Assembly (NCBI RefSeq): GCF_003991225.1
Contig: NZ_JTFC01000031.1
Coordinates: 682,001-746,000 of the forward strand
DNA: 64,000 bases
Direction: 5' to 3'
Source of the DNA: Candidatus Kurthia intestinigallinarum
GTDB lineage: Bacteria; Bacillota; Bacilli; Bacillales_A; Planococcaceae
Under the pieces are notes generated by a model that saw only the letters and a program-made list of their open reading frames with translations, had not been told where the DNA came from and searched no databases. A program made the position numbers and the translations under genes. Shown here in pieces: positions 1 through 64,000 of the stretch (position 1 is the stretch's first letter; each line of letters starts with the position of its first letter).

Positions 1-328
1 GTAGTGCATTTTTCACCTTCAGTAGCTCGACTAATTTCGTCTTGCGCCCACTTTGCACCTTTTTCGCCTGCGCCAATGCCCCCATATAATGCTGCCACGA
101 TGTTTCCGTATAAAAATTAGCCGTACGTTCCGCTTCGTCGATGAATGAGGCAAGCGCATACGCCACTTCACGCTGTACATGACTAGCTGTTGACTCTAGC
201 CCATCTACCGCAGTAGCAAGCATTTTCGTCATTTTCGTATAATCCTCTACTGCATCGTGCATACTTTCAGCTACCTGCTTCGTATGCGTTAATATATCAA
301 CATATGAATCGAGTGTGTGCTTTTCCAT
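1..328 (-). CDS. Hypothetical helical protein, C-terminus off the window
   Basis: An open frame of 109 codons runs from an ATG at 328 to the window edge with no stop. A good ribosome site (GAGAGGATGAGGAC) lies just upstream of the ATG. The visible residues are polar and look almost wholly alpha-helical, with no signal peptide or membrane segment. The N-terminus reads MEKHTLDSYVDILTHTKQ and a W-Q-H-Y motif lies near residue 80. The composition recalls phasin-like or WXG/LXG-type helical proteins, but no family motif is clear, so no function is assigned. About 190 bp of A/T-rich intergenic sequence separates it from the next remnant. Confidence 0.6.
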   Translation of the reverse strand, partial: MEKHTLDSYVDILTHTKQVAESMHDAVEDYTKMTKMLATAVDGLESTASHVQREVAYALASFIDEAERTANFYTETSWQHYMGALAQAKKVQSGRKTKLVELLKVKNAL

Positions 329-518
329 CGTCCTCATCCTCTCATATATTTTTTCTATTATATACCTTATTACCCATAAATTAAACCTTTAAAACTATTT
401 AATTTGTAAAATTTTTCAATAAAACGTTTACATAAGGTTCATAAGACCTTTTAAAGTAGGTTTTTTGGCTCAACAAAAAAAGCTCATGCATTATTCTACG
501 ATAACACACGACCTATTA

Positions 519-731
519 TTATTGTGCTTTTATTGTTTTTTGAGCTGTTACCTTATCACCGTTTAATACACGCACGTCCACTAAATGGTCGTCATACTTT
601 GCGTTAAATTGCTTCGCATATGTCGGCACCAATTTTTGAGCAACACTTCTCTTACTACTAGAATTCATCACCCACCTACTCGCTCCACACATTGAGGAGG
701 GTGTCTTCTGCGAAAAAATGATAAAAAACAA
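519..731 (-). pseudogene. Chimeric remnant: unknown gene 3' end fused to an IS left end
   Basis: This 70-codon frame is composite. Its first third (663-720) is the left end of the IS605-family element also found at 45377, read through by chance. The remainder (about 519-660, ending in KTIKAQ) looks like the C-terminus of a lost gene: it is polar, with ordinary codon use. No ribosome site precedes the nominal start. The likely history is an insertion followed by deletion of the rest of the element and of the host gene's 5' part. The original function is unknown. Confidence 0.45.
663..720 (-). repeat. Solo left end of an IS200/IS605-family element
   Basis: On the minus strand these 58 bases match 45377-45434, the left end of the tnpB element, at 56 of 58 positions. 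The match begins with CATTTTTTCGCAG in both and is preceded in both by TTTAT, the likely target/TAM sequence. No tnpB or right end follows here, so only the left end survives. Confidence 0.75.
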
Positions 732-732
732 A

Positions 733-770
733 AAAAAGAAACCATTATAACAACTGGCCCCTTTTTCACT
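733..770 (-). terminator. Probable terminator of the 941-aa surface protein gene
   Basis: On the minus strand an A-rich/CCA arm and a TGG arm flank GTTGTTATAA and are followed by a run of eight T. It lies directly after the stop of the gene at 778. Confidence 0.55.
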
Positions 771-777
771 CTATAAC

Positions 778-3603
778 TTACTTCGCTGCCTCAATTGCTT
801 GCTCGAAAGCCTCAACATATTCATCGAATGTAGCATTTTCATAATCTTCTGTTACTTGGATACGCTTTAGTACTTCTTGCTCTAAAATTTCTTTTTCAAT
901 GCCTGTATAGCTTTTAATTAGAATTAAGAATTGCTGAGCTTGCGCTTTATTTTCTACCGTAACGTCTTCAGGCGTTGGGAACTTTCCATTATCAATATAA
1001 GCTGACAGCCCAAGAACATCTGCAGCGCCTAGTAAAAGACTGTACCACATACGTTGGAACTCATCTTGTAACACCTTCAATAATTCTACTCGAATCTGTT
1101 GTTCAACAGAATTTGCTGTGCCATTAGATGTGTATAACGCCGCAATTTTGCTTTGATATTTTTTTATAATGGCCAGTTTTTCTTCGTTACTTTGTGCTGT
1201 GTCAAACTCATCGTCAAAATCTGAACTCGACCCCATAAAATCGTTAATCGGTAAAAATGCGGCAATAAATGCTAATCTGACTGGTGCTACTCCTTGTTGG
1301 ATTGCTTTAATTGTTGTCGCATCTTTTACATTTTCATATAACGCCGCGTTTAAAATACTTTCTAATTCCCCAGGAAATTGTCCGCTACTACTCGCTAATA
1401 ATGGTAACTGTAACACTTCTCCATACTGTGCAAGCACTTGTGCAATATTATCCTTCGTTGCACCTTTCACAGCGGTTAACGCTTCTTGTTCTTTTTGAAG
1501 TTGCTCTACTACTGCAGCATTCCATAATGCCTTGAATGCATCTATATTACTAAATGAATCCGTAATAGCCACACTTTGTGGAAGCTCTAGCTCGTTATAT
1601 CCCGTCAAATCTAAGCCAAGTACTTGTGCGTGAGCTGCCGCATATTTAACACCAGCAATTGTAGAATCTTTAAAAGAGGCCTGTAGCTCAAAGAACGCTA
1701 AGTCAGCTTCTGACAATCCCGCAGATTCCTTTTTCACTGCCGCATCTAATACAGCTAAAATACTTTTCACACTAGAATAATCTGCATCAAGTGGCAACAC
1801 TAGCGAATAATTTTCATCCTCTTGCTGTTTATAAGCGACTAATGCATCATATGCGACACGGCTATACCCAACCATCTTATGATATTCTGTGATTTGGTTG
1901 GCTAGCTGATATTGTTTATCTTTATCTTCTATTTCACTAGTTAATAGCTGTTCAATACTTTGAATAAACTGTTCTTCGCTGTGTTTTTGTGCATCTACTG
2001 CGTCATTAAAACCTGTTGTTACCTTTTCTACAGTTAAACTATTAAATGAGTTTAATTCAAATGTAATATTTTCAGGAATTTCTACAGCTTGATAGTCAGT
2101 CAAATCAATTCCTAAAATAGCTGCATATTTAACAATGGTTAAAATGACAGGGTCCGCCACGCCAATTTCTCGTTCAACATATGGATCACCTTGCATATAC
2201 GCCATATTAATCTCTGCTAATGCCTTTTCTAGCGTTACAGCCTCGTTATCACCGCCGTTGTTTTCGTTACCGCCATTATTTTCGTTACCGCCGTTATTTT
2301 CGTTACCGCCGTTGTTTTCGTTACCGCCACCTGTTGTTGGTGGAATTACTGGCACAGTCGGTGGCAATGGCGAATCTGTATTCCCATTATTAGATGGTGG
2401 ATTTGGATTTTGCGGATTGCTATCTAATGTTTTTTGGGCCGCTGCTAATTGTGCCTTATAGCCATCTAAATTTAGGTTAATCGTCGGCACATTGCCATAA
2501 GTATTCACTACTGTATCAACTACTTGTGTCGCTAACTTTATTAATTCTTGCGCTGTAATAGCACCCGCTGCTGTATCGCGACTTGCTGCACGTTCAGCAA
2601 TTTCTAGCATTTGAGTCGCATCTGCCAATAGCACATTCACTTCTTTTTGAATTGTTGCCTCTAATACTTTTTGAGCCGCTTGCAATTGCTCAAGTGCTGA
2701 TAGCAATTCTTCCGCTGTTGAAGCATTTGCTAGTAAAGTTTGTGCACGCTCAATGGCCTCTGTTGCCTCTTGAACAGACTTCGCTTTTATCTTATTAGCT
2801 TGCGTGGCACCTGCTGTTTTTTCCTCCACTTGCTTAATCAATGAAGCTACCTCTAACTCTTGTGCGTGTAATTCGGTTAATTCAGTTTGAGAAGCAGCCA
2901 TCTTTGCTTTCAATTGTTCAATTACTTGCTCATCAGTTAGCTCTACAGGTTTTTCAACAACAATGCCATCTTTATAGTTTTTACCATCGATCACACCATT
3001 TGCTAATATTCCATATTGATAATATTTATCGTCCACCTGTGTAAATGCTACATTTAGCACACCATCTGTATACAATTTATTTTTAAAAACCGTATGCCCT
3101 TTTGCGACTACACCATCTTTAAATAGCACGGTCTCTCCTTGACGAGTTGCTAGTTTTAATCCTTTTTTCAAATAGCCATTTTGATACAAATAACGCGCGC
3201 CATTCGAAGCTTTATAAACTTCATAGCCTTTTGTAAGAACACCGTTATAATACAGTCGTTGATTTTTTGAAGCCGTCTTATAGCCTTTTGCCAGCTTGCC
3301 ATCTTTGAATAAATAGCGATTATTTTTTGCTGTTTTATAGCCTTTTTTCAACGATGTATTGTAGTACAACTTCATTGATGAGTCTGCTCCTACAAGTGCA
3401 TAGCCTTTATTTTTCTTCCCGTTTTTATATAGCGTTCCTTTATACTCATAAAATCCTTTAACCGTCTTACCTGATTTTTTATAGACAAGCTTTTTATCCT
3501 TTACCGTCACAGATGCCGCAGAAGCCTCTGTAGCAAACCCCGGAAGTACGAAAGACGCACCCAAAGCCCCAATTGTCGTTACTTTAATCATTGCTTTTCT
3601 CAT
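778..3603 (-). CDS. Exported surface protein with N-terminal wall-type repeats and helical body
   Basis: The ATG follows AGGAGG by six bases. Residues 1-29 form a signal peptide ending ATEASA. Residues 30-220 contain eight or nine repeats of about 20 residues with the pattern (L/Y)(Y/F)K(D/N)G-L-KGYK. The same block opens the 1133-aa protein at 7958, so it is probably a shared wall-attachment module. Residues 230-400 are predicted coiled coil. A low-complexity linker follows (Pro-rich, then four copies of NGGNEN). The rest is mostly helical, with repeated 'LGxDLTxY' phrases near residues 490, 650 and 900. No SLH, LPXTG or enzyme motif is visible. Its function is probably structural or adhesive; this is an inference. 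Confidence 0.8.
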   Translation of the reverse strand: MRKAMIKVTTIGALGASFVLPGFATEASAASVTVKDKKLVYKKSGKTVKGFYEYKGTLYKNGKKNKGYALVGADSSMKLYYNTSLKKGYKTAKNNRYLFKDGKLAKGYKTASKNQRLYYNGVLTKGYEVYKASNGARYLYQNGYLKKGLKLATRQGETVLFKDGVVAKGHTVFKNKLYTDGVLNVAFTQVDDKYYQYGILANGVIDGKNYKDGIVVEKPVELTDEQVIEQLKAKMAASQTELTELHAQELEVASLIKQVEEKTAGATQANKIKAKSVQEATEAIERAQTLLANASTAEELLSALEQLQAAQKVLEATIQKEVNVLLADATQMLEIAERAASRDTAAGAITAQELIKLATQVVDTVVNTYGNVPTINLNLDGYKAQLAAAQKTLDSNPQNPNPPSNNGNTDSPLPPTVPVIPPTTGGGNENNGGNENNGGNENNGGNENNGGDNEAVTLEKALAEINMAYMQGDPYVEREIGVADPVILTIVKYAAILGIDLTDYQAVEIPENITFELNSFNSLTVEKVTTGFNDAVDAQKHSEEQFIQSIEQLLTSEIEDKDKQYQLANQITEYHKMVGYSRVAYDALVAYKQQEDENYSLVLPLDADYSSVKSILAVLDAAVKKESAGLSEADLAFFELQASFKDSTIAGVKYAAAHAQVLGLDLTGYNELELPQSVAITDSFSNIDAFKALWNAAVVEQLQKEQEALTAVKGATKDNIAQVLAQYGEVLQLPLLASSSGQFPGELESILNAALYENVKDATTIKAIQQGVAPVRLAFIAAFLPINDFMGSSSDFDDEFDTAQSNEEKLAIIKKYQSKIAALYTSNGTANSVEQQIRVELLKVLQDEFQRMWYSLLLGAADVLGLSAYIDNGKFPTPEDVTVENKAQAQQFLILIKSYTGIEKEILEQEVLKRIQVTEDYENATFDEYVEAFEQAIEAAK
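2248..2332 (-). repeat. Tandem 18-bp repeat encoding NGGNEN linker
   Basis: About four copies of an 18-bp unit (CCGCCGTTGTTTTCGTTA on the plus strand, with third-position variants) encode Asn/Gly/Glu repeats in the linker of the surface protein. Copy number in such tracts often varies by slippage. Confidence 0.8.
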
Positions 3604-3730
3604 TTTATTCCTCCTAAATATTTCACTTTAAATTAATTCTTTATAACTATCATTAATTACTATATTAGGACATAAAGGTTAAATTCAGGTTAAATTTTTA
3701 AGAAATAATAAAAGATTATACATTGTTCAA

Positions 3731-3757
3731 AAAAGGAACCAACTATGTGGCTCCTTT
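3731..3757 (-). terminator. Rho-independent terminator after the broken flagellin gene
   Basis: On the minus strand AAGGAGCC pairs with GGTTCCTT (one G-T wobble), followed by a T-run. It lies between the broken flagellin and the 941-aa gene and can terminate the former. Confidence 0.65.
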
Positions 3758-3814
3758 TCATCTTTTGTTATATTTATGTACTAAAAACAAAAAAACAAGC
3801 CGCTACAACTTGAC

Positions 3815-5062
3815 CTACTTCAGTAATTCCAATATTCCCTGGCTCATTTGATTGGCCTGACTCGTCACTGACTGAGCTGCCTGTAAAATGAGCTGATTTC
3901 TACTCAATGTAATCGACATTTTTGCAATATCCGTATCTCTCACACGCGACTCTGCGGCTGTCAAAGACTCCTTATATGCACCTGTATTGTTTTGAACATG
4001 CTCCAAGACATTCATATACGCACCAAATTTTGAGCGCTCGCTCGATACTTTCCCGCTCGCCGCATCAAGTAAAGCAATCGCCTTGTCCGCACCCTCACGA
4101 CTAGACAAATCAAGCCCATCAATTCCTAATGCCTCTGTTCGAGCATCCGTTAATTCTAGTTCCATCCGATGCCCCGCATTAGGCCCTTTTTGGATAATCA
4201 ATGATTCTGGTGGTTGTACAGTCGGTGGCGTAGTGCCTGGTAAATTAAGCGAATAATTAGAGTTGAGCGTCATATCCGCCGTAGGACCATTTGCTGTGTA
4301 ATCAATGATGATTGACCATTTTCCCGGCTTAGGATCATGAAAAATAAACGACTCAATTTTACTGCCATGCCCGCTATATGTACCGGAACTCGCTGATGGT
4401 AAATTGTTAATCGTTTGCGCACTAGAACTTTTAAGATACGACCCTACATAGCCATAAATTTCGCCATTTGGACCAACAATATTCAAGTCCGGATAATCGG
4501 CATTACCCATCGCACTAAAATCACAAAATATTTCTAGTAGCGACGTACCACCGGGTTTTACCTCTATGTATCCAACTGTCTTTCTTTCATTTGCTGAAAT
4601 CGCTATATCTAAAGTTGTAGTAGGCGGTGGCGTGACCGCGCCGATATTTAACAACTTAATCGTATTAAATTCGGTGTTATCTGCAATGTCATTAATCCCT
4701 TGCTTTAATTGCTGCACTTCTTGCACAATGAGCGCACGGTCCGCATCTGTTAGCGTGTCATTCGCCGCCTGCACAGCCAATTCACGCATCCGAATCAAAT
4801 TAGGATTATTAATTTGCGCAAGCCCAGAATCCGCCACTTATACGGGCGAGAGGCCATTTTGAATGTTTTTTTCAGCCATCGCAAGACCATTAATTTGCCC
4901 GCGCATCTTCTCAGAAATTGAAATGCCAGCCGCATCATCCGCCGCTCCGTTAATTTTATAACCGCTCGATAATTTCTCAGACGTTTTTTGCATCTTATTT
5001 GCTGTTTTCATGATGTTATTATGACTATTCAATACCGCAGCATTATGTTGAATCCTCATCAT
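3815..5062 (-). pseudogene. Flagellin with PPC-like insert, interrupted by one in-frame stop
   Basis: Two frames in the same phase abut: 4838-5062 encodes the flagellin N-terminal D0/D1 part ([30 protein letters not shown]) and ends in TAA. The next codon is GTG and the frame continues to 3815 with the rest of D1 (MRELAVQAANDTLTD, TEFNTIKLLN) and a normal C-terminus (ESRVRDTDIAKM, QGILELLK). A single CAA-to-TAA change explains the break, since flagellins usually have Q at this site. The middle replaces the usual D2/D3 with about 120 residues that look like a PPC/P-type beta domain (PDLNIVGPNGE, PGKWSIIIDY). No ribosome site precedes the GTG, so the second half is probably not made unless the stop is read through. 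Confidence 0.8.
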
Positions 5063-5093
5063 ATCCCCCGATCAATACAGTTAATATTCACTA

Positions 5094-5121
5094 TATCGAT
5101 AGAAGGTTAAAATTGAGTTAA
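5094..5121 (-). promoter_or_regulatory. Possible SigD-type promoter of the broken flagellin gene
   Basis: On the minus strand TTAA is followed after 16 bases by TATCGATA, close to the motility sigma factor pattern TAAA-N15-GCCGATAT. A GGGGG ribosome site follows before the ATG at 5062. The match is partial. Confidence 0.4.
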
Positions 5122-5128
5122 ATTTAAT

Positions 5129-5154
5129 GAAAAAAGCCAAGTGCTAGACTTGGC
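5129..5154 (-). terminator. Terminator following the flagellin tail remnant
   Basis: On the minus strand GCCAAGT-CTAGC-ACTTGGC is followed by TTTTTT. It begins directly after the stop codon of the flagellin tail remnant at 5155, mirroring the sequence after the stop of the neighbouring flagellin. Confidence 0.75.
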
Positions 5155-5187
5155 CTACTTCAACAACTGCAAAAGTTCTCTTATTGA
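5155..5187 (-). pseudogene. Last codons of a lost flagellin copy
   Basis: The frame reads SIRELLQLLK-stop, matching the flagellin C-termini GMLQLLK (39280 gene) and GILELLK (3815 gene). The bases just past the stop (GGCCAAG) also match those past the intact copy (GGTCAAG). Upstream sequence does not continue as flagellin. This is best read as the 3' stub of a tandem duplicate. It is short, so confidence is moderate. Confidence 0.45.
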
Positions 5188-5205
5188 ATATATTGTTGTT
5201 CACGT

Positions 5206-6915
5206 TTATTTTAAATAATCATTCACTAATACACCTTTTAATAGCGCATCCTTTTGCGTTTTTGAAAGTTTAATCGTAACGGTCTTTTTACCGCCTTTTA
5301 ATTTAGCAGTAACGGTTTTATTTGGATCCACATTGTCTTTAATCCATTTACGGTCAGCCACCGATAATTTAATCGAATTGGCCGATTCATAGCCATCTTT
5401 ATATAAATAAGCTTTCGTATTCTTTTTAAACATTTTACCATTCGCTTGAAGTTCAATTTGTTTAAAATTAATAGCGGTTTTCCCTTTACGAGCTACATCT
5501 AAATACGTGACAGGTTGCCCATTTTTCTTACCTGTAAACGTCGTCACAATATATTGCCCTTTATAGCTGGCTCCTTTGTAAATGCGTTGATCTAAGTAAA
5601 TATCTTTTACACCTAGATTAGAAATGTAGTAACCACCTTTTGTATGCTTCGCAAGGTATTCTTTGATGCCACTCAGGGCCGATTTCTTCACCGTTACTTG
5701 GACATCTGTTGTAAATCCTAAATAAGAGGCACGCAATGTAAATGTACCCGCTTCAGTCGGTTTAAATACGTTCTTACTCTCATCATAGTACGCCACGCTC
5801 AAATCATCTGACTTCCACGTCACGCCATCTGTCACCGTTGTTGTCGTGCCATCAAGTAGCGTTGCCGTAACAGCCGGCTTCAACTCACTCCCAGCTTCCA
5901 TTGTGATGTACTGTTTCGGAATACTAATAGCCGTTGGAGATTTCCCGATGTTTTTTGTGTTGTAGGTAGATTTACCAAATTGAATAAACTTTGCACCATT
6001 AGATAGTAAAGCATCCCCATGATACGTATTAAGGTATTTTTCATCTAATTCTGTATAAATACGTTGGTTGTCTGTCAACGAAAACATTCTTAAATTTTCA
6101 TATTCCTTATCATATTCGTTTGGTTTTTCAATAATTAAATAATTGCCTGATGCATCATAAGCAATATTCTTTGCGCCTTTTGTATCTTTAAAAAGAGATA
6201 CGTTATTATCTGTATAATTATTGAATACATCAAAACTTTGTACATCTTTATTTTTCGTGCCTACTAAAAGTGTTTTTCCATCTGGCGAATAAGTCAAACT
6301 CGTTACTTTTGAATCAAACTGCAACACATCTACGTAATTACCATTACGGTCATAAATTGTTGCATTATTGCCATTCGCTACGACAATATCTTTTTTCACT
6401 GCAAAAATGTTGTTCCATTTTTCTCCTAGCTTCGTTTCAAATACTTGTTGTTTCGTGTCAAAGTCATACCCTTTTAGTTCTTTATAGTATGTACCAATCA
6501 CTATATTTGTACCTTGTATAAAACCATGTAAGCTCGTAACATTAAAATCTGTTTCTAATTTCTGCGATTCATAAAATTGTGTCGCATAAAACAGGTTACT
6601 ACCATTTCCAAGTGCTATAAATAAATCTTCATTGTCATTCACAGCTACTGCATAAGCATCTTGAAAAATCGTTTTTAACGTCGCACCTGTTACCATGTCC
6701 CGAATAGTGATGTCTTTATCTACATTAAGATACTGCGTTCCGCCTCCCGTTTTGACCAACATCATTTGATCTGCATTATAGCTAGAAAAAGTCGAAACTA
6801 CCGGCATCTTCACACCATCCGCACCTAACTCATTTATCGCTTGCGCCTTCTCTGGACTCACCACAACAAGTGACGAAGCTAACACTACTCCAGACATTAC
6901 ATATAACTGATTCAT
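5206..6915 (-). CDS. Exported beta-propeller-like protein with Ig-like domain
   Basis: A signal peptide (residues 1-27, ending EKAQA) is followed by about 280 residues of short beta repeats with WD40/YVTN-like phrases (SLTYSPDGKTLLVGT, KNIAYDASGNYLIIE). Residues 350-420 resemble a bacterial Ig-like (BIG2) domain (VTATLLDGTTTTVTDGVTWK). The C-terminal 150 residues are Lys-rich and may bind anionic wall polymers. No catalytic motif is visible. A binding or surface-scaffold role is inferred from export and fold type. It lies among other exported surface genes and is transcribed separately from them. It is followed by the flagellin tail remnant and its terminator. Confidence 0.7.
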   Translation of the reverse strand: MNQLYVMSGVVLASSLVVVSPEKAQAINELGADGVKMPVVSTFSSYNADQMMLVKTGGGTQYLNVDKDITIRDMVTGATLKTIFQDAYAVAVNDNEDLFIALGNGSNLFYATQFYESQKLETDFNVTSLHGFIQGTNIVIGTYYKELKGYDFDTKQQVFETKLGEKWNNIFAVKKDIVVANGNNATIYDRNGNYVDVLQFDSKVTSLTYSPDGKTLLVGTKNKDVQSFDVFNNYTDNNVSLFKDTKGAKNIAYDASGNYLIIEKPNEYDKEYENLRMFSLTDNQRIYTELDEKYLNTYHGDALLSNGAKFIQFGKSTYNTKNIGKSPTAISIPKQYITMEAGSELKPAVTATLLDGTTTTVTDGVTWKSDDLSVAYYDESKNVFKPTEAGTFTLRASYLGFTTDVQVTVKKSALSGIKEYLAKHTKGGYYISNLGVKDIYLDQRIYKGASYKGQYIVTTFTGKKNGQPVTYLDVARKGKTAINFKQIELQANGKMFKKNTKAYLYKDGYESANSIKLSVADRKWIKDNVDPNKTVTAKLKGGKKTVTIKLSKTQKDALLKGVLVNDYLK

Positions 6916-7349
6916 CCCTTTTCCCCCTAATAAAATAATGGTTTTGATATATGCTTAAACTTATTATCAGCCAACTCAACAAACACGAGCGTAAAAAGAT
7001 GCTTCTTATTACGCTGAATCAGCACTTAATATTGCACCAGATACTACTATTAATAAGGCAATTACATTCATCTAATTCTTTATATCCTCAAAAATACTTT
7101 ATCAATAATAATATTTTACCATATAAAGTATTTAAAATTATTTATCAATCAAAAAGTACAGATGGTACATTTTTATAAAAGCCTTAGCTTTTCTTCATCT
7201 CATAATTAATACTAATCAAGCACTTACAAAAATGTGCTTACGCCTTCTAAAGAATTTTTGAAAATAAAGCTACCGGTCAGCTTAGCTATGTTCACCCCTG
7301 TAGCTTACCATTTCTGTTTCAATTGCCTCTGTCATGTTCTTTAACGCAT
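6916..7349. other. A/T-rich stretch with decayed gene fragments
   Basis: No intact gene is seen. On the plus strand 6992-7075 reads KDASYYAESALNIAPDTTINKA to a stop, protein-like but with no start. On the minus strand the bases after the RadC stop (about 7270-7350) read in another frame as IDALKNMTEAIETEMVSY to a stop. The promoter of the 5206 gene must lie at the left edge; no clear hexamers were found. Confidence 0.4.
6992..7075 (+). pseudogene. Possible 3' fragment of an unknown gene
   Basis: A short open stretch after a stop codon encodes about 27 residues of ordinary composition (YYAESALNIAPDTTINKA) ending in TAA. It could be the tail of a helical-repeat protein. It has no start codon or ribosome site, and chance is not excluded. 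Confidence 0.2.
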
Positions 7350-7712
7350 CTATTGGCACAATCGCTTCGTTACTTGAATGTCCTCGACACTCGCTGTTGG
7401 ATTTCCTGATGGATGATTATGTGCCACAACTACACTTGCAGAATTAGAAAGTACCACAACCTTAAAAACATCTCTCGGATGTACAATCGAAGCGTTTAAT
7501 GAGCCTGTGTGAACAACCTGCATGGCTGTTGGCTCATTCTTCACATTCAAACACAACACGACAAACTTCTCACGATCTGAATCCCCTATGAAATCTCTGA
7601 TGATGTTAGCCGCATCATTTGGCACTTTCACTCTGCGACCTTCAAACAGCATCGAACCTTTTCTTTCTAACACCACATCAACTAATGTAATTCTCTTCTT
7701 TGATTCACTCAC
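7350..7712 (-). pseudogene. RadC/JAB-domain protein, C-terminally truncated
   Basis: A GTG start at 7712 follows AGGAG by five bases. The 120 residues match the RadC-like JAB (JAMM) domain: the metal-binding motif H-N-H-P-S-G-x(7)-D is intact (HNHPSGNPTASVED), preceded by VVHTGSLNASIVHPRDVFK. The frame stops at TKRLCQ, where family members normally continue about 30 more residues (VEAGKIMGIEVLDHI-type end). The last beta strands are therefore missing. Short RadC proteins usually travel on phages, plasmids or integrative elements; biochemical function is not established. The three 3' codons differ from the family, so a deletion or fusion at about 7360 is likely. Confidence 0.65.
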
Positions 7713-7734
7713 ACTATCTCCTGAAAAATAGGAA

Positions 7735-7773
7735 GTTCGGTCAAAACGGTACGTCCATGTACCTTGACCGAAC
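7735..7773 (-). promoter_or_regulatory. Strong two-tier hairpin just upstream of the RadC remnant
   Basis: GTTCGGTCAA (7735-7744) pairs perfectly with TTGACCGAAC (7764-7773). Inside it GGTAC pairs with GTACC around a six-base loop. On the minus strand the hairpin ends 22 bases before the RadC start codon. A second palindrome, TGACAT-CC-ATGTCA, lies at 7777-7790. They could be leader structure, an operator or a relic of a mobile element end. Confidence 0.6.
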
Positions 7774-7792
7774 TCATGACATCCATGTCACG

Positions 7793-7822
7793 AAAAAAGC
7801 CCATTCCCGTTAAGGAATAGGC
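7793..7822 (-). terminator. Rho-independent terminator
   Basis: On the minus strand GCCTATTCC pairs with GGAATGGGC (one G-T wobble) around TTAACG and is followed by TTTTTT. It insulates the RadC remnant from the S-layer-type gene upstream. Confidence 0.75.
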
Positions 7823-7871
7823 TACGATTGTATTCAAAGAAATAATAGTTGTTTGAAATCGAGTTTAAGAC

Positions 7872-7901
7872 AAAAGAAAAACCCCTAACCGAAGTTAGGG
7901 G
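7872..7901 (-). terminator. Terminator of the S-layer-type gene
   Basis: On the minus strand CCCCTAAC-TTCG-GTTAGGGG is followed by TTTTTCTTTT: a GNRA/UUCG-type stable loop 57 bases after the stop codon. Confidence 0.85.
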
Positions 7902-7957
7902 GAAAAGACTACGTCATTTTATTTCCGTTCCATCCATAAGAGAGGTATGGGGTTGGA

Positions 7958-10900
7958 TTATTGAGCTACTACTGTTGTAGCGTTGTCATATGTGCCATTT
8001 GAATCTGTATCAGTATCGTTACCTACTGTTACGGAAAATTCTTTTGTTACAGAAGCAGCGCCTTTAGTAATTGTAGCTTTTAATACATCATTTTGTACTG
8101 AAGTACTACGTGTAGCTGTTGTGTAAGTACCTGTTGCAATTGTACCTGTACCAGTAACTGTCCATGCTACATCTGCAGTATTTTGAGTCGTTGGTAAAGT
8201 AATTGTAGATTGGGCTGAAGCAGAATCTGTCACTGATAAAGTTAAAGCAGTTTTTGCTGCTAATACTGTTACAGTGTCATTTACTGCTGTTTGTACTTCA
8301 GCTTTAGTTAAATCTGAACCCTTAGCAGTTTTTGCTGTTGCTACTGTTGCTTTCACATCTGCAAGATTAGTAGTGGTTACATCTGTTACCCCTGCGGTAG
8401 TAAATTCCGCAGCTGTTGCCGTTCCAGCATTTACTTTATCTAATGCTGCTGCTTCGTTAGCAGCTGTTGTTTTAGCTGTATCTGCTGCGTCAAGTAATGC
8501 TTGTACACCCGCTTTATCTGTTGCTGTTGCTTTATTAGCGATTGCTGCATTAGCTTCTGCCACTGTTAAACCTTTAATATCTAAATCTGCTGTTGTATAA
8601 TCTGCTGCTGCAGGAGCTGATTTTGTTTGATCAGCTGCATAGTCTGTTACTACTTTTAAAGCTGCTGCAGCTACTTCTTTAGCTTTTGCATCAGCAATTT
8701 CTTTTGTTAATGATGCTACATTGTATTGTTTGCCGCCTTGTAATGCTTTAAGAACCACATCAGTAACAAATGCATCTTTATCTTTTAAGTCTTGGTATGC
8801 TGCTACGTCTGCAAGAGCTTTTTTGATTGCGTCTTCATCGCCTGCTACGTTCACTGCTGCTACGATGTCAGTAGTTACTAAACCAGTTGCGATACCTTTA
8901 AATTCGATAGAACCTTCTACTAATGCAACGCCTGCTTTAGTTGTTGTTGCAGAAACATTTACTTTAGATTCATTATCTGAAGTGAATGAAAGTGTTGCTG
9001 CACCATTACCATTTAATGTAACTGTAGCTGTTGCACCAGTATTACCAATGTTAATTACATTTCCATCAACTGTAGTTAAACCCGTTAAGTTACCGAATGT
9101 AGTTGATAATTCAAATGTTACTTTGTTAGCTGTGTTAGAAGCTAATGCTGGAGTGTAAGCGAAACCGTTTTGGTCAACTGTTTGATAAGTAAGAGTTACA
9201 TTTTCTTTAGCTTTTGCAACTGTAATTTCTTTACCTGCAACATTTGTGAATGCAAGTTTAGCTTTTTCTACTACTGCGTCACCGAAGTAAGTGATTTCAG
9301 CTACTGCTTGTGTATCATCGTTATCAAGTTTTGTTGCATTAGAACCGTTTTCTAGGTAAACCACTGGAGTTACAAAGTTATCAGTGATATCACTTGAAAT
9401 TGAGTATTTAACTTGACCATTTTTGTCAGTTTTTAAGTTGTAAGTACCATCAGTGTTACGATCAACTTGTTTGCCGTCTACATCGAATACGTGTAAAGCA
9501 TTACGTTGTGCTGTTGTGTGATTATCTTTAAATGTTAATTTAACATTTGTATTAGCTGGTGCAGTTTTGCCATCTTTATCAGTTAAAGTTGCAACGAATT
9601 GACGGCCACCGAAGTTTGCACCTAAATCTGCTGTGCTAATTGCTCGTTTCGCTGCCGCAGCATTTTGTGTACCTTGAGCTTCGTTTGTTAAACTTACATT
9701 TTGAGCATTAGCAAATGTTACTGTTGAAGCAGTTGTTTGTAATTCTGTTGGGTTTAAGCGGTTATAACCAGCTTGTGATGCTTGATTTTGATCATCGATA
9801 TAAACTACTGGAGTTACAGAAGTATTTGAACCAGTTACTGTGAATTCAGCAGTACCTTTGTCATTTAACGTAATTGTAATAGCACGTTGTGCACCAGTTG
9901 TAACTTGGTATGGTGTTACAGCAGTAGCAGAACTACTAGCATCAACGATTCCAGCTGCATAGTTTACTTTATCTGGAGTTACTTCATAGTTTTCAGCAAA
10001 TGTTACTTTTACTTGTTGTTTTGGAGTACCAGTTACTTTATAAACTTTTTTACCTTTGTTTGCAATTGAAGATGCTGTAGTTACATCTTCAACTGTTAAT
10101 GGTTGAGCTACACCCCAGAATACATTCGTAGTTGTACGTTTAGTTGGAGCGCCAGTAGCATAAGCAGTTACTGAATCAGTTGAAGCTGTGTATTGAGTGT
10201 AAGTATAAGAAGCTACACCATTTTCGTCAGTGAATACTTCAACAGTTTGGTCTTTACCTTGGCTCCCGTTTGTATTATCTTTATCGTTATCGATAACGAA
10301 AGTTACAGGAATACCAGCTTTAGATTGACCTTCAGCAACAGTTACAGTAGCTTTTACAGTTACTTGTTCGCCGATTTTAGCTTGTTGAGAAGTTTGGTAT
10401 GGTTTAACTTCAGTAGATTTGATAGCTGTTGGAATTGCAGCATTGAAGCCTACGAAAGTTTTTGTATCGTTTTCTTTGTAAGTGATAACGTATTCTTTAG
10501 CAGCTTCTTGTTTAGAAGTTGTAAGAACAACTACTTTAGAATCTGTTTGTTTAAGAGCAGCGTTAGAAACTGTTAAGCCTTCGATTTTGAAGTCAGCAGC
10601 TTTGATGTTTTCAGCTTTTTGACCTTCTTTGAATGTTACTTCAACAGTAGTATCGTTGATCGCTTTTACTGAAGCAACATCTTTCGCTACAAGTACGCCG
10701 TCTTTGTACTCAGCGCCATTGATTTCGCCGTTTGCTAATTTACCGTTGTTGTAGAATTTGCCGTCTTTTTCAGGGTATTGTACTAAGCCTTGGGCAACTT
10801 TACCGTTGTTGTAAAGTGTTTTAGAAGCTTCGTGTAATACGTAGCCTTTTGCAAGTTTACCGTCAACGAATAATAATGTTTCGCCGCCGCGTGTTGCTGT

Positions 10901-11359
10901 TTTTTGGCCTTTTTTAAGTTTACCGTTTTGGTAAAGGAATTTGTCGCCTTCAACGTTCGTGTAAACTGTGTAACCTTTATCAAGTTTACCGTTTTTGTAT
11001 AGGCGTTCGTTTTTGCCAGCTTGTTTCCAGCCATCTGCTAATTTACCATCTTTGAATAGTAAAGTTTTGCTGTTAGCTGTTTTGTAGCCTTTTTTAAGTG
11101 TTGGGCCGTAGAATAATTTTTGAGCTGCGCCAGTACCGATGATTTTGTATTTTTTAGCTGGAGCTAATTTACCGTTTTTGTAAAGTTTTCCGCCGAATAC
11201 TTTCCAGCCTTTCACTAGTTTACCTGTAGAAGTGTGTACTAGTTGATCCTTAGCGTTTGTTTTGTATGAAGCAGCTGATGCGCCTGGTGCTGCTGTTGCT
11301 ACTACAGATGCAGTAAGTGCTACTGCTGCTGCAGATTTAATGATTTTGTGTTTTCCCAT
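7958..11359 (-). CDS. Probable S-layer protein, repeat-anchored, no SLH domains
   Basis: The ATG follows AAGGGAGGA by eight bases. Residues 1-29 are a signal peptide (AAPGASA). Residues 30-230 hold about nine repeats of the type LYKNGKLxKGYK, shared with the 941-aa protein at 778. Residues 230-870 are beta-rich, Thr/Val/Ala-rich domains of bacterial Ig type. Residues 880-1040 are Ala-rich helices, and the end is another beta domain (TLSVTDSASAQSTITLP to TVGNDTD). There is no Cys, the protein is acidic and Ala/Thr-rich, and it has a strong ribosome site, a 600-bp leader region and its own terminator. This is the usual profile of an abundant S-layer protein. No SLH domain is present; the N-terminal repeats may bind wall polymer instead. 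Confidence 0.75.
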   Translation of the reverse strand: MGKHKIIKSAAAVALTASVVATAAPGASAASYKTNAKDQLVHTSTGKLVKGWKVFGGKLYKNGKLAPAKKYKIIGTGAAQKLFYGPTLKKGYKTANSKTLLFKDGKLADGWKQAGKNERLYKNGKLDKGYTVYTNVEGDKFLYQNGKLKKGQKTATRGGETLLFVDGKLAKGYVLHEASKTLYNNGKVAQGLVQYPEKDGKFYNNGKLANGEINGAEYKDGVLVAKDVASVKAINDTTVEVTFKEGQKAENIKAADFKIEGLTVSNAALKQTDSKVVVLTTSKQEAAKEYVITYKENDTKTFVGFNAAIPTAIKSTEVKPYQTSQQAKIGEQVTVKATVTVAEGQSKAGIPVTFVIDNDKDNTNGSQGKDQTVEVFTDENGVASYTYTQYTASTDSVTAYATGAPTKRTTTNVFWGVAQPLTVEDVTTASSIANKGKKVYKVTGTPKQQVKVTFAENYEVTPDKVNYAAGIVDASSSATAVTPYQVTTGAQRAITITLNDKGTAEFTVTGSNTSVTPVVYIDDQNQASQAGYNRLNPTELQTTASTVTFANAQNVSLTNEAQGTQNAAAAKRAISTADLGANFGGRQFVATLTDKDGKTAPANTNVKLTFKDNHTTAQRNALHVFDVDGKQVDRNTDGTYNLKTDKNGQVKYSISSDITDNFVTPVVYLENGSNATKLDNDDTQAVAEITYFGDAVVEKAKLAFTNVAGKEITVAKAKENVTLTYQTVDQNGFAYTPALASNTANKVTFELSTTFGNLTGLTTVDGNVINIGNTGATATVTLNGNGAATLSFTSDNESKVNVSATTTKAGVALVEGSIEFKGIATGLVTTDIVAAVNVAGDEDAIKKALADVAAYQDLKDKDAFVTDVVLKALQGGKQYNVASLTKEIADAKAKEVAAAALKVVTDYAADQTKSAPAAADYTTADLDIKGLTVAEANAAIANKATATDKAGVQALLDAADTAKTTAANEAAALDKVNAGTATAAEFTTAGVTDVTTTNLADVKATVATAKTAKGSDLTKAEVQTAVNDTVTVLAAKTALTLSVTDSASAQSTITLPTTQNTADVAWTVTGTGTIATGTYTTATRSTSVQNDVLKATITKGAASVTKEFSVTVGNDTDTDSNGTYDNATTVVAQ

Positions 11360-11994
11360 GAATGAAAATCCTCCCTTAATTAGATATGATTAGTCATCTC
11401 GCTTCCTGCGAAAAGTGTATCAACTAATCATGCTTAGCCTAATTATCGTCCAATCGTAGGAGAATTTCCACCTTTTTTTCTACCAAATAATTCTACTTAA
11501 CAAGGAAGATATCACTATATTAATAACAAAATCAAATTATTACTCTTATAAACCTTGTATAGAATAGATACTTATTATTTTAATCATAAAAGTGATATTA
11601 AATACGATTGTTTAATTCCAAAGTATTGTTTTTAAGTCCTTTCATGTCACAGAATTGTCTATTTTGAGCGATTTCTATGATTTTGTAACAATCGATCTCT
11701 AATTAGTCGTCATTTCATGTAGAGTTTCTTCCTATTATATAATGAATTTCTTTTGGTTAATATCAACATTCTTTTACATATTTTAACATTTTTTATGTGA
11801 GCAATATTACAATTGTTACATTCAAATTAGCTATTCAACCGAACATTTATAAGAATATTCGCATCTATCGGATTTTGTCGAATCAGGCGATTTACCTAGT
11901 AAATCGCATTCAGGGACTTTCTTGCTACCTAAACGCAACCAAAACAAATAAAAAAGCATCCCCCTATTTACACAGGGAGATGCTTTTAAATCGC
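11360..11994 (-). promoter_or_regulatory. Long leader/promoter region of the S-layer-type gene
   Basis: No gene is seen in 600 bp. Close to the start codon a branched inverted repeat spans 11378-11444: AATTAG and ATGATTAGT pair with ACTAATCAT and CTAATT, and the base of this stem touches the ribosome site (11370-11377). A TATAAT box on the minus strand at about 11737-11742 could be a -10 element. Structured leaders are common for long-lived S-layer mRNAs. The stem is clear; the promoter is tentative. Confidence 0.5.
11946..11990. terminator. Bidirectional terminator after the 515-aa SH3-repeat gene
   Basis: AAAAGCATC (11952-11960) pairs with GATGCTTTT (11979-11987), with an inner CCCT/AGGG pair; A- and T-runs flank both sides. 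Confidence 0.85.
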
Positions 11995-13542
11995 TTACTT
12001 TGTTTTTGTTACTTGTGAGGCTTTTACCCAGCCTGTTTTTGTGCCAAGCTGTCCAACATACCATGTGTCGTTGCCAATAATGGCTGTTGATGTTGGCTTG
12101 AAGGTATCACCTGCGAAGGGCTTCATCGTTGTGTACAGGATATTGCGTGATTTCCCGTTTGGTCGTGTATAGCCCTTCCCTGTCCCGTCAATTGTAAAGC
12201 TGTCCTTCGTATTGATCGTGAACTTCAGCGTTTGCTTTGCTAGGCTCTTATCTTTCACCCAACCAATGATATCACCTGATTGGCTGCGGCGAATTTCGTA
12301 ATAGGTCGTATTTTTTACGACATTCTTCTTATATATATAGAACGTTTCATTTGTATAGCTTTTACCTGCTAAAAATTTGGTACTTGATTTTCCGGCAACG
12401 CGGAAGATAGGTGTCTTCGCAGATTTTGTCTGTCCTACATAGCTAACAGCGGTTGTTTTTGAGGTAGCTGTATTGCCCGTTTGCGTGATTGAATCGGTCA
12501 CACTAGCTGCAGATACCCAGACATTGCGTACGCCAACTGTACCGTAGTACCAAAGCTCACCGTTTACTTCGACGGTTTCTTTCGCACGGAAGTTTGTATT
12601 TTTATAGGTGTTTAGTGAATGCCAGATGTTGCGCTCGCCACCTGCTGGGCGTGAATAGGCATTGCCTTTCCCTGTTAGCTTGAAGTTTTCCGTCACATTC
12701 GCATGTGCCTTTAATGAAGCAAGCTCAATCGCAGCAGATTTCACCCAGCCAACTGCTTCACTGCTCGCGCTTTCATTACGTGAGATGCGATAATACGTTA
12801 CGCCATTGACGATTTTCTTTTGATGGACGTAGAAGTTATTTTCTGTATACAGGGTACCGGCCGTTTGTAGCTTTGCGCCGCCAGCTGTTTTGTAGATCAC
12901 ATTTGCTGTGCTATGCAGCATGCCCATATAGCTGACATTCATTGCTTCTGTTGTGGCTCCTGCTGTATCGACCTTTTCTGATAGGCTATTTGCTGAAATC
13001 CACACATTACGCGCGCCTACTTTTCCGTAATACCAAATCGCTGTGCCTACTTTTACCGTACGCTGCGGATAAAATTGACGGTTTTTATAGTCTTTTAATG
13101 AATGCCAAATATTCCGTTCGCCACCATCTGGACGTGAATAGGCATTGCCTTTCCCGTTCATTGGATGTGCTTTAACGACATTTTTTTGCTCCGTCATTTT
13201 TTTTACGTTAATTGTTGAGGCCTTCACCCAGCCGATGGCACCGAATGTTGGGTTCTCATTTCGTGAAATGCGGTAGTACGTCACGCCATTGACGACAGCC
13301 TTTTTATGCACATAAAAGCTGTTTTTTGAATACAATGTATCGACTGTATCGAATTTATTGCCGGCAGGCGCGTCATAAATAGCCGTTTTTGGATTATCAA
13401 TCTGTCCCATGTAGGTAATCGCTGTCGTTTTTGTCGCTGCCTGCGCCACCTGCACGTCTTTCGTTCCGTTTATTGTCATTGGTGCTGTCATGATTGTTGT
13501 AGCCATCCCCATGGCCGCTACTATCTTCCAAGATTTTTTCAT
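11995..13542 (-). CDS. Exported protein made of SH3/GW-like wall-binding repeats
   Basis: The signal peptide (1-35) ends VQVAQA. The mature part is three repeats of about 150 residues. Each has an SH3-like half ending IGWVK and a second half with the phrase GKGxAYSRPxGGxRNI(W/L) and a terminal NxWVxA. The same repeats occur in the glucosaminidases at 13903 and 17286. There is no catalytic domain, so it may be a wall-binding or competitor protein, or a hydrolase that lost its enzyme domain. The ribosome site AAAGGTGG lies ten bases before the ATG. It has its own terminator and is probably monocistronic. Confidence 0.75.
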   Translation of the reverse strand: MKKSWKIVAAMGMATTIMTAPMTINGTKDVQVAQAATKTTAITYMGQIDNPKTAIYDAPAGNKFDTVDTLYSKNSFYVHKKAVVNGVTYYRISRNENPTFGAIGWVKASTINVKKMTEQKNVVKAHPMNGKGNAYSRPDGGERNIWHSLKDYKNRQFYPQRTVKVGTAIWYYGKVGARNVWISANSLSEKVDTAGATTEAMNVSYMGMLHSTANVIYKTAGGAKLQTAGTLYTENNFYVHQKKIVNGVTYYRISRNESASSEAVGWVKSAAIELASLKAHANVTENFKLTGKGNAYSRPAGGERNIWHSLNTYKNTNFRAKETVEVNGELWYYGTVGVRNVWVSAASVTDSITQTGNTATSKTTAVSYVGQTKSAKTPIFRVAGKSSTKFLAGKSYTNETFYIYKKNVVKNTTYYEIRRSQSGDIIGWVKDKSLAKQTLKFTINTKDSFTIDGTGKGYTRPNGKSRNILYTTMKPFAGDTFKPTSTAIIGNDTWYVGQLGTKTGWVKASQVTKTK

Positions 13543-13902
13543 CTTCTCTTTACCACCTTTATTTTTTCTCTCTGCGTTTTAATATATCATTTTGATACTT
13601 ATTTTAGTCCTACGTTTCATAGATGATTAGAACCGTTTTTGATATCAATATATACTTCAGCTCTACCCTACATCACATATATTGGACAATATAAAAGGTC
13701 TTAGGAACTAATTTATTTCGCCTTCATTGCATATCTTTAGACCTTTACAGCGAGATTTACCATTTTTAGGTATTTGCTAATACAGTGTATATCTATACTT
13801 AATTTTACTTTTAAGTTTATATATTCTCGTTTTTTAAGTCTTATGATATAGAAATAAAAAAAGAGATGTACGATTGCTCGTACATCTCTTTTAAGCGTTA
13901 TT
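13543..13902. other. Intergenic region, promoter of the 515-aa gene expected
   Basis: A/T-rich with no gene. A terminator stem for the upstream glucosaminidase lies at its right edge (13861-13890). The palindromic phrase ATATATTGGACAATAT lies near 13677-13692. No clear promoter hexamers were found. Confidence 0.4.
13858..13893. terminator. Bidirectional terminator after the 1012-aa glucosaminidase
   Basis: AAGAGATGTACGA (13861-13873) pairs perfectly with TCGTACATCTCTT (13878-13890) around TTGC, with A- and T-runs on each side. Confidence 0.9.
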
Positions 13903-16900
13903 TTAGAAAAGGCGTAGCTCTACTTCCTTCACCCAGCCAACTTTCGTCGAATTAGGTATTTGTACACTGATATAACTCGCACCAGATGTATCTTTTGATT
14001 TAATATTTTTTCCATTTTCATCTAAAATCATATTGATATGTGCATTTTTACTTAATGTACCAATTGACAGCGCTGCTGGCGTGCCCGCTTCGCTCCAAAT
14101 AACGGTATTGTCCTTCACCGCCGATGCAATGCTCGGAATCGATAGATTTGCTGACTGCACCCATGCCTGCGTGCCGTTATAATCAATGCGGAACCAGCGC
14201 GATGCGGTCGTATCACGCACATCCTCGTGGTACGCGACGATATTCAGCTTATCCCCTACTTTAGCGGTCGCCATTTCACGTGCTGGCTGTACATAAGGCA
14301 TATTATACAGCTTCGTTGCTGTCGTCACAGTCGCTGTCCCATTAATCGTGCGGAATGATGTGGGCTGTGGCTGATTCGCCGGAATAATATGATCATACTG
14401 TGCGGTAATGCGCGCCGGTTCATTCGTTGACGCGGCCTTTTTGTCGTAATACGTGCGGTCATAGGCCTTCATTTCATTCATTAAGCGTGAGATGCTGCCA
14501 CCCCAGTTTTTATCGGTCGCGTATTTGACGTTCATGCCAGCTGGTGTTGGACCATTATTGTAAATGGCGCCGTCTTTTAAATATTTATGATAGATTTGAT
14601 CGGCATAGTATTCGACGCCGTCATTCATCGTTGGGAAGTAAATGGCGCATGTCTTCGCACATGAGTCATAGGCTTGGTAGCCAAAGGCATTATTTTTATA
14701 ATACAAAATTTCCGAGCCACCCCAGCCCGTCTCCCAAATCGCATGCGCCAGCATAAACTGCGCATTGATGCCATATTTCTCCTGCACCGCTAAAAACGTT
14801 GGAATGGCTTTATACAGTGCATTCGATTGAATAGCTGTCCCTTTTTTCTTTACTAAATAGGCTTCCATTTCAGCCTTTGTAATCGTGGATGTTTTCCGTA
14901 GGTTTTCGACGTAAAAGGGATTGGCTAAATGAGCAGAAGAAATCCATACCGTTTTGCCTCCCAGTGTACCGTTATAATAGATGACATTATTTATCGTGCG
15001 GGACGTTTTTGGAATAAACCCCTCTGTACGATACGCATCAAGCGAGCTATAGATGACCGTGCCCTTATTACCCGCTTCACTATAGGCCTTCCCCTGTCCT
15101 GTTAGAAAGAGCGAGGCTACCTCGGTAGTCGGCTCCTCCTCAAATGTTAAGTACTTACTTGAAACCCAGCCGCTCACCTCGCCGTTATAGCTCAGCTCAT
15201 AATATACGGCCCCGTCCGCTGTCACTGCCTTGCGTAGTGCCGCATAGCGCTGTGCCTTTTCTGCGGCTGATAAATTGCGTACGCTCGTGAGATTTTCAAC
15301 ATCCGCATAAATCGGTACGGTGCCACTCACGATACTCGCCTGTAAATTTACATTCGTATACGTCGGCTTCACCGGCTCTGGCGCTTTTTTATCGGTCGTA
15401 TTTGTCGCAGCTGTCCAGATGTCTACATCGTTGACTGTACTGCCGTAATACCACAGCTTGCCATCAACGAGTGCCGAACGCTCGACTTTAAAGTCTGTAT
15501 TGGCAAGTGCCGCAAGCGTGGATAGCACCGCTTCACCTGCTCGGCTCGCACCTGGTACTGAATAGCCACGCCCTGTACCCTTTAATGTGCGTGTGTCGTT
15601 TAGGTTCTGCTCATTCGTGTAGCTTGCGACTTTAACATCCGCTTCTGCCACAAAGCCAATATCCGCAAATTCATAGTACACCACATCATCAATCGTCGCC
15701 TTTTTGTCGATAAAGTGCGTCACATTGATATCTTCCGCATCAATGGCGACGGTTTTCGTTGGCTGCTTTAATGAAGGGATGGCCTTTGCGGTACTTTTCG
15801 TAATGCTTGCGACTGCCTCAATGGCTTCCTCCACAATAACGACCGTATCTGGCTCCTCCGGTGTAGGTGGCACAGGCTTTTTCGTTGTGATATCACTCGA
15901 CTTCAGCCAAACTGTATTGCCGCCAATTTTTGCTGTATACCAGTTTTTCGTACCAACTTTCACCTTTGAGGTTGGCTTAAATGATGTGTCCTTATAAGCT
16001 GCTAGTGATTTGTACAGCACATTACGCGAGGCGCCGGCTGGTCGTGTATAGCCCTTACCTGTGCCCTTTATATAGAAGGTTTTTTTACTATTTGGCATGA
16101 TTTTAAGCGTTTGTAGCTTCAGGCTCTTTTCCTTCACCCAGCCAATTGCTTCGCCGTCTTTTTTACGTGTAATTTCAAAATAGGCACTATCATTGATGAC
16201 CTTTTTTTGATACACGTAAAACGTTTCATTCGTATAGGTCGTACCCGCAAGCATCAAGGATTTTTTGTCGCCCGCTTCTTTATAAATCGGTGTCTTCGCT
16301 GATTTTGCATTGGCCACATAGCTCACTGCCTCTGCCTTCACAGCCGGCTTGTCCTCTGGCTTCGATGCTTCGACAGTCCCCACACTCGCTGCTTTAATCC
16401 ATACTGTATATGTATCGACTTTACCTAAATACCATATTTCATTGCCCACTTTTGCGGTAGACTGTGGCGTAAAGGTTTTATTTTTATAGGCACTTAAATT
16501 TTTGAACATCATATTACGTGCCTGGCCACCTGGTCGCGTATAGGCGATGCCTGTGCCATTTAATGTTTTTGCGGTGGCATCATTTTTTAGATAGCTAAAT
16601 GCAGCTAGCTTCAGACTCTTCTCCTTCACCCAGCCAATCGCTGTCGCCGCATCCGATGTACTGCGGGTAATTTGATAATACGTCGTGCCCGCTACAACCG
16701 TTTTTGTGCGCACATAAAACATTTCATTCGTATATTCCTTACCTGCAAGCGTCTTTACCTTTTTGTCACCAGCCTTGTCATAGATTGGTGTCTTCGCAGA
16801 TTTTGCCTGCGCGATAAAGCTCACCTTCATCGTTGTAGCCTGCTCTGTCGCTGCCTGTGCCAGTAAAGGCGATGTTAGCGGGCTTGTCATCAGTGTTGCC

Positions 16901-16941
16901 GCAAGACATGTTGCCGCAGCCGGTTTTAAATAATTTCTCAT
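13903..16941 (-). CDS. Exported GH73 N-acetylglucosaminidase with SH3/GW-like repeats
   Basis: Start chosen at the ATG at 16941, which has GGAAGGTGG upstream; an earlier ATG at 16959 sits inside that ribosome site. The signal peptide ends LLAQA. Residues 35-690 are four or five SH3/GW-like repeats (two strong, the rest diverged). Residues 700-860 are a glucosaminidase domain with the catalytic region AHAIWETGWGGSE, the phrase NNAFGYQAYDSC and a second Cys five residues later. Two more SH3 domains form the C-terminus (RIDYNGTQAWVQ, VGWVKEVEL). It should cut the glycan backbone of peptidoglycan during growth or cell separation, like B. subtilis LytD/LytG-class enzymes. The paralogue at 17286 has the same catalytic core. 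Confidence 0.88.
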   Translation of the reverse strand: MRNYLKPAAATCLAATLMTSPLTSPLLAQAATEQATTMKVSFIAQAKSAKTPIYDKAGDKKVKTLAGKEYTNEMFYVRTKTVVAGTTYYQITRSTSDAATAIGWVKEKSLKLAAFSYLKNDATAKTLNGTGIAYTRPGGQARNMMFKNLSAYKNKTFTPQSTAKVGNEIWYLGKVDTYTVWIKAASVGTVEASKPEDKPAVKAEAVSYVANAKSAKTPIYKEAGDKKSLMLAGTTYTNETFYVYQKKVINDSAYFEITRKKDGEAIGWVKEKSLKLQTLKIMPNSKKTFYIKGTGKGYTRPAGASRNVLYKSLAAYKDTSFKPTSKVKVGTKNWYTAKIGGNTVWLKSSDITTKKPVPPTPEEPDTVVIVEEAIEAVASITKSTAKAIPSLKQPTKTVAIDAEDINVTHFIDKKATIDDVVYYEFADIGFVAEADVKVASYTNEQNLNDTRTLKGTGRGYSVPGASRAGEAVLSTLAALANTDFKVERSALVDGKLWYYGSTVNDVDIWTAATNTTDKKAPEPVKPTYTNVNLQASIVSGTVPIYADVENLTSVRNLSAAEKAQRYAALRKAVTADGAVYYELSYNGEVSGWVSSKYLTFEEEPTTEVASLFLTGQGKAYSEAGNKGTVIYSSLDAYRTEGFIPKTSRTINNVIYYNGTLGGKTVWISSAHLANPFYVENLRKTSTITKAEMEAYLVKKKGTAIQSNALYKAIPTFLAVQEKYGINAQFMLAHAIWETGWGGSEILYYKNNAFGYQAYDSCAKTCAIYFPTMNDGVEYYADQIYHKYLKDGAIYNNGPTPAGMNVKYATDKNWGGSISRLMNEMKAYDRTYYDKKAASTNEPARITAQYDHIIPANQPQPTSFRTINGTATVTTATKLYNMPYVQPAREMATAKVGDKLNIVAYHEDVRDTTASRWFRIDYNGTQAWVQSANLSIPSIASAVKDNTVIWSEAGTPAALSIGTLSKNAHINMILDENGKNIKSKDTSGASYISVQIPNSTKVGWVKEVELRLF

Positions 16942-17285
16942 CAAACTTCCACCTTCCATTTACTTATCTACTTTCACTATACCATGCTAAATGATGTATT
17001 TGTGTACCAATATTAGTTAAATCATTGGAATCGTTTACACATTTTCGCTTTGCGCGGCAAAACGAAAACGCCAAAAGTCGGGTTTGGACACAGCGCTTAT
17101 TTGATAATATGCGCCATGTAACAACTCTATGCGAAAAACTGGCACTTATCGCTAAAATTGCATGATATATACGATGAAACGAATCGCAAGCCCTCCCAAA
17201 AAACGCGATTTCGGGTCGTTTTTCGGTCTCTGAGGGGCGATTTTGCACAAAAAAAACGTGCTAGTCGCACGTTTTTTGTCTCGCA
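16942..17285. other. Intergenic region between two glucosaminidase genes
   Basis: A 94-codon minus-strand frame here (16964-17248) has no ribosome site and an unlikely composition, and I do not call it. The stretch 17190-17240 is locally richer in G/C than its surroundings. The terminator of the 17286... gene's upstream neighbour is at 17251-17277. No clear promoter was recognised. Confidence 0.35.
17251..17277. terminator. Bidirectional terminator after the 508-aa glucosaminidase
   Basis: AAAAAACGTGC pairs with GCACGTTTTTT around TAGTC, nine bases after the stop of the minus-strand gene at 17286. Confidence 0.9.
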
Positions 17286-18812
17286 TTAATACGTTTTAAT
17301 ATAGTTTGATTTTACCCACACCGCTTTTTTCGGTGCTGAAGTTAAGTACACTTTATACCATTTCGCCTTGGCACTATCGGTTTTGGTGACCTTTTTATTG
17401 TCCTTTAGCACAAATTGAATCGGTGAATAGGCGAGTGCATTCGAGACGGTCGAATATTTTGAGCCAGCATTTGAATGCGCGGTCGTCGTTTCGGTAATAA
17501 AGCCAAGTGTTTTGGTTGTAAGATGATCACTGCGCACCCAGCCCTGTGTCCCGTCATAGTCAATGCGATACCAGCGCGCCATTTTCGTCGTGCTAATCGC
17601 CACATCGCGCACATCACTATGATAGGCTGTGAGCTTAATTTTCTTTTTCGCCGCATACGTGCCAAGTGTGCGCGCGTACGTGTATGGCAGCGCATAGACA
17701 GTTGTCGTTTCCTTCGTTGTTGCGGTCATATTCGGTGGCATCGCTTTAAAATGCACAGGCTGCTCCTTTTTCTCAGGTATAATATGCGCATAGTTTTTCG
17801 GCGCTGCAAGGGTCATCGCCACCGCTTTTTTCTTTTTATATTCAGCAGCATTATACGGTTTCATTTGTTCCATAAGATTGGCGATTTTTTGAGCCCAGGT
17901 GCGGTCTGAAGCATAGCGTACATTCATCGCGAGCGCAGACGGACCGTTATAATAAAGGCCATTTTCTGCTAAATAATTCGTATGGATTTTATAGGCGTAG
18001 TAATCTAAGCCCTTTGTGCCGCTTGGAAAATACATCGCGCACGTCACCGGGCATGAATCATACGCCTGATAGCCAAAGAAGTTATTTTTATATTGTGCAA
18101 TGACCGAGCTTCCCCAGCCTGTTTCTAAAATGGCATGCGCAAACATAAACTGCGCGTTAATGCCGGTATCCTTTTGTGCCTCAATAAAAGATGGTGCGAG
18201 CTTATATAAAATATTGTCTGGCGTCTTGCCCTTCGTCAGTAAAAAGGCGCGCATCTCCTTCACTGAAATGGAGGATGCCTTATGTAAATTCATCGCGGCA
18301 TAGCCGTACATCGTCACCGAATCTTCTGGGAACCAGACGTATTTACCGCCCATTTTTCCTTTATACCAATTTTCGGTGCCAATGGTCTCGTACTGGACCA
18401 TCGTGATTTTTTTGGCGACATACTGTGACAAATCGTAGACTACCTCTGTGTCACGCGCGATTGGCATGGCATATGCCTTCTGTAGGCCAATAATGTATTT
18501 GACGTCCTTTTTCGTTGAAATCATCTTTCGGTTATACAGCTTTAGATTGTTTTTTTTAACCCAACCAATCGTTTTAGAACCCTGCTCGATGCGGTAAAAT
18601 GTACCGTCCACACGGCGCACATAATACGAGTGATTTGCGCGACTCCCCGCCTTTGATTTTGATGCCTTCGCATCTGCTTTTTTGTAAATATACACCTTGC
18701 TGCTCGTCAGCTGTGCAATTTGATTTGTTTTTTTCTCGGTGGCATCGGCCGGCATTTCTAAAAATAAAAAGCAGCCGATCATCATACTAAGTGCGAGCAA
18801 CCATGTTTTCAT
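17286..18812 (-). CDS. Exported GH73 N-acetylglucosaminidase, smaller paralogue
   Basis: The signal peptide (1-24) ends PADA. One diverged SH3/GW-like pair (residues 30-170; IGWVKKNNL, KYVWFPEDS) precedes the glucosaminidase domain (residues 180-330: AHAILETGWGSSV, NNFFGYQAYDSC, TCAMYFPSG). Two C-terminal SH3 domains follow (RIDYDGTQGWVR, KAVWVKSNY). Domain order from the catalytic core to the C-terminus is the same as in the 1012-aa neighbour, so the two arose by duplication, with repeat number changing. The role is peptidoglycan glycan cleavage outside the cell. The ribosome site AGAAGGT lies eight bases before the ATG. It is transcribed divergently from the thioredoxin-like gene. Confidence 0.88.
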   Translation of the reverse strand: MKTWLLALSMMIGCFLFLEMPADATEKKTNQIAQLTSSKVYIYKKADAKASKSKAGSRANHSYYVRRVDGTFYRIEQGSKTIGWVKKNNLKLYNRKMISTKKDVKYIIGLQKAYAMPIARDTEVVYDLSQYVAKKITMVQYETIGTENWYKGKMGGKYVWFPEDSVTMYGYAAMNLHKASSISVKEMRAFLLTKGKTPDNILYKLAPSFIEAQKDTGINAQFMFAHAILETGWGSSVIAQYKNNFFGYQAYDSCPVTCAMYFPSGTKGLDYYAYKIHTNYLAENGLYYNGPSALAMNVRYASDRTWAQKIANLMEQMKPYNAAEYKKKKAVAMTLAAPKNYAHIIPEKKEQPVHFKAMPPNMTATTKETTTVYALPYTYARTLGTYAAKKKIKLTAYHSDVRDVAISTTKMARWYRIDYDGTQGWVRSDHLTTKTLGFITETTTAHSNAGSKYSTVSNALAYSPIQFVLKDNKKVTKTDSAKAKWYKVYLTSAPKKAVWVKSNYIKTY

Positions 18813-18926
18813 ATTCCTATACCTTCTTTCATTCTCACTACCCTACATATCGTCCAGTTCTTGAGGTTTTCTAGTTGTAAAAGTTCCCAGCTATCAGGCA
18901 CAATAGGAGAAAAGGGAGGAATTATC

Positions 18927-19481
18927 ATGAAAACTGAACAACAATATTTTGACGAAGCACTACCAATGCACGACTATATTGCACAAATGGACGTACCTTT
19001 TTTAAAGGAAGGCACTGAAAAAATTTATAACCAGTTCGACGTACCAAATGACGGCTTTGCGGAGCGTTTAGCAGGTCATAAAATTTTAGCAATCACTGAA
19101 AACTGGTGCGGCGATGCGATGCTAAACAACCCGATCATGCTAAAAATTGCGGAGGCCGCTGGTATCGAAATGCGCGCCGCTTTCCGTGATGCAGATACCG
19201 ATTTAATCGACAACTATTTAACAAATGGTGGCCGTGCGATTCCCATTTATTTAGTATTAAATGAAGCTGGCGAGGTTGTCGCAAAATGGGGTCCTCGTGC
19301 ACCAGAGCTTCAATTATTAGTCGTGAATGGTCGCGCTGAGCTTCCGCCAAAAGAAGACGAAGGCTATGCAGCAGCTGAAAAAGCGCTATATGGTGGTCTT
19401 CAACAAAAATACATCGCCGAATCACAATGCTGGTCATGGGTGTATGAAGATATTAAACGCGTCGTAACCGCGGCATTATAG
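18927..19481 (+). CDS. Thioredoxin-like fold protein with WCGDA motif
   Basis: The ATG at 18927 follows AAAGGGAGGA by six bases; the longer frame from 18861 has no ribosome site. The 184 residues show a thioredoxin fold with E-N-W-C-G-D-A-M at the redox position (single Cys in place of CxxC), then the strand-turn GRAIPIYLVLNEAGEVVAKW with the cis-Pro. This matches the Bacillales 'thioredoxin family protein' group of unknown role. A lone Cys argues against ordinary dithiol exchange. It is cytosolic (no signal peptide) and monocistronic, with a terminator at 19523-19560. Confidence 0.82.
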   Translation: MKTEQQYFDEALPMHDYIAQMDVPFLKEGTEKIYNQFDVPNDGFAERLAGHKILAITENWCGDAMLNNPIMLKIAEAAGIEMRAAFRDADTDLIDNYLTNGGRAIPIYLVLNEAGEVVAKWGPRAPELQLLVVNGRAELPPKEDEGYAAAEKALYGGLQQKYIAESQCWSWVYEDIKRVVTAAL

Positions 19482-19522
19482 GCGAAAAACTTAACCATCT
19501 AGAACAATATAAGAACAAAAGG

Positions 19523-19560
19523 ACACTTTCACGAAGAAAAATCGTTGGAAGTGTTTTTTT
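19523..19560 (+). terminator. Terminator of the thioredoxin-like gene
   Basis: ACACTT and ACGA pair with TCGT and AAGTGT, followed by seven T. Confidence 0.75.
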
Positions 19561-19747
19561 ATGCGCGAAAAAAGCGTATTCGACGAGAGATAATTTTGTC
19601 GCACAAGACCAAGGTGCATCTAAACAGACAGTAGATGAAGAAATTGTAGATGAGTATGAGCAAGCAGACAAAGAAAAAGGCGCTATCATGGGCATGTCCG
19701 GTAAAGACACGCCCGCTGATAACGCCCGTATGAACTATCACATTTGA
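19556..19747 (+). pseudogene. Possible small-gene remnant
   Basis: The frame gcg-aaa-aaa-gcg... stays open for about 60 codons and reads like a small hydrophilic protein (QTVDEEIVDEYEQADKEKG, then GMSGKDTPADNARMNYHI-stop). It has no in-frame start codon or ribosome site and begins in the T-run of the preceding terminator. It may be a decayed small gene. The family is not recognised. Confidence 0.25.
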
Positions 19748-19790
19748 TAAAGGTAACGGCATGGTGTATACAAAAAAGATCGTAAATAAG

Positions 19791-19903
19791 AATTTGACGG
19801 CGACTCCTAGAGGGGGGGTCCCCCTAGCATGAGTGGAAGACCCCGCAGTGAGCTTGCGAGCGAGGAGGCTTCCGCCATGCCCCAGGAAAGCGTCCGTCAA
19901 ATT
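19791..19903. repeat. 113-bp palindromic interspersed repeat of the Bacillales type
   Basis: The ends are a perfect inverted repeat: AATTTGACGG (19791-19800) and CCGTCAAATT (19894-19903). The interior (GCGACTCCTAG, GACCCCGCAGTGAG, GCGAGGAGGCTTCCGCC, GGAAAGCGTCCG) is strikingly G/C-rich against its surroundings. It closely resembles the REP/bcr-like palindromes dispersed between genes in many Bacillus genomes (GCGAAGCGACGAGGAGGCT-type core). Such elements fold into RNA/DNA hairpins and may be moved by unlinked transposases. Only one copy is in this window. Confidence 0.7.
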
Positions 19904-19975
19904 CAGCTGAAAGATATTGTCTTTTTCTTTGTCTCACTTTCGTAGGTCAGTTCCCTATGCACAATTCCTTCTTTA

Positions 19976-21520
19976 TTAAATTAACGGCGCTTTTGGTGTA
20001 TATGCCTCGATATGATCAAGTAGCGCAAGCCAGTTTTTACTGTAAAGCTCTGCTGTGTAGCGTGCTTCGGCCTGCTGTTTCGCTGCCGCGCCCATTTTCT
20101 TCGCCTTCTCCTCATCGAGCATGTCAATCATGGACTCTGAAAGTGCCTCGACATTATGCGCGTCAACAAGCAAGCCATTTTCACCGTCTGTAATCGCTTC
20201 GGCTGCACCAAAGGCCACATTGTAGGCAATGACTGGTGTGCCGTTAGCGAATGCTTCGCCAATGCTCGATGACTGACCATCGGATTCTGACACAATCACA
20301 TTGGCAACAGCACCAGCTAGCACCTCATCAATATTTAATTGATAGCCGTGCACAGTGACGGCGTCTTTTAGCTTCAGCTTCGCGATTTGTTTATTCATCG
20401 CTTCTTTACGCTGCTTCGTCAGCTTGCCGTAAAGCGCTAATTTCGCCTCTGGGTCCTTGTCGACTACAAGCTTAAAGGCATCGATTAATTCACTCGTTGC
20501 ATGCCCTGCATCATAGGATGACACGGAGACGAATTTTTTCATATCACGCACAACATCTGGCTCCGTTGACTCAAAGTAATCCGGCATGACGAACACATTC
20601 TCGCGGTCGCCAATCGTTTGCTCTAAGTGGCGGCGCTGTGCTTCTGTCGTCACGACGATTGGATAACCCTTTGGCATCACCTGCAGTAAAATGGCGGCAT
20701 CCTTCTCCATTACAAGTGGCTCGAAGCTTTCGACATGACTTGTATGACGCATATAAATACGGCTGGCATTGTCATGTTCAAGATTGCTCACGCGCTCGAC
20801 TGTTGAAGGTTGCTCTGCAATAATGATTGGCTTCACTGCTTCTAGGTTTACTAATTCATCGATCCACGCAGTTTGTAGCTGCTTCATCGACGGGAAGACC
20901 ATCGCCTTTGAATAGCTCGGGTCAAATAGGAAAACGGACTGCTGACGATCTGTTTCATTGTTGTACCAAATCGTTAAATAGCAAAAGCCGCTATGTGTAA
21001 AGTAGCGCTCCTGATTTCGTTTATTATTCGCCGGGTGATATAGTGTTTCGCGGGCTAAATAGCCATCCGGGTGAAACTCGCGGCGGCTTGTACGCACGCG
21101 GTTGTCATCGAACTCATCGACGATCATGAGCTGACCATTTTTGTCCCAGCGCTTATATTTCGTATAGACGCCGTTGACAAAGTAGCGCGCCGTATCGCCA
21201 TCATCCTCTACCCAGTAACCTTCCTCAAACTTCGTAATGCTGTTTTCGTAATAGGCTTTTTGTGCGGCAGACATTGATTTTTCGTTAAATTTTTCAGCGT
21301 AATAATCATAGACATTCAACACGGGCACTGCGTCTGGAATAAAGCCGAATGCCTTTAATTCACGCGTGATTTGTGGATAATCAAATGAAAAATCCATCGT
21401 TAAAATGACCGGCTGGTAGCCATGCTTTAAAAATTGTTTTGCTTGTTTAAAAACCGAGCGATTCATGCCCGATGGTTTGATTGATAAGTTCCACATCGTT
21501 AGGAAAATGGTTTTTCGCAT
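19976..21520 (-). CDS. TagE/TarM-like glycosyltransferase (GT4), teichoic acid decoration
   Basis: Start chosen at the ATG at 21520 (MRKTIFLTMWNL), eight bases after GGGGG; an upstream TTG would include the ribosome site. Residues 90-200 form an acidic/aromatic beta domain like the DUF1975 region of TarM/TagE (YFVNGVYTKYKRWDKNGQL, EFHPDGYLARETLYHP). Residues 280-510 are a GT-B Rossmann domain with the sugar-nucleotide region SESDGQSSSIGEAFANGTPV. Here the usual E-x7-E is D-x7-E. It probably glycosylates poly(glycerol- or ribitol-phosphate) in the cytosol before export by the adjacent TagGH. A paralogue lies at 29416. The acceptor sugar cannot be told from sequence. Confidence 0.8.
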   Translation of the reverse strand: MRKTIFLTMWNLSIKPSGMNRSVFKQAKQFLKHGYQPVILTMDFSFDYPQITRELKAFGFIPDAVPVLNVYDYYAEKFNEKSMSAAQKAYYENSITKFEEGYWVEDDGDTARYFVNGVYTKYKRWDKNGQLMIVDEFDDNRVRTSRREFHPDGYLARETLYHPANNKRNQERYFTHSGFCYLTIWYNNETDRQQSVFLFDPSYSKAMVFPSMKQLQTAWIDELVNLEAVKPIIIAEQPSTVERVSNLEHDNASRIYMRHTSHVESFEPLVMEKDAAILLQVMPKGYPIVVTTEAQRRHLEQTIGDRENVFVMPDYFESTEPDVVRDMKKFVSVSSYDAGHATSELIDAFKLVVDKDPEAKLALYGKLTKQRKEAMNKQIAKLKLKDAVTVHGYQLNIDEVLAGAVANVIVSESDGQSSSIGEAFANGTPVIAYNVAFGAAEAITDGENGLLVDAHNVEALSESMIDMLDEEKAKKMGAAAKQQAEARYTAELYSKNWLALLDHIEAYTPKAPLI

Positions 21521-21540
21521 TGTTCGTTCCCCCAATTAAA

Positions 21541-21567
21541 AAGAGGCAGCCAGTAATTGGCTAGCCC
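21541..21567 (-). terminator. Terminator after tagGH
   Basis: On the minus strand GGCTAGCCA-ATTAC-TGGCTGCC is followed by TCTTTTT. It lies between tagH and the downstream glycosyltransferase gene, so the latter needs its own promoter or read-through. Confidence 0.7.
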
Positions 21568-21572
21568 CTTGT

Positions 21573-22370
21573 TTAGTCATGCTTTCGTCCTGCGGCAAGG
21601 CTATCACGAAAGGCCTTCTGTTCTGTTTCAGATAACTTATTATATTTACGTATGAAGGCGCGGTAGTTTTTCATGACCGTATTGGTTGGTCCAAACTCGC
21701 GTAAATGACCGCCTTCAATCCAAGCGATTTTCGTACAGAAGTTCTCGACTTGTTTTGTATTATGGCTGACGAAGAAAATCGTCTTGCCACGTTTTTTATA
21801 TTCCATCATTTTAGCTAATGATTTGTCTGTAAAGGTTTGGTCCCCAACCGATAATGCCTCGTCAATGACGATAACATCTGGGTCTGCTGTGACACTAATC
21901 GCGAAGCCTAGTTTTGCCTTCATCCCGCTTGAGTATTGCTTTACAGGCTGATTAATAAAATCGCCTAGCTCTGAAAACTCAATGATTGCTGGCATAACTT
22001 CCTCGATTTTTTCTTTACTATAGCCCATCAATAAACATTTAAACTCGATATTTTCTTTACCTGTTAAATTATTTGATAGACCAGACTTAATGGCGATGAC
22101 ACTTACTTCCCCTTCAACGATGACTTCGCCTGAAGAGGCAGGTGTGAGGCCGCCGATAATATTTGATAGCGTCGATTTACCGGAGCCGTTAATGCCGACA
22201 AGCCCGACGATATCGCCTTCTTCTACTGAAAACGTAATGCCTTCAATCGCATCGAACTTACGCCCTTTCTTCTTTTTAAATGGAAGAAGTAGGTCGGTGA
22301 GTTGCTCGGATTTCGATTCATACATTGAATACGTTTTCGTCACATTTTTTAAAATAACTGTTTTTGCCAC
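21573..22370 (-). CDS. tagH: Teichoic acid export ABC transporter, ATP-binding subunit
   Basis: ATPase of the polysaccharide/teichoic acid export class. It has Walker A GINGSGKSTLSN (around residue 60), the signature YSSGMKAKLGFA, Walker B PDVIVIDEALSVGD and the switch His in FVSHN. It pairs with the TagG permease encoded 11 bases upstream to flip undecaprenyl-linked wall teichoic acid to the outside. At 265 aa it is the short form, as in Staphylococcus aureus; B. subtilis TagH has an extra C-terminal half that is absent here. The order tagG-tagH is as in the family. Confidence 0.93.
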   Translation of the reverse strand: MAKTVILKNVTKTYSMYESKSEQLTDLLLPFKKKKGRKFDAIEGITFSVEEGDIVGLVGINGSGKSTLSNIIGGLTPASSGEVIVEGEVSVIAIKSGLSNNLTGKENIEFKCLLMGYSKEKIEEVMPAIIEFSELGDFINQPVKQYSSGMKAKLGFAISVTADPDVIVIDEALSVGDQTFTDKSLAKMMEYKKRGKTIFFVSHNTKQVENFCTKIAWIEGGHLREFGPTNTVMKNYRAFIRKYNKLSETEQKAFRDSLAAGRKHD

Positions 22371-22381
22371 CGTAAATCCTC

Positions 22382-23191
22382 CTAAATGAAGTCAGAGAAG
22401 CGTGTTCTGAACTTGAAGTGTGCTTTCGCGCCTAAGAATAGGAACACGAAAATAAGTGCTAAATTATAAAGTGTTAGCTCCCAGTGTGTAATGATGTACC
22501 ATTCGCCGTTTAATAATGAGGCGCGGTAGCCATTTGCTAGGAAGTAAAACGGATTCAGCTGCAAGATGTTCGCTAGCCAGTCAGGGAATTTGTCTGAACG
22601 GTCCCATAAAATTGGCGAGATAAAGAACATCGCTTGTAGTAATGATTGGATTAGCATTTGTAAATCACGCACAACGACGGTTAATGTCGACGTTAAAAGC
22701 GTAATCGAAAAGGCTAATAAATAGCTTAGTGGGATAAAGAATAGAAGCTGTATATAATAGATAGTTGGTAAGTAACCACTAAACCAGAAAACAATCATAA
22801 TAATTCCAACGAGCGCTAGATGACTGTAAAATTTGCTTGTAATAATGTAGCTAGGGATGGCTGATAATGGGAAGTTCATCTTGGCGACGGTATTATACTT
22901 CTGGTAAATCGACTTTGAGCCGTCTAAAATGGCCTTGTTGATAAAGAACCAGAATGAAATACCGGCAAGCATCCAAAGGACGTATGGCATACCATCAATT
23001 GGCTCATTACGGTTCATTGCATAACCGAATACAAACCAATACATCACCATTTGAATTGCTGGATTTAACACTTCCCAGACAACGCCTAAATAATTGTTGT
23101 TGTTATCGATTCGCATTTGGAACTTTGCCAAACGCTGAATCAAGTAAAAGGAGCTGATTTGCTCTTTTACGATTTTGATTAAATCTTTCAT
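22382..23191 (-). CDS. tagG: Teichoic acid export ABC transporter, permease subunit
   Basis: A 269-aa ABC-2 type permease with about six membrane segments (VMYWFVFGYAM, YVLWMLAGISFWFFI, LALVGIIMIVFWFSGY, LAFSITLLTSTL, MFFISPILWD, YNLALIFVFLFLG). The motif NPFYFLANGYRASLLNG before the last segment is typical of TagG. The ribosome site TGAGGAAC precedes the ATG. It is the first gene of tagGH and is transcribed divergently from tagB. Confidence 0.92.
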   Translation of the reverse strand: MKDLIKIVKEQISSFYLIQRLAKFQMRIDNNNNYLGVVWEVLNPAIQMVMYWFVFGYAMNRNEPIDGMPYVLWMLAGISFWFFINKAILDGSKSIYQKYNTVAKMNFPLSAIPSYIITSKFYSHLALVGIIMIVFWFSGYLPTIYYIQLLFFIPLSYLLAFSITLLTSTLTVVVRDLQMLIQSLLQAMFFISPILWDRSDKFPDWLANILQLNPFYFLANGYRASLLNGEWYIITHWELTLYNLALIFVFLFLGAKAHFKFRTRFSDFI

Positions 23192-23397
23192 GTAGTGTTC
23201 CTCAATTCCACGAAATTAGGTTAATAATCCACATCATAGTATAACATAGAACATTCGCTGAAACTTGCGAAAAAAGAGAATTTTGTCGAAATCTCTCTAC
23301 CTTTTGACGGATTGTAAAACATGTCATTTTCACTGTAAATTTCTTGTTTTGAAGCCTTATTTCCTTTTTCTGCTTCTTTGTTAGTGAAAAGCTCTTG

Positions 23398-23426
23398 TTC
23401 AATCGAGCACGATTTTGCGCTATAAT
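23398..23426 (+). promoter_or_regulatory. Probable SigA promoter of tagB-tagD
   Basis: TTCAAT and a perfect TATAAT are separated by 17 bases; the tagB ATG lies 43 bases downstream. Confidence 0.6.
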
Positions 23427-23469
23427 AGGCGTTAGGGTTTTCAATTCTATCTAGAAAACAGGTGACTGT

Positions 23470-24621
23470 ATGAGAAAAGAATGGATCATTACCCTCTTTT
23501 TAATCGTCAATAAAATCTTTTTTAACACATTTAAGCTGTCTAAAAAAACAAATAACATCGTTTTTTTATGTGATTTCGGTGATAATGCCGAATATGTCAC
23601 GAAAGAACTTGGTCGACGAGGCTATCAGGATGTTGTCGTTTTAAAAACCGGCAAATGTAAAACGTCTTTTAAAGACGCTGGTGTAGGCGAAATTGTTTCA
23701 TTTAAGCCCACAAAGCCCTTTGAGTATTTGCGCGGCTTGAAACGACTCGCTACGGCACGTACTGTCCTAATCGACAACTATGCCGCCATTCTTAGCGTCT
23801 GTCATTTTAACGACGAAGTGGAAGTCATTCAGCTCTGGCACGCGGCTGGTGCCGTAAAGAAATTTGGGATGGCCGACCCAAGCTTGACTTATCGCACACC
23901 AAGAGCAATAAAGCGTATTGCAAAGGTGTATGAGGAAATGGATAAGATTGTCGTTGGCTCACCATTTATGGCTCAAATTTTTGCGAGAGCATTCCAAAAA
24001 GAGAGCAATGCGTTTTTACACACAGGTATTCCACGTACTGATTTCTTCTTTGATGAGAAAGCAAAGAACGAGACAATGGATAAGGTGTACGACACGTATC
24101 CAGAGTTGCGCGGTAAGAAGGTCGTTCTGTACGCACCGACTTTCCGTGACAATGAATTATCACAGCAACAAATCCCACTCGATTTCGTCAAAATTGCATC
24201 ACAGCTTGGCGATGACTATCGATTAGTGATTAAATTGCATCCAGCGGTCGTGCATGACTTAAATGCCTTCCGTCATCCATATATTATCAATGTAGCAAAC
24301 AAATTATCCGTAAACGATTTGCTGCTTGTCACCGATTACTTGGTGAGTGATTATTCATCGATTCCGTACGAATTTGCACTTCTTGGCAAGCCACAAATTT
24401 TTTACCCATATGATTTAGAACAGTACCAAATGAGCCGCGGTTTTTGGGATTCCTATGACCAGGTTGTGCCAGGTCCTGTCGTTGATAGCGACGAGGAGCT
24501 TGTGCACACACTGATGCATATGGACTTTGATTTACCACAGGTTGAGCAATTTGCTGCAAAGTGGAATTGCTACTCAGACGGTCATACCGCACAAAAGCTT
24601 GTAGACTACTTACTGAAATAG
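23470..24621 (+). CDS. tagB: TagB-like CDP-glycerol glycerophosphotransferase (primase)
   Basis: A 383-aa member of the glycerophosphotransferase (Glyphos_transf) family. Hallmarks are QLWHAAGAVKKFG, TGIPRTDFFF, LYAPTFRDN, the catalytic KLHP and VSDYSSIPYEFALLGKP. The length matches TagB, which adds the first glycerol-phosphate to the ManNAc-GlcNAc-PP-undecaprenyl linkage unit at the inner membrane face. The N-terminus is hydrophobic/basic, fitting peripheral membrane binding. It is followed after 13 bases by tagD, which makes its CDP-glycerol substrate. The exact family member (TagB or TarF) is inferred from length and neighbour. Confidence 0.82.
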   Translation: MRKEWIITLFLIVNKIFFNTFKLSKKTNNIVFLCDFGDNAEYVTKELGRRGYQDVVVLKTGKCKTSFKDAGVGEIVSFKPTKPFEYLRGLKRLATARTVLIDNYAAILSVCHFNDEVEVIQLWHAAGAVKKFGMADPSLTYRTPRAIKRIAKVYEEMDKIVVGSPFMAQIFARAFQKESNAFLHTGIPRTDFFFDEKAKNETMDKVYDTYPELRGKKVVLYAPTFRDNELSQQQIPLDFVKIASQLGDDYRLVIKLHPAVVHDLNAFRHPYIINVANKLSVNDLLLVTDYLVSDYSSIPYEFALLGKPQIFYPYDLEQYQMSRGFWDSYDQVVPGPVVDSDEELVHTLMHMDFDLPQVEQFAAKWNCYSDGHTAQKLVDYLLK

Positions 24622-24634
24622 GAGTGATTTGTAA

Positions 24635-25024
24635 ATGAAGACCGTTCTTACATACGGAACATTCGATTTACTGCATGTCGGACATATAAATCTTTTGCGT
24701 CGTGCGAAAGCCCTCGGTGACAAGCTAATTGTTGCCATTTCCACAGATGAGTTTAATGCGATGAAGCATAAGCAAGCGTATTACCCGTTTGAGCAACGCA
24801 AACAGATTTTAGAGGCCATCCGTTACGTGGACCTCGTGATTCCAGAAGAAAACTGGGAGCAAAAAATATCAGACGTTCAAAAATACGACGTCGATACGTT
24901 CGTCATGGGTCATGACTGGGAGGGTGAATTTGACTTCTTAAAAGAATACTGTGAAGTCATCTACCTTCCGCGCACAGATGGTATTTCTACAACGAAAGTG
25001 AAATCAGATTTAAGCGAGCATTAA
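24635..25024 (+). CDS. tagD: Glycerol-3-phosphate cytidylyltransferase
   Basis: 129 aa, the normal full length. It carries the nucleotidyltransferase motif HVGH in GTFDLLHVGHINLLRRAK and the C-terminal RTDGISTTKVK signature. It makes CDP-glycerol from CTP and glycerol-3-phosphate for teichoic acid synthesis. It is co-transcribed with tagB and followed by a strong terminator. Confidence 0.96.
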   Translation: MKTVLTYGTFDLLHVGHINLLRRAKALGDKLIVAISTDEFNAMKHKQAYYPFEQRKQILEAIRYVDLVIPEENWEQKISDVQKYDVDTFVMGHDWEGEFDFLKEYCEVIYLPRTDGISTTKVKSDLSEH

Positions 25025-25036
25025 ATTAAAAAGAGG

Positions 25037-25071
25037 AAAAAAGCACTCAACAGGCTGTTGAGTGCTTTTTT
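25037..25071. terminator. Bidirectional terminator between tagD and yhgE
   Basis: AAAAAAGCACTCAACAG pairs perfectly with CTGTTGAGTGCTTTTTT across one G, serving both convergent genes. Confidence 0.95.
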
Positions 25072-25081
25072 GTATGCCTTA

Positions 25082-28000
25082 TTAAGCTTTTGTTGCGCTA
25101 TGGCGTTTTTTAAATACTAATAGGAAGTACATAAATGTAATCGCATAAGCTACGATTGCTACGACAACAAGTACCGCGATATTTTTCCAGAAGAACGGCA
25201 TATCGCCTGTTGAAATAGCTGCTTTAAATCCTTGAATTGAATACGTCATTGGCATGAATGTATTTAATTTTTGGAAGAAGCTTGGTAGCATTTCAAGTGG
25301 GAATGTACCCGCACTTGATGTTAATTGCATCACCATAAATACAAGCATAATGTAACGACCGACATCATTGAAGATCGATACGAGCATTTGTACAAGTCCA
25401 ATGAACGTGTAGCTTGCGACAAGCGCCATGAGATAGACCGCAAAGAGATTTTCTGTATGGAGGCCAAGGAATAATTTCACGACTGTTACGATGATGATTG
25501 CTTGGAAGAAGCCCATCACAAGTAATACAGACGTTTTACTCCAGTACCACGCACTTGCGCTTGTTGGCTGTACGGCAGGATGTGTCACATTGAAAATAAC
25601 CGTAATAACAAGTGCCCCAACGAGAAGACCCATTGAGATAAAGTATGGTGCAAAGCCTGTACCGTAGTTTTCTACCGCATTTTGCTCTTTCTTATCAAGT
25701 TCGACTGGCTCTGCTTCCATATTGTATGTTTTTTCATCTGCATCGACATCTGCCTCGTCTTTGGCATCTGCAAGTTTTGTTTGAAGCTCTTTCGAACCGT
25801 CTGTTAGGTCATTTTGACCGTTTAGTAATTTAGTAGAACCATCAGCAAGTTCCGTAGAACCGTCTGCTAAGTCGCCTGTACCTTTGTGTAAATCACCGAG
25901 ACCTGTTTTCAGTGAATTGGAACCTTCATCTAATTGACCAAGACCAGATACAAGTGAGCCAGAGCCATCTGCTAATTGTGTCATACCAGATTGTAGGTTA
26001 CCTGCACCTGTTTGTAATTGACCTAAACCACCATTTAAGTCATTAGCACCTGTTGTGAGCTGACCTAAGCCAGTTGTTAAATCATTTGAACCTGTTTGGA
26101 GTTGACCTAAACCATTGTTTAAGTCGCCCGCTCCTGTTGCCAGTGTACCGAGACCATTGTTAAGGTCGGTCGCGCCAGTTTGAAGCTTTCCAAGGCCACC
26201 GTTTAAATCAGTCGCTCCTGTTGCCAGTGTGCCGAGACCTTTATTTAAATCAGTTGCACCTGTTTGAAGTTGACCAAGTCCGCCATTTAAATCGGTCGCT
26301 CCTGTTGCCAGTGTACCGAGACCTTTATTTAAATCAGTTGCACCTGTTGAAAGGTTTCCAAGTCCACTATTTAAATCGGTCGCGCCTGTTGCGACTGCTG
26401 AAGCGCCGTCACTTAATTCACTTGCGCCCTGCTGTAATTCAGGCACTTTACTGTTTAATTCAGTGGCACCGCTTGCTAATTTTTTCGCGCTATCATTTAA
26501 TTCATTAGCGCCAGCAATTGAGCTATCCCAGCCGTCTGCAAGTTTCGTTGTTCCTGCTGCTAATTCATCTGAGCCTGCTGCTAGTTGATTCACAGCGCCT
26601 TTAATTCCGACTGTTTGCTCTGTACCATTTAAGCCTTCCGCAACAGCTTTTGATAATGCTTTCGCATTTTCAGTTACGTCCGCCTTTGGTGGTAGATTGC
26701 TCGCTGTATCAGAAATTGTTTTTTGAGCATCGGCTGTTGAGTTCGCTGCAGTCGCTGCTTTTGCTGTGGCATCCTTTGTCGCATTTGCCACTTCAAGTAA
26801 TGCCGCTTTTTGGCCTTCATCGATTTGTAAGGCATTGATTTTTTCGACTAATGCCTGTGCACTTGCATCTGCATTCGTAGCAGCTTGTGTACCTGCTGCT
26901 GTCTTATCATTTGCGTTCGCAACGGCCTCTTTAAGTGGTGCTGCAGTATCTGTTGTACCTTGCGTAGCACCTAATGCAGTCGCTAATTGATTTGCCGCAT
27001 CTGCAAGAGATGGGATTTTTTCATTTAATGTATTTAATCCTGTTGATAAATCAGTTGCACCTTTATTTAATTCATTGATTTGTGGCTGCTGTTCGGTAAG
27101 TGATGTGACAAGCTTACCTGTCCCTTCTTTTTGAAGCTTTGTCGCACCATCGGCTAATTGCTGTGTGCCATCTTGGAACTGAACCGCACCATCGGCTAAG
27201 TCACTAGCACCACTTGCTACTTTTTTCGCACCATCCGCTACTTTTTTAGAACCTGTTTTCGCTGATTTTGCACCGTCTTCAAGTTTTTTAGAGCCTGATT
27301 TTGCAGATGTTGCACCGTCTGCTAGTTGTTGTGAACCATCTTTCGCAGAGTTAATTCCATCTTTCAATTGTGTAGACCCTGATTTTGCAGATTTCGCACC
27401 GTCTGCTAATTGTTGTGAGCCATCTTTCGCTGAACCGATGCCGTCTTTCAACTGCTTCGAACCGTCCTTCGCGGAAGTAGCACCGTCTGCTAGCTGTTGT
27501 GAACCGTCTTTCGCTGACGTAATTCCTGTATTTAATTGCTCAGAGCCTGATTTTGCAGATGTTGCACCATCCGCTAATTGTTGTGAGCCATCCTTCGCTG
27601 ATGTAATCCCTGTTGCTAATTGATTGGAGCCATCTTTCGCAGAGCCAATCCCTGTATCAAGTTGAAGTGCACCGTCTTTTGCTGAAACGATCCCGCTATG
27701 TAACTCAGTAGCACCTGATTCTGCATCTGCAGCGCCTGTATTCAGTTGGATCGAGCCATCCTTCAATTGAAGAATACCGTCTTGTAAATCCGTTGTCCCA
27801 TCGGCTAATTTTTTAGAGCCATTTTTTAATTTTTTCGCACCTTTTGAAGCGTCACCGTAGCCATCGCTCATTTTTTTAATATTATCGAATAATTGCTCTG
27901 AGTACGTTTCGGCTACTTTTGTATTCACTTTCGTACGAATTTTTTCCATCGCTGAATTAGTAACTTGCGATGCTAAGAAGTTTAAGCCTTGGTTTTGTTT

Positions 28001-28387
28001 ATATTTCAGTGTCATTTTCTCAGGGTCTTTATCTAATAAAGTTCCTGCATTTTCACTGAAGTTTTCTGGGATTTCAATCGACATATAATACTTTCGATCA
28101 TCTAACCCTTTTTGCGCTTGTTCCTCTGTTACCTCATGGAAATCTAAACTTTTATCTTTCAGCAATTCATCGACTAAGTCATCACCGACTGTTAATTCTT
28201 TGCCTTCTACCTTTGCCCCAACGTCTTGATTGACGATAGCAACAGGTACTTTATCTAATTTGCCATACGGGTCCCAAAAAGACCATAGGAACATGCCTGC
28301 GTAAATGATTGGAACAAATAAAATGGCTGCTAATGAAATCATGAGCATTTTATTTGAAAAAATCTGCTTCCATTCTTCTTTAAACAT
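25082..28387 (-). CDS. yhgE: YhgE/Pip-type membrane protein with heptad-repeat ectodomain
   Basis: One N-terminal membrane segment (residues 14-34) is followed by the conserved Pip N-domain (PVAIVNQDVGAKVEGKEL). A very long outside region (about 190-860) carries dozens of LxxG heptads: first units of DGSQQLADGATSAKSGS, then Ala-rich helices, then units of GATDLNxGLGxLxT. Five or six C-terminal membrane segments of the ABC-2 permease type close the protein (YFISMGLLVGALVITVIF to VLVVVAIVAYAITFMYF). The family includes B. subtilis YhgE and phage-infection protein Pip. The role is probably surface transport or scaffold, not proven. It lies next to a TetR regulator as in B. subtilis yhgD-yhgE. 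The ribosome site GGAGGG lies nine bases before the ATG. Confidence 0.88.
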   Translation of the reverse strand: MFKEEWKQIFSNKMLMISLAAILFVPIIYAGMFLWSFWDPYGKLDKVPVAIVNQDVGAKVEGKELTVGDDLVDELLKDKSLDFHEVTEEQAQKGLDDRKYYMSIEIPENFSENAGTLLDKDPEKMTLKYKQNQGLNFLASQVTNSAMEKIRTKVNTKVAETYSEQLFDNIKKMSDGYGDASKGAKKLKNGSKKLADGTTDLQDGILQLKDGSIQLNTGAADAESGATELHSGIVSAKDGALQLDTGIGSAKDGSNQLATGITSAKDGSQQLADGATSAKSGSEQLNTGITSAKDGSQQLADGATSAKDGSKQLKDGIGSAKDGSQQLADGAKSAKSGSTQLKDGINSAKDGSQQLADGATSAKSGSKKLEDGAKSAKTGSKKVADGAKKVASGASDLADGAVQFQDGTQQLADGATKLQKEGTGKLVTSLTEQQPQINELNKGATDLSTGLNTLNEKIPSLADAANQLATALGATQGTTDTAAPLKEAVANANDKTAAGTQAATNADASAQALVEKINALQIDEGQKAALLEVANATKDATAKAATAANSTADAQKTISDTASNLPPKADVTENAKALSKAVAEGLNGTEQTVGIKGAVNQLAAGSDELAAGTTKLADGWDSSIAGANELNDSAKKLASGATELNSKVPELQQGASELSDGASAVATGATDLNSGLGNLSTGATDLNKGLGTLATGATDLNGGLGQLQTGATDLNKGLGTLATGATDLNGGLGKLQTGATDLNNGLGTLATGAGDLNNGLGQLQTGSNDLTTGLGQLTTGANDLNGGLGQLQTGAGNLQSGMTQLADGSGSLVSGLGQLDEGSNSLKTGLGDLHKGTGDLADGSTELADGSTKLLNGQNDLTDGSKELQTKLADAKDEADVDADEKTYNMEAEPVELDKKEQNAVENYGTGFAPYFISMGLLVGALVITVIFNVTHPAVQPTSASAWYWSKTSVLLVMGFFQAIIIVTVVKLFLGLHTENLFAVYLMALVASYTFIGLVQMLVSIFNDVGRYIMLVFMVMQLTSSAGTFPLEMLPSFFQKLNTFMPMTYSIQGFKAAISTGDMPFFWKNIAVLVVVAIVAYAITFMYFLLVFKKRHSATKA
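25820..26400 (-). repeat. In-gene tandem repeats encoding GATDLNxGLGxL heptads
   Basis: About a dozen near-identical units of 42 bases, built from two 21-base heptad codings, with units near 26170-26350 almost identical. A second block at 27230-27700 encodes DGSQQLADGA/TSAKSGS units. The high DNA identity suggests recent expansion. Confidence 0.8.
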
Positions 28388-28406
28388 GCATGTGACCCTC
28401 CTTTAT

Positions 28407-28450
28407 TTTATATTCCGAAATACTAGCTGACCAATTCCTTCAATTAGTCA
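28407..28450 (-). promoter_or_regulatory. yhgE promoter with overlapping TGAC-N15-GTCA operator
   Basis: On the minus strand TTGGTC (28434-28429) and TATAAA (28412-28407) are 16 bases apart. The inverted repeat TGAC-N15-GTCA spans 28428-28450 and covers the -35 box. The same repeat with the same spacing lies at the regulator's own start (29078-29100). Confidence 0.6.
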
Positions 28451-28460
28451 TTTTTGAGCA

Positions 28461-28498
28461 AAAAAATACGATTAGGGTGTAAGCCCTCTAAAAATCGT
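28461..28498 (-). terminator. Terminator overlapping the end of the TetR gene
   Basis: On the minus strand ACGATTTTTAGAGGG pairs with CCCTAATCGT (with bulge), followed by a T-run. The stem includes the stop codon at 28472, so regulator and yhgE are separate transcripts. Confidence 0.6.
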
Positions 28499-29041
28499 AC
28501 CTTGGAAAAGATCAATGATTTGCTCTTCTGTCAGCTCGTTTTCATGATAATCTGACCATTCAACGGCAACTGCAAGATAAGCTTTCAGCAACAAGTACGC
28601 CACTAATCGCGTATCATTTGCGACCATTTCACCTTTTGACACCGCATACTCGATTCGCTCCTCTAAGAACGATAGCAGCGCATCCTCAATCTTCGTCATC
28701 ATCGTATGAACTTCTGGTGTATTCATTGATTTTTCTTCTTCAATTAATTTGGCATAAAGCTTATGCATCTCACGAAATTCTAAAATTTTCATTAACACAT
28801 GATGTGCATTTTTCGTAAATGGTAGGTCATGATCAATAACCGCTTCTACCTCTCGCTTCATCTCTGCAACCATTTGAAGCGCAATATGTTCGAATAATAC
28901 GTCCTTGTTTTTGAAGAACGTATAAATCGTGCCCTTACCGACCTTTGCAAGTTTTGCGATTTGATCCATCGTCGTCGCTTTATAGCCAAATAACGTGAAT
29001 GACTGACGTGCTGCCTCGATAATTTCTGTTCGGCGATCCAT
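28472..29041 (-). CDS. yhgD: TetR-family regulator of yhgE
   Basis: Start chosen at MDRRTEIIEA (29041). The longer frame to 29101 would begin about four bases from the predicted transcription start and inside the operator. The 189 residues have the TetR helix-turn-helix at 25-47 (TTMDQIAKLAKVGKGTIYTF, then FKNKDVLFEH) and an all-helical ligand domain. The neighbour yhgE and the shared operator pair suggest autoregulation and repression of yhgE, released by an unknown ligand. In B. subtilis the equivalent pair is also adjacent. Confidence 0.87.
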   Translation of the reverse strand: MDRRTEIIEAARQSFTLFGYKATTMDQIAKLAKVGKGTIYTFFKNKDVLFEHIALQMVAEMKREVEAVIDHDLPFTKNAHHVLMKILEFREMHKLYAKLIEEEKSMNTPEVHTMMTKIEDALLSFLEERIEYAVSKGEMVANDTRLVAYLLLKAYLAVAVEWSDYHENELTEEQIIDLFQGTIFRGLTP

Positions 29042-29077
29042 GTCACTCAACTCTCTTTCTCGTATTTTCTCTAAAAC

Positions 29078-29100
29078 TGACCGGAAACCTAATATGGTCA
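29078..29100. promoter_or_regulatory. TGAC-N15-GTCA operator at the TetR gene
   Basis: TGAC (29078-29081) and GTCA (29097-29100) are 15 bases apart, extended to TGACC/GGTCA. It sits just downstream of the promoter at 29112-29139, where a bound repressor would block transcription. Confidence 0.6.
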
Positions 29101-29111
29101 TCTAGTCATTC

Positions 29112-29139
29112 ATTCTATCACGATTCCAAAAAAATTCAA
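29112..29139 (-). promoter_or_regulatory. SigA promoter of the TetR gene
   Basis: On the minus strand TTGAAT and TAGAAT are 16 bases apart. The start site should be near 29105, so translation from 29041 gives a leader of about 65 bases. Confidence 0.6.
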
Positions 29140-29184
29140 CCGTTTTGCATAAAAAACCCTACCTAAGCAGGATTAACGGAAAGA

Positions 29185-29355
29185 ATGATGAGCTTATTTC
29201 TGATAAACGAAAAAAAAGCGCCGGGATATGCGCTTTCTTTCGAAAAAAGTGAATGGGTTAAGGTAGAAGAAGCTGGTGAAACTTCTTCTATATTTAATCT
29301 ATCATCTGATGAGCTTGTACTCAATAACATGCGCCAACACAAAAAAATGGCTTAA
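29185..29355 (+). CDS. Possible small protein of 56 aa, unrecognised
   Basis: An ATG-ATG start after a weak GGAAAG is followed by 56 codons (SLFLINEKKAPGYALSFE, then KSEWVKVEEAGETSSIFNL) to TAA. Composition is protein-like, with no family match. It overlaps a minus-strand hairpin at about 29215-29240 and the terminator of the next gene, which argues against it. Confidence 0.25.
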   Translation: MMSLFLINEKKAPGYALSFEKSEWVKVEEAGETSSIFNLSSDELVLNNMRQHKKMA

Positions 29356-29388
29356 AAAAAGTGCGGAAAAATGACTTTCCCGCACTCC
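29354..29388 (-). terminator. Terminator of the teichoic acid operon ending at 29416
   Basis: On the minus strand AGTGCGG pairs with CCGCACT around GAAAGTCATTTTT, followed by seven T. Confidence 0.8.
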
Positions 29389-29415
29389 ATCCATGCTTTT
29401 TTTCAGCTAAAGCGA

Positions 29416-30954
29416 TTATTTTGCTGCTAGTTCTGAAAACAAGGCATCCCATTTTTTATACTGATCCGCAAAATGATAGTGATTTTTGACAAGTTCATGC
29501 CCTGCCTCACCCATCGCTTTTGCACGCGCTGGGTCTTTGAATAATTCAATCATCGCATCCGATAAGGCTTCCTTGTCGCCATCCGGTACAACCGATGCGA
29601 GCTTCGGATTATCGTACATTTCTTCTACTAAGTAGTTAATGTCAAATGCGACAACCGCTGTTTTGTTTGCGTACGCCTCTAGCGCGACAAGTGATTGTCC
29701 CTCATAAAGCGACGTAATAATTGTAAATTGCGACTCTGCAAACACATCATCCGCATTGGTCGTATAGCCTTTGAAGAACACATGATTCGTTAATTTTAAT
29801 TTACGAACCAGCTTGCGTAGCTCAGGCTCCTCATCACCTGTACCATAAATATTCAAAATCGCATCCGGCTCTTCTCGCACAACTAATTTAAATGCGCGAA
29901 TCGCTAAATGGATACGCTTCTCAGGTGCTAGTCGACTAACAATCGACGCAACAAATGGCTTCTTCTCTACTACATTTTCGCGTACATTCATCGCATGCGA
30001 AATGACATGATAATCAAAGTTATCGCCGAAATCTGCTTCTAAATCGGCTTTTTGATGCTCCGTTAACACGACAACCGGTACATGCGCTTCTTTATTCTCA
30101 AATAAACGCTTATGATTGTCCTTCAGCTCGCTACCCTGCGTATAGGGCTCCTCATACACCGTTGTATGAATGGCATAAATACGATGCGCAAGTGATGGCG
30201 ACATCTTTTGAAGCTTCATCGCAGAACCCGGTCCATCACAAATAAAGTACGGCTTCGTATCCTCAGCCCTTGCAAGCTCTTCTAAGAAATACGTGTGAAA
30301 CTCGGTATTATTTTCAAATGACACAACTTCCTTTTTATCGGTGCCAAACAACACAATACGCTGCTGCTTGCCTGTGCCTGAATTAAACCAGCGCGCTAAG
30401 TAGCAATGACCATCCGGCGTATAATGTAAAATCTGATTGAGCCCCCCGTTTTTCGGGTGGTACGTCGATTTACGAATCAAATAGCCCTCAGGATGGTACT
30501 CCTCGGTATAAGCGATGACACGCGTATTTGAATAATAGTAATCAATGCTTGCAAGTTGTCCGTTCGTATCCCACTTTTTATGCTTTACGAACTGGCCATT
30601 TAAAAAGTACAGCGTCGCCTGCTCATCATCCTGTATTTTATAGCCCTTTTCTTCACGCTTATGAAGCTGCTCGTAATGCTCGCGGTCCTCATCACTGACA
30701 TTTTTATCGCGCGTCATTTTCTTGCGGTAATAATCATAGACATTAATAATAGAAGCTTCGCTATCAAGTCGACCGTCGTCATGCAGCTGTTTTTCAACCT
30801 CCGCATAGCCATACTGCTTATCATCGAACGTCACGATATGACTGCGGTAGCGCTCGTTATTAAACATATGGGTACGACGGAACATGACACTATTGATGCC
30901 GCCCTTATGAACATCTACATCCCATACAACCATAAATACTGTGCGTTTTGTCAT
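29416..30954 (-). CDS. TagE/TarM-like glycosyltransferase (GT4), second paralogue
   Basis: 512 aa with the same layout as the 19976 protein: a short N-terminal Rossmann strand (FMVVWDVDVHKGGINSVMF), a DUF1975-like beta domain (YFLNGQFVKHKKWDTNGQL, EYHPEGYLIRKSTYHP) and a GT-B C-half with VSRLAPEKRIHLAIRAFKL and the complete E-x7-E in LYEGQSLVALEAYANKTAV. It is the last gene of the tarI-tarJ-transferase operon, 12 bases after its neighbour, so the likely acceptor is the polyol-phosphate polymer made by those enzymes. It is cytosolic. Confidence 0.82.
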   Translation of the reverse strand: MTKRTVFMVVWDVDVHKGGINSVMFRRTHMFNNERYRSHIVTFDDKQYGYAEVEKQLHDDGRLDSEASIINVYDYYRKKMTRDKNVSDEDREHYEQLHKREEKGYKIQDDEQATLYFLNGQFVKHKKWDTNGQLASIDYYYSNTRVIAYTEEYHPEGYLIRKSTYHPKNGGLNQILHYTPDGHCYLARWFNSGTGKQQRIVLFGTDKKEVVSFENNTEFHTYFLEELARAEDTKPYFICDGPGSAMKLQKMSPSLAHRIYAIHTTVYEEPYTQGSELKDNHKRLFENKEAHVPVVVLTEHQKADLEADFGDNFDYHVISHAMNVRENVVEKKPFVASIVSRLAPEKRIHLAIRAFKLVVREEPDAILNIYGTGDEEPELRKLVRKLKLTNHVFFKGYTTNADDVFAESQFTIITSLYEGQSLVALEAYANKTAVVAFDINYLVEEMYDNPKLASVVPDGDKEALSDAMIELFKDPARAKAMGEAGHELVKNHYHFADQYKKWDALFSELAAK

Positions 30955-30966
30955 CGCTTCTCACTC

Positions 30967-32142
30967 CTACTTGCGGTTCATACAATCGATAACAAGCTGT
31001 GCTACACGTTCAGTAGACTTACCATCTAAATCATCGAAGAATTTATCGGTGAATTCCGTTAAATCGACTACCTCGTCTGCACGATGTTTGTTCATTGACG
31101 CAACAAGCTCATCGGTATTACGTACGACATCTCCTGGTGTAAATTCGTCGTAGGATACGTAGAAATCACGTGATGCCACGTATTCTTCTAAGTCGAAGCA
31201 GAAGAAGATCATCGGTTTGTTTAATAACGCAAACTCGAAGCAAACAGATGAGTAGTCGGTAATTAAAATATCGGTAATAAATAAAATATCATTAACAGAA
31301 GGATATTTTGTGAAATCTTTAATTTTATCGCGATATTCTACTGGAATTTTAAATTTCTTCTTAACGAATGGATGCATTTTAATTAAGAACACATCGTTTT
31401 CGCCAAGTGACGCATATAATTTATCGAAATCAAGCATATGGTGTGGGAAGTGGGCACTTGTTTGACCATTACCACGGAATGTCGGCGCATATAATGTCAC
31501 ATGCTTGCCTTCAAGCTCTGGATATTTTCCGTACATCATCGCTTGTTTATCTGCTTTGTATTGCTCATCGAAAAATACATCCGTACGCGGCACACCTGTT
31601 GCCACAACTTTTGATTCGTCGATACCAAAGCCCTCTGCATAAAACGGTGCGACATATTTTGAACTTACAATCGCTTTTGTATAGTTTTTATGCGATACAG
31701 ACGTTGGCTTTGGACCACCTGGCTTACCCATACGGCTAAAGCCGAACGTTTTGAACGCCCCAACTGCATGCCAAATTTGAATTAAGTCGGCACCTTTGCG
31801 GATTTTCAGTGGATAAATCATTGGGTAAAAGTCATCGAGCATGATAACTTTTGATGTAGCGATATTGTACGCTAATTGAATAATTTCAATGTAGCGTTTA
31901 CGTTTTTTCACACTTGGTTTTAATAAAAAGTAATACTTATAATTCTCACGACGTTGTAACTCATCATAAACCATTTGGAAGTTATCACTTAAATCTTTAC
32001 GGCTATCTGATAGAATCGATACTTTATTTTTTTGAATTGGGAGCATCGAGAAACCTTTATACATCGCTTGGAAAATTTCTTTTTTAAATTTACGGTCTAA
32101 CTTTTTCTTAAACGATTCTTTTTTCTTCTTTTTTGTTGCCAT
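30967..32142 (-). CDS. CDP-glycerol/CDP-ribitol phosphotransferase family enzyme
   Basis: Start chosen at MATKKKKKESF (32142), which has GAGGT seven bases upstream; the longer frame overlaps the preceding gene by 170 bases. It has a Lys-rich amphipathic N-terminus, then the Glyphos_transf domain: LIQIWHAVGAFKTFGFSR, TGVPRTDVFF, LYAPTFRGN, catalytic KMHP, ITDYSSVCFEFALLNKP. At 391 aa it is TagB/TarF-sized and lacks the N-terminal extension of long polymerases. It lies in the tarIJ operon, so it may add ribitol-phosphate (TarL/TarK-like) or prime the chain. The substrate is not determined by sequence alone. Confidence 0.8.
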   Translation of the reverse strand: MATKKKKKESFKKKLDRKFKKEIFQAMYKGFSMLPIQKNKVSILSDSRKDLSDNFQMVYDELQRRENYKYYFLLKPSVKKRKRYIEIIQLAYNIATSKVIMLDDFYPMIYPLKIRKGADLIQIWHAVGAFKTFGFSRMGKPGGPKPTSVSHKNYTKAIVSSKYVAPFYAEGFGIDESKVVATGVPRTDVFFDEQYKADKQAMMYGKYPELEGKHVTLYAPTFRGNGQTSAHFPHHMLDFDKLYASLGENDVFLIKMHPFVKKKFKIPVEYRDKIKDFTKYPSVNDILFITDILITDYSSVCFEFALLNKPMIFFCFDLEEYVASRDFYVSYDEFTPGDVVRNTDELVASMNKHRADEVVDLTEFTDKFFDDLDGKSTERVAQLVIDCMNRK

Positions 32143-32173
32143 TTGTCTACCTCTTTTCGAAACAAAATCATCC

Positions 32174-33307
32174 TTAGTTGGATTCAAATAGATGTTGTAC
32201 GATTTTTTTCGATACATCCTCTGTGTGGCTGAAATTAAACTCCACCATACGCGATGTATCATACTGTTCATTTTTCTTGCGGTTGTTAATCCAAGAAACA
32301 AGCGCGTGTTGTTCTTGTAAAATCGTACCATCCGAAATAGCTTCAAGTGGACGATAAAGCCCTCTGCTTGCTGTATACTCCGCTAAATCTGGCACGTAAT
32401 GTGCAAGTGGGCGTTCGAATAATGCAAATTCAAAAATCGCTGATGAATAATCCGTAATAAATGCGTCTGCTATCGGCATCCATTCATTTAATGGGTGCTG
32501 ATAATCGAGCACGATATTATCAAATTGTGTCAACACACTCCACTCAGTACGGTCCGAATACGGGTGCGGCATAACGATAAGCTGAATATGGGGCGCTAAT
32601 TGCGGTGCAATCGTTTGTAGCACAGCGAGCCAGTCTAGGTTCGACTCACTTTGGCCACTTTTCGCACGATACGTTGGCGCAATCAATACTTTACAGCGAG
32701 CCAGTTGAACCGGTGTTAATGCATCACTCGGCACAACTTCCTCACCGAGTAGGTCCGTACGCGGAATCCCTAGTGGATACACTTGATTTTCCGACATATT
32801 AAACGCTTCTGCGTAATACGGTACGACCGCCTTTGATGATACATAGACATGCGAATAATGCATATGGACAGGCACAATATTTAAATACTGTGAGGACGGT
32901 CCAAATTTCGTATCCTTCGTACTATACCCGAATTTTTTAAATGCACCTGCTGCATGCCATAATTGAACGAATTTTGTTTCTTTACGTGGATTTATTAGAT
33001 AAACCGGTAAGAAATAATCGTCTAGTAACACCATTTTTGCATTAGCGATAGCCGGCAGCTCTTTAAATAACGCAAGTCCCATTTGCTTAGGTGCCTTGCG
33101 TATTTCGATATGCATTTCCGGATGCGTCTTTTGGATTTCACGCACGACGGCCTTTAGATTGCCCTCTAGCTGATTCGAGCGATACGTGTAGACGACAATT
33201 TTTTTCTCATCAATCGATTTTTGCTCTAAAACGAAATAGAAGAATCTATAAATTACTTTATAGATTCTTTGGATTGTATATTGGATTGTCTTTTTTAGAT
33301 TTTCCAT
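32174..33307 (-). CDS. CDP-glycerol/CDP-ribitol phosphotransferase family enzyme
   Basis: 377 aa with the Glyphos_transf motifs QLWHAAGAFKKFGYS, LGIPRTDLLG, LIAPTYRAK, MPHP and ITDYSSAIFEFALFERP. The N-terminus has a basic aromatic helix (YKVIYRFFYFVLEQK) for membrane contact. It overlaps tarJ by 13 bases, suggesting translational coupling, and is followed 31 bases later by a second enzyme of the family. The pair probably supplies sequential steps in building a ribitol-phosphate-containing polymer (TarF then TarL/K type), an inference from context. Confidence 0.8.
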   Translation of the reverse strand: MENLKKTIQYTIQRIYKVIYRFFYFVLEQKSIDEKKIVVYTYRSNQLEGNLKAVVREIQKTHPEMHIEIRKAPKQMGLALFKELPAIANAKMVLLDDYFLPVYLINPRKETKFVQLWHAAGAFKKFGYSTKDTKFGPSSQYLNIVPVHMHYSHVYVSSKAVVPYYAEAFNMSENQVYPLGIPRTDLLGEEVVPSDALTPVQLARCKVLIAPTYRAKSGQSESNLDWLAVLQTIAPQLAPHIQLIVMPHPYSDRTEWSVLTQFDNIVLDYQHPLNEWMPIADAFITDYSSAIFEFALFERPLAHYVPDLAEYTASRGLYRPLEAISDGTILQEQHALVSWINNRKKNEQYDTSRMVEFNFSHTEDVSKKIVQHLFESN

Positions 33308-34320
33308 AACATGACGCTCTTACCCCATGAGCTAGATAAGTCACTTTCAAAGGCAGTGATAATGTCTTTAACAGATGTCACTTCTTGTGTGTATCCAACT
33401 AATGTCGATAAGTACTCAGGAATTTCAGGATGTGCTTTATAAAGATCCACTGTTTTTTGGAAATCAACAGCACCACTACGGCTTGAGCCAACAAGTGTTA
33501 AGCCTTTTTCAAGCACCATACGTGTGTTGATTTCTACAGGATATTCACTTACACCTAATAAGCAAAGTGTTGCTTCAGGGTGTACGTGGTCGATCATTTG
33601 GTCGATTGCGTATTGGCTACCTTTACCGCCAGCACATTCGAATGCATGGTCTACCATGTAGTCCTCAGGGATTTCGTTAATGAAGATTTTTTCGTCAACG
33701 AATGAGAAGTGGTCTAATTTATATTGTGTTTTACCAAAGATGGTTACTTTGCAGTCTGGGTACATGTATTTTAATAATAGACATGTGATGAAACCTAAGT
33801 TTCCGTCACCCCAAACGCCAAATGTACCGCGGCGTTTAATTGCTTTGCGTTCAAAGCGAGCGATTGAATGCGTAGCGATAGTTACTAATTCTGTAAATGC
33901 CGCTACTTCCATATTCATATCTTCTGGTAATACAACTAAGCGGTCACGATTTAAGAACACATAATCTTGCATGAAGCCATCGTAGCCTGAAGAACGGAAC
34001 TTACTAGAGCGTAAGTAGTTTTCTGCTACATATGGGTCTTCCTCTGTTGGTGTGTTCGGTACCATGACAACCTTTGTGCCGACCGCATATTCACCAGTTG
34101 GGTCGTAAGCGACTTCCCCTACGCCTTCATGGATTAATGCCATCGGTAATTTTTTCTTCATCGCTTCTTCGCCGCGTGTTCCTGTGTAGTAACGTTGGTC
34201 TGCAGCGCAAATTGAAAGGTGAGTTGGACGTACAACGACGTGGTCAGAAGAAATTGCACGATCCTTATAAGTTACTTCGATCTGGCGAGCAGATACTAAT
34301 CGATAAATTTGGTTAATCAT
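33295..34320 (-). CDS. tarJ: Ribulose-5-phosphate reductase (NADPH), CDP-ribitol pathway
   Basis: A 341-aa zinc-type medium-chain dehydrogenase. It has the catalytic Cys in HLSICAADQRYYTG, a HEGVGEV segment and a Rossmann loop GVWGDGNLGFITCLL. This close match to TarJ distinguishes it from general alcohol dehydrogenases: the structural-zinc Cys cluster is absent. It reduces ribulose-5-phosphate to ribitol-5-phosphate for TarI. Its ATG overlaps the tarI stop in TAATG, so the two are translationally coupled. Confidence 0.92.
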   Translation of the reverse strand: MINQIYRLVSARQIEVTYKDRAISSDHVVVRPTHLSICAADQRYYTGTRGEEAMKKKLPMALIHEGVGEVAYDPTGEYAVGTKVVMVPNTPTEEDPYVAENYLRSSKFRSSGYDGFMQDYVFLNRDRLVVLPEDMNMEVAAFTELVTIATHSIARFERKAIKRRGTFGVWGDGNLGFITCLLLKYMYPDCKVTIFGKTQYKLDHFSFVDEKIFINEIPEDYMVDHAFECAGGKGSQYAIDQMIDHVHPEATLCLLGVSEYPVEINTRMVLEKGLTLVGSSRSGAVDFQKTVDLYKAHPEIPEYLSTLVGYTQEVTSVKDIITAFESDLSSSWGKSVMLWKI

Positions 34321-35033
34321 TATTTATCTAAACTTCCTTTTAAAATTGAATTCGCCACGTTTAAATCGTAAGGCGTTGTCACTTTAATGTTATAACTTTC
34401 ACCACGTACTAATTTAACTTTCTCACCTTTGATTGCGAAGATTTTACATGCATCTGTTAAGATTTCTTTTTCATCTTGAGACAGGCTATTATAAAGCTCT
34501 TGTAATTTTTTGATGTTGAATGTTTGTGGCGTTTGGCCTTGGAACATATGGCTACGCACTGGAATTTGTGTAATAAATTCGCCGTCTTGTGATTCAACGA
34601 TTGTATCGATAGCTTCGATCACTGTATCAACTGAACCAAATTCAAGACCTGCATCGATATTTTGCTCGATGATGCGGTGTGTTAAGAATGGACGTACGGC
34701 ATCATGTGTTACTAAAATATCGTCGTCGTTTAAGCCGTTTTGGCTATCGATTGCTGCGATGACGTTCATGATTGTGTCATTACGGTCTGCGCCGCCTTGG
34801 ATTACTTCAACTTTTGGTAAATCTAGTTGATGTTTTTTCACAAGATCGCGTGTGTATTGAACCCAATCTTTTGGTACCGCGATAAAAATTTTATCTAGAC
34901 GATTGTTTAGAATAAATTTCTCTAATGTATGGATGATGATTGCTTTATCATTTAATGTTAAAAATTGTTTAGGCATTGGTACGTTACCCATACGAGTTCC
35001 TTTACCACCTGCTAAAATACCTGCATAAATCAT
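34320..35033 (-). CDS. tarI: Ribitol-5-phosphate cytidylyltransferase
   Basis: Start chosen at [10 protein letters not shown] (35033), six bases after GAGGTG; the in-frame GTG at 35042 lies in that ribosome site. IspD-like fold: [14 protein letters not shown] nucleotide loop, [23 protein letters not shown]. The DAVRPF and QTPQTF phrases occur in both IspD and TarI; adjacency to tarJ and the phosphotransferases decides for TarI. It makes CDP-ribitol from CTP and ribitol-5-phosphate. It is the first gene of tarI-tarJ-transferase-transferase-glycosyltransferase. Confidence 0.92.
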
Positions 35034-35217
35034 GTATAGCACCTCATTGATTATAAAATTAATTATTATTATTTTTGGAATTTATCTCTAAAAGTAAGAA
35101 TAGCATAAATACCTTTCAAAAACATAGAAACATCCGTATTGTTATACAGTTGAAATACATTTTGAAGGCGTTTTCTTCACATTTAGAACGTCTAAATGTC
35201 GATTTGGGTTGCGATAA

Positions 35218-36384
35218 TTAGTGTGATGCTTGCTCAGCGCGTACTTTTTCAACAAATGCAGCGAGGCGGTCCATCGCTTCAACTAATGTTTCAAATGCAT
35301 AAGCATACGTAATACGTAAATAACCTTCTGCTGCAAATACAGCGCCCGGTACAACGCAAACGCCCGCTTCTTTTAATAAGCGTGTCGCAAATTCATGAGA
35401 GCTCATGCCAAATTGTTTAATAGAAGGGAAAATGTAGAACGCACCATTTGGCTTATGTACTTCAAGTCCCATTTCTACTAGACGACCATAAATGTAGTCG
35501 CGACGTTCTTTATAAGACGCTGTCATCGCGATTGGCGCGTCTTTTGAGCCTGTAAGTGCCTCAATTGCTGCGTACTGGCTTGGTACCGCTGCACATAAAA
35601 TATTGAAGGCATTTACTTTTACCGTAATATCCGTCAATGCTTCAGGTGCTAGGATAAAGCCAATGCGCCAGCCTGTCATCGAATGTGATTTTGATAACCC
35701 CGAAATTAAGAATAGCTTATCTTTCAGTGCAGGGTAACTACCAAATGAACGATATTCCCCTTCAAATGTGATTTCACTATAAATTTCATCGGAGATTAAA
35801 TAAATATCTTGCTCTGCTAAAAACGCAGCTAACGCATCCATACGTTCTGGACTTACCGTTGCACCGGTTGGATTTGACGGGAAGTTAAATAAAATCGCTT
35901 TCGTTTTTGGCGTAATCAATGCTTTTAAGGCATCGACTTCGGGCTCAAAATTTGTTTCCGTGATGTCTAAAAATACAGGTTTTGCTTTTGCATATTCAAT
36001 CATTGGAACATAACCTGCATACATTGGTGCAGATAGGATGATTTCATCCCCTGGCTCGATAATCGTACGTAATACCGCGTCAATCGCCTGTGTTGCACCA
36101 TTGGTTACGAGCACTTCATTTGCATTGTAATTGCAATTGTAGCGTTCGTTGAAATACGCCGCCGTCACTTGACGCAATTCAAGCAAACCGGCATTCGGAG
36201 AGTACGATGTTTTGTTTTCTTCAATCGCACGAATACCAGCTTGCTTCACAGCTTCAGGCGTTGGAAAATCTGGTTGGCCAATTGTTAAGTTTAAGGCATT
36301 TGGGTAATCTACTAGTTGATTTGAAAATTCACGAATTCCAGAGATACGAAGTTGTGTTGCTTCGCTATTTAATGTTAATGACAT
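35218..36384 (-). CDS. patA: PatA-type class I aminotransferase
   Basis: 388 aa, PLP fold type I. It has NGATQAIDA, NFPSNPTGA, the Asp/Tyr pair ISDEIYSE, the Schiff-base lysine in SGLSKSHSMTGWR (about K232) and the C-terminal Arg in EGYLRITYAY. It best resembles PatA, the N-acetyl-LL-diaminopimelate aminotransferase of lysine/peptidoglycan precursor synthesis in Bacillus; general aromatic or aspartate aminotransferase activity is possible. It appears monocistronic and is separated by 185 bases from tarI. Confidence 0.85.
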   Translation of the reverse strand: MSLTLNSEATQLRISGIREFSNQLVDYPNALNLTIGQPDFPTPEAVKQAGIRAIEENKTSYSPNAGLLELRQVTAAYFNERYNCNYNANEVLVTNGATQAIDAVLRTIIEPGDEIILSAPMYAGYVPMIEYAKAKPVFLDITETNFEPEVDALKALITPKTKAILFNFPSNPTGATVSPERMDALAAFLAEQDIYLISDEIYSEITFEGEYRSFGSYPALKDKLFLISGLSKSHSMTGWRIGFILAPEALTDITVKVNAFNILCAAVPSQYAAIEALTGSKDAPIAMTASYKERRDYIYGRLVEMGLEVHKPNGAFYIFPSIKQFGMSSHEFATRLLKEAGVCVVPGAVFAAEGYLRITYAYAFETLVEAMDRLAAFVEKVRAEQASH

Positions 36385-36532
36385 GAGTCAATCAATCCTT
36401 CTTTTCCTTATAAATGACGTGCTTTTAAACACGTTTTTTGAATTTGTCCTTATTATACAATTATATGACGTAAAGAGAAATACAAATACTTCATTCTGTC
36501 AAGTTGACTGGCACGACACATCAAATTTTTAG

Positions 36533-36565
36533 CACAAAAAAAGTACTGCTATTAAGCAGTACCCT
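36533..36565 (-). terminator. Terminator of the amino-acid transporter operon
   Basis: On the minus strand GTACTGC-TTAATA-GCAGTAC is followed by seven T. Confidence 0.88.
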
Positions 36566-36578
36566 CTTTTGTCACAGA

Positions 36579-37307
36579 TTAATGATTTAATACTGCTTTT
36601 AAAAATTCTTGTGCACGCACAGTCTTTGGTGCTGTAAAGAATTCAGATGGTGGTGCTACTTCGACAATTTTACCCTCAGCCATAAACACGATGTCATTAC
36701 AAATCTCTTTTGCAAAGCCCATCTCATGTGTCACGACGACCATCGTCATACCGGCATCTGCTAAACTACGGATCGCATCAAGCACCTCTTTTACCATCTC
36801 TGGGTCAAGTGCTGATGTCGGCTCGTCAAATAGCATAACTTCTGGGTCCATCGCAACGGCACGTGCGATTGCGACACGCTGCTGCTGACCGCCTGATAGA
36901 CGACCTGGATAAGCGTCAAATTTATCCCCTAAACCAAGCTGCGTTAGTAATTCCTTACCGCGCTTTTCTGCTGCTTCCTTCGATAAGCCTTTTACTTTCA
37001 TTGGGGCCATCGTGACATTTTCAAGTGCCGTTTTAAACGGATATAAATTAAAGCTTTGAAATACGAAGCCAATATTCGTACGTGCTTTGTTAATGTTTGT
37101 TTTTTTATCGTGAATGGAAATACCATCGACAATAATTTCGCCGCTATCAATCGTTTCAAGTGCATTAATCGTACGAATAAGCGTTGATTTACCGGCACCA
37201 CTTGGCCCGATAAGCGCGATAACGTTTGATTTTGGTACTTCTAAATTAATATCTGTTAGCACATGGTGGTCACCATAGCTTTTATTGACGTTTTTAATTG
37301 AAATCAT
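36579..37307 (-). CDS. Polar amino-acid ABC transporter, ATP-binding protein
   Basis: A GlnQ-type ATPase, 242 aa: Walker [14 protein letters not shown]-loop FQSFNLYP, signature [14 protein letters not shown], Walker [14 protein letters not shown], switch VTHEMGFA. It is last in the binding protein-permease-ATPase operon, 12 bases after the permease. It powers import of a polar amino acid, probably glutamine, arginine or cystine. Sequence does not settle the substrate. Confidence 0.93.
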
Positions 37308-37319
37308 GATGATTACCTC

Positions 37320-37985
37320 CTACTGCTCTTTATCCATCATACGTTTTTCGAAGTAACGAATAACTAATGATAGCACGAACGTCATGATGAAATAAATGAC
37401 AGCAATCGCCGTATAAATTTCTAATGGTTTTAATGTTGTTGCAACTAAGTTTTTACCTTTTAGCATTAAGTCAACGCCACCAATAACAGAGATTAAAGAT
37501 GAATCCTTAATTAACATAATGAACTGTGAGGCAGATGGTGGCATAATGCGACGAACTGCTTGCGGTAAAATAATGTAGCGCATCGCTTGTGCACTCGTCA
37601 TACCGCTCGCACGCGCTGCTTCCATTTGACCTTTTGGTACTGCTTGGACACCTGCACGGAAAATTTCCGCTAAAAAGGCACCGTTAAATGTTGCTAAACC
37701 GATGACTGCTGCAACTGTTGTCTCAACGTTTACAACATCACCTAAACCAATATAAATCCACATTAATAAAACTAATAGTGGTACACCACGCATAATCTCA
37801 ACATATGCTCCAGCTAAAAAGCGAATGACAGGGTTTTTCGCAATTCGACCGAAGCCTACAATAATACCAATTGGCAAACTAAAAATCAGGGCTATAAATG
37901 AAATTTTAATTGTGAACCAAGCGCCTAACATCAATACTTCCCAGTTATCAGAAACAACGCTCCAGTCCCAAGACATGCTACTCAA
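37320..37985 (-). CDS. Polar amino-acid ABC transporter, permease
   Basis: 221-aa permease of the HisM/GlnP family with about five membrane segments and the conserved EAA loop EAARASGMTSAQAMRYIILPQA. The phrase FLAEIFRAGVQAVPKGQ before it is typical. It acts as a homodimer with the ATPase encoded downstream. Confidence 0.93.
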   Translation of the reverse strand: MSSMSWDWSVVSDNWEVLMLGAWFTIKISFIALIFSLPIGIIVGFGRIAKNPVIRFLAGAYVEIMRGVPLLVLLMWIYIGLGDVVNVETTVAAVIGLATFNGAFLAEIFRAGVQAVPKGQMEAARASGMTSAQAMRYIILPQAVRRIMPPSASQFIMLIKDSSLISVIGGVDLMLKGKNLVATTLKPLEIYTAIAVIYFIMTFVLSLVIRYFEKRMMDKEQ

Positions 37986-38033
37986 TACATTAACCTCCTA
38001 TAATCGAAACCTTCTTATAATAAAAAAACGAAA

Positions 38034-38055
38034 AAGAAAGGATTCTCATCCCTTC
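38034..38055 (-). terminator. Partial terminator/attenuator between binding protein and permease genes
   Basis: On the minus strand AAGGGAT-GAGA-ATCCTTT is followed by CTTTTTCGTTTTTTT in a 100-base gap. It would lower permease/ATPase expression relative to the binding protein. Confidence 0.6.
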
Positions 38056-38086
38056 TTCTCGTCAAAAGTCTATGAACTAAAAATGA

Positions 38087-38902
38087 TTATTCTTCGTCTA
38101 CATTGTTCATCCAATCAGCATTGTTGAACCATTTCTTTTGAAGTTCTTTTTCTTCTTTTGAACCTTTAAATTCTTTTAAGTACTCATTGATAAAGTCAAC
38201 TGTCTCTGTGTCGCCTTTTTTCACTGCGATACCAAGATCATCCGCTGCAAGTAAGCCATCTAGTTTCACAACTTTACCTTTGTTTTGTAATTCGTAGATT
38301 TGGATTGCTGGCTCATCATAGACAACCGCTGCAACTTTACCTTGTTGTGCAGCCATTGCTGCTGTTGGGAAATCTTCAAATTCTTGAACTGTTGCGTTTT
38401 TGATTTCTTTTGCTGCAACAATTGCACCTGTTGTACCGATTTGAACAGCTACTTTATTGCCTTTTTTATCGATATCTTTAATTTCTTTTGCTGTGCTGTC
38501 TTTGCCGACCATTACTGCCTGACCTGTTGTATAGTATGAATCCGCGAATTCAACTGTCTTTTTACGTTCATCGGTAATTGTCATACCCGCTAAGACTAAA
38601 TCAACTTTACCAGCATTTAATGATGGAATTAATGTTTCAAAGCCAAGTTGTTTTACTTCTAATTTTGCGCCCATTTTATCAGCGATAGCTTGCGCAACGT
38701 CCATGTCATAACCAATCATTTTGCCGTTTTTATCAAACATTTCAAATGGGTAATAACCTGCATTTGTTCCTACTACTAATGTTTTTTCTTCTTTTACTTT
38801 TTCAAGTGTAGTTTGTGAATCTTTTTTATCATCCCCGCCGCCACATGCTGCAAGTGCTGCAGTTACAACGACTAATAAGAATGCTGCTAACCATTTCTTC
38901 AT
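38087..38902 (-). CDS. Polar amino-acid ABC transporter, substrate-binding lipoprotein
   Basis: 271 aa with a lipoprotein signal ending LAAC-GGG (lipobox L-A-A-C at about residues 17-20). The SBP_bac_3 domain shows TNAGYYPFEMFD, GYDMDVAQAIADKMG, LVLAGMTITDERKK and IGTTGAIVA. It captures the ligand outside the membrane for the downstream permease/ATPase. The first residues after the lipid Cys are a Gly/Asp/Lys linker. Confidence 0.93.
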   Translation of the reverse strand: MKKWLAAFLLVVVTAALAACGGGDDKKDSQTTLEKVKEEKTLVVGTNAGYYPFEMFDKNGKMIGYDMDVAQAIADKMGAKLEVKQLGFETLIPSLNAGKVDLVLAGMTITDERKKTVEFADSYYTTGQAVMVGKDSTAKEIKDIDKKGNKVAVQIGTTGAIVAAKEIKNATVQEFEDFPTAAMAAQQGKVAAVVYDEPAIQIYELQNKGKVVKLDGLLAADDLGIAVKKGDTETVDFINEYLKEFKGSKEEKELQKKWFNNADWMNNVDEE

Positions 38903-38953
38903 GTCTCGCTATCCCCTCTCGGAATTCTTTTTTCGAATATTTATTATATATGA

Positions 38954-38982
38954 ATTATAGTTTATTTTTATTCATCTGTCTA
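38954..38982 (-). promoter_or_regulatory. SigA promoter of the amino-acid transporter operon
   Basis: TAGACA and TATAAT on the minus strand are 17 bases apart, about 45 bases upstream of the binding-protein ATG. Confidence 0.7.
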
Positions 38983-39232
38983 CATAAAAATTAATATTTT
39001 TACATTAAAATGAGTGTATTATTCAATATTTTTAAGTAATATACAGCATTTATGAATAAAGAACGTATACACAACAGCATATATATACATATTTCAATTG
39101 ACGATTATCGCTAGTAAACGTTGCGTTAACGCCATTTTTTTGAACTTTTTACTATTATTAGTGAAATATCATGTTGTTTAATGTATATTTATACACTTTT
39201 ATTTTATTTTATTCGTTTGTATTATGCAATGA

Positions 39233-39266
39233 AAAAATGCTTTTGTAAGAATATTCCCTTTCAAAA
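39233..39266 (-). terminator. Terminator of the flagellin gene
   Basis: On the minus strand AGTGCTTTTG pairs with CAAAAGCATT around a 16-base loop, followed by a T-run. Confidence 0.7.
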
Positions 39267-39279
39267 GCACTTTATGCGT

Positions 39280-40113
39280 TCATCCATTCATTTTTAATAG
39301 CTGTAACATGCCTTGTGCCGTCTGCATATGCATTGCCATCGCATATTGTGCGGCTTGCTGTAAAATATTCGCCTTCGTAAAGTTCATCATTTCCTTCGCA
39401 ATATCCGCATCACGAATACGCGACTCAGCGGCTGTTACGTTTTCCGCGGTATTGACGTTGACATGATAGGCATGTTCCATCCGATTTTGATACGCACCTA
39501 GACGTGACCGCTCCATCGATACACTTTTAATCGCAGCATCAAGCGTGGAAATCGACGCATCTGCCTCGTCCCGTGTCGCAATCGACGCGTCTGTGATGCC
39601 AATCGCATCCGCACTCATATCATTCATCGTTAAATCAATCGTCTGTCCTGCATTCGCACCAGCCTGAATTTTCAGTGGTGTCGTCGCATTATCACCATTT
39701 AATAATTTGCGTGTATTAAATTCCGTATCCGTCGAAATACATGTTACTTCTTTTTTAAGTTCCTGAAACTCCACATCAATGCGTGCGCGGTCGTCATCCG
39801 TCAACGTATCATTCGCCGCTTGCACGGATAATTCACGCATGCGCTGTAGCATTGCATGTGTCTCATTAAGCGCACCCTCTGCGGTTTGAACCATTGAGAT
39901 GCCATCCTGTATATTCTTCGATGCCATATTCAGTCCACTAATTTGGCCACGCATTTTTTCAGAAATCGCCAGTCCTGCAGGGTCATCGCCTGCTCGGTTT
40001 ATGCGATAGCCGGTTGATAGTCGTTCAAGCGCCTTCGATGCTGCATTCCACTGGTGATTCATATTGCCCCAAATCATCATGCCCTGGCCATACCATGCAC
40101 CAATTCTCATCAT
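39280..40113 (-). CDS. Flagellin with atypical N-terminus
   Basis: A short flagellin (277 aa) with D0/D1 only: [61 protein letters not shown] and C-terminal AESRIRDADIAKEMMNFTK, GMLQLLK. The first 20 residues are odd: MRIGAWYGQGMMIWGNMNHQ replaces the usual I-N-H-N-x-x-A-L-N-T motif. It also has a Cys (VTCISTDTEFN), rare in flagellins, and a three-residue extension (MNG) after LLK. Start: GGGAGG favours the second ATG (40110) over the first (40113). A SigD-type promoter lies upstream. The protein should be secreted and assembled into the filament if the N-terminus still works. Confidence 0.88.
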   Translation of the reverse strand: MMRIGAWYGQGMMIWGNMNHQWNAASKALERLSTGYRINRAGDDPAGLAISEKMRGQISGLNMASKNIQDGISMVQTAEGALNETHAMLQRMRELSVQAANDTLTDDDRARIDVEFQELKKEVTCISTDTEFNTRKLLNGDNATTPLKIQAGANAGQTIDLTMNDMSADAIGITDASIATRDEADASISTLDAAIKSVSMERSRLGAYQNRMEHAYHVNVNTAENVTAAESRIRDADIAKEMMNFTKANILQQAAQYAMAMHMQTAQGMLQLLKMNG

Positions 40114-40144
40114 TACGCCTCCCTTCTTATTACTCCTACTTCTA

Positions 40145-40171
40145 CTATCGGCACAGAGACATTTTTTTCGA
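40145..40171 (-). promoter_or_regulatory. SigD-type motility promoter of the flagellin gene
   Basis: On the minus strand GCCGATAG lies 15-16 bases after TCGA, matching the SigD -10 consensus GCCGATAT well and the -35 loosely. It is about 30 bases upstream of the ATG. Confidence 0.6.
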
Positions 40172-40172
40172 C

Positions 40173-40213
40173 AAAAAAGCAGGCATCTATGGGTGCTTCA
40201 CATAGATGCCTGT
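40173..40213 (-). terminator. Terminator of the IDEAL-domain gene
   Basis: CAGGCATCTATG (40180-40191) pairs perfectly with CATAGATGCCTG (40201-40212); on the minus strand a T-run follows. Confidence 0.88.
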
Positions 40214-40253
40214 TATTGACTGTGGTAACTTTTTAAAATGTCGATCCGCTCCT

Positions 40254-40700
40254 TTAACGCATGTTGGTTAAGTCATCAAATAAATTTTTATCCCGACGAT
40301 CGAGCGCTACATCAATTAAGTGGAGGCGATTTTGGTTTTCCATTTCGTTAAACAACAACTCAAATTCTGAGTGTGCCGCTGCGCGTGCCTCTTTCTGCTC
40401 TTTTTTCAGCTCTAGGTCATCTAAAATCTTTTGAAGATGATCATGGATGTTAGAGACGAGCAATAATTGATACAACGGTAGGCGGATAAAGCGGCTACCT
40501 CGTTGAAAAACGAAAACATCGGATAAGTTTTCGACTTGTAGCGTTTTGAGATTAATAATAATCTCTTTCCCTTCGACTGGAATAAAATTAAATAACTCAT
40601 CATCTTTTAACACGGAGAAATATTGATAGGCAAACACAAGTTTTAAACGGTCCCCTACGCGTTTTGTATAGAACGGTTCGATTCGACGGATTTGTAACAT
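40254..40700 (-). CDS. IDEAL-domain protein (YpiB/YwpF-neighbour type), function unknown
   Basis: 148 aa. Residues 1-90 are a beta-rich domain (IRRIEPFYTKRVGDRLKLVF). The C-terminal 35 residues form the short IDEAL motif (LIDVALDRRDKNLFDDLTN), which recurs in small Bacillales proteins and often mediates protein contacts. There is no signal peptide, so it is cytosolic. The ribosome site AAAGGAGGGGA is strong. It is divergent from ywqB and monocistronic. Confidence 0.65.
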   Translation of the reverse strand: MLQIRRIEPFYTKRVGDRLKLVFAYQYFSVLKDDELFNFIPVEGKEIIINLKTLQVENLSDVFVFQRGSRFIRLPLYQLLLVSNIHDHLQKILDDLELKKEQKEARAAAHSEFELLFNEMENQNRLHLIDVALDRRDKNLFDDLTNMR

Positions 40701-40931
40701 GCTGTTCCCCTCCTTTTAACAAGGAATGATTAATCCTTAATGCTAACGGAGTCCTATTAAGTGATCGATATCTTGCAATAAGAATTGAGGATGAATCATG
40801 AGGAAAGTCACGCACTGTCCTATTGCAATATTCTGACTACTTATATAATACCACCATTTACATGTTTTCACACATATTCTGATTGAAATCCAACATTTTA
40901 ACTAGAAGAAATGTTGTTTCAATCGAAAACA

Positions 40932-40960
40932 TTTACGCATCACCTGAATGGGCATATAAT
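40932..40960 (+). promoter_or_regulatory. SigA promoter of ywqB-ywqA
   Basis: TTTACG and TATAAT are 17 bases apart. The start site near 40967 excludes upstream ATGs and supports translation from 40998. Confidence 0.65.
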
Positions 40961-40997
40961 GGAGAGAAAGATTTTTTTTGAGGACGGGATTATAAAC

Positions 40998-42569
40998 ATG
41001 AATACAAACGTTTCAGAAATCGCTCATTTATATGAAGATTTTTTACGCAATAAAATGCTAGAACTTAGCCTTGAACTCGATTCCTCGAATGAACAGGATG
41101 AGGAAACGGTTCGCCGTGCTGCCTTCTTAGCACGCCACAACTATGTAAAATTACGCAGCTTCCGCGCTGAATTGGGACGTCTACAATTTGCTGTGCAAGA
41201 TGCTGGTACGCCGACGGTTACAATCGTCGTAGAGGATGAGAAATTATCATGCGACTGCCCGACAAAAAAACCTTGCCGCCACCAATTAGCAGCGATGTTT
41301 ACGCTTTATCAATATGTCGATTCATTATCGCAGTGGTTAGAAGATTTTCGTAACAAAAAAAGTGTACAGCTCCGCCTTTTAAATGAAGAACGTACACCGG
41401 AGTCATGGCTAAAGCTTGTACAACAAGTGTATCGCCAAAATTTATACAATCAACAAAAGCTTAATCCGTATTTACTAGAAAGTATTTTTTCAGATATGCA
41501 ACAGCAAATTTTCCGCTATACCCCGCTTGAGCGTGAATGGAGCAGTATGTATCAGCTCTTCACACATGTTGCGCTATTGTCGCATACGTGGAAGCATTTA
41601 AGCACGTCAACAGAAGCTTCTCGCTCATTTTATATTAATTTCATTGAGCATGAGGCAGATAAAATGAAAGAATTTATTCGCCAATGCGCGAATAAATCAC
41701 GCCTTTTTGCGTTGGACCCTTTTTATGAGAGCCTACAGCAGGTCGTCAATTACTTCTTGCTGCACCAGGAAGGCTATTTTGACGAGCGCTTAACTATTTA
41801 TACGTTGTTCTGGGAATCGATGTTTCAGGATAAACGCTCACGTGAGGCAGAGCTTTTAATGCTACAAAATGAGCGTCATATTGCAGACGATGTCGACATC
41901 AATGCGGTGTATGCGATGTTTTACATTATGCTTGATAAACGCGATGACTTTGCGGCGATGCTTGAGTCGATTGAGGCGAAGCAGCTACTTGTGTGGACCG
42001 ATTTAGCACACTTTGCGAATCGTAACGGCTATGACGATATGCTTGCGATGATTGTCCGCGCGATGCTTCCACATGTCGATGCCTTTATTAATGAATGGCT
42101 AGCGACGCGCTATCGTTCCACATTTGTTAATGAATTTAATGAGCTTTGTAAGCAAATTAATTTAACGGATGAGGAAAATGAATTGCTATTTGCCGCTTCT
42201 GGCATGTATGGCATTCAGCCGTATTCACGCTATTTAATAAAAAAAGAACGTTATATCGAATGGTCTGCCCTCCATCAGCGCTTCCCCTCTTCACTTAGCT
42301 ACTTAGAGCTTTGTGGGCTACGCGATATGCTTGAGCAAAAACCAGAGGCCCTACTGCCGCTTTATCATACGCTTGCGATGAATGAAGTGAATCAAAAATC
42401 ACGTCAGCATTATAAACAGGCCGTCCGTGTATGGAAAAAGATGAAAACTGCCGCGAAAAAATCGGCGAAAAATGAATTTTGGAATGATTATGTAACGACG
42501 TTAAAACAAAGTTATAAGCGTTTACGTGCCTTACAAGAAGAAATCGAGAAAGGAAACTTAATGCTATGA
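40998..42569 (+). CDS. ywqB: SWIM zinc-finger protein YwqB-like
   Basis: Start at MNTNVSEIAHLYEDF (40998), downstream of the mapped promoter and a GAGGACGGG ribosome site. A SWIM motif (C-x-C-x(n)-C-x-H) appears at about residues 80-95: SCDCPTKKPCRHQLAAM. The remaining 420 residues are helical with no enzyme motif. SWIM domains bind DNA or proteins. The gene overlaps the SNF2 helicase gene by four bases (ATGA), and the two are also adjacent in B. subtilis, so they should act as one complex in DNA remodelling or repair. Confidence 0.88.
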   Translation: MNTNVSEIAHLYEDFLRNKMLELSLELDSSNEQDEETVRRAAFLARHNYVKLRSFRAELGRLQFAVQDAGTPTVTIVVEDEKLSCDCPTKKPCRHQLAAMFTLYQYVDSLSQWLEDFRNKKSVQLRLLNEERTPESWLKLVQQVYRQNLYNQQKLNPYLLESIFSDMQQQIFRYTPLEREWSSMYQLFTHVALLSHTWKHLSTSTEASRSFYINFIEHEADKMKEFIRQCANKSRLFALDPFYESLQQVVNYFLLHQEGYFDERLTIYTLFWESMFQDKRSREAELLMLQNERHIADDVDINAVYAMFYIMLDKRDDFAAMLESIEAKQLLVWTDLAHFANRNGYDDMLAMIVRAMLPHVDAFINEWLATRYRSTFVNEFNELCKQINLTDEENELLFAASGMYGIQPYSRYLIKKERYIEWSALHQRFPSSLSYLELCGLRDMLEQKPEALLPLYHTLAMNEVNQKSRQHYKQAVRVWKKMKTAAKKSAKNEFWNDYVTTLKQSYKRLRALQEEIEKGNLML

Positions 42570-45331
42570 CAATGACAAAGCATGTACCAAGCACTTTTTT
42601 AAAGTCATTTATGCTAGAAATCTCAGAATTTAATCATGTCTACTCGCTTTCTGCATATGATGCCTCAACTGGTACAGCATTAAAAGCGGAGGACTGGGTA
42701 CCCTTTTTATACTTCCGCTATGAGCGTGGCTTTTTCGGCTTAACAGCTAATACAACAGAGGATTCGATTTTATTATCACCACTTGAAATGATCGAGCTAT
42801 TCTCCCCTAATCAGCTTCACCCATTCGCAACGTATAGCGGGAAATCACTGCATGACCAAGATGTACTAGATGCGGCAACACGTGCGGGCAATTATTGGTA
42901 TAGCCCTTCGCTTTGGGATTATGTGTCATTAAAAGAGGATACGATTCACCTTTCGTTAGAGGATAAAGAAATCAATCATCTGCTAGAGCTTGCCCTAACG
43001 CAGAAGCTTGTCGATGAGGGCTTACGCTTTGACGATTTAGACGCATTAATTCCATTATTTAAAGATGGTGGCTGGCCGCTTCAAGATAAACAAATTGATG
43101 ATACACTCGTTGTCGCATTACGTCTAAGTGAGCCCGAAGAAGGCGAAAGCGATTGGACGCTAGAAACCGTACTACGTGCGAAAAAATCAGCGAGCTACTG
43201 GGCTGTGCCAGCACGTAAACAAGCACTATCCATTGAAAATGCATTACCCTCTAAGTGGGCCGACTATAGCGCTCAGGTACGTGAGCTGCAATCGCAAATG
43301 CTGAAGTTACTACAGAGAAGAGTATATGGTGAAAATCTAACGAATGCACAATTTATCCATGTGAAATTAGCAGATCGTGATGTGCGTGAATTTTTACGTA
43401 GCGACTTTATTTACTTACAGGCACTTGGCTTTGAAATTGTTCTGCCTGGTTGGCTAAAAGAATTAAAAGAATCACGTATGAAAGTACAGGCAAGCGCCTC
43501 TACTGCCTCAAACTATAAATCAGCAGCTGGTCTGGATGAGATTTTAACATTCAACTGGAAGCTATCACTTGATGGGCATGAGGTCAGCGCGGATGATTTT
43601 GAAAAAATGGTCGCTGAAAATCGTGAGTTTATTCGTGCGGGTACAGAATGGATTCGCGTGGATGCAGCATGGATGCAAGAAATCCGCAAGCTGATGGAAA
43701 AAGCCGAAAACGAAAACTGGACGGTGCGCGATTTACTCTTTAAAGATATTGGCAAGGATTTGACGATTCCATTTGAATTAGAAGAGGAAGATTATTTAGA
43801 TGACCCTGTGCTGCAATTTGAGCTACAGCGTTCGCTAAAAGATTATATGCAAAAAATCGTCGATAAGCAGGGACTTCCTGAAATTCCACTGCCTAAAACA
43901 TTGCAGGCTGAGCTACGTCCGTATCAACAGGTCGGCTTTGACTGGCTTGTATTTATGCGTGAGCAAAAATTCGGTGCCTGCCTAGCGGATGATATGGGGC
44001 TTGGGAAAACGATTCAGCTTATTTCGTATTTACTGCATGTATACGAAACGGCGACAGAACCAACACTTATCATCTGTCCGACATCGGTGCTAGGAAACTG
44101 GCAAAAAGAATTAGAACGCTTTGCGCCTTCTCTGAATACGTATTTGCATTACGGTGCAAAACGCTTAAAAGAGCAGGACTTCATGCAAACAATCGAACGC
44201 GATAATGTCCAAATCATTTTGACGACGTATGGTACGGTGACACAGGACATTGAGATGCTAGAAGATTTAGCCTGGGCGAATGTGACGCTTGATGAAGCAC
44301 AAAATATTAAAAATATGAATACGAAGCAATCAAAAGCAATTCGTCGTTTACGCGGTACACATCATATTGCCCTAACAGGAACGCCTGTTGAAAACCGTCT
44401 GTCTGAGCTATGGGCGATTTTCGACTTTATTTACAAAGGCTATCTTGGTAGCTTCTCGCGCTTCCAAGAAAACTTTATCGCGCCAATTGAGCGTGATAAT
44501 AATGATGAAGTGAAAGAGCAGCTACGCCGAAAAATCCAGCCGTTCTTATTACGTCGAACAAAACAAGATCCAGAACTTCAACTGAATCTACCAGATAAAA
44601 TTGAGCAGCGTGAATATTGTCCATTAACTGAGGAACAAGCCGTTCTTTATGAAAGCTATATTCAAGAAACGATGCATAAGCTTGAAACGCTAACGGGCTT
44701 TGAACGCAAAGGGCTTATTTTAAAAATGCTCGGCAAATTAAAGCAACTGTGTAATCACCCGGCCCTTTACTTAAAAGAGCCATTTGATAATGCGGAGGAT
44801 ATGATTCATCGTTCTGAAAAATTAGAGCGTCTCGTATCACTCGGCGCCGAAATCGTGCAAAACGGTGAGCAATGCTTAATCTTTACACAATACATTGGCA
44901 TGGGGCATTTAATGCAGCACTGCTTCTCTGAGCTGTATGATATTGACGTGCCGTTCCTAACGGGAAGTATGCCGAAGCAGCAGCGTGACCATTTCGTCGA
45001 ATCTTTCCAGCGTGGGGACTTCCCTATTTTCATTCTGTCATTAAAAGCAGGTGGTACGGGCTTAAACTTAACAGCCGCAAACCATGTACTTCACGCCGAT
45101 CGCTGGTGGAACCCTGCCGTTGAAAATCAAGCAACAGACCGTGCCTACCGTATCGGTCAAACGCAATTTGTCCATGTGCATAAATTTATGACGACGGGCA
45201 CAATTGAAGAAAAAATCGATGCGTTACTAACGGAAAAACAAGCTTTATCTGAACAGCTTATTCAATCAAGTAATTGGCTGACCGAATTAAATGATAAGGA
45301 ACTCGAAGACTTACTAAGCTTCTCCTTCTAA
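42566..45331 (+). CDS. ywqA: SNF2-family DNA helicase/translocase YwqA-like
   Basis: 921 aa. An N-terminal bacterial SNF2-associated region (1-440) precedes the DEAD-like domain: LRPYQQVGFDWL, Walker A ADDMGLGKTIQ, motif II TLDEAQNIKN, motif III ALTGTPVENRL. The C-lobe has LIFTQYIGMGHLMQ, LKAGGTGLNL and motif VI QATDRAYRIGQ. DEAQ in place of DEAH is usual in this bacterial subgroup. It is coupled to the SWIM protein by an ATGA overlap. It probably moves along duplex DNA using ATP; its cellular task is not established. It is followed by a strong terminator. Confidence 0.93.
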   Translation: MTMTKHVPSTFLKSFMLEISEFNHVYSLSAYDASTGTALKAEDWVPFLYFRYERGFFGLTANTTEDSILLSPLEMIELFSPNQLHPFATYSGKSLHDQDVLDAATRAGNYWYSPSLWDYVSLKEDTIHLSLEDKEINHLLELALTQKLVDEGLRFDDLDALIPLFKDGGWPLQDKQIDDTLVVALRLSEPEEGESDWTLETVLRAKKSASYWAVPARKQALSIENALPSKWADYSAQVRELQSQMLKLLQRRVYGENLTNAQFIHVKLADRDVREFLRSDFIYLQALGFEIVLPGWLKELKESRMKVQASASTASNYKSAAGLDEILTFNWKLSLDGHEVSADDFEKMVAENREFIRAGTEWIRVDAAWMQEIRKLMEKAENENWTVRDLLFKDIGKDLTIPFELEEEDYLDDPVLQFELQRSLKDYMQKIVDKQGLPEIPLPKTLQAELRPYQQVGFDWLVFMREQKFGACLADDMGLGKTIQLISYLLHVYETATEPTLIICPTSVLGNWQKELERFAPSLNTYLHYGAKRLKEQDFMQTIERDNVQIILTTYGTVTQDIEMLEDLAWANVTLDEAQNIKNMNTKQSKAIRRLRGTHHIALTGTPVENRLSELWAIFDFIYKGYLGSFSRFQENFIAPIERDNNDEVKEQLRRKIQPFLLRRTKQDPELQLNLPDKIEQREYCPLTEEQAVLYESYIQETMHKLETLTGFERKGLILKMLGKLKQLCNHPALYLKEPFDNAEDMIHRSEKLERLVSLGAEIVQNGEQCLIFTQYIGMGHLMQHCFSELYDIDVPFLTGSMPKQQRDHFVESFQRGDFPIFILSLKAGGTGLNLTAANHVLHADRWWNPAVENQATDRAYRIGQTQFVHVHKFMTTGTIEEKIDALLTEKQALSEQLIQSSNWLTELNDKELEDLLSFSF

Positions 45332-45343
45332 TGAATGACGCAA

Positions 45344-45374
45344 GGCTCCCTAAAAATACAGGGAGCCTTTTTTT
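45344..45374 (+). terminator. Terminator of ywqB-ywqA
   Basis: GGCTCCCT-AAAAATACA-AGGGAGCC is followed by TTTTTTT. The last T residues form part of the TTTAT target used by the adjacent insertion element. Confidence 0.92.
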
Positions 45375-45504
45375 ATCATTTTTTCGCAGAAGACACCCTC
45401 CTCAACGCGTGGAGCGAGTAGGTGGGTGATGAATGCGGTGCTTAAAAGTAGAAATAGAACGTTTGTTTGTGTTAAACTAGAAGGCAAACAAGGAGGTGTT
45501 CGCC

Positions 45505-46654
45505 ATGATCTACAAAGCATACCCATTTCGTCTCTATCCGAACAAAGACCAACAAGCGTTGATTCATCAAACGCACGGTCATTGTCGTTTTGTCTATAAC
45601 CATTTTCTTTCATTATGGAATACAACATACAAAGAAGAAGGAAAAGGCTTAAATCGCTCCAGTATGTCTAAACTGCTGACAAAACTGAAAAAACAGGACG
45701 ACACAGCCTGGTTGCGCAACGTAGATAGTGTGGCCCTACAAACCTCCTGTGAACAGCTTGTGGATGCATTTGGGCGTTTTTTCAAGAAACAAAACAACTA
45801 TCCGCGTTTCAAAAGCAAGAAAAACGCCGTGCAAAGCTATACGACTAAAAATACGAATCATAATATCGCGATTGTCGGCAACAAAATCAAGTTACCCAAA
45901 CTAGGACTCGTGAAATTCAAACAAACACGCGCGCTCGAAGGACGGATTATGCGCGCAACGATTCATTATCACGCGAGTGGTCGTTTCTCGGTGTCCATTA
46001 CGTGCGAGGTCCCCGAATTTCAATCCCTGCCAAAAACACATCAAGCAATTGGCATTGATTTAGGCATTACCGATTTCGCGATTCTTTCGGATGGGCGTAA
46101 AGTGGATAACCAACGCTTTACGGCTAAGATGGAACAAAAGTTAAAACGTGAGCAACGAAAACTTTCACGCCGTTACGAACAAGCGAAAAAAGACAACCAG
46201 GTTTTACGAGACTGCATGAACTACCAAAAACAACGCCGTAAAGTGGCGCGTTTGCGTGAAAAAGTGGCGTTTCAGCGAGAGGACTTCTTACACAAGTTGA
46301 CGACGGCATTCATTCGTCAGTCAGTACGATGTCATTTGTATCGAAGATTTGAACACCAAAGGCATGCTGAAAAATCATAAACGAGCAAAAGCGATTAGTG
46401 ACGTATCCTGGTCTTCGTTTGTGCAAAAACGGATGTACAAAGCGAAGTGGTATGGCCGAACAATCGTGAAAACCAATCGCTTCTTCCCATCAAGCCAACT
46501 ATGCCATGTATGTGGGCATCATGATGGCAAGAAAGCCTTAGAAATCCGCGAATGGACTTGTTCATCATGTTACACGACACTCGACCGCGACATCAATGCA
46601 AGTCGCAACATTTTAGCAGAAGGATTACGCCTTTTTGAAGCAACCCAACCGTAG
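45505..46654 (+). pseudogene. tnpB: TnpB RNA-guided nuclease, frameshifted
   Basis: The ATG at 45505 (MIYKAYPFRLYPNKDQ) follows AGGAGG by eight bases. The RuvC Asp is in IGIDLGITDFAIL. The frame then breaks near 46318-46325, where CAGT is present twice (cgtCAGTCAGTacg). Removing one copy restores FIRQYDVICIEDLNTKGM with the catalytic Glu. The second frame holds the zinc-finger CHVCGHHDG...CSSC and the last Asp in LDRDINASRNI. All three catalytic acids and the zinc finger are thus encoded, but in two frames. A joined protein would be about 380 aa, the usual length. Confidence 0.85.
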
Positions 46655-46783
46655 GGACTACGGGGCTAGCCTACTAATAGAAGTGAAGCCGCTGTTTCGA
46701 GCAAAGAGGAACAAGCATGCACTGTTCGTAGGAATCCCCCACTTCAAGCGAGATCGTGAAAACGCTAAGTGGGGGTAGTTCAA
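46560..46783 (+). ncRNA. Probable omega (right-end) guide RNA of the tnpB element
   Basis: TnpB systems make a scaffold RNA from the gene's 3' end and the right end, with the flanking DNA as guide. Here the scaffold would end in the CCCCCACTT/AAGTGGGGG hairpin and GTAGTTCAA, and the guide would begin ACGGGTAAATTTTCTGG, which lies inside ssb. The 5' boundary is estimated. Confidence 0.5.
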
Positions 46784-47184
46784 ACGGGTAAATTTTCTGG
46801 TGTCGTAAAATGCGATAGCAGCTCAGCATCAGGTAGCATCGGTGAATTCCCATCTGTGATTTTCTTCTTTGATGATAAAAAGCGTACATCTGAAACGACA
46901 ATTTCCGTCGTATAGACGCGTTCATTTTGTTTATTCGTGTATGAGTTACTTTGCAGGCGGCCTATCACACTAACGAGGGAGCCCTTGCCACAATATTTCT
47001 GCATATTTTCAGCATCCTTGCCCCATACATTACATGATAAAAAGTCAGCCTCAATCACCCCCTGTTTATTTTTAAAATTACGAGATACAGCGATTGAAAA
47101 GCGTGCGACTGCCTGCTGTTTATCACCAACATAGCGTACATCTAAATCCTTTGTAATTCGTCCAACACAAGCAACTTGATTCAG
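46780..47184 (-). CDS. ssb: Single-stranded DNA-binding protein, probable CTG start
   Basis: OB-fold SSB: NQVACVGRITKDLDVRY, VARFSIAVSRNFKNKQG, ADFLSCNVWGKDAENMQKYC, GSLVSVIGRLQSNSY. The frame extends to an ATG at 47199, but that ATG lies inside the ribosome site itself (ATGGAGG). CTG at 47184 is eight bases after GGAGG and gives the family's start (x-L-N-Q-V), so a CTG start is proposed. The C-terminus is ENLPV rather than DDDLPF, and its stop TGA is provided by the IS right end. At 134 aa it is close to B. subtilis SsbB/YwpH, which also lies near ywpF and ywqA and serves competence. Confidence 0.85.
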   Translation of the reverse strand: MNQVACVGRITKDLDVRYVGDKQQAVARFSIAVSRNFKNKQGVIEADFLSCNVWGKDAENMQKYCGKGSLVSVIGRLQSNSYTNKQNERVYTTEIVVSDVRFLSSKKKITDGNSPMLPDAELLSHFTTPENLPV

Positions 47185-47378
47185 TTGAATCACCTCCATG
47201 CGCTTACTATACGATAGAGGCCTTTAAAGCTCGAATCGTCATAAATGAAAAATCACATCGTTTTGCAGATGATTTCAAAGCGATGCGCACTTTTCTCTCT
47301 TTGCACCGGCTGTTTTCTCAAATATCGCATATGGTATACTTTTAATACGACTCTTTATAACGAAAGGCGATGAATCAT

Positions 47379-47807
47379 GTGAAAACGTTTAAATTGATGT
47401 CCTTTGAAGTGTTTCAAAACGATAGCTTTAAAAAATACCCGCTTGAAGATGGTATTATTATTAACCAAGAAAGTAGCCACCAATCATGGGTGCTCGAAAT
47501 CTTCGTAGATGCAAGCTATGAGGATGATTTCAAAGCGTACATTGGTACGGATACGATTTTAGAGGCACGCGCTGTTATTTCATATCCAGACAACGAGCCC
47601 GCTGCATTCCGCGTGCTCGTACAGCAACTCGAGCATACGAGTGATGGGCGTTTATCGATTTTATTTAAAGGCACATTGAAAACGCAAAATCGTCAGCAAT
47701 ACGCCGAGCTATTATTGGCGCACTTAATTAGTACCGGGCTCACTGGCGAGGAATTACTGACACAATTCCAACATGATATGAAACGTCGCCCGCGCATAAA
47801 AGCTTAA
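47379..47807 (+). CDS. ywpF: YwpF-like protein
   Basis: Start set at GTG 47379, giving MKTFKLMSFEVF as in the family; an in-frame ATG at 47370 would lie in the ribosome-binding stretch AAAGGCGATGA. The 142 residues are a compact beta/alpha protein (GIIINQESSHQSWVLEIFVD) with no signal peptide. YwpF is a conserved Bacillales protein of unknown role, found beside ssbB and fabZ as here. It ends at a shared bidirectional terminator with fabZ. Confidence 0.8.
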   Translation: MKTFKLMSFEVFQNDSFKKYPLEDGIIINQESSHQSWVLEIFVDASYEDDFKAYIGTDTILEARAVISYPDNEPAAFRVLVQQLEHTSDGRLSILFKGTLKTQNRQQYAELLLAHLISTGLTGEELLTQFQHDMKRRPRIKA

Positions 47808-47842
47808 AAAAAGAAGGCCTCCTTTTGGAAGCCTTCTTTTTT
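47805..47842. terminator. Bidirectional terminator between ywpF and fabZ
   Basis: AAGAAGGCcTCC pairs with GGAaGCCTTCTT around TTTT, with A- and T-runs on the outer sides. Confidence 0.9.
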
Positions 47843-48276
47843 TATTCTGCTTTCGGTCCAATTGCAAATAAAATATCACATTCACAAACAAGCTCACCAT
47901 CAACTGTCGCAGTAGCATGTCCTTTACCCATTTGACGACGTAGTCTTGTGAATTCAACTTCCATTTTTAATTGATCGCCAGGAGTTACTTGGCGTTTAAA
48001 ACGCGCATTATCAATTCCTGTTAAAAAGGCTAAATGCCCTTTGAATTCATCTTTAGAAAGTAGCGCAACGCCACCAACTTGTGCAAGTGCCTCAACGATT
48101 AATACACCTGGCATTACTGGATATCCAGGGAAATGCCCTTGGAAAAATGGTTCATTAACCGAGACATTTTTTAAACCAACAGCGCGTACCCCTTCTTCCA
48201 TTTCTGTAATACGATCAACGAGTAAAAACGGATAGCGGTGCGGTAAAATTGCTTGAATTTCTGATGCATTTAACAT
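47842..48276 (-). CDS. fabZ: 3-hydroxyacyl-ACP dehydratase
   Basis: Start at [17 protein letters not shown] (48276) with GGGAGGT upstream. The 144-aa hot-dog enzyme has the catalytic His in [15 protein letters not shown] and the Glu in VEALAQVGG. It dehydrates 3-hydroxyacyl-ACP in fatty acid elongation. It is the last gene of the mbl-flhO-flhP-epuA-fabZ group, an order shared with B. subtilis. Confidence 0.95.
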
Positions 48277-48328
48277 TAAATTAGTACCTCCCAGTAAATT
48301 ATTACCTGATACTAATAGTATACCATAA

Positions 48329-48625
48329 TTAATCCATTTTACCATTCATGATGTCAAAGATGTGCGTCCATGTTCCAGGGTTTAATACTTGTAATGGATT
48401 ACCATCACCAATCACACCATAGCCAATCATTGAGCCTACTAGCGCCACGACTAAAAATAATACAACAACGATTAAAATTCGTGTAATCCATGAAGCAAAT
48501 CCAATCGATACGATAGGTTGCTCTGTTAGCACATCTTGTGGTAGCTCCTCTTGTACGCGTTTTTCTTTCTTCACTTTACGATCCTGACGCTTTTGCATAC
48601 GCGTTTGTTTTGTTTCCTCTGTCAT
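48329..48625 (-). CDS. EpuA-type small membrane protein
   Basis: 98 aa: a Lys/Arg-rich N-terminus, one membrane helix ([20 protein letters not shown]), then the signature [20 protein letters not shown] of the EpuA family. Databases often mislabel this family as an RNA polymerase subunit. It sits between flhP and fabZ as in related genomes. Function is unknown. Confidence 0.82.
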
Positions 48626-48646
48626 TCAAATAACTCCTTCATTCTG

Positions 48647-49492
48647 TTATCGAATGCTATTCACGAGTCCCATCATTTGGTCCGCCATCGAAACGGTACG
48701 AGCATTAAATTGATATGAGCGCTGTGTTTGAATCAAGTCACTCATTTCCTTCGATGTATCAACATTTGACGATTCAATCACACCATTTTCAAGCGCAATT
48801 TGATTTCGATTATTACCAACTAATTGTTCCATCGCTCCATCAACGTCTAGGTCGACAGCATTTTCAGGAAGTGTAAAATACGTGCCTGATAAATGCGATA
48901 AGATTTCTGGACGGTTCACTTTTGTGACACTAAATGCAATACGCTCTGTTGAGCCATCTGTATACGCCACTTGCATTACACCGTTATTGTCCATGCGAAT
49001 GTCCTTTAAATCACCTTTAAATTGAATCGGCTCTCCATCTGCATCGAGCACATAGTTACCACTTTCATCAACTAAATTTGACGTACCATCGTCATTTGCA
49101 GACAATTGGAAGTCCCCTTGTCTTGTCCAAACAATTTGTGCTGGCTCGCCATCTAGCTGGTGATTATTCATTTGCACATTGAAGAAAAGATTTTCATCGG
49201 TAAAGGCAAAATCCAAGTAGCGATCTGTCGTTTTTAAGCTCCCTTGCTTCGTTACAAGCTGTGTTTGCGCAATTTGCGCGCCAACGCCCATACGAATGCC
49301 TAAAGCTGTCTGACGAGGTGCTTCGTCTGCCTTGTCATTGTTAAATTGTTGATATAATAGCTCACCAAATGTAGCATTCTTAGACTTATATCCTGACGTA
49401 TCTGTATTCGCCAAGTTATTCCCAATAATATCAATTTTCGATTGTAATTGCGACATTGTATTCGCTGCTGACAGCATCGTACGATTAACCAT
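48647..49492 (-). CDS. flhP: Flagellar hook-basal body protein FlhP
   Basis: 281 aa with the FlgG/FlgE-like rod N-motif (LQSKIDIIGNNLANTDTSGYKS) and C-motif (SSNVDTSKEMSDLIQTQRSY). It is one of two distal-rod-type proteins encoded next to mbl in Bacillus, exported by the flagellar system. It is 13 bases downstream of flhO. Confidence 0.92.
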   Translation of the reverse strand: MVNRTMLSAANTMSQLQSKIDIIGNNLANTDTSGYKSKNATFGELLYQQFNNDKADEAPRQTALGIRMGVGAQIAQTQLVTKQGSLKTTDRYLDFAFTDENLFFNVQMNNHQLDGEPAQIVWTRQGDFQLSANDDGTSNLVDESGNYVLDADGEPIQFKGDLKDIRMDNNGVMQVAYTDGSTERIAFSVTKVNRPEILSHLSGTYFTLPENAVDLDVDGAMEQLVGNNRNQIALENGVIESSNVDTSKEMSDLIQTQRSYQFNARTVSMADQMMGLVNSIR

Positions 49493-49505
49493 TTATTTCT
49501 GCCCC

Positions 49506-50342
49506 CTATACTTTCCCAATCTCATTAACCGCCTTATCCATACTGCGGTCATAAGCTTGTAGCATTTTTTGATTCGCTTCAAATGAGCGATAAGCGGACA
49601 TCATTTCGGTCATTGTCGAGCCTGCATCAACATTTGATTGCTCAATATAGCCTTGTCGCATAGAAAACGCAATATCATTATCATCATACGCTGATGTTAA
49701 TTCATTGCCATCCTCTGTATAGTATAACCCATTATCTTGTTTTATTAACCTATCCGGGTCTTCTACATATGCGACGTCAATTTGCGCAATAAGTTCATTA
49801 TTTTCGAGTACGCGACCATCCTCTGTGATTGTATAATCATCTGATGTCACTCGAATCGGCTCTCCCGTTGTTGATAACACATAGTTACCGCCCGATGTTA
49901 CGAGCGAGCCTTGGCTATCAACAGTAAAGTTCCCATTTCTAGTATACGCTTCCTGGCCATCTGTTTGTAGACGGAAATATAGCCCACCTGTGCGGCTTCC
50001 ATCGCCTCGAACTGGTAAATATTCATCAACTAATGCGACATCTGATTTTAAATCCGTTTGTACTAGTTGCCCCTGTGTATAATCCGGAATCGTTTCCTGC
50101 ATATAAACGCCCGTTCCGAGTGTACCGATTTGCTGGACGGACATGGGATTAAAGCCATTTTGTAAATTAGCCTTTCCGTTTTTCTCAATTGCTGACAGCA
50201 GCATATTCGGAAATGCGCGCACCGTCGATTGATCTGCCTTATAGCCTGGCGTTGATGCATTTGCAATATTATTTGAGAGCATTTCTGTACGGCGCTGCTG
50301 TGCAATCATCCCTGTTGTAGCTGTGTAAAACCCTTTAAACAT
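49506..50342 (-). CDS. flhO: Flagellar hook-basal body protein FlhO
   Basis: 278 aa: N-terminal MFKGFYTATTGMIAQQRRTE, then LSNNIANASTPGYKADQS, and C-terminal QSNVDAGSTMTEMMSAYRS. It is a paralogue of flhP and the distal rod protein of the flagellum. It is 16 bases downstream of mbl. Confidence 0.92.
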   Translation of the reverse strand: MFKGFYTATTGMIAQQRRTEMLSNNIANASTPGYKADQSTVRAFPNMLLSAIEKNGKANLQNGFNPMSVQQIGTLGTGVYMQETIPDYTQGQLVQTDLKSDVALVDEYLPVRGDGSRTGGLYFRLQTDGQEAYTRNGNFTVDSQGSLVTSGGNYVLSTTGEPIRVTSDDYTITEDGRVLENNELIAQIDVAYVEDPDRLIKQDNGLYYTEDGNELTSAYDDNDIAFSMRQGYIEQSNVDAGSTMTEMMSAYRSFEANQKMLQAYDRSMDKAVNEIGKV

Positions 50343-50358
50343 CGTTTATACCTCCTCA

Positions 50359-51378
50359 TTAAGCCTCAATCATTTTTTTCGTTTTTGAAATACGGTCCAT
50401 ATTTTCTAATAAAATACCGGTGCCATCCGCTACACAGCTCATGGCATTGTCCGCCACAAATACCGGTACGAATAATTCGTCAGTTAATAGTTGGTCTAAG
50501 CCATGAAGTAATGCACCACCACCTGTGAGCATAATGCCGCGGTCAATAATATCCGCTGATAGCTCTGGTGGTGTTTTTTCGAGTACATTTTTTGCGCCTT
50601 GTACGATATAACGAATCGAATCGCGCAGTGCATCAAAAATTTCATCTGAAGAAATTTGCACCGTTCGCGGTAAGCCATTCATCATATCGCGTCCACGAAT
50701 GTCTGTCACTTCGCTGCGAAGACCTTTCACAGCGGTCCCAACCTCTATTTTAATACGCTCTGCCGTATGTTCACCAATCAATAATTTATACTGTTTTTTA
50801 ACGTACTCTGCAATATCAGCATCAAACGTATTGCCAGCAGTTTTTAAGGACTGTGATGTCACAACACCACCTAATGATAACACCGCAATATCCGATGTAC
50901 CGCCACCAATATCGATGACCATATTGCCGTATGGCTGAAAAATATCCATCCCAGCGCCAACCGCAGCTACCTTAGGCTCCTCTTCTAAGAAAACCGTAGC
51001 ACCACCTGCATGTTTTGCCGCATCACGAATCGCTTTTTGCTCAACTTGCGTCACATTTGTTGGGCAGCAAATTAAAATACGTGGTTTTTTTGACCAGCGT
51101 CCACCTAAATTCAGTGAGCGAATAAAATGCGTCAGCATCGCCTCTGTCGTATCAAAATCTGCAATAACTCCGTCTTGTAGAGGGCGAATTGCTACAATAT
51201 TACCTGGCGTACGGCCAACCATTCGTCTCGCTTCTTCACCAACAGCTAATACTTTCTTTGTTTTTTGATCTAGCGCTACGACTGAAGGCTCATTTAATAC
51301 AACACCTTGTCCTTTAACATACACTAATACGTTCGCCGTTCCTAAATCGATACCGATATCATTTGAAAACATCCCCAT
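50359..51378 (-). CDS. mbl: Rod-shape-determining actin homologue Mbl
   Basis: 339 aa, MreB/Mbl family: GIDLGTANVLVYVKGQG phosphate-1 loop, VIDIGGGTSDIAVLS phosphate-2, LTGGGALLHGLDQLL adenosine motif. It forms membrane-bound filaments that guide side-wall synthesis. Position next to flhO/flhP identifies it as Mbl rather than MreB. The start could be either of two close ATGs after AAAGGGG. A rod-shaped cell is implied. Confidence 0.94.
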   Translation of the reverse strand: MGMFSNDIGIDLGTANVLVYVKGQGVVLNEPSVVALDQKTKKVLAVGEEARRMVGRTPGNIVAIRPLQDGVIADFDTTEAMLTHFIRSLNLGGRWSKKPRILICCPTNVTQVEQKAIRDAAKHAGGATVFLEEEPKVAAVGAGMDIFQPYGNMVIDIGGGTSDIAVLSLGGVVTSQSLKTAGNTFDADIAEYVKKQYKLLIGEHTAERIKIEVGTAVKGLRSEVTDIRGRDMMNGLPRTVQISSDEIFDALRDSIRYIVQGAKNVLEKTPPELSADIIDRGIMLTGGGALLHGLDQLLTDELFVPVFVADNAMSCVADGTGILLENMDRISKTKKMIEA

Positions 51379-51682
51379 GTTTCCCCTTTCATGTCGTAAA
51401 TAATCTATATTTCGTCAAAACATTCACCGGATTCCATACGTAACTCCCACTAGTGTATCATAGGTATTAAAGACGAATATAGAGTATATTTAGTGAAATT
51501 CATAAGACTTTCATACGCAAAGTGTTAGTTATCACAACGAAATTAGTCCTAATATATCAATATTAAATAATAGTTATCTATTTTATGTAAGGCTTAAGAT
51601 ATAAAAAAGAGAGATTGGCAACGGCCAACCTCTCTAGACACTTCTTAGCTTTAGTTAAAATTTAAAATAAATAATAGCGTGA
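51379..51682. other. Gap between murA and mbl; sporulation genes absent
   Basis: 304 bp with the murA terminator at 51604-51637 and A/T-rich sequence carrying the mbl promoter region. The spoIID/spoIIQ/spoIIID genes found here in B. subtilis are missing, and I see no fragments of them. Confidence 0.6.
51604..51637 (-). terminator. Terminator of murA
   Basis: On the minus strand AGAGAGGTTGGC-CGTT-GCCAATCTCTCT is followed by TTTTTT. Confidence 0.9.
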
Positions 51683-52990
51683 TTAAGCTTTTTGAAGTTC
51701 TTTTTCGTCTGTAGTTTCTGTTTCAGTGTCGATACGTTCAATATCTGCACCTAAAGCTTTTAATTTACCGTGGAAGTTTACATAGCCACGATCTAAATGT
51801 TTTAGTTCAGAAACGCGTGTTACGCCTTCTGCTACAAGACCTGCAAGAATAAGTGCTGCTGCTGCACGTAAGTCAGTTGCTGCAACTTCTGCGCCTTGTA
51901 ATTTTGTAGGACCTTCGATTACTACTGAGCGACCATCAATTTTCGCATTTGCGTTCATACGACGGAATTCTTCCACGTGCATGAAACGATTTTCAAATAC
52001 AGTTTCAGTCACCATGCTGCTACCTTTAGCAACTAGCATTAGAGACATCATTTGTGATTGCATATCAGTTGGGAACCCAGGGTGTGGAATTGTTTTTACA
52101 TCTGTTGCTTTTAAAGGATGTGTTGCGCGAACGCGAACGCCACCATCTTCAAGTTCTGTAATTTCAACGCCCATTTCGCGCATTTTCGCTACTAGAGCTG
52201 TCATGTGCTCAACTTCTGCATTTTCAACGATCACATCGCCACCAGTAATTGCTGCGGCTACCATGAAAGTACCTGCTTCAATACGGTCTGGAATGATGCT
52301 ATGTGTTGTACCGTGTAATGTTTCTACACCTTCGATACGGATTTTATCTGTACCTGCACCAACAACTTTACCACCCATTTCGTTGATAAAGTTTGCAAGG
52401 TCAACGATTTCTGGTTCGCGTGCTGCGTTTTCGATAACTGTTGTACCATCTGCAAGTGCTGCGGCTGTCATTAAGTTTTCAGTTGCGCCAACTGATGGGA
52501 AGTCCATATAGATTTTAGCACCTTTAAGACGACCATCTGTTGTCGCTTCTACATAACCGTGACCCATTGTAATTTTAGCACCCATTAATTCGAAACCTTT
52601 TAAGTGGATGTCGATTGGACGAGAACCGATTGCACAGCCACCTGGCATTGCTACACGAGCAAAACCGTTACGAGCTAATAGTGGACCCATTACTAAGATT
52701 GAAGCACGCATTTTACGTACAAACTCAAATTGTGCCTCCGAGTTAATTTCGTTAGATGCATCGATATTTACGATGTTTGTTTCTGGATCGTATGATAGTT
52801 CTGCATTTAAGCTTTTTAACACTTCATCAATTGTATATACGTCTGATAAGTTTGGTACATTTTTAATTACATTTTTTCCTTCTGATGCCAGTAATGTTGC
52901 AGCAAGTACTGGTAATACAGCGTTTTTAGCGCCCTCTACTCGTACTGTACCGTTTAAAACATTGCCGCCTTTTACAACGATTTTTTCCAC
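51683..52990 (-). CDS. murA: UDP-N-acetylglucosamine 1-carboxyvinyltransferase
   Basis: 435 aa, EPSP-synthase fold: [14 protein letters not shown], the active-site loop Cys at about C119 in [13 protein letters not shown], and C-terminal [18 protein letters not shown]. It transfers enolpyruvate from PEP to UDP-GlcNAc, the first committed peptidoglycan step and the fosfomycin target. Position near atp/ywzB corresponds to murAA of B. subtilis. Its C-terminus has an acidic tail after DIERID. Confidence 0.96.
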
Positions 52991-53306
52991 TTTTTTGTCC
53001 CTCCGAATGTATTTATATCAAAAAAATTTTCATCATCTATTCATTATTCATTATTAATGTCTGTTGTCAATTATTAGTAGCAAAACACATATAATGATAC
53101 ATGGTTTTCTAGGGATTGACAAGCATCCAAAACACTAATTTCAATTAGCCTTTATAAATTTTAACATAAATCTATTACCGATGCCTACTTCCATCATATT
53201 ATTCCCCAGGAAATAGTAAATTGTTCATGTCATATAAAATTAAACAACTTAGGTTATAAGAAAAAATTTTTCAATCAGGTTTCTATTATATCAAAATATA
53301 AACGGT
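52991..53306. other. Intergenic region upstream of murA
   Basis: A/T-rich, no gene. On the minus strand TTGACA (53070-53065) lies 17 bases before ATAATG, a possible murA promoter. ywmB, found here in B. subtilis, is absent. Confidence 0.45.
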
Positions 53307-53552
53307 TTAAGAAAATAAATAACTAAGCTGCTTGGCCCATCCTGTAAATTCCAAGAAAACCCTAGATGCCGCTCCTCCGATGGCAATGCTTAATAGAATT
53401 AAAATGAGTCGCGTTTGAAAGACATGATTTTTTTTGAAAAACTGGCTGTACATTAAACTTTGTAATCCATAAAATGTAATTGCCATGAAAAAGATATGTG
53501 ACAATAAACTGAACAGTGCGTTCTGCCCAATTAATGTAGAGACCTCACCCAT
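53307..53552 (-). CDS. ywzB: DUF1146 small membrane protein YwzB
   Basis: Start at MGEVSTLIGQNALF (53552), nine bases after GGAGG. 81 aa with two membrane segments (HIFFMAITFYGLQSLMY and LILILLSIAIGGAASRVFLEF). This conserved protein lies between the ATP synthase operon and murA in Bacillus; function is unknown. Confidence 0.85.
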   Translation of the reverse strand: MGEVSTLIGQNALFSLLSHIFFMAITFYGLQSLMYSQFFKKNHVFQTRLILILLSIAIGGAASRVFLEFTGWAKQLSYLFS

Positions 53553-53598
53553 ACTACTTAACCTCCAATTCATCATGATTACCTAGTTTAAAAAATAG

Positions 53599-53640
53599 AA
53601 ACTCGACTAATTGCTGCTTAAGACATAGTCGAGTTTTTTT
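53599..53640. terminator. Bidirectional hairpin upstream of ywzB
   Basis: AAACTCGACTA pairs with TAGTCGAGTTT around a 16-base loop, with a T-run on the plus strand and an A/T-rich tract on the other side. Confidence 0.65.
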
Positions 53641-53708
53641 GAGTTTCTTCTATAATATATTCTAATGGATTTGATGTGTTTTTTCGACAGAAAGCTTCGG
53701 AAAGAAAA

Positions 53709-53736
53709 TTGACTTTATCCGCTAATTCGTAACAAT
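53709..53736 (+). promoter_or_regulatory. Weak candidate promoter for the hairpin-array RNA
   Basis: TTGACT and AACAAT are 16-17 bases apart on the plus strand, about 145 bases before the first hairpin unit. The -10 match is poor. Confidence 0.25.
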
Positions 53737-53880
53737 GTTTTCCCTCTCTATTACGATGCATTCATTCCTTCATATACATATTCTTTGAGATGGATTTTCC
53801 TGTGGTTAGTTGCTTCTATATAAAGGAAGTTTTTTTGTAGTACGTTAAAAGGTACTGACTGGATCCTAATGCTTTTATAA

Positions 53881-54192
53881 AGGAAGTTCTGCTAAAACCG
53901 CCGCGTCCTTTACAACTTCAATGGAAGGCTAAGGCTCTAGTTTTTTTTCAAGGAAGCTCTGACAGAACGCCACGTCCTGTGGCTTGTCAGAGCTATTCGC
54001 ATCCGGAAGAGGAAGTTCTGCTAAAACCGCCGCATCCCTGCGGCAACGCAGAACGGCTTCCATCCATTTTTCTATGTGGTTCTGCTAAGTTCGCTCCCGT
54101 CCTGGGAGCAACGCAGAACTATTCACGTCCCGAAGAGGAAGTTCTGCTAAAACCGCCGCATCCCTGCGGCAACGCAGAACGGCTTCCATCCA
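53881..54192 (+). ncRNA. Tandem hairpin array with RUCCU-type loops (Bacillaceae-1-like RNA)
   Basis: Four clear hairpins and one decayed unit. Outer stems: AGCTCTGACA/TGTCAGAGCT (53955-53994) and GTTCTGC/GCAGAAC (54015-54054, 54079-54119, 54141-54180). Inner stems and loops: GCCAC-GTCCT-GTGGC, GCCGC-ATCCCT-GCGGC, GCTCCC-GTCCT-GGGAGC, GCCGC-ATCCCT-GCGGC. The inner stem sequences differ but stay paired. Units 1+2 and 3+4 form two copies of a two-hairpin module joined by GAAGAGGAAG linkers; 53881-53927 is a degenerate half copy. The loops match the Bacillaceae-1 motif (two RUCCU loops) as I recall it. The plus strand is the likely transcribed strand, ending at the terminator at 54204. Confidence 0.65.
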
Positions 54193-54203
54193 TGGAAGCC
54201 AAA

Positions 54204-54242
54204 AAAAACGAGTAGATCCCGGCCGGAAATCTACTCGTTTTA
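54204..54242. terminator. Bidirectional terminator of the atp operon and the hairpin array
   Basis: AAAACGAGTAGAT pairs with ATCTACTCGTTTT around CCCGGCCGGAA. The T-run on the minus strand (TTTTTTTT) serves atpC; on the plus strand TTTTATAT follows. Confidence 0.9.
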
Positions 54243-54259
54243 TATAGTAAGCACAGAGC

Positions 54260-54679
<420 letters not shown>

Positions 54680-54692
54680 CTAGTCCCTTTGA

Positions 54693-56141
<1,449 letters not shown>

Positions 56142-56168
56142 CTACAGGGATCAGTGCATAGTGAGAGC

Positions 56169-57038
<870 letters not shown>

Positions 57039-57067
57039 TTATTATTTTAAGTTAGTCACAAGAAAGA

Positions 57068-58600
<1,533 letters not shown>

Positions 58601-58617
58601 TCAAAATTGTTTTCGGA

Positions 58618-59154
58618 TTATCCGATTAATGTACGTTTTAAGCTTTCTAATTTAGTAGCAATAGTGCTGTCATAAATTAGATTACCTACTTGTACTTTGA
58701 TACCACCAAGTAATGATGGATCGATTACATTTGTAATATGAAGCGTATCTTTGCCAACTTTTTTAGCAAAAGTAGCTGAAATACGATTAAGTTCATCTTC
58801 AGTTAGGGTAGTTGTTGAATAAACAACAGCTTCCGCAGCACCAGATGCATTGTAAGCAAGTGTCATGTACTCGCTAATGATTGCTGGTAACTCGTGGATA
58901 CGACCCTTATCAAGGATTACTTTAAGTGCGTTAAGCACGATTTGCTCTGCGCCAGCGAAAACTGTATCAAACAGTTGACGTTTTTGCGTAGCTGGGATTT
59001 GAGGAGAATCTAATAAAACCATAAGGCTATTATCTTCGCCTAAAACCTTTTTGATTTCTGCGACGTTAGCTGTAACAGCTTCAACAGAATTCGTAGAGTT
59101 CGCTAATTGAAAAAGTGCTTCGGCATAGCGTTTAGCTGCTGGTGATTGACTCAT
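58618..59154 (-). CDS. atpH: ATP synthase delta subunit
   Basis: 178 aa: helical N-domain ([13 protein letters not shown]), C-domain with [19 protein letters not shown] typical of the family. It clamps the peripheral stalk to F1. It overlaps atpF by four bases. Confidence 0.95.
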
Positions 59155-59675
59155 CGAGCTTCCCCTGCCTTCGCAATCGTTTCTTCGATAAGAGCACGAT
59201 TATCTTGTTCAGATACTTCTTTAGAAAGAACTTTAGAAGCAGCAAGTACTGAAAGTGATACCACTTCTTCACGTACTGCAGCGATAGCTTTTTCACGTTC
59301 TGCTTCGATATCACGTTTAGCAGATTCTTGTAAACGCACAGCTTCATTTTTAGCTGCAGAAACAATCTCTTGTTTTTGCATTTCAGCTTGTTTCTTAGCG
59401 TTTTCAACAATCGCTTGTGCTTCGTTTTGAGATTTGTTTAAAAGGCTACGTTGTTCTTCTAAAAGTTGTTGAGATTCTTGACGATTCTTTGCAGCTTCGT
59501 CTAAATCATTTGCGACTTGTTCTTCACGTTTTTGCATGATACCCATTAAAGGACCCCATGCAACTTTCTTAAGGATTGCCATTAAGATAATGAACATGAT
59601 AAGGGTAAATGCGATATCACCCCAGTTCACACCTTGGTGTCCGGCAGCTCCTAGTACTAGATGATCTAGAAACAC
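59151..59675 (-). CDS. atpF: ATP synthase b subunit
   Basis: 174 aa: one N-terminal membrane helix ([18 protein letters not shown]) followed by a long charged helix that dimerises as the peripheral stalk. It starts 212 bases downstream of the atpE stop, an unusually long gap, and overlaps atpH by four bases. Confidence 0.95.
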
Positions 59676-59887
59676 GATTGTTTCACTCCCTTCAAGAGCT
59701 TATAAAATTCATTGTTACACACACAAATCTTACATGTTATAAAAAGTAAAACACACTTGTTCTACTAATAGTTAAATCAAATGAGCTACGCCTAAACTAT
59801 CGCTAGAAACCTTGTAACTCAGAAGGTTATTGGAAAAACATAAAGGAATGGCGAAGGAATACTTCGCCATCTTTATCGTAATTGAAA
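59676..59887 (-). promoter_or_regulatory. Long atpE-atpF gap with a strong hairpin
   Basis: ATGGCGAAG (59848-59856) pairs with CTTCGCCAT (59862-59870) 18 bases past the atpE stop. There is no true T-run on the minus strand (CCTTTATGTTTTTCC). It could stabilise an atpE-rich upstream mRNA or act as a weak terminator, raising c-subunit output. No gene was seen. Confidence 0.5.
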
Positions 59888-60169
<282 letters not shown>

Positions 60170-60185
60170 CTAGACAATTTTTATA

Positions 60186-60935
<750 letters not shown>

Positions 60936-61307
60936 TTATTGGTTTTTTAAATGAAATACGATCCTGTCCACTAATAGCAGAACGTACGGAATCATTAATC
61001 CAATGATCGTGCCGCCAACGCTAATATACTGCGGATACGTGAGCGCAAGCGCAACACCTAACACACCAGAAGCGAAGCGAATAAGGGTACCTAAAGAACG
61101 CGTCTTTTTCCCCTGCTCTACATTACGACCAAAGCTTTCCATTTTCCGGACCAGATTCCAAAAATTAAATAGACCGCAAAGCGCACCTACTGCGAGACCA
61201 GCGAATACTTGTTGATATGTCGTAAAAAACCAGCCTAACGCGCATACGAGAAGAAACAAAAGAACAATCTTTTTTAATCTTCTATAAATGAGATGCATTT
61301 CTACCAT
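60936..61307 (-). CDS. atpI: ATP synthase assembly protein AtpI
   Basis: 123 aa with four membrane segments (IVLLFLLVCALGWFFTTYQQ, FAGLAVGALCGLFNFWNL, ASGVLGVALALTYPQY, IIGLMIPYVLLLVDRIVF). AtpI aids c-ring assembly or Mg2+ handling in F-type operons. It is first in the operon, after a 485-bp gap with a strong promoter. An internal ATG (MHLIYRR) is an alternative start. Confidence 0.88.
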   Translation of the reverse strand: MVEMHLIYRRLKKIVLLFLLVCALGWFFTTYQQVFAGLAVGALCGLFNFWNLVRKMESFGRNVEQGKKTRSLGTLIRFASGVLGVALALTYPQYISVGGTIIGLMIPYVLLLVDRIVFHLKNQ

Positions 61308-61601
61308 TGGCCTTTAATCTCCTGAATCTTTTTTCGAATGATGGAAGTACTAGCTGACCACCGGTAAGTTACCGGATAAGTAGCGTTAAACTACAAATGC
61401 GGGAGGGAAACGAGCTCCCTATATGTGAGCGTTAAGCTTTTAGGAAACCCTTTTCATTCTTTTAACGTCTAAAGAAACACCAATAAATATGCGAATAATC
61501 GTATTTTTTCTTCAAAAATAGGTATTCCCACATCCTAGTGACTTTTCCGATAAAAGATAGAGTAGAGCCATAATAAGCTTAACCATTTTTAACCCTTTGT
61601 T

Positions 61602-61630
61602 AGCATACAATAGTGAATATTTCATGTCAA
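61602..61630 (-). promoter_or_regulatory. SigA promoter of the atp operon
   Basis: On the minus strand a perfect TTGACA and TATGCT are 17 bases apart. Confidence 0.8.
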
Positions 61631-61696
61631 TTGCTTAGAGTGAAAAACTTCACAAGCAAATAACTTTTGTCGATTTGTTGACAAATTTGTGTAAAA

Positions 61697-61730
61697 TTTA
61701 AGAAACGTTGTTATAACAACGTTTCTTAAA
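61697..61730. terminator. 34-bp perfect palindrome after mnaA
   Basis: TTTAAGAAACGTTGTTA is followed at once by its exact reverse complement. On the minus strand it is 62 bases past the mnaA stop and is followed by TTTTACAC, so it may terminate mnaA. The absence of any loop and the weak T-run also suit a protein-binding site just upstream of the atp promoter. Confidence 0.55.
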
Positions 61731-61792
61731 CACCTTAGCGAGCTTTTTTCCTACATTGAAAAGAGAGAACGCGCTGTCTTTTTCACTAACTA

Positions 61793-62899
61793 TTATTGTA
61801 AGAAAGTAATTAGCGCTTTTACAATACGTTCTGACGCATGTCCATCCCCGTATGGGTTTGAGGCATGGGCCATTTTTTTATAGGCTTGCTCGTCTGTCAG
61901 CAATTCTGTAGCTAATCGGTAAATTTGTTCCTCATCAGTACCCGCAAGTTTCAGCGTTCCTGCCGAGATCCCTTCTGGCCGTTCCGTCGTATCTCGTAAA
62001 ACGAGTACCGGCTTCCCTAGAGAAGGTGCCTCTTCTTGTACACCACCAGAGTCCGTCATAATCATGAAGGACTTAGCAGCAAAGTTATGGAAGTCGAACA
62101 CATCAAGTGGTTCGATTAAGTGTACTCTGCTCTCCCCCCCTAGTACGTCTGTTGCGATTTCTCGCACGACAGGGTTCAGATGAATAGGGTACACAACTTC
62201 CACATCCTCGTGATCTTGAAGCAGGCGCTTAATCGCCCCGAAGATATGACGCATCGGTTCGCCAAGATTTTCACGACGATGTGCTGTCAGTAAAATCATG
62301 CGCTCCCCTACTAGCTTCTCTAAAATCGGATGCGTGTACGAATCGTCGACCGTCGTCTTTAAAGCATCGATGGCTGTATTGCCTGTAACGACGATTGCAT
62401 CTTCTTGCTTGTTCTCACGAAGTAAGTTTTCTTTTGCTTGTTCAGTTGGTGCAAAATGAATATCCGCCATGACACCTGTGAGCTGACGATTCATCTCCTC
62501 AGGGTATGGTGAATATTTATTGCCCGTGCGAAGTCCTGCTTCTACATGCCCGACTGGGATTTGATTGTAAAATGCTGCAAGACTTGCAACAAATGTCGTT
62601 GATGTATCTCCATGTACAAGCACGATATCTGGACGAGCTTCTTTCATTACAGCATCTAGCCCCTCTAAGCCACGTGTTGTGACATCGATTAGCGTTTGAC
62701 GAGCTTTCATGATGTTCAGATCATAATCTGGTGTAATCTTAAACGTTTCAAGCACTTGGTCGAGCATTTCTCGATGCTGTGCTGTCACCGTCACGATTGT
62801 TTCGATTTCTTCGTGCTTTTTCAGTTCTAGTACGAGTGGGGCCATCTTAATGGCTTCCGGTCTTGTTCCAAAAACTGTCATGACTTTCAACTTCGACAT
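61793..62899 (-). CDS. mnaA: UDP-N-acetylglucosamine 2-epimerase
   Basis: 368 aa, GT-B-like fold: FGTRPEAIKMAPLV, VHGDTSTTFVASLAAF, VEAGLRTGNKYSPYPEEMNR, MTDSGGVQEEAPSLGKPVL. It interconverts UDP-GlcNAc and UDP-ManNAc, the donor for the linkage unit of wall teichoic acid, so it feeds the tag/tar genes in the middle of the window. It lies between upp and atp as in B. subtilis, 18 bases after upp. Confidence 0.95.
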   Translation of the reverse strand: MSKLKVMTVFGTRPEAIKMAPLVLELKKHEEIETIVTVTAQHREMLDQVLETFKITPDYDLNIMKARQTLIDVTTRGLEGLDAVMKEARPDIVLVHGDTSTTFVASLAAFYNQIPVGHVEAGLRTGNKYSPYPEEMNRQLTGVMADIHFAPTEQAKENLLRENKQEDAIVVTGNTAIDALKTTVDDSYTHPILEKLVGERMILLTAHRRENLGEPMRHIFGAIKRLLQDHEDVEVVYPIHLNPVVREIATDVLGGESRVHLIEPLDVFDFHNFAAKSFMIMTDSGGVQEEAPSLGKPVLVLRDTTERPEGISAGTLKLAGTDEEQIYRLATELLTDEQAYKKMAHASNPYGDGHASERIVKALITFLQ

Positions 62900-62917
62900 T
62901 TCTACACCGTCCTCTAA

Positions 62918-63547
62918 TTATTTAGTACCGAATAAACGGTCTCCTGCATCACCTAAACCAGGAACGATGTAGCCGTGGTCGTTTAATTTTTCATCTTTTG
63001 CTGCGATGTAAATATCAACATCTGGGTGTGCTTTTTGAAGTGCTTCTACGCCTTCTGGAGCTGCGATTAGGCACATGAATTTAATGCTTGTCGCACCGCG
63101 TTTTTTAAGTGAATTGATTGCTTCAATTGCAGAACCACCTGTTGCTAACATTGGGTCAACAACGTAGAAGTCACGTTCTTCAATATCTGCTGGGAATTTT
63201 GCATAGTATTCCACTGGTTGTAATGTTTCTGGGTCACGGTATAAACCAATATGCGCTACTTTTGCAGCTGGGATTAGTTTTAACATACCATCTACCATAC
63301 CTAAGCCTGCGCGTAGGATTGGCACGATTGCCATTTTTTTACCAGCTAAAACTTTTGTTTTTGCTGTTACAACTGGTGTTTCTGTTTCCACTTCTTCAAG
63401 CGGCATATCACGTGTGATTTCAAATGCCATTAACGTAGCAACTTCGTCTACTAGTTCACGGAATTCTTTCGTACCTGTATTTTTGTCACGAATAAAAGTT
63501 AATTTGTGCTGAATTAATGGATGGTCAAAGACGTATACTTTACCCAA
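62918..63547 (-). CDS. upp: Uracil phosphoribosyltransferase
   Basis: 209 aa: [20 protein letters not shown]-terminus, [16 protein letters not shown]-binding [16 protein letters not shown], and the C-terminal uracil loop [15 protein letters not shown]. It salvages uracil to UMP. It lies between glyA and mnaA, the standard Bacillales order. Confidence 0.97.
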
Positions 63548-63909
63548 GGTTAAACACTCCCTATAAATAATTATCTTATCTATTATAGCAGAAAAAGCGC
63601 TTTCTTTTATGTCATTTCAATGGAAAATCAATTTTATGCCAATGAAACTATATTTTTTGAAGTTGCTGTATACTGCCCAATGTCCTATTAAAATCCACAA
63701 ACTACAAGAATAGATATATTATATAGAAGAAACTAGTATTTTCTAGCATCCTCTTCTATTCTCCCCTCTTCATAATTTCACAAAAAATAATAATTAAACA
63801 CGGGAAAATAAAAAAAATGGACCATGACCTTGCACTCCCCTATTAGAAAGCGCACCAAAAAACATGTACAAACATGGCATTTGGAAAAGATCATCGTCCA
63901 TTTTAATAA
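63548..63909. other. Gap between glyA and upp
   Basis: A/T-rich. It holds the glyA terminator with a long apical loop (63811-63904) and the upp promoter region. No stable gene is seen; a 34-codon frame lies inside the terminator loop. Confidence 0.5.
63811..63904 (-). terminator. glyA terminator with an unusually long loop
   Basis: On the minus strand AAAATGGACGATGATC pairs with GGTCATGGTCCATTTT (one mismatch, one wobble) across about 60 bases, followed by TTTTATTTT. It starts five bases past the glyA stop. Confidence 0.55.
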
Positions 63910-64000
63910 TTAAGCGTAGATTGGGTGTTTATCTGTTAAAACTTTTACGCGCGCTTTCGCATCTTCTTTAACAGCTGCATCTTCTGGATTTTTAAGAACA
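63910..64000 (-). CDS. glyA: Serine hydroxymethyltransferase, C-terminal end only
   Basis: The last 29-30 codons before TAA read VLKNPEDAAVKEDAKARVKV and end LTDKHPIYA, the typical C-terminus of Bacillales GlyA. Position upstream of upp supports this. The rest lies beyond the window. The enzyme makes glycine and methylene-tetrahydrofolate from serine. Confidence 0.85.
   Translation of the reverse strand, partial: VLKNPEDAAVKEDAKARVKVLTDKHPIYA

Follow-up and report, generated by a model that had tools for sequence, protein, structure and literature searches.

An array of Bacillaceae-1 units beside atpC, probably amplified from a dispersed structured DNA repeat

The Bacillaceae-1 RNA motif (RF01690) was described by Weinberg et al. 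2010 (PMC2864571), and its discoverers are said to have doubted its strand (PMC4333381). Gardner and Eldai 2014 proposed from motif matching that it binds CsrA, the reverse complement of the motif matching the CsrA motif (PMC4333381). Eight copies are listed for B. subtilis (PMC8208703). Structured intergenic repeats of other kinds include Bhal-1, a 74 bp sequence with 36 copies in B. halodurans (PMC2267715), and the REP/REPIN sequences (PMC3116915, PMC3733652). Here we compare with these systems an array from a 64,000-nt stretch of Candidatus Kurthia intestinigallinarum DNA, which is referred to as the window.

The array between the ywzB-like gene and atpC

The array lies at window 53876-54198 (+) and consists of three units scoring above the curated RF01690 gathering cut-off (35 bits, covariance-model search), a degenerate unit and a related hairpin. 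These features and their neighbours are as follows.

53307..53576, minus strand: ywzB-like gene, DUF1146 (Pfam PF06612)
53876..53935, plus strand: degenerate Bacillaceae-1 unit, 5′ half kept (AAGGAAGTTCTGCTAAAACCGCCGCGTCC), 3′ half decayed; direct-repeat family D2
53952..53999, plus strand: long hairpin with a GCCAC-GTCCT-GTGGC tip, a divergent unit (predicted fold, sequence)
54005..54062, plus strand: Bacillaceae-1 unit 1, loop ATCCCT (RF01690, 36.9 bits)
54069..54136, plus strand: Bacillaceae-1 unit 2, with loop GTCCT and inner stem GCTCCC/GGGAGC (RF01690, 42.3 bits; 736069-736136 on contig C175)
54131..54198, plus strand: Bacillaceae-1 unit 3, near-identical to unit 1 (RF01690, 49.5 bits; repeat D1, 95%)
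54205..54241, minus strand: intrinsic terminator of atpC, directly adjoining the array (terminator scan; conserved in the nearest relative, G003)
54260..54667, minus strand: atpC, ATP synthase epsilon subunit (Pfam PF02823 and PF00401)

A sequence-only reading of this DNA had described tandem hairpins with RUCCU-type loops and taken them for a multi-copy form of the Bacillaceae-1 RNA or a relative. The covariance model identifies the array as Bacillaceae-1 with three units at or above the cut-off at this locus, and what that reading described is there, the repeats and the loops as well as the pairing of the inner stems: a block of 80 nt spanning 53988-54067 returns 126 nt further on, at 54114-54193, with 95% identity, and the inner stems GCCGC/GCGGC, GCTCCC/GGGAGC and GCCAC/GTGGC each pair. 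Its description of the loops applies to GTCCT in unit 2, but units 1 and 3 carry six-base variants, ATCCCT and, in the final hairpin of unit 3 (GGCTTCC-ATCCAT-GGAAGCC), ATCCAT. The full units have the outer stem GTTCTGC/GCAGAAC in common, and the degenerate half copy matches RF01690 weakly (53876-53983, 22.1 bits, below the cut-off). The stretch 53949-54200 folds much more stably than dinucleotide shuffles (plus strand, z = -8.2; minus strand, z = -5.9). The sequence-only reading also placed the array where the atp operon ends, which is right as to position, but it begins a few bases past the minus-strand atpC terminator, and because atpC and ywzB are both on the minus strand, the Rfam strand of the array is not the strand that would be read through from the genes here. 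A second terminator-like hairpin lies just upstream of ywzB at window 53598-53641 (AAACTCGACTA...TAGTCGAGTTTTTTT); it is conserved in G003, and its reading direction, on the plus strand, is towards the array.

We compared the orthologous site through AtpC relatives in the genus, leaving out G006, which is masked there. The array is not kept: in three members of the same genus (G005, G001, G002) the atpC-ywzB gap is short and the array is absent, and G003, with an AtpC that is 98% identical, has both the terminator and the ywzB-proximal hairpin but no intact unit. The G003 gap shows weak similarity to the array (alignment score 49 vs 48 for the best of 500 shuffles), which is suggestive of a decayed array remnant.

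Distribution, hosts and orientation of the copies

This genome contains 14 RF01690 matches at 7 places, among them a four-unit array on contig C79 and 2 units in 23S-5S spacers; in array 2 of this genome two copies stand 197 nt apart where G003 has one. Matches occur in 34/61 genomes of relatives at 1 to 53 per genome, and closely related genera differ strongly, from none to dozens of copies. G021 has 55 matches at a looser search setting, some of which form sets of almost identical sequence although they stand at unrelated sites. When named genomes were scanned with a pattern, at least 119 loci were found, and among the matches listed Bacillus, Lentibacillus, Lederbergia, Oceanobacillus, Sporosarcina and similar genera prevail, with a B. 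subtilis strain represented by at least two loci. Kunst et al. in 1997 reportedly found a 190-bp repeat in B. subtilis, which is a candidate for the same element. The loop and internal-loop sequences are conserved over many Bacillales genera. The sequence-only reading had named, among the findings that would count against it, a mobile DNA repeat whose loops are not conserved; the copies do resemble a mobile repeat, but their loops are conserved. Phage and plasmid collections searched with a 67-nt consensus gave no match in either, and phage or plasmid carriage was rejected on that basis. Within the genus, some units are part of a longer element of ~186 nt, which has a conserved extension of its own (L016:7437-7701 and L017:7460-7649 in this genome, L047 in G003); one of these is tandemly duplicated here and single in G003.

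In G021 the unit sits at the centre or apex of longer palindromes, which are imperfect and of two or more types. One such palindromic host is empty at L067:2011-2200, contains the unit one way round at L069-L075 and contains it reversed in L064, and a second empty host was found in G027 (L059:2901-3067). At the host junction the filled form has ~8 nt of the empty form replaced, and comparison of filled with empty hosts revealed no target-site duplication. The filled and empty hosts are direct comparative evidence that the unit is an insertable module. Long imperfect palindromic repeats of the CACATGGAACGGAAGGCGGCG...CGCCTGGAGTGGAATGTGC type occur in different genera (G021 and G027) and are present there without the unit. 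Complementarity of the flanks beyond chance was seen by strict scoring in 16/183 dispersed copies; nesting in large palindromes is therefore rejected as a general rule, and apex placement is documented mainly in G021 and should not be generalised. As for a possible mover, no Y1/IS200 or RAYT transposase lies beside the copies, Y1_Tnp was not found in five copy-rich genomes (G000, the present one, and G012, G017, G020, G030), and no recombinase or other mobile gene recurs next to copies; with no such co-occurrence or linkage, both a Y1/IS200 transposase and a linked mobile gene were rejected as candidates.

The copies have no orientation preference relative to genes: for 98 copies between predicted genes, 26 are co-directional, 28 anti-directional, 29 convergent and 15 divergent. 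Co-orientation with replication was rejected for G021, where strands are mixed by position on both replichores. The copies in rRNA and tRNA operons, by contrast, all lie on the strand of the stable RNA and often abut its mature 5′ end. Between the boxA leader and 16S they are found in G049, G558, G408, Siminovitchia, Lederbergia and two others. Shouchella has them in the 16S-23S spacer, this genus in the 23S-5S spacer, including 7/8 copies of G003, and Gracilibacillus and the B. licheniformis group 2 nt before tRNA-Val. Counted conservatively, these amount to ~8 lineage-level placements, 8/8 in one orientation (binomial p ~0.008, two-sided), a uniformity that suggests a strand-specific effect. 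By position, the rRNA-operon copies must be transcribed. The placements are sporadic, not ancestral: a copy 5′ of 16S occurs in 3/399 genomes of the class and 0/261 of the order, counts on which a general 16S-leader function was rejected; the opposite-orientation control for the 16S leader covered the order. In the 23S-5S spacer of G003 (L316:1569-1697, L320), two rRNA operons have ~125 nt extra between the unit and 5S (GGAGCATACTTCAGTATGTGAGGATG...), which gave no match to Rfam and resembles, by eye, what follows the unit on its 3′ side between tRNA-Asp and tRNA-Phe in Peribacillus saganii (L172).

Paired changes in the stems

That the stems covary, as their perfect pairing despite differing sequences had indicated, is borne out in three helices, in which 13/17 pairs have changes on both sides (covariation score 0.61 vs 0.15 shuffled). 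Among 147 distinct copies, picked by loop sequence and a Watson-Crick-only filter without G.U information, there are 332 double vs 7 single changes from the commonest pair, although the copies are related and the counts are not independent; a SAM riboswitch control from the same taxa gives 102 double vs 29 single changes. The mismatches are skewed in a particular direction. G.U occupies 16 cells and A.C 45 in the three helices, and counted per organism in two nested helices the numbers are 17 and 39 (p = 0.005), the A.C excess being concentrated at the base of the outer stem. The SAM riboswitch has 30 G.U and 2 A.C, for a structure predicted with G.U allowed. The pattern is unusual for a plus-strand RNA helix, for which ordinary selection should produce the opposite. 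The near absence of G.U and the excess of A.C therefore point to pairing kept at the DNA level, or to a functional minus strand, and do not support taking the covariation as a sign of a plus-strand RNA. A putative pairing of the loops with ribosome sites, likewise proposed in the sequence-only reading, is supported by short complementarity and nothing further. The RNA reading of the array is only partly supported.

Interpretation and relation to known systems

We consider it probable, at roughly 0.58, that the array arose by tandem amplification, at this locus, of a structured DNA repeat that is non-coding, dispersed and REP- or MITE-like, and that Rfam models as Bacillaceae-1 RNA. We favour this because copy number is high and erratic, because the orthologous site is empty or without an intact copy, because gene orientation is not respected, because the unit is a discrete cassette at the apex of palindromes that also exist without it, and because the stems change pairwise almost without G.U intermediates. 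It is weakened by the failure to find a transposase or establish a target-site duplication, by loops more conserved across Bacillales genera than a decaying repeat needs, by the single orientation of all rRNA/tRNA-operon copies and by the small share of dispersed copies with complementary flanks. Such a repeat would spread within the chromosome via a single-stranded, hairpin-dependent step, which might favour the tips of hairpins and places where transcripts end, terminators for example, and its arms could be held in Watson-Crick pairing by arm-templated correction or by selection on the folded DNA strand. The 126-nt repeat in the window may come from unequal recombination or slippage. Copies in rRNA and tRNA operons would be carried in the precursor and tolerated in one orientation only, their fixed orientation perhaps reflecting selection against the opposite one. 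The array at the atpC-ywzB locus most likely has no gene-specific role.

More speculatively, and with odds that we place well below even, Bacillaceae-1 may be a transposase-less hairpin cassette that enters the tips of other hairpins and sites beside stable-RNA 5′ ends and whose arms are rewritten pairwise by DNA template switching, so that its covariation would be no evidence of RNA function. In the literature searched, subscription literature aside, no paper was found to describe Bacillaceae-1 as a mobile-like cassette. Covariation is the sequence evidence treated as strongest for a functional RNA; if the idea is true, DNA-level processes can mimic RNA covariation, and comparing double with single changes and G.U with A.C would offer a cheap test for other ‘orphan’ Rfam families. 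The dispersed-repeat behaviour bears on the true nature of RF01690, an uncharacterised ‘RNA’ family.

Other explanations draw on parts of the same evidence. The unit could be a plus-strand structured RNA of stable-RNA precursors, in which the two hairpins guide or insulate processing beside the mature 5′ ends of 16S, 5S and tRNA, and from which the dispersed copies, including those in the window, derive. Its placements 5′ of 16S, in the 16S-23S and 23S-5S spacers and before tRNA-Val, with all of the ~8 lineage placements on the stable-RNA strand, speak for this, but given how sporadic those placements are in the class and order, that the plus strand shows no G.U tolerance and that the majority of copies are distant from stable RNA genes, we regard it as unlikely. 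Closer to the locus itself, the array could act in cis on the atp or ywzB-murA transcripts, for instance as an mRNA 3′-end stabiliser or read-through barrier, as its place directly past the atpC terminator and upstream of ywzB might suggest; at this site, however, relatives conserve the terminator hairpin and not the array, and we find a cis role very improbable.

An RNA of the minus strand that titrates CsrA by binding it via GGA loops would accord with the published reverse-complement match and the doubt over the strand (PMC4333381). Plus-strand A.C is minus-strand G.U, and A.C is the mismatch in excess. In addition, csrA is present in 34/34 element-bearing genomes and 9/9 csrA-less genomes are without the element (hypergeometric 2.7e-4, 61 genomes, phylogeny uncorrected), an association that could be due to phylogeny or a functional link. 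The canonical CsrA hairpin loop is a hexaloop, and the AGGGAU loops of the window, closed by C-G, fit the CsrA consensus, but the usual minus-strand loop, AGGAY, is one base shorter than that hexaloop. GGA is present on the minus strand in 142/206 second loops, whereas ~18% of second loops are RTCGT, with no GGA. Gene context shows no bias to minus-strand transcription and the rRNA copies are transcribed on the opposite strand, so that we think CsrA titration a decidedly poor prospect. The unit has in common with CsrB-type CsrA-titrating RNAs the repeated GGA-containing loops, here on the minus strand, and a host that encodes CsrA in every element-bearing genome sampled; it differs in that its loops are mostly one base short and the second often lacks GGA.

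As a dispersed DNA repeat, the unit resembles REP/REPIN sequences in being a short imperfect hairpin element that is intergenic, single or clustered and erratic in copy number, and some REP/REPIN families, like this one, have no linked transposase. It differs in its greater length (~66 nt, two hairpins), in that no clear GTAG foot is seen, CGTC lying in the loop and not in a foot, and in having no RAYT/Y1 partner. As to the terminal inverted repeats and target-site duplication that mark a MITE, the comparison of empty with filled palindromic hosts showed ~8 nt replaced and no duplication. By description it may also be likened to bcr1, Bhal-1 and other structured Bacillus repeats, which are intergenic, repeated in bacilli and of a similar length class. 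Bacillaceae-1 itself is the closest match: the units score above its cut-off and have its two-hairpin anatomy, internal loop and loop sequences. The family is often near rRNA operons, and this genome has its two 23S-5S spacer copies, whereas the atpC locus is not so placed and instead has three units and degenerate ones in tandem by the atp operon, with hexaloop variants. The evidence gathered here favours a dispersed DNA cassette over a plain sRNA gene.
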